DNA of 45,022 nucleotides from the NCBI GenBank assembly GCA_016841875.1, contig JAENYG010000003.1:166061-211082 (forward strand). The letters are read 5' to 3'. Positions 1 through 45,022 of this stretch are shown piece after piece. This stretch comes from Syntrophomonas sp. (lineage in GTDB: Bacteria; Bacillota; Syntrophomonadia; Syntrophomonadales; Syntrophomonadaceae). The notes below the pieces were generated by a model. It worked only from the letters and a program-made list of their open reading frames with translations. It did no database searches and was not told the origin of the DNA. Position numbers and translations under genes: made by a program. How positions within the stretch are numbered: the first letter of the stretch is position 1; each line of letters starts with the position of its first letter.

Positions 1-987
1 GCGGCGGCTGCCCCGCTTACAATAGTAGTAACCACCAGCGAAGCCAACCGGGCTGAATGTGTAAGGACATTTACGGTATCTGTAGCTGCCGCACCAGCTC
101 AGACCACACCGACATTTAGTCCGGAAGCGGGTGCAGTTCCATTCGGAACCGCAGTAACGATTACATCGGAAGGCGCAGATGCAATATACTACACAACCGA
201 CGGTTCAGATCCAACTATAGCGTCAACCAATCAAGCCACAACACCCTTGGTAATCAATGCAGAAATCACAGTAAAAGCCATCGCTGTAAAAGCAGGTCTC
301 ACCAACAGTGCTACTGCCAGCGCATCCTATACCCAGGCAGAAGCAACAGCACCAGCCTCTATAGTATTGGCAGCAGGCAGTACAACCCCAGTTGGCGGAG
401 TCACCAACGTAACTATTCCAGCAGCAGGGGATACTGATGCCACCGGCGCAGTAAGCGACTGGGTAACAGGTACCAATGATCAGATTACCTTTACCGTAAG
501 CGATGCCGGTGAAGCAGCATCAACAATCACCATCAATGGTTCAGACTATACCAGCGGAACCGATTATACCATTGCGGCGGCTGCCCCGCTTACAATAGTA
601 GTAACCACCAGCGAAGCCAACCGGGCTGAATGTGTAAGGACATTTACGGTATCTGTATCACAAGCACCAGCAACGGTCCCAAGCGCTATAGTATTGGCAG
701 CAGGCAGTACAAATCCAGTCGGCGGAATCACCAACGTGGTTATTCCAGCAGCAGGGGAAACCGATACCACCGGTGCAGTAATTGACTGGATAGCAGGCAT
801 TCAAGAAAAGATTACCTTTACCGTAACCAATGCCGGTGAAGCAGCATCAACAATCACCATCAACGGTTCAGACTATACCAGCGGAACAGATTACACCATT
901 GCTGCGGCTGCCTCGCTTACAATAGTGGTAAACACGACCGAAATCAATCGGGCTGATTGCGTAAGAACATTTATGGTAAGCGTAACC
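1..987 (+). repeat. In-gene tandem repeat, 327-bp period
   Basis: The DNA of the repeat module recurs at a fixed offset of 327 bp (109 codons): 361-660 matches 688-987. The tail unit 1-84 is practically identical to 574-657 and recurs, more diverged, at 901-984. The near-identity of 1-84 and 574-657 suggests recent recombination between repeats, while 901-984 has drifted. Confidence 0.85.
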
Positions 988-1275
988 AAGAGCAGCAATA
1001 CTAATTTAGCAATTAGTGATGGGTCTATAATATCCAGCATAAACAATACTTCTAAAGATATTGTTCTCCCTTCGTTTATGAGCGAAGGTCTGAAAACTGC
1101 CGGACAGGTATTAGGCGCTGTCGAGTCTCTTGATGGCTCAATACAGTCATATGAAATGCTGGGGGGAGATAGGTCAAGTATGGCAAATGATGCCTATATA
1201 GGCGGAACTTGTTATCTTGTAGTAACTGCTGCTGATGAAGTTACAACAGCAGAATATGAAGTTTATTACAGTTAA
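1..1275 (+). CDS. Repeat-containing surface protein, C-terminal part (5' end outside window)
   Basis: The frame is open from base 1, so the true start lies upstream and this is the last ~424 residues. After the tail of one repeat comes a chitobiase/beta-hexosaminidase C-terminal-type domain (IYYTTDGSDPT, then ITVKAIAVK), followed by two ~109-residue repeats that begin SIVLAAGST and carry the shared core STITINGSDYTSGTDYTI. The last ~90 residues form a different, non-repeated module ending AEYEVYYS. Such beta-sandwich modules occur in secreted or S-layer-associated Firmicutes proteins and usually act as stalks or carbohydrate/protein contact modules. No catalytic domain is visible. The repeats are very Ala/Thr-rich with a distinctive codon bias compared with the neighbours. 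Exported location is an inference, because the signal peptide is not in the window. Confidence 0.8.
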   Translation, partial: AAAAPLTIVVTTSEANRAECVRTFTVSVAAAPAQTTPTFSPEAGAVPFGTAVTITSEGADAIYYTTDGSDPTIASTNQATTPLVINAEITVKAIAVKAGLTNSATASASYTQAEATAPASIVLAAGSTTPVGGVTNVTIPAAGDTDATGAVSDWVTGTNDQITFTVSDAGEAASTITINGSDYTSGTDYTIAAAAPLTIVVTTSEANRAECVRTFTVSVSQAPATVPSAIVLAAGSTNPVGGITNVVIPAAGETDTTGAVIDWIAGIQEKITFTVTNAGEAASTITINGSDYTSGTDYTIAAAASLTIVVNTTEINRADCVRTFMVSVTKSSNTNLAISDGSIISSINNTSKDIVLPSFMSEGLKTAGQVLGAVESLDGSIQSYEMLGGDRSSMANDAYIGGTCYLVVTAADEVTTAEYEVYYS

Positions 1276-1639
1276 TATATCCACAGGGACGTTCCTTTGA
1301 TATATCTGCAAAGGCTCTCCTACCGGGAACAGCCGCCCTGATCAAGACTCGGGGCGGCATTGGGGGAAGTGAAAGAAAATTAGGGGATGTCCCTGGTGAA
1401 TTGAATGGATATTACGTTTTATTCTTTGCAGTACGGAATACTGCCTGTTTAAATTTATTCTTAAATATAATATTGTATTTTTATAAATGAAAACAAGGGA
1501 CGGCTGGATGAAGCCGTTTTTTCATGTTATTATGTAACGGTAATCGCAGGTGGGAACTAGACTCCAGAAGATTTTGTCACCTTTAGACAGCTTAATAACT
1601 TAAATTCAATTCCGGTTCTACCATGAAAGAGGTGAAATA
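1276..1639. other. Intergenic stretch with weak hairpin
   Basis: No gene is seen. It contains GCCGCCC (1332-1338) pairing with GGGCGGC (1352-1358) over a 13-nt loop, without a following T-run, so it is at best a weak terminator for the surface-protein gene. GGGACGTTCC-like and GGGGATGTCCC-like scraps at ~1287 and ~1382 resemble the short GGGGAC-type remnants seen elsewhere in the window. Confidence 0.4.
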
Positions 1640-2017
1640 ATGAACACAACCCCTCCCGAACCTTTGAGTGAACCCGTATCTAAACCAATTAACTACCGAC
1701 CTGCTCTAGTAATATCACTTGCCCTGGTGGTTTGGCTGATCTTGGTTGCAGGAGGCTATTATGTGGGCAAACTTTACATTGACCGGTCCATTGAGGCAGT
1801 TCAGCAAAACAATGCGGTACATATGATCACCATTGAACAACGTATCGATTCCCTGGATACTCAGATAAGTGAAATTGAACAGGCTATAATCGATACTGAC
1901 CAAACCCTGGCTGATTCCGGGTCAACCCAGGAAAATCTAAATGAGAAAATTGAAGATCTCGATAAACAGCTCAAGAATTTGGAAGACAGCCTCAATATTC
2001 TTAAAGAAGCACCATAG
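1640..2017 (+). CDS. Small membrane-anchored coiled-coil protein
   Basis: This 125-residue protein starts with ATG after a clear ribosome site (AGAGGTG). Residues 1-20 are Pro-rich and presumably cytoplasmic. Residues ~22-45 form one hydrophobic membrane helix (ALVISLALVVWLILVAGGYY). Residues ~50-122 form a heptad-like Glu/Asp/Leu-rich coiled coil, presumably outside the membrane. It lies just upstream of the NAGPA-like gene, whose N-terminus also has a membrane segment and a coiled coil, so the two may form one transcription unit and could interact through the coils (inference). I do not recognise a named family. Confidence 0.7.
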   Translation: MNTTPPEPLSEPVSKPINYRPALVISLALVVWLILVAGGYYVGKLYIDRSIEAVQQNNAVHMITIEQRIDSLDTQISEIEQAIIDTDQTLADSGSTQENLNEKIEDLDKQLKNLEDSLNILKEAP

Positions 2018-2103
2018 GCAAGATTTCACGTGGGAATCCGGGTGGTTATATGCCATACGCCGATATACCTGTTGCTGATTCGATTGAAAGAGGTAGCTTT
2101 ATT

Positions 2104-3150
2104 ATGAAATGGAAACCTTATTTGATTATTATCATCCCAATATTTTTGCTGGGACCATTTATAGGGCCCGGTTTGGCTATTATGGACCTTGAGAAGTATA
2201 CAAATCAGATGTCTTTACCGGCTCAGGAAATCAATCAAAATATTGAACAATTAGAAAAGAGCATCTCATCCCTTTACCAGAATACCGTAACGGTTAGTGA
2301 ATCGGCAGCGGAACTTGAAAAGGAGTATCGGGATCAGGAACAGACTCTGGAAGAGTTGGCTAATATCAGCCAGAGCCATAAGGAGATGTCAGATCAGATT
2401 TATGAAGAACGGATTCTGGCTATGCTGGGACCACCTATCGATTCTTATATTTCAGACAAGGTGAATATCAAGGTGTTTAAGCTGGATGAAATGGGCTACC
2501 GTGGATATATAGCTAAAGTTAAATTGTTTGATCCTGGAGCAGTCAAAGTACTCCTTGGTCAAGACAAGTTAGGTTCCGGAGAAACAACGAGCAGTGCAGT
2601 CACCAGGACCGGAGCTATTTTGGGAGTAAATGGAGGGGGCTTTTATCATTCAGGCAACCAGATTCTGCCCCTTGGCAATACCGTGGTGGACGGAGAGTTT
2701 GTTAACGGGTTTCATCCTTCGGATGGAGATATCTTCTTTGCTGGAATCAGCCGGGACGGCGATCTAATAGGTGGTATTTTCTATGATAAAGAAAGCTTGA
2801 CCCGCCTTAATCCTCAACAGGGGGTCAGTTTCCTTCCCATTCTGATCAAAGATGGTCAGCCCCAGGCTGTGCCCAAGGAATGGGAAACCACAAAACAACC
2901 TCGAACCATTATCGGCGAATATGCTAACGGTGATTTTGTCTTGATTGTGGTGGACGGGCGCCAGTCAGATTGGAGTTCAGGCGTAACCCTGGAGAGACTC
3001 CAAAACAAGCTTGCCGAGCTGGGAGTTAAGGAAGGATACAACCTGGATGGCGGTGGTTCCAGCACTATGGTTTTCAAGGGCAAAGTATTGAATCGTCCTT
3101 CAGATGGAAATGAGCGGGCAGTTTCTAATAATATTGTAATACTGCCATGA
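2104..3150 (+). CDS. Phosphodiester glycosidase family (NAGPA/DUF2233-like) exported protein
   Basis: I place the start at ATG 2104 because AAAGAGGT lies just upstream; the frame also opens at ATG 2050, which has no good ribosome site. The product is 348 residues. An N-terminal hydrophobic segment (YLIIIIPIFLLGPFIGPG) is a signal anchor, followed by a coiled coil to about residue 120. The remaining ~210 residues form the NAGPA-type domain, with family hallmarks GAILGVNGGGFY, TIIGEYANGDFVLIVVDGRQ and YNLDGGGSSTMVF, the last being the usual Asp-Gly-Gly-Gly-Ser-Ser motif. The family includes the enzyme that uncovers mannose-6-phosphate and bacterial proteins linked to exopolysaccharide or spore-surface metabolism. 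Substrate is unknown. A 3' fragment of this gene is duplicated at 18899-19310. Confidence 0.85.
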   Translation: MKWKPYLIIIIPIFLLGPFIGPGLAIMDLEKYTNQMSLPAQEINQNIEQLEKSISSLYQNTVTVSESAAELEKEYRDQEQTLEELANISQSHKEMSDQIYEERILAMLGPPIDSYISDKVNIKVFKLDEMGYRGYIAKVKLFDPGAVKVLLGQDKLGSGETTSSAVTRTGAILGVNGGGFYHSGNQILPLGNTVVDGEFVNGFHPSDGDIFFAGISRDGDLIGGIFYDKESLTRLNPQQGVSFLPILIKDGQPQAVPKEWETTKQPRTIIGEYANGDFVLIVVDGRQSDWSSGVTLERLQNKLAELGVKEGYNLDGGGSSTMVFKGKVLNRPSDGNERAVSNNIVILP

Positions 3151-3478
3151 GAAACGCGAGGAAGGTTACATTAAACCCCTGGATGTAATTAATAGCTTTG
3201 ATTAATGACCTCTTAATAGTAAATATAAGGTATTTCTAAGGAAAGGAGAATAGGGAACATGGCACTATCTCAATGCAAGCGGGGACGGTTCTTGACTTGC
3301 ATTTGCATATGAGTAATACCCGGGGACAGAGTTATTATCACCTTTAATACTTTAGTCAAATTCCCATTATCCACATACCCGTTAGCCTAATATGCGCAGT
3401 TTATGATAATTATACATTAAGCCTAATAAGGATATTGATCGATCACAAAAGCTGAGAATTTGGAAGGAAGCTGTTAGC
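3151..3478. other. Intergenic stretch with dispersed-repeat copy
   Basis: There is no gene here. Positions 3151-3205 are the original of the sequence carried along in the duplicated NAGPA fragment (compare 19265-19315). Positions ~3320-3395 (GGGGACAGAGTTAT to TTAGCCTAAT) are one copy of a dispersed repeat seen again at 26511-26575. A GGGGACGGTTCTTG motif at 3279 has the look of sequence flanking REP/RAYT-type elements (inference). Confidence 0.45.
3320..3395. repeat. Dispersed repeat, copy 1 (partner 26511-26575)
   Basis: Both copies show the ordered blocks GGGGAC--AGTTAT--TCACC and CATTATCCA-AT-CCC-TT-G-CTAAT with similar spacing. The copies are diverged and no coding function is visible. 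Orientation is the same in both places. Confidence 0.45.
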
Positions 3479-4258
3479 ATGCGAAATATATTCATTATGT
3501 TTACTATTTTATGTATTTTATTGCTTTTATCTGGATGTTCTAATAATAATTTATCAAATAATATTGATGAATCAAATGATATCAATAATACTGCGGAGAA
3601 AACGTCAGTACCTTCATTAAATGAGCTGCTGACAAGTGAGTTAACAGCGAACTTAGAAAGCATTGGCGTTGATACCAGTGCTCTCACCAGGCTGGAGATT
3701 GTTGAACCTGAGGTAGATGATACATCATACTATCTTATTTCATCCAAAGAAGGAATTCAAATATATTTAGATGCGGACAGAAATGTTGTCAGTATCGTAA
3801 ATTTTGCAGCAGAAGATAATGGCCTGTCAGCGCAGGATAATGTTCTGGTATTACTAGATAAAGTTCGTAAGCTGCTTAATTTGGGTGATGACTATATCTG
3901 CTCTGATGGTTATACATCCTTTACCTTTACTCGTCAGTATCCTAACGGTCTTAAAAATATATATGAATCTGTCAATGTTCAGGTGAGTTCAGTTGCTCCA
4001 GCCGTAACAGTACTGCGGAGGTTCAATGTACCGCCTAACCGTATAGAACCAGTATTAACTGAAGCAGACGCTATCAAAGCGGCAGAAAATAATGAATATG
4101 CAGTACATAGTACCGAAGTGCCGTTGATTTGCTATTGTCCGCCAGATTCAGAAACCGGCGAAGTAAGGTTAGCCTATAAAATTCATTATGGTACTGAATC
4201 CTGGGCAATAATTGATGCCGAGAATGGTGATGTATTGGGAATAGATGCTCTAAAATGA
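3479..4258 (+). CDS. Putative lipoprotein of unknown function
   Basis: This 259-residue protein has a lipoprotein signal peptide (IMFTILCILLLLSGC, Cys20 as the lipidation site), then an Asn-rich linker. The start is fixed by GGAAGGAAG 7-8 bases upstream. The mature part has no recognised catalytic motif. Its last ~50 residues (LTEADAIKAAE, then VRLAYKIHYG and WAIIDAENGDVLGI) resemble the PepSY-like pattern in which a hydrophobic strand precedes a D-x-x-x-G-D-V-L turn. It presumably sits on the outer face of the cytoplasmic membrane. It appears to be a single-gene unit. Confidence 0.7.
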   Translation: MRNIFIMFTILCILLLLSGCSNNNLSNNIDESNDINNTAEKTSVPSLNELLTSELTANLESIGVDTSALTRLEIVEPEVDDTSYYLISSKEGIQIYLDADRNVVSIVNFAAEDNGLSAQDNVLVLLDKVRKLLNLGDDYICSDGYTSFTFTRQYPNGLKNIYESVNVQVSSVAPAVTVLRRFNVPPNRIEPVLTEADAIKAAENNEYAVHSTEVPLICYCPPDSETGEVRLAYKIHYGTESWAIIDAENGDVLGIDALK

Positions 4259-4380
4259 AATATAGTAATTTCGGATTAATTTCTTATTTATCGTGAAGAT
4301 TATGAGCATAATGGGCTACTAATAAGTAACTTGCATTTCCAATTATTTATAGAATGTGAAATATTGATGAGGTAAAAATC

Positions 4381-4944
4381 ATGAGAAAGCTATTATTTTC
4401 AAGAGAAAGCGACTGTATTCAACCAATACGAAACCTTATTGAGAAACAAAGACACAAAACTTTAGTAGCATGGGCACTTGATTGTGCACCACGAGTTTTA
4501 GAGATATTTGAGAAAAAATATCCTGAAGAACAACGTCCGCGACAAGCGTTGGAAACGGCAGCGGCATGGGCGCGGGGCGAAGTAAAGATGCCGGTGGCGA
4601 AAAAGGCCATCCATACGGCGCATAACGCTGCCACTGCGGTAGAGGGTGATTATGCCGCTCAGGCTGCCGCTCGTGCTGCTGGACATGCCGCCGCCACAGT
4701 ACATGTTGAAACACATGCATTAGGTTTAGTATTCTATGGGCTTACAGCATTTATTTATGCGGCGGACCCTAACGTAGCAGACGATATTGTTGAAAAGGAA
4801 TTAAAATGGTTTTATGACCGTCTGATTTATTGGGAAGCCAATATCGACAAGATAGACACAATATGGGCATCGTTTTTAATGAGGGATGATGTTCCAAATA
4901 AAGAGTTGCTATTAAGACAAAAAGCAGAGCTAAAGCAAAAATGA
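4381..4944 (+). CDS. Putative immunity protein (Imm-5-like), orphan
   Basis: The 187-residue protein is all-alpha and Ala/His-rich in the middle (residues ~75-115). It matches my memory of the small Firmicutes family annotated as putative immunity protein with an Imm-5-like domain: WALDCAPRVLEIFE, a PRQALETAAAWARGE segment, and HAAATVHVETHALG. GAGGTAAAA precedes the ATG. Proteins of this kind are associated with polymorphic toxin systems, but no toxin gene lies next to it, so it would be an orphan immunity gene or a family member with another role. No signal peptide or membrane segment is seen, which suggests the cytoplasm. Confidence 0.6.
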   Translation: MRKLLFSRESDCIQPIRNLIEKQRHKTLVAWALDCAPRVLEIFEKKYPEEQRPRQALETAAAWARGEVKMPVAKKAIHTAHNAATAVEGDYAAQAAARAAGHAAATVHVETHALGLVFYGLTAFIYAADPNVADDIVEKELKWFYDRLIYWEANIDKIDTIWASFLMRDDVPNKELLLRQKAELKQK

Positions 4945-5099
4945 AATGTGGTATGCGTAGATTGGTAGCGGGTGACTGGTGCTTACTATATTAATCGGTG
5001 TGCATTTTCAACACCAGATAATACTTTTATTTGGTATTTTTATAGCGCTGCAATATGAGCATAACACAAAGATAAACAGGGATTTAAAAGGAGAAAGTT

Positions 5100-5423
5100 A
5101 TGCTTGAAGCTGGTTTGCTGAATTTAGGGAGCCTTGTACTTGGGCTAATTGCATGGATACTTCCTGTGGTTAATCTCTTACAGCACAATAAGGCTAATCA
5201 CAGGCACTGGATATTCTTTTCCGTAACAAGTGTCAGTGCCTGTGCTATCTCACTGTGGATGCAAATTTTCTATACCAATCATCTGGTAAAGATAGAGGAT
5301 TGGTCAGCACTTATAGATACTTCCCATGCGGTGGCATCGGTCGCCACATTACTTCTTGTAGTTACAATTATACTTAATGCAATTACATTGGTTGTATATT
5401 ATGGGAAAAAGTTAAAAGACTGA
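5100..5423 (+). CDS. Small four-helix membrane protein
   Basis: The product is 107 residues with a strong ribosome site (AAAAGGAG). It has four hydrophobic segments at about 5-25, 37-57, 70-85 and 86-104, separated by short polar loops including a His-rich one (NKANHRHW). Homologues I recall in Firmicutes are sometimes automatically called cytochrome c oxidase subunit 4, but there is no oxidase operon here and I would not transfer that function. The stop lies only ~8 bases before the scrap of jetD duplicated at 5431-5463. Confidence 0.6.
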   Translation: MLEAGLLNLGSLVLGLIAWILPVVNLLQHNKANHRHWIFFSVTSVSACAISLWMQIFYTNHLVKIEDWSALIDTSHAVASVATLLLVVTIILNAITLVVYYGKKLKD

Positions 5424-5430
5424 TTCCAGA

Positions 5431-5463
5431 CGCTCCTTTTCTATCTGGGGCCGGAGAAGCTGG
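5431..5463 (+). repeat. 33-bp duplicate of an internal jetD segment (6950-6983)
   Basis: The run beginning CGCTCCTTTTCTATCTGGGG at 5431 matches 6950-6983 inside jetD, with a single missing G as the only difference over 33/34 bases. It lies outside any gene, between a membrane-protein gene and the UPF0158 gene, so it is a relic of a duplicated or rearranged jetD copy. Confidence 0.8.
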
Positions 5464-5491
5464 GATATCATGAGAGAAGGATGCCGATAGA

Positions 5492-5965
5492 ATGATGAGG
5501 CCGGTAAAGTTGAAGGATATTGTGAATAAACTTGATGAAACCGGTGAGGAATGGCTTGGCTGGTTAAATACCGAAAACGGAGAGATCATAATCGTTAGCA
5601 GAGAGTATATGGGTATTGCCGAGGACTCTGAAGAAGATGACGATTGGGAGAAATACCAGGATTGGGAGCGGGACCTTATCCAGGAAGCAATGAATATCGT
5701 GGAAAACTGGGATCAGTATGAACCGCTTCCAGATAAATATTACCTGCATGAGTATCGCATTATGGAGAGATTTTCTTATTCACACGATGATGAAGCCGTT
5801 TCAAGAAAGCTATGCCAGGCGATAACCGGTAAGGGCGCCTTCAGGCGCTTTAAAGACCTGATTGCCCGGCTTGGCGTCGAGGACCAGTGGTACCAATACA
5901 GGGAAAACGCCTTCACGGAAATGGTCAGGGAATGGTGCGAGTCCAAAAAGATACCATATATATGA
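5492..5965 (+). CDS. UPF0158 family protein
   Basis: The 157-residue protein fits the UPF0158 family: an N-terminal half with an acidic stretch (EDSEEDDDWEKYQDWE) and a C-terminal signature (GKGAFRRFKDLI, then WYQYRENAF and EWCE). Family function is unknown. Two ATGs in tandem (5492, 5495) follow GAGAAGG at somewhat long spacing. It is cytoplasmic and appears monocistronic. It sits immediately upstream of the TA relics. Confidence 0.75.
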   Translation: MMRPVKLKDIVNKLDETGEEWLGWLNTENGEIIIVSREYMGIAEDSEEDDDWEKYQDWERDLIQEAMNIVENWDQYEPLPDKYYLHEYRIMERFSYSHDDEAVSRKLCQAITGKGAFRRFKDLIARLGVEDQWYQYRENAFTEMVREWCESKKIPYI

Positions 5966-6000
5966 ACGGCAGGGGAGAGGGATAAACGTTTACATGTAAT

Positions 6001-6035
6001 TCTGTGGCTTAATTGTGGTACTATAAAGCCACAGA
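6001..6035. promoter_or_regulatory. Perfect palindromic operator over a TA promoter
   Basis: TCTGTGGCTT (6001-6010) and AAGCCACAGA (6026-6035) form a perfect 10-bp inverted repeat with a 15-bp spacer. A TACTAT -10-like hexamer (6019-6024) lies between the arms. It stands ~15 bp before the Phd-type antitoxin ATG at 6051. Phd-type antitoxins repress their own promoter by binding palindromes, so this is very likely the module's operator (inference). Confidence 0.6.
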
Positions 6036-6050
6036 TATGGAAAGGAGTTT

Positions 6051-6152
6051 ATGGGTATACCGCGAATCATTCCAATTCGGGATTTGAAAAATACAAGCAA
6101 AATTTTGCCGATATCTAATTGGCATAAATATGGGGTATTTAGTATAATTTAA
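6051..6152 (+). pseudogene. Truncated Phd/YefM-type antitoxin
   Basis: AAAGGAG precedes an ATG whose first ~17 codons read MGIPRIIPIRDLKNTSK, a typical N-terminus of Phd/YefM antitoxins. The similarity then stops and the frame ends at codon 33. The remaining DNA-binding part and the toxin-neutralising tail are missing, so this is a 5' stub. The original toxin is not found next to it. Confidence 0.65.
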
Positions 6153-6184
6153 TTACTGATTTAAATAATAAATGGGATTATACG

Positions 6185-6361
6185 ATGAGCACCATTAATA
6201 AAAGGAATTCAGATATTATTAAGAATGCGGCATTTAGTTTTCGGACTGAAGGATGTTCGGTTCCTGCATCTTTTCAAAAGCGGGCAAAGCATATTTTGTC
6301 TGACAAATATCGCGCTGATACCATTATCAGTAAGCACATTAAAGCCTATTCGAAGGATTGA
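6185..6361 (+). CDS. VbhA-like class I Fic antitoxin
   Basis: This 58-residue frame (ATG 6185) has the layout of antitoxin VbhA domains: a short basic N-terminus, a helix containing S18-F-R-T-E22-G23, and a second helical part. The SxxxEG string matches exactly the (S/T)xxxE(G/N) inhibitory motif with which class I antitoxins block ATP binding in the Fic active site (established for VbhA/VbhT). Its stop codon overlaps a TTG start of the next frame (TTGA), indicating translational coupling to the Fic fragment. The antitoxin looks intact while its toxin is not. No strong ribosome site is visible. Confidence 0.65.
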   Translation: MSTINKRNSDIIKNAAFSFRTEGCSVPASFQKRAKHILSDKYRADTIISKHIKAYSKD

Positions 6362-6540
6362 AACCAGTGACCGGTTATTTTAACGCATACAGCGCAGTGT
6401 TGGACAATAAATTAGGCATTACTGATTCAAATGAGCTAAAAAAGGCAGAAGCCAGAATAGCTTACCTGCGTCAGATAGAAATTGAAGTTGAACCTTTGCC
6501 CAGAAATCTGGGCTTTAATTATTTCTTGTCGCTGCATGGT
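6358..6540 (+). pseudogene. Truncated Fic toxin (N-terminal fragment)
   Basis: From TTG 6358 the frame encodes a Fic N-terminus: VLDNKLGITDSNELKKAEAR is the usual linker helix, and RNLGFNYFLSLHG matches the segment that precedes the W-A-G part of Fic domains. The resemblance stops at about 6540. The catalytic HxFx(D/E)GNGRxxR motif is absent, so the toxin cannot AMPylate. The frame then runs on into the start of jetD in a different reading frame. The junction with Wadjet DNA is therefore at ~6540. Confidence 0.65.
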
Positions 6541-6568
6541 CCCATAATCCCGAGGAAAGGTGGATCAC

Positions 6569-7603
6569 ATGATCCCAGCAGAAAAGTTATTCGCCCATGG
6601 CAAATTCATTACCGAAACCGAGCTGCAGAAAATCTCCAAAGAACGGGATTATCTGCAGTTTCATCGTGTAATTGAAGAATTGATAGAGAACGGGCTGCTG
6701 AGTCCGGTTAAGGCATCGGGGAAGAATGGCAGAATACCGCCTCTATATAATAAATATCGTATTATTAAGCCCCGGGAAGACTACAGTGAATACATGGATT
6801 CCATCCGGAGGCTTAACCCGCTTTTAAATATTCCCGAGTATCTCAATCGTCCGGAATTGTATAAGAAACATTTTGATATTGTGGAGGGATTGAGCCATTA
6901 TTTATGGTATAAAGCGGAGTTGCTGAAAGAACCTATGTCGCGCAAGGAACGCTCCTTTTCTATCTGGGGCCGGGAGAAGCTGGTGGATGAACATTTTTCT
7001 TTGGCTCGGGAGATACTTCGTTTTAATGGCCTGGAGGAGAATTTCCTGAATTATTATGACACGCCGGAACCATTTTTTGAGTATGTTCACAGCTATTCCC
7101 GGGAGATGACCGTTCTTATCCTGGAGAACAAGGACACCTGGTTCAGCTTCCGTAAATTGATGCAGGCTACCGGCAAGAACCTGATTGCAGGCACTGCAGT
7201 GGACTTGCTTCTATATGGTGAAGGTAATAAAATAAGCAAAAAGGGTGCGCTGGAGGATTATGCCAGCGGTATGCTGCGAAACCAGGAGGGACAAACTGTT
7301 AATTTCTTGTATTTCGGCGACCTGGATAAGGAAGGGATTCGCTTGTTCTTCCGTACTCGGGAAGCCAATCCCAGCCTGACTATTCAACCCTTTGCCCCGA
7401 TGTATAAACTGATGCTGGAGTTGGCCCGAGGGCGGGAAATGCCAGAGTCGCCGGATAAACGTGATTTGCCGGCAGCAATTAAAGATTTCGCTGAACTGCT
7501 GGGCGGTGACCAGGCCGGGGTTATTAACGACCTGCTGGCCAAAGGAAGATATATTCCCCAGGAAATTATTAATTATCAGGTCCTGGCAGGTATTTTAACT
7601 TAG
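6569..7603 (+). CDS. jetD: Wadjet protein JetD (Toprim-like nuclease)
   Basis: I choose ATG 6569 because GAGGAAAGG (6552-6560) is well spaced before it; a GTG at 6560 overlaps that site. The product is 344 residues. The C-terminal half is the DUF2220/JetD Toprim-like domain with acidic residues expected for metal binding: Glu186 in TVLILENKDTW and Asp251/Asp253 in YFGDLDKEG. The N-terminal half probably contains winged-helix arms. In Wadjet systems JetD is the nuclease activated by JetABC on small circular DNA. It is the first gene of a tight four-gene operon. A 33-bp piece of it is duplicated at 5431. Confidence 0.85.
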   Translation: MIPAEKLFAHGKFITETELQKISKERDYLQFHRVIEELIENGLLSPVKASGKNGRIPPLYNKYRIIKPREDYSEYMDSIRRLNPLLNIPEYLNRPELYKKHFDIVEGLSHYLWYKAELLKEPMSRKERSFSIWGREKLVDEHFSLAREILRFNGLEENFLNYYDTPEPFFEYVHSYSREMTVLILENKDTWFSFRKLMQATGKNLIAGTAVDLLLYGEGNKISKKGALEDYASGMLRNQEGQTVNFLYFGDLDKEGIRLFFRTREANPSLTIQPFAPMYKLMLELARGREMPESPDKRDLPAAIKDFAELLGGDQAGVINDLLAKGRYIPQEIINYQVLAGILT

Positions 7604-7621
7604 AAGCGAGGATAAACATCT

Positions 7622-9226
7622 ATGAAAAATTGGGATTTTCTCGAAGGTTTTGAAAAAAGAATGCAAATTTTGGCCGCTATTGACTCTATTGTCAACCGGC
7701 TCAACCGCAACATGGCCCTGGAGAACCTTTTTGAGCATGCCCAGTTGGACAATATTATATTTTCAGTCCTGGTGTTTATCATGGAAAGAACCCTCAGTGA
7801 GGATGAGGAATGCACCATCGACAGCATAAGCGCATTCCTGGAAAGCATTATTCCTGATTATACTCAGGATTTTCCAACCAATAACACCCGCCAACTGGCT
7901 GAATATATCATCAAAGACATCCTGCAAAATGGAGGGGAAGGCAGATATTATCCGGTTATGAAGTACGGAGAGGGATTGATCCCTACCCGCATAAGATTGA
8001 TAGATGATAAGCTCAAGGACAGCGATAAAGGTTACCTGGTAAGTTACCAGCTTACCAATCAGGGTTATGACCTGCTTTTCCGTACCAAGGAAGTGGAGCA
8101 GGAGATCAGCTTTACTATTGAAGAACTAAAACTGCGGGAACTCATCAAGCGCAAGAACTATAAGAAAGCTATCAGCCAGAGTGCTAATCTGCGGCAGATG
8201 ATACGACAGAAAAGGAATGATATAAGTCAGTTTATCCAGAGGATTCGAGAGAATATTTATGAGGTTGATATACAGGAATTTGAAAAACTGGTAGGCAGCA
8301 CCTACGCCCTCTTGGAAGAAGAGTATGGAACCATGAATGAAATTCATGATATGATAGTGCTTTCAGAGCAGCGCCTGCAGGAAGAGGAGAGTACCCGGGG
8401 CAGTCTGGATGAAGATATGAAGAAAGCACGCAGAGAGATCAGTATCATTCGCAGAAATATCACCAGTACCATAGACGAACAAAAACAAGTGATACTGGAG
8501 CGTCACAGCCTGTCCAGAATTTACAAAGACATGATCGAGGATTCTTTTTCCCTGTCGCTGGCCCGAGTTTATGACTTTGAGCAGGAAATCCTGGTTCCAC
8601 TGGGAAAATGTCCTGAAGAGAAGATCAACCATCTATGGGAACTGCTAAATCCGTTGTTTAAGCCTAATCCCAATAAGAATCTCAATCTGCTATCCCTGTA
8701 TGAACGCCAGGCCCGCATACGCCCTGAGGATGAGGCGGCAGAAGGCGTTTCCATTGTGGAACTGGGCGAAGATCAGGAACTGCAGAAAATTAAAAGGATA
8801 AATGCTGCCCACATAGAATTAATCCGCTCCATTCTGGAATTGGCTGCAATCAAAGGCTCTTCCTATCGATTTAGTGAATTGTATACCTGCCTGCGGAACC
8901 ATCTGGATATCTATAATCAGCTGATGGAGGATGATCAACTTTTCAAATCCATACTAAAGCTTTATGATCTAAATATTATCGATATCGGTGTCTGGCAAGC
9001 CCAACATGAAGAAGTGGTGGCCAATGCTACCGGAGAACTGGACGTAAACTTATGTTTATGTCACATTCAATACGACCGCCCGGATATGTACGGGGTCAGG
9101 AAAATAAGCATACAAAAGCCTGATGATAAGCTGTTTGAGGACGATCTTCTATACAAGCAGGATGATGCGGTTTATTCTAAACATATTGTTATCAGCGACT
9201 TTCTTATCGAGGTGGATATAGTATGA
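7622..9226 (+). CDS. jetA: Wadjet protein JetA (MukF/kleisin-like)
   Basis: The 534-residue protein starts after GCGAGGA, 18 bp behind jetD. Its place before a small winged-helix protein and an SMC-like ATPase, and its all-helical composition, identify it as JetA (DUF5716-type as I recall). JetA is the MukF/MksF-like kleisin that bridges the JetC ATPase heads. The N-terminus is a helical/winged-helix region, residues ~160-300 are long charged helices, and the C-terminus ends in a beta-rich segment (KHIVISDFLIEVDIV). It overlaps jetB by 4 bases (ATGA). Confidence 0.85.
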   Translation: MKNWDFLEGFEKRMQILAAIDSIVNRLNRNMALENLFEHAQLDNIIFSVLVFIMERTLSEDEECTIDSISAFLESIIPDYTQDFPTNNTRQLAEYIIKDILQNGGEGRYYPVMKYGEGLIPTRIRLIDDKLKDSDKGYLVSYQLTNQGYDLLFRTKEVEQEISFTIEELKLRELIKRKNYKKAISQSANLRQMIRQKRNDISQFIQRIRENIYEVDIQEFEKLVGSTYALLEEEYGTMNEIHDMIVLSEQRLQEEESTRGSLDEDMKKARREISIIRRNITSTIDEQKQVILERHSLSRIYKDMIEDSFSLSLARVYDFEQEILVPLGKCPEEKINHLWELLNPLFKPNPNKNLNLLSLYERQARIRPEDEAAEGVSIVELGEDQELQKIKRINAAHIELIRSILELAAIKGSSYRFSELYTCLRNHLDIYNQLMEDDQLFKSILKLYDLNIIDIGVWQAQHEEVVANATGELDVNLCLCHIQYDRPDMYGVRKISIQKPDDKLFEDDLLYKQDDAVYSKHIVISDFLIEVDIV

Positions 9227-9936
9227 GTTCAATAAATACCGCTTTGCAAATATTCAGAAAACTTTTAGACAAAGGACAGATTGAGCGAGAGAGCGATGGA
9301 GACCTTTTTCTGGAGTTTCGCAATGGAGAAGTCAGGTCTGTCCTGACCCATCTGGAGGAAGAGTTAGACTTCAAAATTGTTGAGGCTTCCAATACTTTCT
9401 ACCTGATTCCGGACAGCAGCAACAATTTGCTGGGTTTTGTAAGCAAAGATCTCCGTGAGTGGGTGGCTTCCGATGCCAGATTATTAGATAGTTATCTCCT
9501 CTGTTATATTTCCATGTATACCTTTTATCTTTTTTACGGCGGGCGTAATCGTAATCCCAAGCAAAGAGAATTCTTACGGGTCAGTAAATTATTGGAGGAA
9601 CTGGACCTGAGGCTGGGACGAGCTCTGGCTGATGACGAAGCCACAGCCGGTTTGGAAGAACGTTATGGCCTCAATTTTATCAAGCTGGCTGAACTCTGGG
9701 AGAGCAAACAAGATTTTGAGGAAAAGGCGCGCAAGACTAAAACCGGAACCATCCTTAATGCCTGCCGGCTGCTGGAACGCCAAAATTTGCTGCGGTTGGT
9801 GGATAATGACCGGGAAATTAGATGCACTCGCAAACTGGATGACTTAATGCTGAATTATTATTTAAGTGACACCCGGGTAGACGAGATCCACGCCTTATTC
9901 GAAGGGGGAAGCGAGCCGGATGCCAAAAATCAATAG
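9223..9936 (+). CDS. jetB: Wadjet protein JetB (MukE/kite-like)
   Basis: The 237-residue protein begins at the ATGA overlap with jetA and overlaps jetC by 17 bases. Size and position match JetB, the MukE/MksE-like KITE subunit that dimerises and binds JetA. Predicted winged-helix elements lie at residues ~1-70 and ~165-215 (ILNACRLLERQNLLRLVD is a typical recognition helix/wing). No enzymatic motif is expected or seen. Confidence 0.85.
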   Translation: MSSINTALQIFRKLLDKGQIERESDGDLFLEFRNGEVRSVLTHLEEELDFKIVEASNTFYLIPDSSNNLLGFVSKDLREWVASDARLLDSYLLCYISMYTFYLFYGGRNRNPKQREFLRVSKLLEELDLRLGRALADDEATAGLEERYGLNFIKLAELWESKQDFEEKARKTKTGTILNACRLLERQNLLRLVDNDREIRCTRKLDDLMLNYYLSDTRVDEIHALFEGGSEPDAKNQ

Positions 9937-12900
9937 GATCAGAATCGTTAATTTTTCATATAACAATGATACCCGTCATATAATTGACGAGATTTTTAAT
10001 TTCCATGGCGGTGAGGACGCTCTCTTGAACCTGGCCAATGGCGGCGGTAAAAGCGTTCTGGTGCAGCTTATGATGCAGGTTGTGGTGCCCGGCGTTAAGA
10101 TACAGGGTCGCAATATCGCAAGCTTTTTCCGCAAGAAAAAGTTACCATCGTATATTATGATGGAATGGAAACTGGACGGCGGGGGAGGGTACCTGCTTAC
10201 CGGTATTGGCATTACAGCTGGAGAAGCTTCGGAACAGGAAGGCTCCAGGCCGCAAGTGAGGTATTTTAATTTTACTTCAAAATATATCGGGGCCAATGCC
10301 TTCGATATTATCAGCATTCCGCTAATAGAGAGAAACGGCGAAGTTTTAGATATCAAGCCTTTCCGGGAAGCCCGTAAAATAATAGCCGACAAAGGAAAAA
10401 AAGATCCCTACCTGGTAGGATATTACCCGGAGGATGAAAAGGATCATTATGTTAAACGCCTGGCCGAATTTGGTATAGTCCAGGATGAATGGCGCAATAT
10501 CATAGCCAGGATCAATGACAGTGAAAACGGTTTGGAGGATCTATTCCAGAAGTACCGCAATTCCAGCCATTTGCTGGATGACTGGATCATTAAAACCGTG
10601 GAAAAAGTCATGTTTAAAAGCCCAAGCGAAGAACAGCAATTGGAAGCCATGCTGCAAAGCCTGGTGCAGGAGGTGGTGGAGAATGAGCACTTCATCATGG
10701 AAAAGCAGCTGTTTACCGGATTTCTTCAGAGGCTGCAGGAAGTACTTGCACAGCTGGGCGGCTTATTAAAGGATCTCGAAGATCAAAAACAACTGGCAGC
10801 AAACTTGGCTGCATTATATTTATACCTGAGCAAAGAGATAAATACCCGGCAAGATCAGCTGCAAATCAACCAGGAGGCAATAGATGCCGCTAAGATTGAG
10901 GAACAAAGGATAGAACTGGAGGAGCGCTCCCATGACTGTTTAATCAAACAAGGGGAGTATCAGGAAGCTCTGTCCAGGCTGACCACTGCCGAAGAAAGTT
11001 ACAGTGAGGCAGACGCCGCACTAAACCAGAGCAAAAAAGAGGAAACCATTATGCGAGCGGCCGGCCTGGCCATGGAAATCCGGCAGTTGAGCTCTGAATT
11101 GTCCGGGATCGAAGAGAACCTGGCCATGGCCAGGAAAGATTATGATAAGGATGAACGGGCCAGCCGCCTGGAATATGCTTTGAAAATCAGGTATCAAGAA
11201 CTGCTGAAATTGCTGGCAGCTGAGCTTGGCAATCTGCGGGCCGCACAAATTGACCGGCAAGAAAGACTGGCTGGTGAGAAGCAAGAACTGCAGGGTATGG
11301 AAATAGAAAAAAGCCACCTGGATTTGGATAAGGGAAGACTTGAAGAACGTTTGAGAACCTATAAGGAACAGGAGAATCGCCTTCAGAAGTGGCTGGGCAG
11401 GCAATGGATAAGAAATCTCCTGAGCGAACTGGAACCAGCGCAGATGGATCAAATCTACAACAGCTTGCTGGAAGCTAAAAAGCAGCTGCTGAGAGACCAT
11501 GAAAAAGTGCTGACAGAGAAGTCCTCCATTGCTCAACGCCAGCAGGACATAGACCAGGAATGGAAAGAAATCCAGACCAGCAGGGAGGATAATAATAGGG
11601 TTTTACTGGATCACCAACGTGAGCTGACTGCCTACCTGCAAAGGGAGCAAGAAGTAAAAAACATACTGGACCGCTATGGTTTTGATTCGTCCCTCTGTTT
11701 TGAAGGGGAGCGTCTGTCATCACTTTTTGCCAAACATATAAAAGAATTGGTGTACCAGACGGAGACAGCTGCCCGAACTCAAAAGGAGATCGTGGAATCA
11801 CTCTCTTCTATAAAGAATGGACACCTGCACACTTCTCAGGAGCTGGCATCTGTTCTGGCCGAGCTGGACATTGAGTATGACACCGGGGAAAGCTATCTGC
11901 GCAATCAAAGACCCGATATTCGCCGGAAAATGCTGAGTGGTAACCCCATTCTACCTTATACCTTTATCATGTCCAGGACAGACATAAACCGGATAGCGGA
12001 ATCAGGCGGCCTTGATATAGTCCAGCGCCGTATTATTCCCTTGATGGCCTACGAGGATTTGAATCTATTGATTGAAAACCAGGGCGGGATTGCCCGGCCT
12101 CGGGAGGAAATCGCTTTCGCCTGCCTGTATGAGGGCAGAATCTTTGATAATGAAAATTTAGAAGCACTGATTCTGGAGCTGGACAAAAAAGGGGAAGAGG
12201 CCGGAGAACGCCATAGCCACTATATCGAAGCTCACCATGCAGCTCTGCTGGATAGTTCAGCCTGTCATAGCTTTGATTATACTGCGGATTTTCGTTACGA
12301 ATTAGAGAAAGCAATAAGCTCCGGCAAGAAATGCGGTAAAGAATTAGATCAACAGCTTGCTAAGCTGGAAGAAGAAAAAAAACAGCTTATCCAGCAACGT
12401 AATCAACTGGATGAGGAAGCCAGGAAGCTGGCCGAAAACATTCCCCGGGCGGAGGAATCACTGCTGGCATTCCGGGAATATATGGAAAAAGAGCCTGACT
12501 ACCAGGAATGCCGTAGCAAGCTGGATCAAATTGGGCAGGAGCTGCTGAGCTTTGAACAAAAAAGGGGTCAACTGAACCAAAGCCTGGACAAACTGCAAAA
12601 TGATATATCTGTTGGGAAAAATCGTATCACGGAACTGGAAAGACAGGAACGGGCGGCTGAACAGCAATATCCTTTGTACCAGGATGCGACCCCAGCACAA
12701 GATGAAGCAGGAAGCGTCGAGGAACTGGAAAAACGTCTGAATGCCATAAAAGAAGGTTATAACCAGGAAATCGGACAACTAGAGCAACGGCAGCAGGATT
12801 TAACCGGAAATCGTCGGAAGACACAAAAGAAGCTTGATAAACTGGGACTTAACGAGGAGGATTACTCTTTAACCTTTTTTAATGAAAACGAACATGAATC

Positions 12901-14338
12901 CATTCAGGGAGAAATCATTCGCCTTGAAGCATTACTTAAAATAAAACAGGGAGAAAAAGAACTTGCATCCAGATCGGAAGCTGCTGCTGCCACGGCGATC
13001 AAAACCGCTATGGACGAGCTGATAAGACTTGGTGCTGAAGCCCCGCTTCCTCCCCAGGAGATAAAAGGCGATTTTAATGCGCGGCGAGTAAAGCTACGTC
13101 GGCAGGCTGAAGAACTCAACGAAATGAACAGAAACATTTCCCAAATATTATTCCGCTGCAACAGGAGCAGGGAGAATATTGAAAAAGCGGTGGATCTGAA
13201 CACTGTCGAAGCTGCCAAAACTTTTGTCCCCGAAGCAGATGTTTTGGCTCAGGCCTCTCGCTGGGAAGATGAGTTCCGCAAATTACAAAATAGCAATCAT
13301 GCCAATGCGGATACCATAAAGAATCATTACCTTCTCTGCAAAATGGATTTCCGGGAAAAGAATCTTAATCTGGACAGTATATTTAAAGGGCTCGACCCGC
13401 TCTGGGATAAAGCGCAAACAGAGTTTGATGATTTTTACTACCTATTTGAGCGAATGAGCCAGCATAGTGATAAACTGGGCGAGTTGATTGCCATTTATGA
13501 GTCTCAGCTGGCCAACCTGGAACGCAATAAAAAGGATATGGTCCAGCAAAGCTTTCTTCAGGGGCGGCGAATATTTGAAGAAATCAGCTTGATATCAGAG
13601 AGTTCCAAGGTTCGCCTGCAAGGCAGGTCCAGGCTGGTACAAATGCTGAGGATTGATCTGCAGTTTGATAATCATGAGTCTGCCCGGCAGCGGATGAATG
13701 AATATATTGAGGAGTGTATCAGCCAGGTCAGAGACAAAACCAGGCAGGAAAATAAAGATAATGAAGTGCGCAAGGTGGCAGCCCGTTTAATGTCCAGCCG
13801 CGAACTCCTCAATATATATATTGGCACGGCCCGAATACCGGTCAGTGTATTTAAAATTGACATGAACATGCAAAATAGCAGGCTAAAAAACTGGGAAGAC
13901 GCGGTACGGGAGAATTCAGGCGGGGAAAAATTCGTAGTTTTCTTTTCCTTGCTTTCCGCCTTGATGGCGTACACCCGAGCGCGAAATATGGAAGCACTGG
14001 GAGCCGACCCTGACACCGATACCCGGGTACTAATCATGGATAATCCCTTTGGCCCCATTTCATCGGAACATCTGCTCCAACCCATGTTTGAAATAGCTAA
14101 AAGGCACCGAACCCAGTTGATATGTTTATCCGACCTCAAGCAGAATTCCATTATGAACTGCTTTAACCTGATCTATATGCTCAAAGTGCGAACCGCAGCC
14201 ATAGGCGGTGATGAATACCTCAAATTTGAGGAGCATGTTCGGGATGAAAATACTTTACATAACGATGAAAAACTTGAAAAAGCCGTATACCGGGTATCAG
14301 ATTTTAAACAAATGCCTATGTTTGTGGACGAAGAGTAA
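9920..14338 (+). CDS. jetC: Wadjet protein JetC (SMC-like ATPase)
   Basis: The 1472-residue protein has the SMC layout. The N-terminal head carries the Walker A variant LANGGGKSVLVQL (GGGKS at 41-45). Long coiled coils surround a central non-coil hinge region. The C-terminal head carries the ABC signature SGGEK (about 1333-1337) and a Walker B VLIMDNPFG (Asp1374). The residue after the Walker B Asp is Asn rather than the usual catalytic Glu; I believe this DNPF form is normal in this branch but could not check. JetC hydrolyses ATP to extrude DNA loops and, with JetA and JetB, presents small circles to JetD. It ends the operon; no clear terminator follows. Confidence 0.9.
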   Translation: MPKINRIRIVNFSYNNDTRHIIDEIFNFHGGEDALLNLANGGGKSVLVQLMMQVVVPGVKIQGRNIASFFRKKKLPSYIMMEWKLDGGGGYLLTGIGITAGEASEQEGSRPQVRYFNFTSKYIGANAFDIISIPLIERNGEVLDIKPFREARKIIADKGKKDPYLVGYYPEDEKDHYVKRLAEFGIVQDEWRNIIARINDSENGLEDLFQKYRNSSHLLDDWIIKTVEKVMFKSPSEEQQLEAMLQSLVQEVVENEHFIMEKQLFTGFLQRLQEVLAQLGGLLKDLEDQKQLAANLAALYLYLSKEINTRQDQLQINQEAIDAAKIEEQRIELEERSHDCLIKQGEYQEALSRLTTAEESYSEADAALNQSKKEETIMRAAGLAMEIRQLSSELSGIEENLAMARKDYDKDERASRLEYALKIRYQELLKLLAAELGNLRAAQIDRQERLAGEKQELQGMEIEKSHLDLDKGRLEERLRTYKEQENRLQKWLGRQWIRNLLSELEPAQMDQIYNSLLEAKKQLLRDHEKVLTEKSSIAQRQQDIDQEWKEIQTSREDNNRVLLDHQRELTAYLQREQEVKNILDRYGFDSSLCFEGERLSSLFAKHIKELVYQTETAARTQKEIVESLSSIKNGHLHTSQELASVLAELDIEYDTGESYLRNQRPDIRRKMLSGNPILPYTFIMSRTDINRIAESGGLDIVQRRIIPLMAYEDLNLLIENQGGIARPREEIAFACLYEGRIFDNENLEALILELDKKGEEAGERHSHYIEAHHAALLDSSACHSFDYTADFRYELEKAISSGKKCGKELDQQLAKLEEEKKQLIQQRNQLDEEARKLAENIPRAEESLLAFREYMEKEPDYQECRSKLDQIGQELLSFEQKRGQLNQSLDKLQNDISVGKNRITELERQERAAEQQYPLYQDATPAQDEAGSVEELEKRLNAIKEGYNQEIGQLEQRQQDLTGNRRKTQKKLDKLGLNEEDYSLTFFNENEHESIQGEIIRLEALLKIKQGEKELASRSEAAAATAIKTAMDELIRLGAEAPLPPQEIKGDFNARRVKLRRQAEELNEMNRNISQILFRCNRSRENIEKAVDLNTVEAAKTFVPEADVLAQASRWEDEFRKLQNSNHANADTIKNHYLLCKMDFREKNLNLDSIFKGLDPLWDKAQTEFDDFYYLFERMSQHSDKLGELIAIYESQLANLERNKKDMVQQSFLQGRRIFEEISLISESSKVRLQGRSRLVQMLRIDLQFDNHESARQRMNEYIEECISQVRDKTRQENKDNEVRKVAARLMSSRELLNIYIGTARIPVSVFKIDMNMQNSRLKNWEDAVRENSGGEKFVVFFSLLSALMAYTRARNMEALGADPDTDTRVLIMDNPFGPISSEHLLQPMFEIAKRHRTQLICLSDLKQNSIMNCFNLIYMLKVRTAAIGGDEYLKFEEHVRDENTLHNDEKLEKAVYRVSDFKQMPMFVDEE

Positions 14339-14535
14339 TAATACCTGTTAGAAGCAGGCGGTTGAAAAGGCCACATTATCTTTGCCCAGCCGCTAATGAA
14401 TTCGCAGCTACTAATATTTGGTAAGGAGTGTTCCCGGTTGCTCTAGTTGAAATATTATTGCCGGGGTAAATTGATTTGCTGGGTAATAAAATTGCACCCT
14501 AACGGACAATAAATTCTCCGTTACCATATCAACGC

Positions 14536-14735
14536 GGGTCCTAAGATTTAAATCTATTTAGTGAACTTATAGTCTATAAACACTATTTTTGCTCCTGATT
14601 ATTTGCGATTTAAGCCCCCTAAAATAATTTTCACGATGTTTATATCATGGAGTTATTAAATGAAGCAGATCAGAAGCGTATATCAAACAGACACAACTGG
14701 GTATAATCATGCCTGGCAGCTAAATCATACAAACA
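14536..14735 (+). repeat. ~200-bp dispersed repeat, copy A (partner 44684-44880)
   Basis: Both copies begin GGTCCTA and share GAACTTATAGTC, CACTATTTTTGCTCCT, ATTATTTGCGATTTAA, GCCCCTAA, ATATC-TGGAGTTAT and an ATGAA start followed by a more diverged stretch ending GAAAACAGG/CAAACAGG. In copy A an ATG at 14660 opens a 58-codon frame to 14836; copy B opens a 40-codon frame from 44809. The two peptides share little, so a coding role is doubtful. It could be a MITE-like element or a mobile leader. Confidence 0.7.
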
Positions 14736-14911
14736 GGTTAAAAACCAAGATCAATCAGATAAGCACAGTGGGTCACTTTTTGCGTGACAATCCCGCACCT
14801 TGCCCCGACCTCATTTCCTTGCTCAGGTATGTTTAACCCATTAATAACATGCTTTAGTATACTGAACTGGAAAAAGCAAATCCCTATCTATTATCTAAGA
14901 AAAAAGCTTTA

Positions 14912-15127
14912 TCAAGCATGTTTGATTTCAAGTGTAGACATACCAGATTTTCTTAACTTGCTTGGCAAAATTGATTTTAGTTCAACTTTATCTTCTGAAG
15001 GAGTAAACATCGAAAACAAATAATATACCGGACTATAACATAGCAGGAATACTGCAAGTGCGACCATAGCAGGGAAACAACAAATACAACAAATACACCG
15101 AACAATAAATAGCTTTTTACTATACAT
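14912..15127 (-). CDS. Small membrane protein
   Basis: This 71-residue minus-strand frame is preceded by an excellent ribosome site (GAAGGAGAGTG, seven bases before ATG), which is why I prefer it to the overlapping plus-strand frame. Residues ~5-40 are hydrophobic and Cys-rich (LFIVRCICCICCFPAMVALA), giving one or two membrane helices; the tail is polar (TPSEDKVELKS). Family is not recognised. It could be a truncated longer protein. Confidence 0.5.
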   Translation of the reverse strand: MYSKKLFIVRCICCICCFPAMVALAVFLLCYSPVYYLFSMFTPSEDKVELKSILPSKLRKSGMSTLEIKHA

Positions 15128-15789
15128 ATTTTCACTCTCCTTCTCTATTTTTTCCCAACTTCATGAGTGTTGACAATAAATAATGCAACTTCCGTTCCAG
15201 TTTTGCGTTTAATTAAAAATAATCTTCATAATTAAATATAAAGCCCCTAACCGGGACGTTATAAAACCTTTTTATATACAATTATCAAATATCAACAGCC
15301 AGTTAACTTGTATCATAGTTGTCACCATTCTGTTAGATACCTAAGATAACCGTGACAATCATGATACACTTCTGTTACAAAGCCAGGAAGGCACACTATT
15401 ATCTTTTTCCCCGTAATTTAGCCACTGGTGAATTGTAAAACTAAGTGTCATTTAAAGCAAAGAGAGTCCCACCGGGACCATCTCATCTGTAGTATGGAAT
15501 TTGGCCTCGGATAAGGTACAATATACAGAAAATATATAACCCCATACAGCTGGAAACAGATCAACTGAAAGATCGGATACTGCATAAGGAATTCCCATAT
15601 TAGGACATGCAACAACGAAAGCGGGGAAGAAGCCAGGCTGCATTATAAGCTTACGGAGATTCAGAATGGAGATTAATATTAGATAGTTCGACATAGCATA
15701 TACCATATTTATGGTATAATTTGCCTATATTTATTCCTGATATTGACAGGATTCTTGCAGAGACGATGATGATTGCCAGCGATACATAG
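15128..15789. other. Gene-poor stretch
   Basis: No convincing gene. An 84-codon minus-strand frame at 15452-15706 has hydrophobic segments but no ribosome site and no recognisable family. AT-rich sequence before 15790 could include a promoter (TATGGTATAAT at ~15711-15721) for the histidine kinase. Confidence 0.4.
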
Positions 15790-16797
15790 ATGCAAAACGT
15801 CCCCTTATGTCTAATTAACTGTTATTTAGACGTAAATAATGCATGGTTAATGGCTTTCGGCTATAATCGGGCAGACGTTTTGGGTCATACGTTTTCTGAA
15901 CTCAACGTTTTTTACGATCAAGAGGATCTTTATAATAAGAGGGTACGGTTAGATGAGAACCAAACCCTTTATAATTATGAACTTCCTTATCGAACGATTA
16001 ACGGTGAAACACGCATGGGATTAGCCTCCTCGGAGACTCTCAACATGAATGGGATGGATTGTTTTTTACACACCATGATCGATATAACCGCTAATAAGGA
16101 ACTGGAAGCCAATATAGCCCGACTGGACCGCTTAAATCTCATCGGAGAAATGGCGGCCAGCATCGGACACGAAATAAGGAATCCCATGACGGCTGTGCGA
16201 GGATTTATTCAGTTGTTAAAGCAACAGGAATACTATGCCAAAGATGAGGTATATTTTGACCTAATGATAGAAGAATTAGATCGGGCCAACGGTATAATAT
16301 CCGAATATTTAGGAATGGCCAAGGATAAAAGAATAGAACTGCAGCCCCAATACCTTGATGAGATAGCTAAATCTCTTTATCCGTTGATTCAAGCTGAAGC
16401 TAATCGGCAAGAGATGGATGTTAAACTAGAACTGGGCAAACCTCCGATGCCTATAATTGATGCTAATGAAATCCGGCAGTTAATTCTCAACATGGCTAGA
16501 AACGGTATTGAAGCTATGTTACCCGGTGGGATGTTAACTATTGGTACAACGTTGGAAAATGATGAAATCATCCTCTTCATCAAGGATGAAGGTCAAGGCC
16601 TTCCTCTCGACATCCTTGATAAGATCGGCACACCTTTTGTTTCCACTAAAGATAACGGAACCGGCTTGGGTCTGGCTATATGCTATAGCATTGCTGCTCG
16701 CCAAAATGCCAGGATCGATTATATGACTGGTTCTGAGGGTACTACTTTTAATGTTTGCTTCCCAAGACCTGTTGAACAGATTTCACTATTTCAGTAA
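15790..16797 (+). CDS. PAS-domain histidine kinase, possibly 5'-truncated
   Basis: The 335-residue protein has a PAS domain (CYLDVNNAWLMAFGYNRADV to about residue 100), a HisKA domain with phosphoacceptor His127 in IGHEIRNPM, and a HATPase_c domain with N-box (NMARNGIEAM, Asn238), G1 (DEGQG, 266-270) and G2 (GTGLGL, 290-295). No membrane segment is present. The start is doubtful: there is no ribosome site, and the first PAS strands before CYLDVNN look mangled, so an upstream sensory part may have been lost. It is of the KinA/KinB-like soluble type common in spore formers. No response regulator gene is nearby. Confidence 0.75.
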   Translation: MQNVPLCLINCYLDVNNAWLMAFGYNRADVLGHTFSELNVFYDQEDLYNKRVRLDENQTLYNYELPYRTINGETRMGLASSETLNMNGMDCFLHTMIDITANKELEANIARLDRLNLIGEMAASIGHEIRNPMTAVRGFIQLLKQQEYYAKDEVYFDLMIEELDRANGIISEYLGMAKDKRIELQPQYLDEIAKSLYPLIQAEANRQEMDVKLELGKPPMPIIDANEIRQLILNMARNGIEAMLPGGMLTIGTTLENDEIILFIKDEGQGLPLDILDKIGTPFVSTKDNGTGLGLAICYSIAARQNARIDYMTGSEGTTFNVCFPRPVEQISLFQ

Positions 16798-16942
16798 TAT
16801 TGCTATATCCATCAAAATCAGGTAAAAGCAGGAATGGTAAGCAAACCTGAGGAATATCGATGGAGTAGTTGTCAAGTATATTATGGTGGTTTGATGACCA
16901 TATGGTTAAGTTCGTTATTCAAGGTGAGCTGATCTAAGAAGG

Positions 16943-16997
16943 AAAAAAGACGGTGCTTCTTGACCAGCTATTCCGTCAAGTTCTGGACACACCGTCT
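16943..16997 (-). terminator. Rho-independent terminator of the chemoreceptor gene
   Basis: On the minus strand AGACGGTG (16997-16990) pairs with CACCGTCT (16955-16948), with an inner TTGAC/GTCAA stem, and is followed by T6 (16948-16943). It lies ~50 bp after the chemoreceptor stop. Confidence 0.75.
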
Positions 16998-17048
16998 ATC
17001 TCTGGACATTTAAGGCTAACTATAACAGTAATTGAGAGTAATAATTTT

Positions 17049-18538
17049 CTAAATTGATTTTGCCAGCTGAATAAGGCGTTCCGCCATATTCGCCATTTCA
17101 GTTACCGAAGCCGTAACTTGCTGAGTGGCTGCAGCTTGTTCCTGGCTCTGTTTAACTGTATTTTCGGAAGCGGCAACAGCACCATACACTGTGCCATCAA
17201 TTTTCTCTATTAGTTGGCTAATCTCATCCGCTGTTTTTTTCGATTCGTCCGAGAGTTTCCGGATTTCTTCAGCAACCACTCCAAAACCGCGTCCATGCTC
17301 ACCCGCTCGGGCGGCTTCAATAGCAGCATTCAATCCCAACATTTTGGTCTGGTCAGCGACGCTTTTTGTAAAGCCTACAATCTCACTAATACTGGCTGCA
17401 TTTTTTCGTACTTCCTGGATTAATTCCGCCAACTTACTTTCGGTAATATTGATCTCTCCAGCGGAAGCTGCAATTTCCTGCATTACACTGGCTACTTCAG
17501 AAGTACTGGCATTTAGCTTGTTAGCCATCTCTAGCAAGTCGCGGGCCAGGTTCCGAGGAACCGTAATGCCAAAAGTACCAACCAGGTCACCGGTCTCATC
17601 ATCATAAAGCGGAATGCCAAACATGCGTATATTACCGTATTTCTTGGTACTTAAGTCTTGCTGGATCTTTCTACGAGCTTTGATAGTTTGAGATCCGGTG
17701 TCACCATCAACAAGAGGTGTCCCTACTTGAAAGTCCTTTAAATCAAATTTCTCTGACCCCATCCTGTTAACTATCTTTTCAAGATCGGTAACCCCAACCC
17801 AAGCCCCTTCTGGTTGAGAATCAATAATGATAGGGGCAAAAACATCGAAAGCGTCTTCAACAGGGTGAAGTTTGGGGGTATAGACACCATAAGTACCTAC
17901 CACTGGTTTGCTTTCGTCATCATCTTCGAAGAGAGGCATTACCCAAAGGTGTAGTAATACTCCGTAAACATTTCTTTGCACAAGTTCCGAGATTTCCTGA
18001 CGAGTTTTTATACAGCGCTCGATTGTTCCTCCCTGAACCAGACGCTCTCCGTCTCGGATGCCAGCTACATCGAGATTATGAGATCTTACAGAATCATATC
18101 GCTCCGTGTCTGTTGTAAAGTAAATAACCCCATCTTTTCCATAAGTCTTGGTTATTAATGGGGCTGATGTTTGAAAAGCAATTTTTTTTTCCACGAGTTT
18201 GTTTTAAAATTTTCTCGTGACCCTCTACAAAAGTCATCATCATATTAGCCATATGGGAATCCATTACTGTAACAATTGATGGTTTCATATTAACTGCTTG
18301 TTCACGAACCCGTTCACTTCCAGTAGCCTCAATAACTATTTCCAAACCAGGTTGTTGTATCATTACCTGAAGATTGAAGATCATTAAATACTGGAACCCC
18401 TAATTCCTTGGCTAACTTTATCCCAGGTGCTTCATAGTTAACATCACAAATACCTAGTATCTTGAATTCTTTAATACCACTGAACGCTCTTAAGATCGTT
18501 GTTCCCCCGTTACCACCGCCAATAATCGCAATATTCAT
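17049..18538 (-). pseudogene. Rossmann-PAS-MCP soluble chemoreceptor, two frameshifts
   Basis: Three minus-strand frames join into one ~496-residue protein. The first (from 18538, after GGGAGTGAT) encodes an NAD-binding Rossmann start (MNIAIIGGGNGGTTILRAF, then ILGICDVN). The second (from ~18375) continues LEIVIEATGSERVREQ to HEKILKQTRGK. The third (to 17049) has a PAS-like sensor region and a full MCP signalling domain (GLNAAIEAARAGEHGRGFGVVAEEIRKL). A single missing base near 18375 and a one-base change in an A9 run (18190-18182) separate the frames. No transmembrane segment is present, so it would be a cytoplasmic receptor for CheA/CheW. The frameshifts may be real decay, slippage-based switching, or sequencing error. 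Confidence 0.75.
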
Positions 18539-18690
18539 TTAATATCACTCCCATTAATCGCAATTTATCTGCATGCAGCAAATTTCTTAATGGCTTTTCT
18601 CTTCATTGAGAAACTTGCCTTTTAAACAAAACCCTTGGATTCTCTAACCTCCTTTCAAATTGGTCCTCAGTTTTATCTTTAAATAGTAAA

Positions 18691-18714
18691 AGAGCTCCCA
18701 CAAAATGGAGCTCT
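18691..18714 (-). terminator. Hairpin with T-tail in the chemoreceptor leader
   Basis: AGAGCTCC and GGAGCTCT form a perfect 8-bp stem with an 8-nt loop; on the minus strand TTTT follows. It lies ~150 bp before the chemoreceptor start, so it could be an attenuator in its leader or simply a terminator for minus-strand transcription arriving from upstream. Confidence 0.45.
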
Positions 18715-18854
18715 ATAGCTCTCTTAGTTAAATTGTCTGAAAATAAGTGATGATAAGGGAAAGTATTACATTACAACAAAAATCAGGCAACACATACATT
18801 ATTTATTAATATCGGGAAAGTGGATTATTTTGATTAGTAAATACTTTCGACAAT

Positions 18855-19265
18855 ATGAAAAGTTCGCGTGATGAATTATTTCAATTTAATAGTAAGCAAA
18901 TCTATGATGAAGAAAGCTTAAACCGCCTTAATCCTCAACAAGGGGTCAGCTTCCTTCTCGTTCTGATCAAAGACCCCCTTGCTGTGCCCAAGGAATGGGA
19001 AACCACCAAACAACCTCGAATCATTATAGGCGAGTATGCTAACGGTGATTTTATCTTGATCGTGGTGGACGGACGCCAGTCAGATTGGAGTTCAGGTGTA
19101 ACCCTGGAGAGACTCCAAAACAAGCTTGCCGAGTTGGGAGTTAAGGAAGGATACAACCTGGATGGCGGTGGTTCGAGCACTATGGTTTTCAAAGGCAAAG
19201 TATTAAATCGTCCTTCTGATGGAAATGAGCGGGCATTTTCTAATAATATTGTAATACTACCATGA
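18855..19265 (+). pseudogene. Duplicated 3' fragment of the NAGPA-like gene
   Basis: From ~18899 the frame is a close copy of 2781-3150, differing by scattered substitutions and a small deletion (one short region, LIKDGQPQAVPKE versus LIKDPLAVPKE). It keeps RQSDWSSGVTLERLQNKLAE and the DGGGSSTMVF motif but lacks the signal anchor, coiled coil and first half of the domain. The homology continues ~45 bp past the stop into non-coding sequence (AGCTTTGATT), so DNA rather than mRNA was copied. The first 15 codons (MKSSRDELFQFNSKQ) are unrelated. No good ribosome site is seen, so it is most likely non-functional. Confidence 0.8.
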
Positions 19266-19392
19266 GAGACGTGAGGAAGATTTAAATTGAATCCCTGGCT
19301 GTAATTAATAGCTTTGATTTTAGGTTTGAACGCCTCGGCCATGAGTGGGCCTGAACATGACGGTCCTAATTCCTCCAGCAGGCATGGTATTA

Positions 19393-19429
19393 ACTCCCTT
19401 ACAATTTAATCTTGTAAGGGAGTATTTTT
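19393..19429 (+). terminator. Strong Rho-independent terminator
   Basis: ACTCCCTTACAA (19393-19404) and TTGTAAGGGAGT (19412-19423) are a perfect 12-bp inverted repeat with a 7-nt loop, followed by ATTTTT. It would end plus-strand transcription through the NAGPA fragment. The original gene at 3150 lacks it. Confidence 0.8.
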
Positions 19430-19493
19430 AACCGGTAATGACTGTGCGTGATAGGGGAAGGGGATATGCATTTTCTGGGCTTGATTGCTTTGT

Positions 19494-20444
19494 TCAATAG
19501 TACCGTGTACCAATATCCAAACCCCCGGGGCCTTCAACACCAGTAACGGTACCTAATTTAACGCCAAAAGTAGTGAACACGGCGACTTGTCCTTGACCGG
19601 AAATAAATAGTTTTTTTTCTTCATGATCAAGTGCTATCTGGTCTACGCCGTAGTATGATACGATATCGAGTCCATGGGCAAAGGAACGGGCCAGTGTCAA
19701 GTTGCCGGAAACCGGGTCGAAGTTGTAAATATCAACATTTACTAAACCTAGTGAAAACAAATATCTTCCGGCCCTGGTAATAACCATACTTTGTGGTTGG
19801 TTAGATGAGGGTACGGTGCTGATCAAACTAATGTTATCAGGAAATACTGTACTTAGTACGCTAATAGCATTAGAAGCATTAGATATGAAGGCAAATTCCC
19901 CATCAGGGCTAAAGTTAATGTTAATGGGATTGACTCCAGCAGGAAATTCCAATCCTGTATCTGTGAGGACGCCTTTATGATCAATATGAAAAACATGTAC
20001 CTGGTCATCATCATATTTTGCGGTTAATACTAGTCCGTTGCACTTCGGAGATATGGCAACAGCTTGAGCACTGGTGGGTATAGAAGAGATTATAGTATTC
20101 ATTTTTAGCGAATAGGACACAATGTCTTGATTGGAAGCGGATCCATCAACACTTAATGCAAATATATTACCCGGTGTTAGTTCAACGTCTTCAAGATAGG
20201 TATCTGCAGTTGCGGTGCGAACAATTCTTGGATGCCTAATGTCCCATAAGCATAGCTGATAGAATGTTTTGGTTAAAAAAGAGGAAACAACCGCTATATG
20301 ACCATCTCTGGTTAGAGCTACATCTATTACGTCTGCGTTTATTGGAATTTGTGTTATAACAGTTAGCGAATCAGTATTAAAAATACTGACCTTTCGGTTG
20401 GTATTTTCGGCAATAATGCCATAATTAAGTCTATTATTTGACAT
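19494..20444 (-). CDS. Beta-propeller protein (YncE/lactonase-like)
   Basis: The 316-residue protein starts after GGGAGGTTG. It consists of repeated ~40-residue blades typical of seven-bladed propellers: IDVALTRDGHIAVVS, AVAISPKCNGLVLTA, ININFSPDGEFAFIS, SMVITRAGRYLFSLG and IALDHEEKKLFISG. No signal peptide is found, unlike many YncE proteins, so it may be cytoplasmic. Function is unknown; the family includes lactonases and surface-binding proteins, but no catalytic set can be assigned. It appears to be a single-gene unit. Confidence 0.7.
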   Translation of the reverse strand: MSNNRLNYGIIAENTNRKVSIFNTDSLTVITQIPINADVIDVALTRDGHIAVVSSFLTKTFYQLCLWDIRHPRIVRTATADTYLEDVELTPGNIFALSVDGSASNQDIVSYSLKMNTIISSIPTSAQAVAISPKCNGLVLTAKYDDDQVHVFHIDHKGVLTDTGLEFPAGVNPININFSPDGEFAFISNASNAISVLSTVFPDNISLISTVPSSNQPQSMVITRAGRYLFSLGLVNVDIYNFDPVSGNLTLARSFAHGLDIVSYYGVDQIALDHEEKKLFISGQGQVAVFTTFGVKLGTVTGVEGPGGLDIGTRYY

Positions 20445-20729
20445 GATTTCAACCTCCCTTAATAAGCAGTGAAATTATAAAATAGGTCCTAAAACAATAT
20501 ATGTAGTTCACAGTCAAATGGTTAAATATGCCATAATGAAATTGTTCTCTTGGCTATAATGTATTATGCTAGACTATGGTACCAGTCACGGAGATGCGGG
20601 GAGGCACCTGCTAGGAGGGGCCCACGTGCACCTTAATATTACAGGGGGATTGAGCTGGCCAAACTGCTGATATTTAGTAACACGGCGGGCAGTGATGGTT
20701 TACATAATGTTACTGCCATCTCTCTTTTC

Positions 20730-20789
20730 GTGCGATATAATCTTATTTGCTATATATCGCACTATATGCTATAATCATCGTACGAGGTG
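20730..20789 (+). promoter_or_regulatory. Promoter and palindromic operator of Phd-Uma2 copy 1
   Basis: TTGCTA (20747-20752), a 17-bp spacer and TATAAT (20770-20775) form a good SigA promoter with a TGC extension. GTGCGATATA (20730-20739) and TATATCGCAC (20753-20762) are a perfect 10-bp inverted repeat across it, and TCGTACGA at ~20778-20785 is a second palindrome before the GAGGTG ribosome site. This suggests autorepression by the N-terminal Phd domain (inference). Confidence 0.65.
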
Positions 20790-20795
20790 ATTGAT

Positions 20796-21545
20796 ATGAA
20801 TGAAACCACAAAAGTTATTACCGCCACTGAGTTGAAGACCAATCTGGGTCAATACATCGACTATGTTATTGATGACCACGAGGTTGTTATTACCAAAAAC
20901 GGTAAAAAGGCCATAAGAATTACACCTTACATCACTGATATCGAACGATATTTTTTGGTCAAAGAAAACGCATTAGATTATCAATATGGCGGCAAGAAAG
21001 TATCATATGAAGAATTCATGGAGATTTACGAGAAAAGCGAGCTAAGAATGGAATATATCAACGGTGAAATAGTCCTTTTGGCTTCCCCCAGCACCTATCA
21101 TCAGGACATATCCGGGAATTTGCATATCCATCTGCGATCATATTTAAAAGGCAAGAATTGCAAGGTTTTCTACGCCCCTTTTGATGTTCATTTCTACAAA
21201 AAAGACCTTAAAACACCTGATGTAATGCAGCCCGATTTGCTTATAGCATGCGATTTGGAGAATAACGTTAATGAAAACGGCCGATACATGGGTACACCCA
21301 CGCTTTGCGTTGAAATTTTATCAAAAAGCACTCGTTCAAAGGATATGGTAGATAAGCTCAATACTTATATGTTATCCGGTGTGAGGGAATTCTGGATTGT
21401 CGATCCTTTTAAACATTCTGTTATGGTGTATGGCTTTAAGGACTTAGAAATTGACGAGTATACCACCTGTAAAATCGGGGATACGCTAACATCGTATTTT
21501 TTTGAGGGTTTAGAGATTCCGATAAGTGAAGTATTCGAGTTTTAA
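20796..21545 (+). CDS. Phd/YefM antitoxin-Uma2 nuclease fusion, copy 1
   Basis: I choose ATG 20796 (GAGGTG six bases before) over an in-frame GTG at 20787. The protein has 249 residues. Residues ~5-50 are a Phd/YefM-type DNA-binding domain (VITATELKTNLGQYIDYV, then VVITKNGKKAIRI). Residues ~70-245 are a Uma2 (DUF820) domain of the PD-(D/E)xK nuclease fold: Glu91 in NGEIVLL, Asp147 in QPDLLI, Glu173 in VEILS and Lys187 followed by YMLSGVREFWIVDP. All candidate catalytic residues are kept. Uma2 is presumed an endonuclease but its substrate is not established. A near-identical gene lies at 38620. The domain pairing suggests a self-regulated nuclease. Confidence 0.8.
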   Translation: MNETTKVITATELKTNLGQYIDYVIDDHEVVITKNGKKAIRITPYITDIERYFLVKENALDYQYGGKKVSYEEFMEIYEKSELRMEYINGEIVLLASPSTYHQDISGNLHIHLRSYLKGKNCKVFYAPFDVHFYKKDLKTPDVMQPDLLIACDLENNVNENGRYMGTPTLCVEILSKSTRSKDMVDKLNTYMLSGVREFWIVDPFKHSVMVYGFKDLEIDEYTTCKIGDTLTSYFFEGLEIPISEVFEF

Positions 21546-21792
21546 AAGCGGCTGAAGAGTTGATTTTTCATTAGTTTGTTACTGTTCATTCTTGCTCTCA
21601 TAATGCAAAAGAGTCAACCCCTCTTAATGAGGACAGCAGCTCTACATAGCGGTTTATTTCGCTGGGAATCGCCTGCTGGGGCTGCCGACCCCACGACTCC
21701 TTTTTCTAACGTAAACCTGTCTCGTATACAACCCAACAAATTACGATTATTTAATATGAAGCTCTGATATCGTTTAAGTACGGGAAGGAAGC

Positions 21793-21827
21793 GCAAAGAC
21801 GCCGGGCTTTTCTCCCGACGTCTTTGC
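21793..21827 (-). terminator. Hairpin after the sigma/anti-sigma operon
   Basis: GCAAAGACG (21793-21801) pairs with CGTCTTTGC (21819-21827), with an inner CGGG/CCCG stem. It sits 14 bp beyond the anti-sigma stop. The T-run is poor on both strands, so termination strength is uncertain. Confidence 0.55.
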
Positions 21828-21840
21828 CTGTTATCTTTGA

Positions 21841-22743
21841 TTATTTTATATACTCATTGCTCACTAAAATATCAGCGATGACTTCTGTGGGAACAGTGAA
21901 TTCCTGTATTCCCATACAACCGGGGCCGACTTCATATTCGTCAAAGGATATTACCAGTTTTCCTTCTGCACTGATATAGAAATTTTGCTCCGCCGAGATT
22001 TTATCAAAAGTCTCGATAGGTTCATCCTGACCTTCGATCGCAACCCAATAAATTTTTCCTTCATCTGCTTGCATCTGCTCTCTCATTTGTGACTTAATAT
22101 TCTCACTTATGATTTCTACATAGCTATCATCTTTAAACAAGCTGGGCAGAGTTATCAAAAGCTCATTTTCTTTGTCTATGGTATCATATTTAAGCTTTTC
22201 TGCACCCGAGGCTTTGATAATTACAGTATAGCGCCCTATGGACAAAAGCTTATCCGTATCGGTCTTTACGATATAGCCGCTGTCTACCGCGAAATTGCCG
22301 GCTCCGTTTTTCTTCATATCTTCCATTTCCAGCATAAATTCTTCATATAGTTTTTTGTTTTCCGCCAGATATTTTTCATTCAAGCTATTCTCCAGGTCTT
22401 TATCTTCCAAACCTTGAATGGAAGGGACCTTGATATCTGCCTTGAAATGATCTTCATTTACAGTATATTCCCTAAAAGTCAGCACTTTCACCATGCCGCC
22501 TATAACCGGCACTTTGGACAGGGTGGAAGCAAAGGCGGTGCTGCTGTTGATCCCTGTTATAAGCAGGGCTATGGACACAGCTATTGAAGCCGCAGCTGTA
22601 CTTACCTTTCTAATAAACTTTTTCCTTTCCATTTCATATATCTTCCGCTCTTTTAAAGCTTTATTCACTAAAAAACCTAATTCATCCGGAATAGGAGTTT
22701 CCAGATACTCCTTTTTAAGATCCTCTAAACCTGTATGCTTCAT
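21841..22743 (-). CDS. rsiV: Anti-sigma factor of RsiV type
   Basis: The 300-residue protein has a ~45-residue cytoplasmic N-terminus for sigma binding, one membrane helix (about residues 48-66, STAAASIAVSIALLITGI) and a large external part with DUF4163/DUF3298-like features (ADIKVPSIQGLEDKDLENSLN, then FYISAEGKLVISFDEYEVGPG). In Bacillus and Clostridioides RsiV binds lysozyme and is then cleaved by signal peptidase and a site-2 protease to free SigV. The gene begins one base after the sigma stop, so the pair is co-transcribed. The symbol is by family resemblance; the inducing signal here is unproven. Confidence 0.75.
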   Translation of the reverse strand: MKHTGLEDLKKEYLETPIPDELGFLVNKALKERKIYEMERKKFIRKVSTAAASIAVSIALLITGINSSTAFASTLSKVPVIGGMVKVLTFREYTVNEDHFKADIKVPSIQGLEDKDLENSLNEKYLAENKKLYEEFMLEMEDMKKNGAGNFAVDSGYIVKTDTDKLLSIGRYTVIIKASGAEKLKYDTIDKENELLITLPSLFKDDSYVEIISENIKSQMREQMQADEGKIYWVAIEGQDEPIETFDKISAEQNFYISAEGKLVISFDEYEVGPGCMGIQEFTVPTEVIADILVSNEYIK

Positions 22744-22744
22744 A

Positions 22745-23242
22745 TTAAACCTCCTCGAAAGCGCTTAGCTTTATGCGCAGTTTTTCCAGGGCCTTGTATA
22801 AACGGGTTTTTACTGTATTAACATTCACACTAAGAACTTCGGCAATTTCATCAATTTTCAAGTCTTCAAAATACCTTAATATTACTACACTGCGGTACAT
22901 ATCCGGTAAATTGTCCAATGCCTTTTGCAGGTCAAAGTTTTCATATTCGTCAACCGTAGCCAAGTTCAAATTTGCCAGAGCATCCTCATCTACAATAGCC
23001 AGCCGCTTTCGCTTGCGCAAAAAATCCAGGGAAGTATTAACGACGATCCGGTAAAACCAGGTTTTTATATACTCGGGTTTTTTCAGGGAACCCCTGCAGG
23101 CAATTGCTTTATACACAGATTCCTGGACAATATCCAGAGCATCATCCGCGTTTCTGACATAACTGTACGCCAATCTATAGTGATTTTCCTTGTATTTAAC
23201 CGCGTATTCTGCAATTTGTTCTTCCAAGTAACTTTTACTCAT
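22745..23242 (-). CDS. sigV: ECF sigma factor of SigV type
   Basis: I place the start at ATG 23242; a TTG at 23251 is better spaced from GAGGAG and is the alternative. The protein is ~165 residues with sigma region 2 (LAYSYVRNADDALDIVQES, then TWFYRIVVNTSLDFLRK) and region 4 (SVVILRYFEDLKIDEIAEVL, then VNTVKTRLYKALEKL). There are no N- or C-terminal extensions. It directs RNA polymerase to cell-envelope stress promoters when released by the co-encoded anti-sigma factor. AGATACGTATCT at 23273-23284 upstream is a perfect palindrome that might be a regulatory site. Confidence 0.85.
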   Translation of the reverse strand: MSKSYLEEQIAEYAVKYKENHYRLAYSYVRNADDALDIVQESVYKAIACRGSLKKPEYIKTWFYRIVVNTSLDFLRKRKRLAIVDEDALANLNLATVDEYENFDLQKALDNLPDMYRSVVILRYFEDLKIDEIAEVLSVNVNTVKTRLYKALEKLRIKLSAFEEV

Positions 23243-23392
23243 TAACGCCAAACCTGCTCCTCTCTCTTGTTTAGATACGTATCTTAATCACTTGACATTT
23301 TATAGACGCCTGTACTTTATAAAAAGTTTGTTGATAAGGCAAAATAAGTTTCGCAAATCAATGTGCCGCTTCCTCGAAAACACGAAACCCAG

Positions 23393-23443
23393 CTAGCCAC
23401 AACCCCGCTGGCAATCAATACTGAAATGACAATAAAAGCATGG
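23393..23443 (+). pseudogene. Relic of a chitobiase-type domain
   Basis: The stretch AGCCACAACCCCGCTGGCAA to ACAATAAAAGC parallels 235-285 in the first gene of the window (AGCCACAACACCCTTGGTAA to ACAGTAAAAGC). In protein terms ATTPLAINTEMTIKA corresponds to ATTPLVINAEITVKA. It is only ~50 bp and is isolated, so it is a scrap of a surface-protein gene of that family. Confidence 0.6.
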
Positions 23444-23521
23444 CGGAGATTAAGTAGGTCTTTGTATAAATACATGGCTTTGGCATAGATTTAATTAAAT
23501 AAATGCTAAAGCGGTGAATCC

Positions 23522-25048
23522 TTGAAAAGAGTAAAGGTAATATTTATAAATCTGCTGATTCTGACCATTACCTCATTTATTTTACGCACGGTTAACATAT
23601 CGTTTCAGGTATACCTGGCCAATAAACTTGGCCAGGAGGGCATGGGGCTTTTCCAATTAATCACCGCTATTTACTTTTTGGCTATAGTCTTCTCAACCTC
23701 GGGCATTAAATTCGCCACCACCCGCCTGGTCGCTGAGGAAATGGGAACCGGAAGACCGGCCGGAGCAAACCAGGCTGTACGTAATTGCCTGGCTTTTGGT
23801 ATGATATTCAGCGTAGCGACAATGGCAATAATAATCCTTAACGCGGAATATATCGGGAACCGCTGGCTCAATGAGCCGCGAACCATATTATCGCTGCGGA
23901 TATTTGCCTTAAGCCTGCCCTGTATCTCATTGTCATCCGTTTTAACCGGATATTTTATTGCTGTGCGTAAAGTTATCAAGTCAGTGGCGGTACAGTATTT
24001 GGAACAGCTGATAAAAATAGCTGCGACAATACTGTTTCTTGGCATATTTATATCCAAAGGGCTTGAATATGCCTGCGCGGCTGTAGCTGCAGGAGGCTGC
24101 ACCGGCGAGCTTTGCTCATTCCTGCTTCTGTATTTACTTTATAAAACTGACCGGCAGGGAGTAAGTAAAAGCCGCGAAGCCGGACCCAATTTAATATCAC
24201 GCATGCTCCGTATAGCCATGCCCGTAGCATTCAGCGCCTATACTATGTCTATTGTAAGAACCATTCAACAATTATTAATACCCTACGGACTTAAAAAGAG
24301 CGGTGAGTCAAGCAAGGAAGCCATTTCCACCTTCGGCGTAATCCAGGGCATGACCATGCCCATAATAATGTTCCCCGCAGTGCTGCTTGAAGCGATTTCC
24401 GAACTAATCGTCCCGGAATTGGCTGAATGCCGGGCAGGGAACAGTTACAATCGGATGAACTATATAATAGCCCGTGTTTTCAACCTGGGAGTTATCTTGT
24501 CCATAGGGGTGGCGTGGTTGTTCTGGCGCTATTCCAAAGAACTGGGAATGACCATTTATAATAATTCGGAAGCCGCCTATTTCATTATGATGCTGGCCCC
24601 TCTGATTCCAATTATGTACCTTGATAATATCGTGGATAATATGCTGAAAGGCATAGACGAACAGGTGAGTTCAATGAAATATAATATGTTCACATCATTA
24701 ATTAATATTATTATGACATATTTACTGCTCCCCAGATATGCCATAATCGGGTATCTTATAACGACTTATATCACCAGGATACTGAATTTTGCCTTGAGTC
24801 TAAACCGGCTGGTAAGAGTGACCAGACTGGAAATTGACTGGCACAGAATAGTCAAATCGGTGTTCTGTATAATCGGAGCCATTGGTATTGCGGTTCTGTT
24901 GGAAGATATAAACCTGGTAAATCCCACTTTGATTTATTTACACCTCATATTAACCGCTGCTATCTATATATTCCTTCTGCGTGTGTTCTCCTGCATAACC
25001 CATGATGATATATTATGGGTCAAATCCTTGTTTTCAAAAACAACTTAG
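23522..25048 (+). CDS. SpoVB-like oligosaccharide/lipid flippase (MOP superfamily)
   Basis: The 508-residue protein starts with TTG (GCGGTG upstream). It has about 12-14 hydrophobic segments. The N-terminus (INLLILTITSFILRTVNISF, then YLANKLGQEGMGLFQL) is diagnostic of the stage V sporulation protein B/polysaccharide biosynthesis group of the MOP exporters. SpoVB-type proteins move lipid-linked precursors, for example in spore cortex or polysaccharide assembly. The exact substrate cannot be inferred. It stands alone, without glycosyltransferases. Several SpoVB paralogues usually exist in Clostridia, so I give no symbol. Confidence 0.8.
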   Translation: MKRVKVIFINLLILTITSFILRTVNISFQVYLANKLGQEGMGLFQLITAIYFLAIVFSTSGIKFATTRLVAEEMGTGRPAGANQAVRNCLAFGMIFSVATMAIIILNAEYIGNRWLNEPRTILSLRIFALSLPCISLSSVLTGYFIAVRKVIKSVAVQYLEQLIKIAATILFLGIFISKGLEYACAAVAAGGCTGELCSFLLLYLLYKTDRQGVSKSREAGPNLISRMLRIAMPVAFSAYTMSIVRTIQQLLIPYGLKKSGESSKEAISTFGVIQGMTMPIIMFPAVLLEAISELIVPELAECRAGNSYNRMNYIIARVFNLGVILSIGVAWLFWRYSKELGMTIYNNSEAAYFIMMLAPLIPIMYLDNIVDNMLKGIDEQVSSMKYNMFTSLINIIMTYLLLPRYAIIGYLITTYITRILNFALSLNRLVRVTRLEIDWHRIVKSVFCIIGAIGIAVLLEDINLVNPTLIYLHLILTAAIYIFLLRVFSCITHDDILWVKSLFSKTT

Positions 25049-25452
25049 AGGGGATAAAAGCAGCGTGCGATATGATCTATTGTCGAAATTATTTGTAATT
25101 TGGTGTTAATTAAATGTAGGGTAACCTGCTCAATTCGTCGAATTTCTTGGAAATAGTACATTTCCAGATATATGCATAATTTGGATCAAGAATTTGCCGA
25201 TAGGCTAGATTGTCGCCATTATAAGCCATTATAATGCTGCAGGCCGACACTGGCGAGTTGTCCTTCTTGTAATTCCGAGAAAGGCAAAACAAACTATAAT
25301 GTCTAAAATGCGAAGGTGAATTGTCAATAATTATCAGGTATTAGATTGCTAAACTGACATCCTGGATGTTGAAAAATGGTGAGTAGGCAAGTAGCGTTGC
25401 CCTATAATTTATGAGTACCTTTGGAAATTTTAATAGATAGGAGAGTAGGCGT
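25049..25452. other. Gene-poor stretch
   Basis: No recognisable gene. A 60-codon minus-strand frame at 25110-25292 (VSACSIIMAYNGDNLAYRQI) reads like a protein fragment but has no ribosome site and no recognised family. The last ~15 bases hold AGGAGAG, the ribosome site of the next gene. Confidence 0.4.
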
Positions 25453-26430
25453 ATGAGCAAAAAGATAAGTCAAGAAATAATAAATCCAGATAAAGATCTT
25501 TCGCCTAGACAAATTTATAAATTGAATAAGGAATTCTACGAGAATTACTATACTGATTATTTCGCTACTAAATTATTTATATTGGGTAGCATGTTTAGTA
25601 ATTCAGATGATTTTTTAAATATCATTAATGAGAACGATGTTGAAGTAGGCGTTTATCAAGTTGATTCGGATACTATTAATGTTGAAAAAAGTGAAATTAT
25701 AAAATTTGTTAAACTGGAATTATCAATACTTTATTATCACTGTATCGAAACATTTTTGCGTTTGTTTATTGCTCATTCAGAGTTTAAACAATGTCCTTGG
25801 TTAGAATTATCTCGATATACTGATTATAGAAAATTCAAGAAAAAAATACATAAAATGAGTAAAGGGAAGTTTGATTTTGCGTATGATAAACTTGATCCCG
25901 ATCAAATCGTTACATATATTTTATATGGAACTGAAGATCTGGGTGAGATGGAATTGCCCGGTACAATTACTAAAGAATTAGCCCTTGAAACCTTAAAAGA
26001 GTGGATAATCTGGTCATCAAAAGAGCTACTAAATGTGTATGATTATAATTCATACAAACATGGGTTAACAGTATATTCTGACTCAAAAGGATTCGAATTA
26101 GTGGGAAAAGATGGTAAAAAAATTAAAGAACATGGAGAGGGTTTAGTATTTTTAAATAAAGTTAAAAAAGTTGAAAGGTACAAATGGCAAAAGACATTTA
26201 TTTTTACGCCGTTAGATTATAGGGCCGTCATGGTACATATTTTACAAGGACTTATAAGGAATATTATTAACATAGGAAAAAGAACTTATCTAGAAGAAGC
26301 CGACAGTCTTGATATAGTATTTGTAGGAAGTAAACCGTATATATTTTACGATCCGGTAAAAACAGAAAATCCATTAGGGTTAACAGTTAAATCATATTCG
26401 GTAGAGTTAGAGTATATAAAAAAGGATTGA
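25453..26430 (+). CDS. Unknown AT-rich protein with HEPN-like features
   Basis: The 325-residue protein is clearly real (AGGAGAG before ATG, long AT-rich frame), but I do not recognise a family. It is soluble and predicted mostly helical. Two segments recall HEPN-type helical bundles: LSILYYHCIETFLRLFIAH (residues ~94-112) and VYDYNSYKHGLTVY (around residue 200), the latter with a polar-x-x-x-His core like the R-x-x-x-x-H of HEPN RNases, though Arg is absent. The end has a beta-rich segment (IVFVGSKPYIFYDPV). Base composition differs from the flanking flippase and aldolase genes, so transfer is likely. A defence role is speculation. Confidence 0.6.
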   Translation: MSKKISQEIINPDKDLSPRQIYKLNKEFYENYYTDYFATKLFILGSMFSNSDDFLNIINENDVEVGVYQVDSDTINVEKSEIIKFVKLELSILYYHCIETFLRLFIAHSEFKQCPWLELSRYTDYRKFKKKIHKMSKGKFDFAYDKLDPDQIVTYILYGTEDLGEMELPGTITKELALETLKEWIIWSSKELLNVYDYNSYKHGLTVYSDSKGFELVGKDGKKIKEHGEGLVFLNKVKKVERYKWQKTFIFTPLDYRAVMVHILQGLIRNIINIGKRTYLEEADSLDIVFVGSKPYIFYDPVKTENPLGLTVKSYSVELEYIKKD

Positions 26431-26505
26431 TTTGGGGATTTGTTTTCGGGTAGAACTTGAGAATTTAGTTAGGGCCAGGCCTGACATTGAAATTAAATAT
26501 GACAA

Positions 26506-26580
26506 GGGGGGGGGGACCTAGTTATAGTCACCATTGAGAAATTTGCATTATCCATATTCCCATTTGGCTAATAACACGAG
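26506..26580. repeat. G10 run and dispersed repeat, copy 2 (partner 3320-3395)
   Basis: A run of ten G residues (26506-26515) begins the copy, followed by ACCTAGTTATAGTCACC and CATTATCCATATTCCCATTT. The partner has GGGGACAGAGTTATTATCACC and CATTATCCACATACCCGTTA. It lies between the unknown gene and the aldolase promoter. Confidence 0.45.
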
Positions 26581-26615
26581 TGCCCGGATAAGCGGATTCT
26601 ACTAAGCTATTAACG

Positions 26616-26644
26616 AATTTTTAAGTGGTATCAATTGGTATAAT
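26616..26644 (+). promoter_or_regulatory. Promoter of the aldolase gene
   Basis: TGGTATAAT (26636-26644) is a perfect -10 hexamer with the extended TGn element; the -35 region (about TTTTTA) is poor, as is common with an extended -10. It lies 42 bp before the ATG. Confidence 0.6.
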
Positions 26645-26686
26645 ATAAAATGTAATCCGAATTACTTTTAAAAGGAGCTGGAAAAG

Positions 26687-27616
26687 ATGCCAATCGTAAC
26701 TTCAACCGAAATGTTTAAAAAGGCTTATGAAGGTGGCTATGCAATCGGAGCATTTAATGTCAATAACATGGAGATCATTCAGGGGATCACTGAAGCCGCC
26801 AAAGAAGAGAATGCGCCACTGATATTGCAAGTTTCTGCCGGGGCCAGGAAATATGCCAATCATACCTACCTGATGAAACTGATTGAGGCTGCTGTAATAG
26901 AAACCGGACTGCCGATTTGCGTACACTTGGATCACGGCGACACCTTTGAACTGTGTAAATCATGTATCGATGGTGGTTTTACTTCCGTAATGATAGACTG
27001 CTCACATTTCTCCCTTACGGAAAACATCAAGCTCACCAAGCAGGTGGTTGATTATGCCCATGACAAGGGTGTAGTGGTTGAAGGAGAACTAGGCAGACTG
27101 GCAGGTGTAGAAGATGAGGTAAACGTATCTGCCAAGGACTCTTCCTATACCGACCCGGATGAGGTTGAGAAATTTGTTACCAAAACAGGTGTGGATTCTC
27201 TGGCCATTGCCATTGGAACCAGCCACGGTGCATTTAAATTCAAAGGTCAGGCGAGCCTGCGGTTTGACATTCTGGAAGAAGTTCAAAGAAGACTGCCGGG
27301 GTTTCCCATCGTTCTTCACGGTGCTTCCTCAGTTATTCCTGAATTTGTAGATATGATCAACACTTATGGCGGCAAAATGTCTGGAGCCCAGGGAGTGCCT
27401 GAAGACATGCTCAGAAAAGCCGCTTCCTTGGCCGTGTGCAAAATTAACATCGATTCTGATTTACGGCTGGCTATGACCGGAACCGTCAGAAAGTATTTAG
27501 CTGAAGACCCTGCAGAATTCGATCCCCGGAAATATCTGGGACCGGCCCGAGAGGCCATAAAACAATTGGTCAAAAACAAAATTGTCAATGTATTGGGCTG
27601 CAACGGAAGGGCATAG
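26687..27616 (+). CDS. fba: Class II fructose-1,6-bisphosphate aldolase
   Basis: The 309-residue enzyme splits fructose-1,6-bisphosphate into dihydroxyacetone phosphate and glyceraldehyde-3-phosphate in glycolysis and gluconeogenesis. Zinc-enzyme residues are in place: HLDHGD (Asp82 as the acid/base, His83 on zinc), Glu134 in VEGELG, His180 in GTSHGAF and His211 in VLHGASS, plus the phosphate loop NINIDSD-like segment (KINIDSDLRLAMT). Length matches the family. AAAAGGAG precedes the ATG. It has its own promoter and terminator, so it is monocistronic. It might act instead on tagatose bisphosphate, but nothing supports that here. Confidence 0.93.
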   Translation: MPIVTSTEMFKKAYEGGYAIGAFNVNNMEIIQGITEAAKEENAPLILQVSAGARKYANHTYLMKLIEAAVIETGLPICVHLDHGDTFELCKSCIDGGFTSVMIDCSHFSLTENIKLTKQVVDYAHDKGVVVEGELGRLAGVEDEVNVSAKDSSYTDPDEVEKFVTKTGVDSLAIAIGTSHGAFKFKGQASLRFDILEEVQRRLPGFPIVLHGASSVIPEFVDMINTYGGKMSGAQGVPEDMLRKAASLAVCKINIDSDLRLAMTGTVRKYLAEDPAEFDPRKYLGPAREAIKQLVKNKIVNVLGCNGRA

Positions 27617-27669
27617 AAAATGCTGAGAGAATTCTTTCCGCTTGATACATTTTAATATATCATTCAACG

Positions 27670-27703
27670 GCTCGCTGGAGATTTGTACTCTGCGAGCTTT
27701 TTT
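27670..27703 (+). terminator. Rho-independent terminator of the aldolase gene
   Basis: GCTCGC (27670-27675) pairs with GCGAGC (27692-27697), extended by an inner GAG/CTC match, followed by six T residues. Confidence 0.8.
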
Positions 27704-28095
27704 ATCCGGTTTATTAAATCCTTCAAGTGCTTGTTCCGTTCAAGAAAAAGTAGGCAGGTTTTTCTGTAATATGCAATAAAAAAGAATTTTGGATATAAGT
27801 GCAGGAAAACCTTGGTAAATGTTGAAAGGAGAAAAAAGGAAGATTCGAAAAAGATGGGGTTGGCCAGAGGTAGTTCGTTATAAAAACAAGAGGATAGTGC
27901 TAGTGCTACCGGTTTCTGGGTTTTATTAAGTGGATTACTGTCTATTAGTGGAAGTTCAGAATCTTATATAAAGAATATTCACGACAAATTTCATAAATAT
28001 CTAAGATACTACTAATTACTAAGTGTGTCGTGAAAGAAAAGATATGTGAAACTCACTAATAACTAAACGAACATATTAAACTCATTTTTTATTAA
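27704..28095. other. Gene-poor stretch with a 9-bp inverted repeat
   Basis: No recognised gene. A 36-codon frame near 27820 (LKGEKRKIRKRWGWPEVVRY) has no family I know. TTCACGACA (27978-27986) and TGTCGTGAA (28026-28034) are a perfect inverted repeat bounding 57 bp; it may be the ends of a tiny element or a protein-binding site. Confidence 0.4.
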
Positions 28096-28290
28096 GAGAC
28101 AATTGACGAAGCCAAGCAAGTCCTATTTGAGTACATTGAGGTCTTCTATAACTGACAAAGAGTACAAAAGCGGCTGGGGTATCTCAGTCCAATCCAATGG
28201 CTTAATCAGTGGCAGCGACAGACTTCCAAATTAGTGGCTTACGTCCAAAAAAGTATTGACTTCCCGAACTTCACTAAGGAGATGAAATAA
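28096..28290 (+). mobile_element. IS3-family transposase relic (3' end of OrfB)
   Basis: Read in one frame through an internal TGA, the sequence gives ETIDEAKQVLFEYIEVFYN, a stop, then QRVQKRLGYLSPIQW, matching the conserved C-terminus of IS3/IS150-type transposases (usually FYNRxRxHxxLGYLSP). The rest of the transposase and the element ends are missing. The tail of the relic holds AAGGAG, which serves as the likely ribosome site of the next gene. Confidence 0.75.
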
Positions 28291-28292
28291 AA

Positions 28293-29495
28293 ATGTCCAT
28301 ACCAGATTTCAATTCACGTGGCGTTTTACCAAAGGGATTCTTTCAGTGTACAATAGAAGAGTTTTTGGACAGGTATTGTTATCCAACGCAAGTGGGCGAA
28401 AATCGCAGAACTGAATATAAAATAGTTCTGGAACAATTATTTGGCCATTCTATTGAAAGAGGCGCAAGAAGTATTATTTTCGGGGGTTCTTTTATTACTA
28501 AACAAGAAAACCCTGAAGATATAGATTGTATTATACCTGTGCCAAATGACAGATGTATACCATCGAGAAATGAGAATATAGTTATTTCTAATTGTAAACT
28601 AGATATTCTTTATATTAATGAAAATAATCAAAAACTAGTTTATAGCCTAATGAATATGTTCTCTAAGGACAGGTTTGAACTTGATGTGGGTTTAGTGGAA
28701 GTGAGTTTAGAAGATGGCTACAAGTCCTTCTGGAGTGATTTTATGGAAGAGTACGATTTTACGGATTTATTACTGCAAAGAGAAGCATACATACATCGTC
28801 ATTTTATTATTGGTAATAAAAGAAGAGGTTTACTGGTTACTATACATGGCATAAATAGCCATGCACTGTGGAATTTAGAAATAGCACCTACTATTAGTTC
28901 GAACGACTGGATTTTTGCTCCTTTTTATTACGGGTATGAACAGGTTGCATTATTTACTGAAAAAAGAAAAAGTGAGATATTAGATAAATTTAGAGATTGG
29001 ATAGATTATATATATAAATGTTATAATATTGAACCCTCCATTTTTTCACATAGTTTTGGAACATATATTATAGGAAAATATATTGCTGGGTTTAATTATA
29101 CACCGCCAGTTAAGCTATGCAATATTATCCTTGCTGGAAGTATTCTAAACCCCGGTTTCGATTGGATATCAGCATTAGAAAAGAATCATATAAAGACCGT
29201 ATTTAATATAATATCTCCCAATGACCCTTATGTCCCTTATATGGATACTTTGAAATGGCTACGCAAAGATAAACTATATGGTACAGCAGGCGTGAAAGGC
29301 TTTAATCAAACTCATCCAAGACTAATACAAGAGTCATTTGAAGTTTTTGATCATAGTAGTATGATTAAGAATGATGTGTTTACCCATAAGGTCATGCCTT
29401 ACCTCAACCTAATGAACAAGTTCAATATTTTTAATAATTTTGAGTATGTACCTTCGGACGTGTTCGCTAAACTAATGGGTAAGAGTGAAGCATAG
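28293..29495 (+). CDS. Nucleotidyltransferase (DUF6932-like)-alpha/beta-hydrolase fusion
   Basis: The 400-residue protein combines two enzymes. Residues 1-~165 fit a DUF6932-type nucleotidyltransferase: PDFNSRGVLPKGFF, then GGS (64-66), Asp76-Ile-Asp78 and a third carboxylate, Asp104, in KLDILYI. Residues ~175-370 fit an alpha/beta-hydrolase: oxyanion-strand LVTIHGINSH, nucleophile elbow S-H-Ser254-F-G, Asp311 in SPNDPYVPY and His354 in FDHSS. All catalytic residues appear intact. No signal peptide is seen. The gene is very AT-rich and sits directly behind an IS3 relic, so it is probably acquired. Its reaction and partners are unknown; such pairings of a nucleotide-transferring domain with a hydrolase would suit a defence or toxin role (inference). 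Confidence 0.7.
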   Translation: MSIPDFNSRGVLPKGFFQCTIEEFLDRYCYPTQVGENRRTEYKIVLEQLFGHSIERGARSIIFGGSFITKQENPEDIDCIIPVPNDRCIPSRNENIVISNCKLDILYINENNQKLVYSLMNMFSKDRFELDVGLVEVSLEDGYKSFWSDFMEEYDFTDLLLQREAYIHRHFIIGNKRRGLLVTIHGINSHALWNLEIAPTISSNDWIFAPFYYGYEQVALFTEKRKSEILDKFRDWIDYIYKCYNIEPSIFSHSFGTYIIGKYIAGFNYTPPVKLCNIILAGSILNPGFDWISALEKNHIKTVFNIISPNDPYVPYMDTLKWLRKDKLYGTAGVKGFNQTHPRLIQESFEVFDHSSMIKNDVFTHKVMPYLNLMNKFNIFNNFEYVPSDVFAKLMGKSEA

Positions 29496-29779
29496 TGGGG
29501 TTTTCCCGATAAAACAGAGACAGGGAAAGACAGTCAGAGTTAGGTTTTCTCCCAAAATCACAGTATTGCTCAATATCTCATAATTCCAGTTTTTCTACGT
29601 TGCCTTTTGCCCCAAATATCTTTGCTTAATGCTGCTGGGGAAAAGTGCCAAGGGAACGGGGTTACTGTCACACGGACAGTTCTGATTAGGTTGATAATGG
29701 GTATATGAACGATTAAAGTGGAATTTCTTATTATTTTATACAACACGCAGATAGGCAGAAATTTAGAGGAGGTAGGAGG

Positions 29780-30130
29780 ATGGCATTTTCGGAAATTAGT
29801 ATTTATCAGGTAAAGCCAGATAAGACGAATGAGTTTGAAGCTATTATGAAAGACGCTGTTCAAATGATGAAAGTAATAGACGGTTGTCAATCTCTTCGAC
29901 TTATACAGCGTACACACTATATAAAGGATATGAAAACTATTAAGGATGGGCTTCAACCTGACAAACTTACTCGTATTGTAAAATGTGTTCGCTATGTACT
30001 CTACTGGGAATTCGATACAGATAAAAATTATGGTAAAGCTCAAAAACAGTTGTATGAAACTCATTGGAAAGCGATAGAAAAGTGCTTGATTGCTCCGCAT
30101 GATAAAATCTTAGGTGAAGTAATCATTTAA
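29780..30130 (+). CDS. Small protein of ABM-like dimeric barrel type
   Basis: The 116-residue protein has a very strong ribosome site (AGGAGGTAGGAGG directly before ATG). The pattern ISIYQVKPDKTNEFEAIMKD, then GCQSLRLIQRTH, then YVLYWEFD and a final helix resembles the antibiotic biosynthesis monooxygenase/dimeric alpha-beta barrel family, in which two ferredoxin-like chains form a barrel. There are no cofactor residues that would set the reaction. It probably forms a single-gene unit; the gaps to its neighbours are ~280 and ~330 bp. Confidence 0.6.
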   Translation: MAFSEISIYQVKPDKTNEFEAIMKDAVQMMKVIDGCQSLRLIQRTHYIKDMKTIKDGLQPDKLTRIVKCVRYVLYWEFDTDKNYGKAQKQLYETHWKAIEKCLIAPHDKILGEVII

Positions 30131-30461
30131 CAGTACAAGACAGATAAATTTTAATTTAGCGAGCAAGCAACTTTCTATAATTAGCATAATCTGAATGACT
30201 ATAGAAATTATTGAACATCAGCTAATCCATAATTAAAGTACTAAACAAAATGCAGTAACAGCCAAAAGATAAGTTATACTGGATATTAGTAGGATTATGA
30301 TAAGAGGGATTATTTATATGACTTTGTGTTGGGAGGGTTAATAAATAATGAAGCAAACCGCAATAATTCTCCTACCGGTATAACGTAAAAATGAAAGGTC
30401 CAATTTGAAGAATGTTATAATCCATTATGTATTAGCGATAGTGAAAGGAATGGCAATAAGT
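30131..30461. other. Intergenic stretch
   Basis: AT-rich, no gene seen. The frame of the next gene can be extended upstream to TTG 30405, but the ribosome site favours the later ATG. Confidence 0.4.
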
Positions 30462-30959
30462 ATGAGAAAAGGAATAAAATTATATAATGTGCTGTTTCCA
30501 TTATGGTTTCTGTTGATATTTCCAATATCTTGGCTTGTTGTCTTGCCTGCTAATTTTCTGATTGATAGTATAGTACTGCTTATTACACTTAAATTACTAA
30601 AACATCACGATATTTTGAACACTTATAAGAAATTAATTATTAAAGTATGGATATTTGGTTTCTTATCAGATTTTATCAGTGCAGGATTTATGTTTTTGAC
30701 TCAGGTTGTTGATTTTGGGGATTGGTGGTATCATTACATCGCGAACCCAGTGGCTTATAATCCATTTGATAACCCGTACTCGTTATTTTATGTTTTATTA
30801 GCCATTACCATAGCGGCAGTATCAATTTATTTCCTTAACTTAAAGTACTCACTCAACAAAATGGGAGCTGATATTGCTGCTAAGAAGCGGATTGCTCTAA
30901 GTCTTGCCATTTTCACAGCACCGTATATTCTGCTGTTTCCCAGTCAGGTGCTATATTAG
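30462..30959 (+). CDS. Membrane protein of unknown function
   Basis: I choose ATG 30462, nine bases after AAAGGA; a TTG at 30405 would add 19 residues with no ribosome site. The 165-residue protein has four to five hydrophobic segments: LFPLWFLLIFPISWLVVLPA, IDSIVLLITLKLL, VWIFGFLSDFISAGFMFLT, LFYVLLAITIAAVSIYFL and a C-terminal IALSLAIFTAPYILLF. A Trp/Tyr-rich loop (FGDWWYHYIANP) lies in the middle. I do not recognise a named family. Confidence 0.65.
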   Translation: MRKGIKLYNVLFPLWFLLIFPISWLVVLPANFLIDSIVLLITLKLLKHHDILNTYKKLIIKVWIFGFLSDFISAGFMFLTQVVDFGDWWYHYIANPVAYNPFDNPYSLFYVLLAITIAAVSIYFLNLKYSLNKMGADIAAKKRIALSLAIFTAPYILLFPSQVLY

Positions 30960-31094
30960 TAGAGATATTGTTTAGCAACCGATGACATTACGTATCAAAG
31001 TTAATATATCAGCTTCGCCTAATCCAACTTATACAACACCATATATAAAAAGTAGCTTAAAATTGTATTAACAATAATTGAAGCAGGTGAACTC

Positions 31095-32330
31095 ATGAAA
31101 ATCATACATACATCCGACTGGCATATCGGGCGGGCCTTGTATGGGCGCAAGCGGTATGAGGAATTTGAGGCCTTTTTGAACTGGCTGGCTGATTACATAA
31201 AAAATGAAGAAATTGAGGTTCTGCTGGTAGCAGGGGACGTGTTTGACAATATTGCTCCCAGCAATCGAGCCCAGGAGCTGTATTACCGATTTCTGTGCCG
31301 GGTGGCGGATTCGCCCTGCCGCCATGTGGTGGTCACGGGGGGCAACCATGATTCTCCCTCCTTTTTGAATGCACCCCGGGAAGTGCTGCGTTATCTTAAT
31401 GTTCATGTCATTGGCTGCATGCCGGAATCCATTACCGATGAGGTTATCGTCCTGTCGGACGACAATGGGGCTCCGGAATTGATCATTTGTGCGGTTCCTT
31501 ATCTGCGAGACCGGGACGTTCGCCGGGCCGAGGCTGGAGAAAGCTATGAAGAGAAAGGCCGCAAGCTCATAGAGGGGATTCGGACTCATTATGGCGGTGT
31601 TTGTGAGGAAGCTGAACGAGTGCGGCAACAGCTCAACCAGCAGGTTCCGATTATTGCTATGGGGCATCTGTTTACGGCCGGGGGGCAGACCATTGACTCG
31701 GACGGGGTGCGGGATCTGTATGTGGGGTCCCTGGCCCATGTTGACAAAGATATTTTTCCAGCCTGCATCGATTATCTGGCCCTGGGTCATTTGCATATAC
31801 CCCAGAAGGTTGGGGGCTCCGACTTCATGCGTTATTGCGGATCGCCGATACCTATGGGCTTTGGCGAAGCCAGGCAGGAAAAAATCCTTTGCAGACTGGA
31901 ATTTGATAACGGGCAGACTGTTGTTACAGATATTGCTGTTCCCAGATTTCAAAACCTGGATAGCATAAAAGGGGATTGGGAGCATATAAACGCCCGCTTG
32001 GAAGAGCTGAAGAGTCTGGACACCAGCATTCTTCTGGATCTTATCTATACCGGAGAACAGATCATGGGAGATCTGCGGGATCGACTGGATGAGCTCACGG
32101 CCGGCACTAACCTGGAGATCTTAAGGATCAAGAATGAGCGGGTACTTGAGCATGTGGCAATCAGTTCCGGGGAGGAAACTCTCGCCGACCTGAGTATTGA
32201 TGAGGTTTTCAAACGCTGCCTGGATGCCAATAAAATACTCCCGGAGCAGCAGGATGATCTCATTAATACCTACCGTGAGGCGGTATTGATGGTTCAAGAA
32301 GAGAACGACGGTTTGGAAACGGAGGCTTAA
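31095..32330 (+). CDS. sbcD: Nuclease SbcCD subunit D
   Basis: The 411-residue protein is the Mre11-like calcineurin-fold nuclease subunit. Metal-binding motifs are present in order: D8-W-H10, GD48VFD, GGN84H85D, then GHLF and the late GHLHI. The C-terminal ~100 residues are the capping and SbcC-binding region. With SbcC it makes ATP-dependent 3'-5' double-strand exonuclease and hairpin endonuclease cuts, clearing palindromes and blocked DNA ends. AGGTGA precedes the ATG. One base separates its stop from sbcC, so the two are co-expressed. Confidence 0.95.
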   Translation: MKIIHTSDWHIGRALYGRKRYEEFEAFLNWLADYIKNEEIEVLLVAGDVFDNIAPSNRAQELYYRFLCRVADSPCRHVVVTGGNHDSPSFLNAPREVLRYLNVHVIGCMPESITDEVIVLSDDNGAPELIICAVPYLRDRDVRRAEAGESYEEKGRKLIEGIRTHYGGVCEEAERVRQQLNQQVPIIAMGHLFTAGGQTIDSDGVRDLYVGSLAHVDKDIFPACIDYLALGHLHIPQKVGGSDFMRYCGSPIPMGFGEARQEKILCRLEFDNGQTVVTDIAVPRFQNLDSIKGDWEHINARLEELKSLDTSILLDLIYTGEQIMGDLRDRLDELTAGTNLEILRIKNERVLEHVAISSGEETLADLSIDEVFKRCLDANKILPEQQDDLINTYREAVLMVQEENDGLETEA

Positions 32331-32331
32331 G

Positions 32332-35300
32332 ATGAGGATACTTAATGTTCGCTTCCAAAACTTAAACTCCCTGGCGGGTTTATGGAGCATAGACTTTACT
32401 CATCCGGCTTATACCTCTGATGGGATTTTTGCCATCACGGGGCCCACCGGAGCCGGCAAGACCACTATTCTGGATGCCATCTGCCTGGCCCTCTATGGAA
32501 GAACTCCCCGTCTTAACCGGGTCACCAAGAGCACCAACGAATTAATGTCCCGCCTTACGGGTGCATGCATGGCGGAAGTCTGCTTTGAGACTCAGGCCGG
32601 TCGTTATCGCTGCCAGTGGAGCCAGCATAGGGCTCGTAATAAGGCAAACGGGGAATTGCAAATGCCCCGGCATGAGCTTTCCCATGCGGATACCGGTGAA
32701 ATAATAGAATCCCGGCTGCGTGAGGTAGTAGAAAAGATTGAGCTCCTGACCGGCATGGATTATGAACGCTTTACCCGTTCCATGCTGCTGGCCCAGGGTG
32801 GTTTTGCTGCCTTCCTTCAGGCCCCTTCCAACGAACGGGCACCTATTCTGGAACAGATTACCGGAACTGAAATTTACAGCCGCATTTCCATAAAGGTACA
32901 TGAACGGAGAACAGAAGAAGCAAGGAAACTGGAAAAACTTAAGGAAAGTGCCGCCGGAATAAGATTATTGGCTGATGAGGCCAGGCAGGAACTTCAATCT
33001 GATCTGGAAAACAAGCTGGCCCTGGAGCCCCGGCTGGCAGAACAAAGAGATATAGCACAAAAAGCCATGCTCTGGTTGAAGGATATAACCCGGCAGGAAC
33101 AGGATCTAAAGGTATTAACCGAAAAAAATACCCAGCTTGAACAGCGGGTGAAGTCGTTTAAACCTGAATTGGAGAAGCTGGATAAAGCCCGTCGGGCCAG
33201 AGAACTTGATGGAGATTATATCAAAATCACCGGCAAGCGGGATGATCAAAAGAGGGAACTTGATGAACTGGCGGGTAATCTGGAAAGGCTGCCTGCAACT
33301 GAGGAAGGCTTAAAAAACATCTTGAATTCCCGCAATTCCGCCCAAGATTTGCTGGCTGCAGCCCAGCTTAGGCAGAAGCAGGGACTGCTGGTCATCAAGT
33401 CCGTCCGGGAGTTGGATATCACTATTGAACACAAGAATAATCAGGTTAAAGCATTGGAACAGGATATTACCCACTCGGAGCAGGTATTTGATGATACTGA
33501 AAACCGCATTTTGGATATTGAAATCCTGCTGGTACAATACCGGGAAAAGCTGGATGAGATTCAGCAATATCTTGATAATAATCAGGTTGATGCCAATTTA
33601 ATCGAGAATCTGACAGCCATTAAGCAAATATTCAACACGCTAAAGGATATGGATATTCAATCCAGTGAGGCTCAAACAAAATCGGCTACTGCATCCGGGC
33701 TTATGGATGTGAGCCAAACCTCGTTAACCGAACTTGAGTCAGACTATAATGTAATTGTTATTCAAGCCCGGGAAGCGGCTGACCGGCATGAGTCAAAACT
33801 TCAAGCTGTCAAAACCTTGCTTGCAGGCCGCGAACTGGAGGACTGGCGCACTGAACTGGATTCTCTGAAAGAGAGAAAATATCTTGCGGACAAACTCCAG
33901 CAGAGTCAGCAGATAATAATCGAGACCAGGAAATCACTGGCGGAAACGGCGGTTCAGCGAGACCGGCTCCTGGCGGAGCAATCCGGTTTGCAGGAAAATA
34001 TCAGGTTAGGCGATAATCAGCAACAGCAGCTGGAAAATGAAATCAGCCATTTGGAAATTGAGCTGGATTTGCTGAAACGAATCCAAAGCCTGGAAGATCA
34101 GCGGGCGGATCTGGAAGACGGTAAGCCCTGTCCTTTGTGCGGTTCGATTCATCATCCTTACGCCCGGGGGAATTTACCCAGGGCTAATGAAACCGAGTCG
34201 TCCCTTAATAATGCCCGAAAAGAGCTCAAAATTTTAGCGAAGAATCTGTCTGATTTAAGGGTAAAACAGGCTGAATCCGCCAAAGACCTGCAACAGCTGG
34301 ATGGTCATGAAGCGGATTTAAATGCGATTTTTGCTCAGGCAAGCAGCACCAGGGCCGATTTTCTGCAGCAGCTGAATATCGCTGGGCTGGATGATGTCCT
34401 GCCAGACCTTATAGCCAGGGAAGCGGAAAAGATTCAGGCTCAGATTGTGAGATACTCACAGTTGATCAACCAGGTTGAACAAGAAAGCAAAGAAGCCCAA
34501 GAGTCCAGGCATGAATTGGAACAGCTTAATAAATCCCGGGCCGATGCGGAGAAGAAACGTGACCAGTGCCGTCATGACCTGGAAATGGCGCAAAATGAAT
34601 ATGCTATGACAGAGAGACAGGCCGCATCCTTAAAAAGGCAATATGGCCAAACCCGGAACCAGGCTCTTCTCCTGGCTGAACCATTTGGAACAGGTATAGA
34701 TGATCTTACCGTCACCAATTTGGATTCCTGCCTTGACCGGCTCACCGGGCGCCGGGATAAATGGCAGGCCAAACAGGCTGAAAAAGAGGACCAGAGGAAA
34801 TTGATCAACGCCAATGAATTTGAACTGGTTAAAATGCAAACGCTGCAGCACAAATTAAATGAAGAATTGCAGATCAAGGGCCTGGATCTGGAAGCCGGGC
34901 GGGAAGAATTTAATAAATTAGCAGGGGAGCGGCAGAACCGCTTTGGTGATAAAAATCCGGATGAGGAGGAAAAACGGCTCAGTGATGATGTGCAAGCTGC
35001 CGAAAAGGAATTGGAGATGGCAAATGACAAGCTGCGCAATGCTGAACAGGAACTCAAAAACCTTAAGGGTAAAATCGAAGCAATCACCTCCTCAACCCAA
35101 ACCCGGGCCGGAGATTTGGAGCAAATGGAACAGGGTTGGCTTGTCCGCCTCACCCGGGCGGAATTCATACATGAGGCTGATTACCGGGATTCGTGCCTGG
35201 ATGAGCCGGAGTACACAAAATTACAAAATGCGGCTGAGGGATTGAAAAATGAACAATTGGAGACTTCGGCCCTTATACAGGACAAAACCATAACCTTGAA

Positions 35301-36021
35301 TAAAGAGCGGGCAAAAAATGTTACTGATCGGCCCTATGACGAATTGGAAAAGGAATTTACCTCCTGCGAAGCTGCTATCGGGACCATCCGGCAGGAAATC
35401 GGCGCAGTTAAACAGCGTCTGACTGAAGATGAAAAAGCCCGTCACAGTCAAAAAGAAATAATGGAAACCATTGATTTGCAAACCAGAGAACTATCACGCT
35501 GGAATATCCTCCATGACCTGATAGGATCGGCTGACGGGAAGAAATATCGCAACTTTGCTCAAGGTCTTACCTTTCAGACCATGATTGCTTATGCCAATCA
35601 ACAATTAGCTAAAATGAGCGATCGCTATTTACTGGCAACGGACAACTCTGAACTGCTGGGTTTGAATGTTATAGATAATTACCAGGCCGGGGAAATTCGA
35701 TCAACCAAGAATTTATCCGGAGGCGAAAGCTTTATAGTGAGCCTGGCCCTGGCACTGGGGCTGTCCCGCATGGCCAGCTACAATGTTCGCATTGATTCCT
35801 TTTTCCTGGACGAAGGCTTCGGCAGTCTGGATGAATATGCTTTGGACACTGCCCTGGAGACCCTGGCCGGGCTGCACCAGGATGGGAAACTTATAGGGGT
35901 TATTTCCCATGTTCCTGCGCTTAAGGAGCGGATCAGCACCCAAATACAGGTAATCCCTCAGACCGGCGGACGCAGTATTATAAGTGGCCCTGGCTGTGAA
36001 AAAGTTACTGCGGATATTTAA
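32332..36021 (+). CDS. sbcC: Nuclease SbcCD subunit C
   Basis: The 1229-residue Rad50-like ATPase has Walker A (GPTGAGKTT, about 37-45), long coiled coils, a central zinc hook (CPLCG near residue 602), the signature LSGGES (near 1128) and Walker B FFLDEGFGSLDE (near 1158). Its ATP-driven head closure controls the SbcD nuclease and the hook joins two complexes. Length is in the usual range for Firmicutes. Ribosome site GGAGGC precedes the ATG. No clear terminator follows. Confidence 0.95.
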   Translation: MRILNVRFQNLNSLAGLWSIDFTHPAYTSDGIFAITGPTGAGKTTILDAICLALYGRTPRLNRVTKSTNELMSRLTGACMAEVCFETQAGRYRCQWSQHRARNKANGELQMPRHELSHADTGEIIESRLREVVEKIELLTGMDYERFTRSMLLAQGGFAAFLQAPSNERAPILEQITGTEIYSRISIKVHERRTEEARKLEKLKESAAGIRLLADEARQELQSDLENKLALEPRLAEQRDIAQKAMLWLKDITRQEQDLKVLTEKNTQLEQRVKSFKPELEKLDKARRARELDGDYIKITGKRDDQKRELDELAGNLERLPATEEGLKNILNSRNSAQDLLAAAQLRQKQGLLVIKSVRELDITIEHKNNQVKALEQDITHSEQVFDDTENRILDIEILLVQYREKLDEIQQYLDNNQVDANLIENLTAIKQIFNTLKDMDIQSSEAQTKSATASGLMDVSQTSLTELESDYNVIVIQAREAADRHESKLQAVKTLLAGRELEDWRTELDSLKERKYLADKLQQSQQIIIETRKSLAETAVQRDRLLAEQSGLQENIRLGDNQQQQLENEISHLEIELDLLKRIQSLEDQRADLEDGKPCPLCGSIHHPYARGNLPRANETESSLNNARKELKILAKNLSDLRVKQAESAKDLQQLDGHEADLNAIFAQASSTRADFLQQLNIAGLDDVLPDLIAREAEKIQAQIVRYSQLINQVEQESKEAQESRHELEQLNKSRADAEKKRDQCRHDLEMAQNEYAMTERQAASLKRQYGQTRNQALLLAEPFGTGIDDLTVTNLDSCLDRLTGRRDKWQAKQAEKEDQRKLINANEFELVKMQTLQHKLNEELQIKGLDLEAGREEFNKLAGERQNRFGDKNPDEEEKRLSDDVQAAEKELEMANDKLRNAEQELKNLKGKIEAITSSTQTRAGDLEQMEQGWLVRLTRAEFIHEADYRDSCLDEPEYTKLQNAAEGLKNEQLETSALIQDKTITLNKERAKNVTDRPYDELEKEFTSCEAAIGTIRQEIGAVKQRLTEDEKARHSQKEIMETIDLQTRELSRWNILHDLIGSADGKKYRNFAQGLTFQTMIAYANQQLAKMSDRYLLATDNSELLGLNVIDNYQAGEIRSTKNLSGGESFIVSLALALGLSRMASYNVRIDSFFLDEGFGSLDEYALDTALETLAGLHQDGKLIGVISHVPALKERISTQIQVIPQTGGRSIISGPGCEKVTADI

Positions 36022-36385
36022 GATTAGAAGCATGGTAGAGCAGTTTACATAATATGTATTATTGTCAACTATATAAATTATACTTGATTATGGTTTGGCA
36101 ATGGCAGTTAATAAAGATTGAGGGGGAATTATCGTGGCGTACTGTAATTAACAAAACAAAACGGCGGATTCTAATCCATCGCCTCGTTGCAGCGGTGTGT
36201 TGAAAGTGCATTGTTTCCATCAAAGATCAAAGCGGCAGCAGAGGTGCCCATGGACACATATAGGTTAAGTTTCTTCTCACTATAAATCGCTTAAAATAAT
36301 TCGCTCTTTATTGCAAGGGCAGGGGATACAGGTTATATTTTAAACAGTGACCTGGTATATGATATTGGCGGTAGGGAAAGGAGAT
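36022..36385. other. Intergenic stretch
   Basis: No gene is seen. A small imperfect inverted repeat (GGCGGAT, then ATCCATCGCC) lies near 36160-36180. The frame of the SEC-C gene is open from GTG 36347, but the ribosome site favours 36386. Confidence 0.4.
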
Positions 36386-37615
<1,230 letters not shown>

Positions 37616-37717
37616 ACTATCGCTAGACTTTACCTGGAAAGCTGATTTGACGCAATCCGGATAGATCGCTTGATAATTGGGGATGTCTCCCAGGATGAAG
37701 CATTGATCGTATTGGTT

Positions 37718-38020
37718 TTAAAGCAAATTCGTATAGTTTCGCTTACCGGAAACTATACGCCTGATTTCTACGATATCACCAGCCACAACATAAAAAATCA
37801 AGTATGCTTTAACAATCAGTATTTTATAGCCTCTATTAGCCAATCGCCGGTTTTTCGGGGTAACCCCCATATCAGGGAATTCTTCTAGATGCAGGATAGC
37901 TGCATCAATCTCATTCAATAGATCTTCTGCAGCTTTTGGATCGTCTGCAATAATATAGCTAAAAATATCTTCTAGATCATCGTAAGCCAGTGGCAAATAT
38001 TCAACGCTATATTTACCCAT
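37718..38020 (-). CDS. ParE/RelE-family toxin
   Basis: The 100-residue protein has the ParE/RelE fold pattern: YSVEYLPLAYDDLEDIFSYI, then AAEDLLNEIDAAI, LEEFPDMG, the strand YKILIVKAYLIFYVV and a final VEIRRIVSGKRNY. ParE toxins inhibit gyrase and RelE relatives cut mRNA; the sequence looks closer to ParE, but the target is not proven. Its start overlaps the antitoxin gene by 8 bases, as is usual for TA operons in antitoxin-first order. Confidence 0.85.
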   Translation of the reverse strand: MGKYSVEYLPLAYDDLEDIFSYIIADDPKAAEDLLNEIDAAILHLEEFPDMGVTPKNRRLANRGYKILIVKAYLIFYVVAGDIVEIRRIVSGKRNYTNLL

Positions 38021-38279
38021 TAAGCCGCGCCCTTAGCCTTGCCATGACTTCACGGTGAGGTATTCTTTTGGTCCCCTGGGCGCTTTGGACTTCGGCTTCA
38101 TCCAGGTTGTCATATAACTCCATAAGTGCTTGCTGTTCCTCATATAATCTTTGGCTCATAATTACCAGGTGACCATTTCCGTTCTTGGTTATAAAAACCG
38201 GCTTTTGTTCCTTGATGCATATTTCTTCAATTTCGGGGGTCTTATTTCGCAAATCAGAAACTGGACGAATAACAGGCAT
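38013..38279 (-). CDS. Phd/YefM-family antitoxin
   Basis: The 88-residue protein starts at ATG 38279 with GAGGTG five bases before; an in-frame GTG at 38288 overlaps that site. The N-terminus (MPVIRPVSDLRNKTPEIEEI, then KPVFITKNGNGHLVIM) is a Phd/YefM DNA-binding domain and the C-terminal helix (RIPHREVMARLRARL) would wrap the toxin. It is expected to neutralise the overlapping ParE-like toxin and repress the operon. Confidence 0.85.
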   Translation of the reverse strand: MPVIRPVSDLRNKTPEIEEICIKEQKPVFITKNGNGHLVIMSQRLYEEQQALMELYDNLDEAEVQSAQGTKRIPHREVMARLRARLNG

Positions 38280-38292
38280 TATGCTCACCTCG

Positions 38293-38330
38293 CATTATTT
38301 TTATATTATTATATCATAATAATGATAAAT
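38293..38330 (-). promoter_or_regulatory. Promoter/operator of the ParE-Phd operon
   Basis: On the minus strand TATAAT (within 38315-38308) is a good -10 element ~30 bp before the antitoxin start. TATCAT (38312-38317) and ATGATA (38322-38327) form a palindrome overlapping it, a likely site for the antitoxin. Confidence 0.5.
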
Positions 38331-38569
38331 TAATTCATTAAGTTTGTTGATGGTGGTCTCGTTAAGTATTATGGTTTCCTCCCATAGTACTCAGCCCCAC
38401 GGGTGAAACCCAATTAGCATTAACTTATTTACCAAGCCGTTTACCAGTCGTGGTGACGGGTAATACCGTAAATAGCTTCAGCGGATGGAGTGGGAAAAAG
38501 ATCATATTCGAAAAAGAAGCCAACAAAAAGACCGTCCCTCCATTAGCCTTTTCGTACTACAATAACATA
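38331..38569. other. Intergenic stretch
   Basis: No gene is recognised. It contains a GACCGTCCCTCC-like scrap resembling the GGGAC-type remnants seen elsewhere. Confidence 0.35.
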
Positions 38570-38616
38570 TTGGCATAATATCGTACTATATGCTATAATT
38601 TTCGTACGAGGTGATT
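38570..38616 (+). promoter_or_regulatory. Promoter of Phd-Uma2 copy 2
   Basis: TTGGCA (38570-38575), an 18-bp spacer and TATAAT (38594-38599) form a strong SigA-type promoter. The part ATATCG-ACTATATGCTATAAT and TCGTACGA is shared with copy 1, but the left arm of copy 1's 10-bp palindrome is absent, so operator architecture differs. Confidence 0.65.
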
Positions 38617-38619
38617 AAT

Positions 38620-39369
38620 ATGGATGATACCACAAAAGTTATTACCGCCACCGAGTTGAAGACCAATCTGGGTAAATACATCGACTATGTTATCGATGAC
38701 CACGAGGTTGTTATTACCAAAAACGGCAAAAAGGCCATAAGGATTACCCCTTACATCACTGATATCGAGCGATATTTTTTGGTCAAAGAAAACGCATTAG
38801 ATTATCAATATGGCGGCAAGAAAGTATCATATGAAGAATTCATGGAGATTTACGAGAAAAGCGAGCTAAGAATGGAATATATCAACGGTGAAATAGTCCT
38901 TTTGGCTTCCCCCAGCACCTATCATCAGGACATATCCGGGAATTTGCATATCCATCTGCGATCATATTTAAAAGGCAAGAATTGCAAGGTTTTCTACGCC
39001 CCTTTTGATGTTCATTTCTACAAAAAAGACCTTAAAACACCTGATGTAATGCAGCCCGATTTGCTTATAGCATGCGATTTGGAGAATAACGTTAATGAAA
39101 ACGGCCGATACATGGGTACACCCACGCTTTGCGTTGAAATTTTATCAAAAAGCACTCGTTCAAAGGATATGGTAGATAAGCTCAATACTTATATGTTATC
39201 CGGTGTGAGGGAATTCTGGATTGTCGATCCTTTTAAACATTCTGTTATGGTCTATGGCTTTAAGGACTTAGAAATTGACGAGTATACCACCTGTAAACTC
39301 GAGGACACTCTGACATCGTATTTTTTTGATGGTTTAGAGATTCCGATAAACGAAGTATTCGAATTTTAA
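38620..39369 (+). CDS. Phd/YefM antitoxin-Uma2 nuclease fusion, copy 2
   Basis: The 249-residue protein is nearly identical to the one at 20796. It differs by a few residues at the N-terminus (MDDTTK versus MNETTK, LGKY versus LGQY) and near the C-terminus (KLEDTLTSYFFDG versus KIGDTLTSYFFEG, INEVF versus ISEVF). The central ~150 codons are the same in protein and apparently in DNA. All putative Uma2 catalytic residues are intact. GAGGTG precedes the ATG. Its 3' end overlaps by 4 bases the converging broken protease gene. Confidence 0.8.
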   Translation: MDDTTKVITATELKTNLGKYIDYVIDDHEVVITKNGKKAIRITPYITDIERYFLVKENALDYQYGGKKVSYEEFMEIYEKSELRMEYINGEIVLLASPSTYHQDISGNLHIHLRSYLKGKNCKVFYAPFDVHFYKKDLKTPDVMQPDLLIACDLENNVNENGRYMGTPTLCVEILSKSTRSKDMVDKLNTYMLSGVREFWIVDPFKHSVMVYGFKDLEIDEYTTCKLEDTLTSYFFDGLEIPINEVFEF

Positions 39370-41635
39370 TCAACATAGTATATCTGATCAATGGGAATAG
39401 CCAAGTTCAGATTTTGACCATCAATAAATGTACCCGTTGTTATGCCAATTACCTCACCAAATTCGTTTATAAGTGCACCTCCGCTACTACCAGGGGATAT
39501 AGGTGCAGAGATTTGGAACCAGGTTTGACCGTCAAATAAACGTTCAGGGTTAGATATTAACCCAGCAGAAATGGTGTTTTCCAATCCTAATGGACAACCA
39601 ATAGTATAAATTGTTTGTCCTCCCACAACCTTAGCAGAGTCGCCGATTTTTAAGTAATCAAATCCAGTTCCTGGTATTTTCAATATTGCTATATCATTAA
39701 CGATACTTGATCCCAGTAACGAGTCAGCCCACAATACACTTCCATTTGTTGTAAGAATTTTTACGTAACTAGCCCCCTGTATTACACCTCACCGTCATCT
39801 GTGATAAAGAATCCACTGCCTGTACCAAGCAACTCTGAATTTGAATCGTAAGCCTCAATATAAACCACGCTCGATGAACATTTAGCATATATGTCTTTTG
39901 ACGAAAGTACTGAATTTAATTCCGAGTTGACTTCAGGTATAGAATAGGTGGAATCATTTGGATTGGATGTTATCGTTCCTTGATCTTGATTAAAAAGCCA
40001 TGTTGCCAAATTCTTATGGGTAGATGCTTCCGACTTAAATGAAGCAATATAGTCATTATCGTTATAATCTGTATACACAAAATGTCCATCAAAAACTCCA
40101 AAGTTTATATGGTTTTGCTTAGTTTGTACACTACCCCATTGATTTTTTGCATTTATTTCATCAATTCGTGCTATCCAATCAAAGTTGTAGTATAAAGAAT
40201 TATTAAAATAATTAATATCAACAGGAAAACCCATAATACTGGTATCCCCTCGATATAATAACTTTTTGGAAGTAATATTATTTAACATCACTTTATTTAC
40301 ATTACCGCTTCTTTCAACATAATACGCTATGTTACCATAAAATGAAACGGTACTAACATTTTGCAGAATCGGTAATTCTGCCTGTGTACTAATATCCAGT
40401 TCCATTATTTTTGATTCTGCCAGATAATATAAATGACCATTAATGCCTGAAAGTCTATAAGCCCACCCTTCACCACTCTTTAAGGTATATTGGTTAGTGC
40501 CAGCGATCTTTCTTATATCATATAAAGAATAGGCGGCATCTTGATCTGACGTATCCCAATCAGGATTGTTTTTAGTGGTTAAGATATACAACTCATCTCC
40601 ATAAATAGTTAACCCAGAAATATAATCTCCATCAAATATTTTACTAACTACATATGAATCTAAGCTAATCTTTTTTAAAATACTCTTAAAATCATAAGTA
40701 TTAAAATCAAAATCAGCTTCAACTATATACAGTTCCCGGTTATACATCGATTTTATTTTAGGCGCTTCAAAATGAGATTTATTCTCAAGTATATTCCCGT
40801 AATAAATTATGTTTGTTTTCTTAGTAATAGTGTTATACTCGGCTATGTTATATCTAGAAAATGTTTTATCCCAATAAACAATATAAACTTGGTTTCCACT
40901 CTGAAAAACACTCGAATAATTTTGTATATTACCTTCTTGGCCAACTATTTCAGAATTATAGTTGCGATCATGGGCAAGTCTATTTAGGGGGTCTATCAGT
41001 CTTCCAATAATCGTTGCAATTTCAGCTCTGGTTGCTAAGCCATTGCCATCAAACAAACCTCCTGATTTGCCGCCAATAATTCCTGACGAATACATTTTTT
41101 GAACGGATTCACGGTAAATAGCACTAATTTCATCAATGTCGGGGACAGCTAAATCATTTATAGCCGCAGTATCTTGGGAAGATAATATTTGCGCAAATAA
41201 ATACGCTATTTCAGAACGCGTTATATATTGGGTACTCACATCTGATACTGACGTATAACTTGGTGGCAGTAAATTGTTATTTTGAGCATAAATAAAGTAT
41301 TTCTCATACCAAAAAGGTGAATCAATTTCAGAAACTAGTTGTTTGGTATAAATTGCATGAACTCTCGCTGCAATTGTAATTGCTTGTGCTTTTGTAAGAT
41401 TCCTATTAGGTGCATAAAGGTTTAGGCCAACCCCATCCATAATGCCATAATCAAATACTGTCTTAACCCCTGAATAAAACCAATTCACTTCTTTTACGTC
41501 TGAGAATGTAGTTATTTCCATCGATTTTATTGTATTAAAATTACTTAAAGTGCCAAAACTCTGAGCATTAGCATTTTTGCTGCCGAACAATAAAACTACA
41601 AAAAAAATAATTACCAGGACTTTAAGTCTCTTCAT
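39366..41635 (-). pseudogene. SLH-domain, beta-propeller, serine-protease surface protein, broken
   Basis: From ATG 41635 (GAGGAG six bases before) the frame gives a signal peptide (KVLVIIFFVVLLFGSKNANA), three S-layer-homology domains for cell-wall attachment (residues ~45-220), a DUF5050-like propeller (to ~550), and the start of a trypsin-like HtrA-type protease domain (GTGSGFFITDDGEV) that stops at 39782. The rest continues in another frame: VIQGASYVKILTTNGSVLWA, catalytic Asp in VNDIAIL and catalytic Ser in SPGSSGGAL, ending at 39366. Between GEV and VIQG the usual V-T-N-Y-H is missing, so a short deletion removed the catalytic His and shifted the frame. The protease cannot work, but the truncated surface part may still be made. 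Confidence 0.8.
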
Positions 41636-41801
41636 GTTAATCTCCTCTGTTTTATAAACCATCTAGTTTGAAGGCTTCGTTCTTTTTTCAGCTTACTGTA
41701 TTTCCCTATAATATCTGAATTATACATTATTTGCCTAATTTATTCCAGGAATACAAATTTGAGATACCCTCAACGTAATATATTTAAAAACAATTTGATT
41801 A

Positions 41802-42105
41802 TTGCAAAAGTCATCTCTGATTATTGCCAGTCAAGTCCCTGTCCAGAACTGGCATGAGACTTTACCAGACCCTACACTAGCAGACGCGATTATGGATGGA
41901 ATTGTTCATAATTCTTATAAGATTGACATTAACGGGCCTTCTATGCACAAAATATTTGGTAACAAGCAAAGGTAACACAAAAACCATAATCACTATGAGT
42001 CATTCTGCTAGGCAGTAGCTAAATGGCTAATTGGAAACGGAATTGGTGGTCGGCCATTCCCATACTTAGTGGTCAGTAGACATCGGAATCAGTGGTCGAT
42101 TTAAT
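41802..42105. mobile_element. istB: IS21-family relic: end of istB plus terminal repeats
   Basis: Frame 41802-41975 reads SSLIIASQVPVQNWHETLPD, then DAIMDGIVHNSYKIDINGPS, the conserved C-terminus of the IstB helper ATPase. Next to it are three GTGGTC repeats (AATTGGTGGTCGGC, CTTAGTGGTCAGT, AATCAGTGGTCGA) typical of the multiple terminal repeats of IS21 elements. Most of istB and all of istA are missing. The end at ~42105 interrupts a tyrosine-recombinase gene. Confidence 0.8.
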
Positions 42106-42106
42106 C

Positions 42107-42402
42107 GTAATATGCAGACGGGGGATTTGCTTGTAATTTAGGCTAATATCAAGAGTAACACCATACAGGAAACGCAACCCGCTGTTATATGTATTTATGC
42201 TGCCATTGCTAAGCTTTCTCTCTGTTTTTAGATAGTGCAGAAATTCACGGATTTCATTTACACCTAATTCTGTTGCTGGTTTACCGAAATGCTTTTGAAA
42301 CATTTTAGCCTTAGTAAAATACTCCTCTTGGGTATGCAGGCTCAGCCCTCTGAGCTCCATATCAAACTGTAATTGCTTGAGTATTTCATCTTGTGTCCTG
42401 AT
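42107..42402 (-). pseudogene. Tyrosine recombinase, N-terminal fragment
   Basis: The fragment reads RGLSLHTQEEYFTKAKMFQK, then EIREFLHYLKTERKLSNGSI, the SAM-like core-binding domain of Xer/integrase-type recombinases. The catalytic domain with its R-H-R-Y residues is gone; the last codons come from the IS21 end. In-frame homology extends upstream of ATG 42360 to an ATC at 42402 placed 8 bases after AAAGGAG, suggesting that the original ATG start was mutated to ATC. Confidence 0.7.
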
Positions 42403-42537
42403 AGTACCATCTCCTTTAAAATAGATTTCTTGTATATTTTAAAGGAAAATGTTATAAATCAAATTGGGAGTATTTTTACCAGTTCTTGTTAAAATGGACA
42501 GACTTTATAGTTACCACCGCGCTAGCGGTTTTGTTCT

Positions 42538-42600
42538 ATCCATATAATGCGATTCAAACACCTCTTTCCCCTACCGTCCGCTCAGCAGGGGAGGGGAAAG
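42538..42600. repeat. Hairpin repeat, copy 1 (partner 44457-44516)
   Basis: Both copies begin ATCCATATAATG, then ATTCAA-A, then C-CC-TTCCCCTA and end AGGGGAGGG. CCCCT pairs with AGGGG. It lies just before a lipoprotein gene. Confidence 0.5.
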
Positions 42601-42653
42601 GAAATTTTTATCTAATTCTGGAGTGTACTTTTAAAAGGGGTTGGGAATAAGAA

Positions 42654-43130
42654 ATGTACTCAAAAAACGGATTAATCGTCTGCTTAGGCTTATTATTTTT
42701 ATTGAGTATAATAAGTGGTTGCGGAATACCTGAGAGTGCAAATAATGCATATGATGATGATTCAATAATTGTACAAGAATTTGATACTTACCGTCTTGGT
42801 CCCTACAGTCTCATTCGCATTAACAATGAAATCAGTTTTAAATATGGTAATTTTTACGGGGCTTATACTGTTTTTAGCCTGGAATCAGAAGAAGATGCTG
42901 AAGTTAAATTTGAATATAACTCAAAAGTAGATAGTGGCGACTTTAAGGCCGTATTAATTACTCCTAAGAAAGAAATACAGAATCTATTGATTGGAAATGA
43001 ACATGGCGCTGAAACTGTACAATTAGAAAAAGGAATTTATATATTTAAGATTGTGGGAAGAGATGCTAATGGAGAAATAAAGATTTCGATTTATACAAAT
43101 CAAAATGTTGACATAATAAGCAGCGATTGA
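42654..43130 (+). CDS. Putative lipoprotein of unknown function
   Basis: The 158-residue protein has a lipoprotein signal (IVCLGLLFLLSIISGC, Cys23). The mature part is beta-rich and acidic (ITPKKEIQNLLIG, then VQLEKGIYIFKIVGRDANGE), consistent with a small jelly-roll or beta-sandwich domain in which a YxFKIVG strand follows a Gly turn. It is AT-rich. Upstream AAAAGGGG is rather far from the ATG (about 14 bases). No family is recognised. Confidence 0.65.
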   Translation: MYSKNGLIVCLGLLFLLSIISGCGIPESANNAYDDDSIIVQEFDTYRLGPYSLIRINNEISFKYGNFYGAYTVFSLESEEDAEVKFEYNSKVDSGDFKAVLITPKKEIQNLLIGNEHGAETVQLEKGIYIFKIVGRDANGEIKISIYTNQNVDIISSD

Positions 43131-43208
43131 GTCGTAAACTAGCCAGAAGGAGGATTTATGCTTTCGAGGAATCTCTCTGGGCAAATTCCAACCTTATAAA
43201 AATTATAT

Positions 43209-43766
43209 TCAATTAGAGTTAAACTGAATTATCTTAACAACATATCCTGAATCCGGCAAATAATTTATCTCGTATTTGGTATTACTTTTAAAAGGGATGT
43301 AGTTATCTGTTTCGATTTTCAATATAACATCCTGAGGAATCACAATTCGATATACACCGTCACTAATGTTGATCACGTTATTAAGAGGAACTTCATTGCT
43401 AATTTCTCCAGAAAATCTAACTATATTTGTGAGGGTTCCTGTGTATGTTGAGAAATGCCCGTATTTCAAATTGGAGTAATCTTTAATGTCACTAATGGAA
43501 AAGAAAATAAACAAAATCGCCATTAAGACTAAACAAATAATAATCAAAAGAGTTGCTCGCTGATTGAGTCTTTTTATAGATGGACCTGCTGTGTAATCCT
43601 TGTTCTTAGTACGCTTTAGCTTAATGTATTCAGGTATGAGTAAAGCTCCTACTACTAACATAATAGCTGCTAACCCTAAGTATAATATTATGTAGTGAAC
43701 AGTCGAAGCTAATAATTGGCTACTTGAAATCTGATATATTGTCACAATTACGATATTTCCTTCCAT
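43209..43766 (-). CDS. Two-helix membrane protein of unknown function
   Basis: The frame is open to 43835, but that would overlap the previous gene; ATG 43766, 13 bases after that gene's stop, is the natural start though its ribosome site is poor. The product is ~185 residues with membrane helices HYIILYLGLAAIMLVVGALL and ATLLIIICLVLMAILFIFFS, then a ~100-residue beta-rich domain (FSTYTGTLTNIVRF, then YRIVIPQDVILKIETDNYIP). It probably forms an operon with the upstream gene. Not recognised. Confidence 0.6.
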   Translation of the reverse strand: MEGNIVIVTIYQISSSQLLASTVHYIILYLGLAAIMLVVGALLIPEYIKLKRTKNKDYTAGPSIKRLNQRATLLIIICLVLMAILFIFFSISDIKDYSNLKYGHFSTYTGTLTNIVRFSGEISNEVPLNNVINISDGVYRIVIPQDVILKIETDNYIPFKSNTKYEINYLPDSGYVVKIIQFNSN

Positions 43767-43779
43767 TAGGACTTGTGAT

Positions 43780-44238
43780 TCAATATTGCTCTCCAATCGT
43801 CTTATCCCATATTTCATTAATTCTCTCAATATCAACGTAATATCCTAATTCGTTTATAAATTCATCATTGTATTTAGCGCTGACGAAATACCTTTTGTTA
43901 TGCTTTTTAACCTCTATCATAATTACAGGTGTATTTTTATTTGTTGTGATTACGCCAGGTGAAATTTCACCAACGGTTGACTTTGTTACTAAAGTAATTT
44001 GATCATATGTGACCATTGTTTTGCCTATGAATCGAAATATGGTAAGGCCAGAACAATCTATTAAATATCGCTTTGCTGTTTGCATATTACAAAATACGGA
44101 TAAGGGGATAAATACTATGCCATAAAACAGATGTTCCAAGAGTACCGATCCTAAAAGGAAGGGAAGAATGAATAAAGCAACTGTAATTGCCACCATTCCC
44201 CAATAGCCCATTTTGTTTGATGAATCATAATACATCAT
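43780..44238 (-). CDS. Membrane protein with PH-like domain
   Basis: The 152-residue protein starts after GGGAG. It has two N-terminal membrane helices (MVAITVALFILPFLLGSVLL and LFYGIVFIPLSVFC) followed by a beta-rich ~90-residue part (KRYLIDCSGLTIFRFIGKTM, then ITLVTKSTVG, TPVIMIEVKKHNKRYFVSAK) and a short C-terminal helix, the arrangement of bacterial PH-like membrane proteins. Function unknown. Likely co-transcribed with 43209-43766. Confidence 0.6.
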   Translation of the reverse strand: MMYYDSSNKMGYWGMVAITVALFILPFLLGSVLLEHLFYGIVFIPLSVFCNMQTAKRYLIDCSGLTIFRFIGKTMVTYDQITLVTKSTVGEISPGVITTNKNTPVIMIEVKKHNKRYFVSAKYNDEFINELGYYVDIERINEIWDKTIGEQY

Positions 44239-44683
44239 TGAACTCCCATAATTCCGGATTACTTAATGAAATCTTACTACAAAACACAAAATATTGTTTA
44301 TATTTTCCTTGCTGGTATACAGTATAACACAGCTGTATTTAATGCTATTTTTATAATACGAATAATAGTACGCAAACAATACTTCGTGTTTGATGGCAGA
44401 CATATGCAGTGTCGGGATATACCTGGGGGATGTAATATTGATATCAACTTCCAATCATCCATATAATGTTACATTCAAGAACCCCGTTCCCTATCGTGTG
44501 GTGATAGGGGAGGGTGATAATTGTTTTTCTTTGATTAAATGTCTTGAATGCATCAACTTTATTTTTAATTTTGATTCCTTAGAACCAACATATCTATTCC
44601 GGTAACTATACATAAGTGATATAGATACACCAGCTATAGAATGCATGTTGATCATTTAGCATATTTTTCACTTTTTATATCGA
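44239..44683. other. Gene-poor stretch with hairpin repeat
   Basis: The short frames here on both strands lack ribosome sites and look spurious. The second copy of the hairpin repeat lies at 44457-44516. Confidence 0.4.
44457..44516. repeat. Hairpin repeat, copy 2 (partner 42538-42600)
   Basis: CCCTATC (44489-44495) and GATAGGG (44503-44509) form a perfect 7-bp stem with a 7-nt loop. No T-run follows, so it is not a clear terminator. Confidence 0.5.
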
Positions 44684-44880
44684 TAGGTCCTATGATAAAT
44701 TATTCTTAACGAACTTATAGTCCATATTCACTATTTTTGCTCCTAATTATTTGCGATTTAAGGCCCCTAATAATTTTTTCATGAAGATTATATCGTGGAG
44801 TTATATCATGAAATATTTCATTAGTCTATTTCAAGCAGATTTAATACGATGTCATCTGAAAATTACCGGCAATGAAAACA
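44684..44880 (+). repeat. ~200-bp dispersed repeat, copy B (partner 14536-14735)
   Basis: Same block order as copy A, starting AGGTCCTATG and ending AATGAAAACAGG. An ATG at 44809 after TGGAGTTAT opens a 40-codon frame, different from that of copy A. The remaining bases to the window end hold no recognised gene. Confidence 0.7.
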
Positions 44881-45022
44881 GGAAGATTCTTCACTCCGAT
44901 CAGAATAACAGGTTGAGCATTCATAATTAGTGGGACGTTCAAATGACAATTCGTAGCAAACGGCCAGGTGTAACCGTCAAGTAAAAATGAACAAAAAATG
45001 ATAAATAACTTTGGACACCTAA

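Follow-up and report, generated by a model that had tools for sequence, protein, structure and literature searches.

The window analysed here, a 45,022-nucleotide stretch of Syntrophomonas sp. DNA, appears to hold a disrupted second copy of a soluble, internal chemoreceptor that responds to NAD(H) and feeds CheA. We give this reading a probability of about 60% and, as part of it, place the receptor family in Syntrophomonadaceae-type Firmicutes. The gene occupies 17049–18538 on the minus strand. From the N-terminus, it specifies a Rossmann domain, a pair of PAS/GAF-like domains, and a cytoplasmic MCP signalling domain. In the window ORF list, it appears as three overlapping open reading frames (ORFs) in three different frames.

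The broken receptor gene and its intact paralogue

The first piece (18329–18538, minus strand) supplies the start codon and the first half of the Rossmann domain. Its 69-aa product, MNIAIIGGGNGGTTILRAFSGIKEFKILGICDVN, contains MNIAIIGGGNGGTTILRAF...ICDVN, and both the GGGNGG loop and the ICD at the end of strand 2 are present in the window copy. Taken alone, this piece matches NAD-binding Rossmann models weakly, with GFO_IDH_MocA (E 1.8e-4) falling just under its cut-off. The register is kept to ∼18381, and the first frame change occurs at a perfect 7-bp tandem doublet (18368–18381, minus strand). The second piece (18094–18384, minus strand) supplies the other half of the Rossmann domain, including IEATG and a DSHMANMMM-like stretch, and keeps its register to ∼18190, where a nine-base homopolymer (a T9 run at 18182–18190, minus strand) is the site of the second frame change. 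The third piece (17049–18194, minus strand) encodes 381 aa with both PAS/GAF-like domains and the MCP signalling domain. Mapped from the structure model of a relative (locus L079), the first PAS/GAF-like domain lies at approximately 17870–18145 and the second PAS-like domain, which has a YfmS-type fold, at approximately 17555–17872, both on the minus strand. The Pfam MCPsignal match covers residues 258–376 of the 381-aa piece (17067–17423, minus strand), and the whole hairpin runs from ∼17540 to the stop codon.

An intact 495-aa paralogue, P0002, is encoded on contig C14 of the same genome (G000:C14). In a tblastn comparison, its residues 17–55, 54–113, and 116–495 match the three window frames in order, with 59% identity across the last 380 residues (116–495). 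Because this intact protein covers all three frames in order, we read them as one protein; a chance joining of three unrelated frames is ruled out. The MCPsignal domain (PF00015) is recognised in both copies, at E 9.5e-27 in P0002 and E 1.4e-28 in the 381-aa window ORF, and Pfam finds no sigma-54 AAA match in P0002. When the Rossmann profile is run against the host's own genome (E ≤ 0.01), it retrieves no ordinary dehydrogenase; its matches are the intact C14 gene, a C42 gene that fuses the Rossmann domain directly to an MCP, and both halves of the broken gene in the window. The sequence-only reading had described 17049–18538 as a chemoreceptor with a Rossmann domain, a PAS-like sensor, and a cytoplasmic MCP domain. 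The ORF contents, the Pfam matches, and the paralogue alignment agree with it in position and content, and the intact homologues and the structure model of the relative bear out the architecture.

The window copy is probably a pseudogene that has lost its function. The break at the 7-bp tandem doublet is an ordinary replication slip. A partial copy of another window gene lies nearby: 18901–19319 (plus strand), beginning ∼360 bp upstream of the broken receptor gene, is 91% identical to 2780–3203, the end of the gene at 2050–3150, and this partial duplicate fits a decaying neighbourhood. Alternatively, the frame breaks may be assembly or sequencing errors in a gene that is intact in the living strain. 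One of them does sit in a nine-base homopolymer, and elsewhere the gene keeps an open frame and is well conserved. However, the slip at the doublet and the partial duplicate both speak for genuine decay, and among the matched genomes a full-length member was not found in the two congeners, so no intact orthologue is at hand. We consider such errors a somewhat unlikely explanation. Another MCP gene of the same genome (G000:C34:70343–70723) carries an in-frame stop and may be another broken receptor beside the one in the window.

Fold and motif of the Rossmann domain

An AlphaFold2 model of residues 1–328 of the L079 relative, built from 14 sequences, has a pLDDT of 84.8. Its residues 1–98 superpose on DmpF (1nvm_D; Z 12.9, rmsd 2.0, 95 aligned residues, 19% identity) and on NAD-bound GenD2 (6nor; Z 12.8, rmsd 2.1, 95 aligned residues); inositol dehydrogenases superpose on this part as well. 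A PDB search with a profile of 37 Rossmann domains likewise retrieved the acylating acetaldehyde dehydrogenases 4lrs (E 3.7e-6) and 1nvm (E 7e-6), followed by Rex (5zz5, E 8.7e-4) and inositol dehydrogenases. In Pfam, GFO_IDH_MocA matches above its cut-off in L054, L059, and L041 and below it in P0002 and L064, and CoA_binding (PF02629) matches the Rossmann part weakly.

The glycine loop GxGxx[GA] (G8, G10, G/A13) and an acidic residue at position 33 (D/E33) occur together in 120 of 126 Rossmann domains, among them all 64 in which the domain is joined directly to an MCP. Of the six exceptions, five have an altered loop and one lacks the start of the domain; the acid itself, with which strand 2 ends, occurs in all 126. 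A GxGxxG loop with an acid at this position marks Rossmann domains that bind NAD(H), the acid being typical of ribose binding. The universal acid argues for NAD(H) over NADP(H). The sequence-only reading had proposed a receptor that could report the NAD(P)H redox state or a dehydrogenase-type ligand. Motif conservation and the modelled superposition on NAD-bound dehydrogenases lend good support to a dinucleotide input, with NAD(H) fitting better than NADP(H). Reporting by the window copy itself is unsupported because the gene is broken.

Similarity to dehydrogenases stops at the dinucleotide-binding half. The acetaldehyde dehydrogenase model TIGR03215 scores 24.3 bits against a cut-off of 282 and is matched at profile positions 3–95 of 285 only, which indicates that the catalytic half of the enzyme is missing. 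This absence and the common continuous fusions rule out an ordinary dehydrogenase that happens to lie beside an MCP. The NCBIfam Rex model scores 14 bits against 233, with residues 2–89 aligned to profile positions 85–172 of 214 and the N-terminal part of the model unmatched. Among the proteins searched in the home phylum and in a second phylum, no Pfam or NCBIfam match names the Rossmann module as a sensor, and NCBIfam models named the N-terminal module in none of five proteins tested. The weak NCBIfam matches were to acetaldehyde dehydrogenase (L197, L207) and to a NeuD-type model (L207).

The middle region, modelled alone, has a pLDDT of 88.5 and forms two PAS/GAF-like domains. The second PAS-like domain, which directly precedes the MCP hairpin, superposes on residues 11–116 of Bacillus subtilis YfmS (Z 14.8–14.9, rmsd 2.2, 105 aligned residues, 24% identity). 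The ∼220 residues ahead of it comprise the Rossmann domain and the first PAS/GAF-like domain. The nearest folds to this first domain are of the IrrE/PprI and IclR types (Z ∼10, rmsd 2.5–2.8, 92–97 aligned residues), matches that may reflect merely a common arrangement, as the tool itself notes. A PDB sequence search with the PAS-like region returned nothing useful.

Architectures and spread of the module

A search of 398 genomes of the phylum with residues 1–330 of the paralogue gave matches in 106 (E ≤ 1e-10), counting either the Rossmann or the PAS-like part. We classified the ORFs at the fetched Rossmann-bearing loci with profiles built in this analysis. Since the set was picked by likeness to P0001, the resulting counts are no unbiased frequencies: 64 of the 126 ORFs join the Rossmann domain directly to an MCP (typically about 283–285 aa from the domain start, as in Candidatus Formimonas warabiya, L093), 36 join it to a sigma-54 AAA activator, 19 of ∼490 aa contain the Rossmann domain, two PAS-like domains, and an MCP, and seven are others or fragments that lack an MCP or sigma-54 match. 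The 19 are continuous homologues across all three frames, whose absence would have refuted the sequence-only reading; together with the 64 direct fusions they make 83 MCP fusions. Outside the main classes, L072 (home phylum) ends in an HD domain of the HD-GYP type and L095 is a histidine kinase, both by Pfam; L096 is a kinase by eye, from its likeness to L095; L167, also by eye, has a Rossmann domain, a PAS domain, and an HTH-like end with the AAA part absent; and L123, L141, and L189 are short and possibly broken. At two Desulfobacterales/Deltaproteobacteria loci, the Rossmann domain heads histidine kinases (L095 by Pfam).

The 126-ORF count covers L039–L078, L080, L081, L083, L085, L093, L095, L096, L104–L123, and L131–L190. 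It leaves out L079, L082, L084, and L086–L092, which lie at the same places as loci already counted, L094, where the PAS-like part matched alone, and the broken window gene. A contig search with alignment A1 gave 25 loci, and one with a single protein as query gave none. Of the 25, L097–L103 matched weakly and only in part (E 1e-5 to 2e-4), and they enter no count.

On the Kyte–Doolittle scale, the usual threshold for a hydrophobic segment is 1.6 over 19 residues. No 19-residue window exceeds this value in 76 of the 83 MCP fusions, so most are soluble receptors; a marginal window above it in the other seven suggests that a few may touch the membrane.

The module also extends across this second phylum, that of the two Desulfobacterales/Deltaproteobacteria loci, where a Rossmann-profile search matched 80 of 297 genomes (E ≤ 1e-12). 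According to Pfam, six of ten representatives carry histidine kinase domains (L197, L198, L201, L206, L208, and L210), L204 combines GAF with GGDEF, and L209 combines GGDEF with HD-GYP. L200 shows PAS and GAF only, in an open frame cut by the end of the fetched stretch. No other Pfam domain intervenes between the Rossmann module and the output in L197, L206, and L209. The Rossmann part is thus a module that heads several kinds of signalling protein, not an oddity of one receptor. It also occurs in other forms: L207 (1495–1938) encodes the Rossmann module by itself, in 148 aa and with no signalling domain attached, and the same search returned several other open frames of ∼150 aa. In L210 (1114–3342), a PAS histidine kinase carries two Rossmann modules in tandem, and several further open frames have two Rossmann matches each.

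Gene neighbourhoods differ among the classes. The sigma-54 members adjoin genes for fumarase, succinate dehydrogenase, malic enzyme, and acyl-CoA synthetase, in various sets at L064–L067, L069, L119, L120, and L122, an arrangement that resembles propionate oxidation clusters. L070 (7733–9793) and L078 (7214–9307) encode BkdR-type sigma-54 activators with a Rossmann module, two PAS domains, AAA, and HTH. Both lie upstream of genes for phosphotransbutyrylase (ptb), leucine dehydrogenase, and butyrate kinase, the kinase being read by eye. We found no neighbour theme shared by the MCP members, including the direct Rossmann-MCP genes; an acyl-CoA dehydrogenase-like gene (cluster 39) neighbours L040. 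The intact paralogue is preceded by acyl-CoA dehydrogenase and CoA-transferase genes and followed, 33 bp downstream on the same strand, by a NAD kinase gene. We count this adjoining NAD kinase in favour of NAD(H) reading. The one other NAD kinase seen lies in the stretch fetched around the sigma-54 locus L071; the linkage is therefore not conserved and does not count as evidence for the family.

Proposed ligand and output, and comparison with known systems

From the domain order, the modelled fold, the motif, and the spread of the module, we infer NAD(H) binding, a sensory role, and coupling to CheA. In intact members, the N-terminal Rossmann domain, a dinucleotide-binding half without its catalytic half, would bind NAD(H) and exchange NAD+ and NADH. 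The helix that follows strand 5 would carry the resulting change to the MCP hairpin, either directly or via the PAS-like pair, which may add or relay a second input. The hairpin would then control CheA through CheW and so make swimming depend on the NADH/NAD+ state inside the cell, a form of energy taxis. Consistent with an NAD(H) receptor, no catalytic domain follows the module; instead, the chain leads straight into an MCP, a sigma-54, a histidine kinase, or a GGDEF domain. The host genome has 13 MCPsignal matches and one CheA-type match (H-kinase_dim).

The main rival ligand is CoA. Acylating acetaldehyde dehydrogenases also bind CoA, and they are the closest solved sequence relatives of the module; this resemblance and the weak CoA_binding match would allow a domain that senses CoA or a short acyl-CoA (or a nucleotide such as ATP/ADP) and reports the flux of acyl-CoA catabolism. 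Genes of acyl-CoA and organic-acid metabolism recur as neighbours of the host's own paralogue, of L040, of the sigma-54 members, and, in the ptb–leucine dehydrogenase–butyrate kinase order, of L070 and L078, but many of them are equally NADH-linked. Two further points argue against CoA: every domain ends strand 2 with the NAD(H)-typical acid, and NAD-bound enzymes are among the best superpositions. We regard CoA sensing as unlikely. Still less probable is a Rossmann domain that serves as a structural or dimerisation scaffold, or that binds its cofactor permanently, with the PAS/GAF-like pair sensing the signal. The actual sensor could be the PAS-like pair: receptors of ∼390 aa match from about residue 105 on only, with a PAS-like part and no Rossmann match, the second PAS-like domain shares the fold of YfmS, and, according to an excerpt of a review (PMC13401364), cytoplasmic chemoreceptors use PAS domains as sensors more often than any other domain. 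However, such a scaffold is hard to reconcile with the direct Rossmann-MCP members, which show no PAS-like match, with the members that join the Rossmann domain directly to a kinase or cyclase, and with a glycine loop and acid kept in nearly all domains.

The receptor might also have an output other than taxis (gene regulation, c-di-GMP, or pili, without flagella), since sigma-54 activators, kinases, and GGDEF enzymes carry the same Rossmann module. Against this stand the MCP hairpin tip, which is canonical and conserved in all 15 rows of the alignment, and the one CheA-type match of the host genome. We think this output as improbable as the scaffold.

Rossmann redox sensors such as Rex and redox-reading chemoreceptors such as Aer are known kinds of protein. 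Rex reads NADH/NAD+ with a Rossmann domain that lacks enzyme activity, and it carries a winged-helix DNA-binding domain and a domain-swapped helix. The window family shares the Rossmann input, as the profile match to 5zz5 reflects, but places it ahead of an MCP, sigma-54, kinase, or cyclase output. The DmpF-type acylating acetaldehyde dehydrogenases provide, in their N-terminal domain, the best PDB sequence relative and one of the best structure relatives; in the window receptor, the catalytic half is absent and the chain runs on into signalling domains. A role of Rex in redox sensing is stated in an excerpt of PMC4324140.

Among chemoreceptors, Aer and AerC read the internal redox state with FAD in PAS domains, as an excerpt of PMC13401364 describes. 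Internal redox reading is what we propose here, by a Rossmann module; Aer-type receptors have an FAD-binding PAS domain, and the folds observed here are tandem PAS/GAF-like ones. Words beginning with NAD or Rossmann are absent from the main text of that review. YfmS, an orphan chemoreceptor of B. subtilis, is likewise soluble, and its N-terminal fold corresponds to the second PAS-like domain, but it has neither an N-terminal Rossmann domain nor the first PAS/GAF-like domain. The match starts at YfmS residue 11, which leaves no room for a Rossmann domain; a Foldseek match (9a72_A) that might have suggested one aligns to the second PAS-like domain, and a shared Rossmann domain is ruled out. The excerpted text of PMC7542364 and PMC5137498 states no ligand for YfmS.

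Among regulators, BkdR of B. thuringiensis is described in an excerpt of PMC4428206 with two PAS/PAC domains and no Rossmann domain, and with the ptb, leucine dehydrogenase, and butyrate kinase gene order downstream. L070 and L078 lie upstream of the same gene order and share the two PAS domains, AAA, and HTH. BkdR differs from the window receptor in its transcriptional output and in its description; only the Rossmann module is common, by way of L070 and L078. A survey of 490 sigma-54 activators in Clostridiales lists PAS, GAF, ACT, CBS, and other inputs, and the excerpted part names no NAD-binding input (PMC6615313). An open-licence literature search found no description of a Rossmann-MCP joining or of the same module on five signalling outputs.

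Tentatively, we conjecture that an NAD(H)-reading Rossmann module is a general signalling input in at least two phyla, serving chemoreceptors, sigma-54 activators including the BkdR type, histidine kinases, diguanylate cyclases, and HD-GYP proteins, and that its chemoreceptor form steers syntrophic fatty-acid oxidisers towards NADH reoxidation, that is, towards a hydrogen-consuming partner. Bacteria may in this way steer and regulate themselves by their own NADH level. The abstract of PMC5626996 states that syntrophs can release hydrogen from NADH only while a partner keeps hydrogen low; an NADH-reading receptor would therefore tie motility to partner finding. If this conjecture is correct, the direct Rossmann-MCP protein, in ∼285 residues, would offer a receptor for the NADH pool itself in minimal form, one that is easy to purify. 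The module on sigma-54, kinase, and c-di-GMP proteins would also give one testable input rule for many regulators filed as PAS-only or without an assigned signal, such as the BkdR-type activators of branched-chain keto acid breakdown.

Elsewhere in the window, PADLOC models identify a complete Wadjet type III set (JetD3, JetA3, JetB3, and JetC3) at 6560–14338 (plus strand). An 822-bp duplication (20724–21545 and 38548–39369, plus strand; 96% identical) contains a gene for a 252-aa protein with matches to the PADLOC models for PDC-S03. On the minus strand, an apparent single protease-type gene with S-layer-like repeats, read by eye, is split into two ORFs (39366–39734 and 39782–41662).

Follow-up and report, generated by a model that had tools for sequence, protein, structure and literature searches.

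A predicted Uma2 nuclease fused to a Phd/YefM DNA-binding domain, with a conserved array of putative operators at its promoter, in Syntrophomonas and other Bacillota

We describe a gene of Syntrophomonas sp. (20796..21545, + strand; an open reading frame of 249 amino acids) whose product is a Phd/YefM DNA-binding domain joined to an intact predicted nuclease of the Uma2 family (COG4636), of the PD-EXX-K type. Coordinates are those of the window, by which we mean the whole stretch of 45,022 nt that was analysed. Our main reading, to which we give a probability of roughly two in three, is that this is a solo chromosomal nuclease gene carrying its own repressor, which would shut the gene off through three operators in its promoter and so keep the nuclease low.

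Both domains score above their curated Pfam cut-offs, confirming the fusion proposed in an earlier sequence-only reading. Residues 6–45 (20811..20930, + strand) match PhdYeFM_antitox (PF02604; E 4e-10, 39.7 bits, cut-off 29.8) and residues 72–243 (21009..21524, + strand) match Uma2 (E 1e-26, 93.7 bits, cut-off 27); residues 7–45 are also recognized by the NCBIfam model TIGR01552 (phd_fam, prevent-host-death family). That reading had also placed a nuclease where the toxin-binding tail should be, and the profile bears this out: only positions 2–42 of the 74 in the Phd/YefM profile are covered, the linker and Uma2 follow, and the C-terminal toxin-neutralizing segment is absent.

The Phd fold that had been predicted for the N-terminal ∼50 residues was recovered in a confident two-domain AlphaFold2 model (monomer, built on 30 aligned relatives, pLDDT 82.6). 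The modelled topology is E5–9, H10–15, H17–25, E29–34, E37–42, with the Uma2 domain after it and a flexible linker of low confidence at residues 49–66. Foldseek ranks the Uma2 structures 9y1l, 6okh, 3ot2 and 1wdj on top (residues 67–249) and Phd-type antitoxins next, with fold matches across residues 5–54 to the Phd-operator structures 4zm2, 4zm0 and 4zlx and to YefM. By VIA-align, 6okh reaches Z 23.6 across residues 67–249; the Phd N-terminal domain 4zlx gives Z 6.1 (rmsd 2.0, 46 aligned) and 4zm2, Phd on operator DNA, gives Z 5.9 (rmsd 2.5 over 49, residues 5–57). The structural score of the modelled Phd part is middling by itself; profile, topology and residue range agree with it.

The nuclease part retains the complete H-PD-EXX-K active-site set, a motif defined for COG4636 in PMC551604. 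Among 74 non-redundant relatives E173 and K187 are present in all, and H102 and D147 in at least 95% of clade 1 and 90% of clade 2; the four residues are invariant in the 30-row alignment and are kept together in all 40 further relatives. Judged by dN/dS, which is ∼0.1 for each domain (between copies and orthologues), both Phd and Uma2 are under purifying selection. Our open-access literature search found no report of Uma2 nuclease activity.

The architecture is conserved in Bacillota and is no one-off. More than 100 relatives were compared overall. All 80 genome loci returned match the fusion protein over essentially its full length; their hosts (Syntrophomonas, Dethiobacter, Desulfosporosinus, Paenibacillus, Ruminiclostridium and others) are nearly all Bacillota, and one locus lies on a contig labelled Bacteroidales that may be misbinned. 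A count of fusions, as the sequence-only reading had proposed, gave at least 76 matches that start no later than residue 10 and reach the end, in at least 39 of 299 genomes sampled from the phylum (a hand count, among the matches listed); at least 145 of the 299 have any match to the protein. The genome studied here holds two more fusions besides the two in the window, and one Uma2 gene lacking the Phd domain. Some genomes carry side-by-side Phd-Uma2 pairs, of the same operator clade (locus L063) or of two different clades (L067). The plasmid records, phage records and viral contigs searched yielded only Uma2 without Phd, and zero fusions.

Upstream of the gene, a promoter is predicted at 20747..20775 (+ strand; TTGCTA, 17 nt, TATAAT, with TG before the −10). 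Three putative operators, conserved in orthologues, are arrayed across it. O1 (TCGTGCGA, 20728..20735), an 8-bp palindrome, lies immediately upstream of the −35; O2 (TCGCACTA, 20757..20764) lies in the −35/−10 spacer, 29 bp from O1; O3 (TCGTACGA, 20778..20785) lies at the predicted start site, 21 bp from O2, and adjoins the ribosome-binding site. The sequence-only reading had noted a palindrome over the promoter. The inverted repeat GTGCGATATA/TATATCGCAC at 20730–20762 is indeed present, but it is not a single element: it comprises O1 and O2, two of the three 8-bp sites.

The array leaves a comparative footprint, which rests on 63 + 10 + 40 upstream regions. Upstream regions of close copies have three TCGTACGA-like words in common, and such words are kept in relatives down to ∼63% identity and decayed in the most distant. 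Across 63 non-redundant relatives, TCGTACGA ranks first among all 256 8-bp palindromes in the 110 bp of upstream DNA. The mean is 1.59 sites per 110 bp (≤1 mismatch allowed), where shuffles give 0.056 and DNA at a distance of over 1 kb gives 0.009. Two or more sites are found in 37 of the 63, and the commonest spacings among relatives are 21 and 50 bp. A diverged fusion clade, 36–46% identical, has TTAGCTAA in place of TCGTACGA and no TCGTACGA. The word TTAGCTAA first emerged from the window's own family. A test on 40 further loci, drawn from other genomes in the phylum, then found one or more sites in 39 and two or more in 34, the mean being 2.05 where shuffles give 0.18.

Operator word and Phd clade thus switch together, as autoregulation predicts. 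Palindromic sites across the own promoter are a Phd/YefM trait that the fusion, on this comparative evidence, would share, and the footprint is strong support for the view that the Phd part regulates its own gene through these palindromes, in keeping with the self-repression first suggested from the sequence. A conserved array beside a promoter could instead serve a different regulator.

The possibility that residue 14 alone sets operator choice (K14 for TCGTACGA, Q14 for TTAGCTAA) was rejected. The residue follows the operator word in most relatives, not all: K14 occurs with TTAGCTAA in two of the 40 (L211 and L227), so position 14 is not sufficient and not the sole determinant. Control of other genes by the same operators was likewise rejected, the eight genomic TCGTACGA sites that lie outside the promoters of the two copies being isolated singles, most of them within ORFs. 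A promoter relic was sought at L127 (contig C31) and gave no significant match. At another locus (L126; G000:C30:122880-124880) we observed a CRISPR-like array of repeats ATTTCAATCCACGCACCCACGCAGGGTGCGAC, one spacer-like segment of which contains TCGTACGA.

From these features we infer how DNA binding, repression and nuclease activity might be connected. The Phd part, as a dimer, would bind the three tandem 8-bp palindromes of TCGTACGA type spaced across the promoter. Once enough fusion protein is present, transcription of its own gene would be turned off, and this self-repression would hold the Uma2 nuclease at a low, self-set level. Should the level of the protein drop, or the protein be drawn off to a substrate, the promoter would open and nuclease would be made. 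The nuclease would probably act on foreign or damaged DNA, or further its own spread; a role in defence against invading DNA is plausible.

Gene context at 71 loci sets the fusion apart from type II toxin–antitoxin modules. Few same-strand neighbours lie within 60 bp, and no partner family recurs, the only frequent neighbour being another Uma2 gene (10 of 71); for this lack of a recurrent neighbour a partner toxin or antitoxin was rejected. The fusion thus does not form the two-gene operon that defines type II modules and, with the toxin-binding tail also missing, is not one of them. The suggestion that it might be an addiction module is not supported, on the same two points and further on its absence from all plasmid and phage records searched and the lack of genome-wide avoidance of the operator words.

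A single-polypeptide toxin–antitoxin like EzeT, in which Phd would keep the nuclease inactive in cis until proteolysis, is in our estimate quite improbable. An antitoxin-family domain does stand at the N-terminus of a predicted toxin, with a modelled linker (residues 49–66) that may be flexible, and this reading gains some support because Uma2 is rated a likely solo toxin by Makarova et al. 2009 (PMC2701414). Weighing against it, the tail with which Phd neutralizes toxins is missing, and the conserved promoter operators already account for the keeping of the DNA-binding half. Moreover, we know of no Phd antitoxin that inhibits a PD-(D/E)XK nuclease.

A fusion of a DNA-binding domain to a nuclease, with an unrelated HTH_17 domain in the same role elsewhere (below), would also fit a restriction-like, site-specific enzyme that Phd aims at TCGTACGA. 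We regard this as very unlikely. With TCGTACGA as the assumed target, neither a partner methyltransferase nor target-word avoidance was found: no methyltransferase neighbour recurs in the 71 loci, and the genome holds 10 TCGTACGA sites where 5.6 are expected from the counts of TCGTACG and CGTACG. CGTACG is rare in most relatives, with or without the fusion gene, and beyond this general rarity no restriction-like avoidance of the operator word is seen, which makes the operator an unlikely target for a restriction-like enzyme. The main target of such an enzyme would, besides, be its own promoter, and conversion between the two copies in the window (below) spares the operator region.

Some of the neighbouring Uma2 genes are themselves fusions to HTH_17, found in the same genomes as Phd-Uma2. 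HTH_17-Uma2 genes (L132:3302-4111, − strand, and L249–L268) have direct repeats TTTTAGTTGA at their promoters: at 20 promoters, phased TTTTAGTTGA-type repeats number 1.4–1.95 sites against 0.2–0.5 in shuffles, a small sample on part of which the motif was chosen. They are apparently a second, self-regulated type of Uma2 gene, to judge from these repeats, and a second, unrelated repressor-type domain on Uma2 suggests a general design. More broadly, the Uma2 nucleases of Bacillota might take up repressor domains that are interchangeable, either Phd (with TCGTACGA or TTAGCTAA operators) or HTH_17 (with TTTTAGTTGA repeats). By linking the sensing of DNA to expression, such a domain would let invading DNA titrate the protein off its promoter, giving a one-gene defence that induces itself; we hold this proposal as tentative and, on balance, unlikely. 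The Uma2 part of the fusion (residues 67–248 only) matches the PADLOC model PDLC04832, candidate system PDC-S03 (E 1.4e-57), a likeness by profile match alone; a literature search for the function of this candidate found none.

The second Phd-Uma2 copy in the window (38620..39369, + strand) is 97% identical in amino acid sequence. Its operator region (38548..38610) reads CGTACTA, TCGTACTA and TCGTACGA at positions as in copy 1. Aligned without gaps, 20724–21545 and 38548–39369 are 95.9% identical in nucleotides, and a tract of 482 bp (20946..21427, + strand) is identical while the other 340 positions differ at 34, indicating gene conversion. Divergence between the copies is greatest in the operator region: O1 and O2 of copy 2 read GTAC where those of copy 1 read GTGC and GCAC.

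These data bear on the proposal of Feder and Bujnicki (PMC551604) that COG4636 has a selfish, DNA-breaking role, with which they agree in part. Applied to the fusion, Uma2 would break DNA to promote its own spread and duplication, Phd would limit the damage, and the unit from operator to stop codon would be mobile. Near-identical units of ∼810–820 bp that begin at O1 and end with the stop codon do occur in unrelated flanks across genera; the copies exchange sequence by gene conversion; the sister genome G020 has flanks 98.7–99% identical around a gene just 94% identical; and a truncated, decayed copy is left in genome G018. On the other side, no terminal repeats, target-site duplication, transposase or mobile-element ends were identified for the unit, no fusions came from the plasmids, phages or viral contigs searched, and it is the operator region, part of the supposed unit, that has diverged most between copies. 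Three genomes of the same genus (G000, G020 and G021) also have parts of the sequence neighbouring copy 1 in common, so any spread is slow. Taken together, we consider such a selfish element possible, if rather unlikely.

The neighbourhood of copy 2 is probably accessory. The match of G020 to the window, at 99%, stops at about 37651. For the block beyond it (37652–41700, holding copy 2, a toxin–antitoxin pair and a trypsin-like protease) G020 has no matching sequence except its own Phd-Uma2 gene, so this block is likely an accessory region; an empty site for copy 2 was sought in G020, whose match ends there, and no clean one was found. The toxin–antitoxin pair, directly upstream of copy 2, is a conventional two-gene Phd/YefM antitoxin and ParE-family toxin (37718–38288, − strand). 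Beside the stop codon of copy 2 lies the protease gene, seemingly split (ORFs 39366–39734 and 39782–41662, − strand); it is convergent with copy 2 and their stop codons overlap. Elsewhere in the window, a 425-bp repeat of 91% identity (18901–19319 and 2780–3203) covers part of ORF 18855–19265, which may be a phosphodiester-glycosidase fragment, and the left edge (1–998) holds repeated blocks of up to ∼340 bp at 83–95% identity.

Set against known systems, the fusion resembles other Uma2/COG4636/DUF820 proteins (PF05685; 1wdj, 3ot2, 6okh, 9y1l) in fold, in the PD-EXX-K set with its H, and in occurring as dispersed solo genes with several paralogues per genome and other Uma2 genes adjacent; it differs by the N-terminal Phd repressor domain and the conserved operator array. 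With the YefM-YoeB/Axe-Txe and Phd-Doc operons it shares the Phd/YefM domain and several short palindromes over its own promoter. YefM has paired TGTACA palindromes there, 12 bp centre to centre (PMC7730913), whereas the operators of the fusion are TCGTACGA or TTAGCTAA, and in the TCGTACGA clade they lie mainly 21 and 29 bp apart; the fusion is also one gene, with a nuclease in place of the toxin-binding tail. EzeT likewise puts an antitoxin-type part and an effector on one chain, and its N-terminal domain inhibits the toxin in cis (PMC4826407); unlike EzeT, the fusion keeps the DNA-binding half of the antitoxin. In the open-access literature, Makarova et al. 2009 was the only relevant paper with both Uma2 and Phd, and its available part does not describe a Phd-Uma2 fusion; an earlier mention elsewhere is possible.

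Uma2 proteins are abundant predicted nucleases without a known function or mode of control. How such enzymes spare the host was a question raised by Feder and Bujnicki (2005; PMC551604), who found no hint of regulation. A built-in repressor with defined operators would be one answer, reusing an antitoxin-type DNA-binding domain without its toxin-binding tail. With defined operators, short DNA is enough to test for DNA binding and repression, and lifting the repression would provide a handle for finding what a Uma2 nuclease does.
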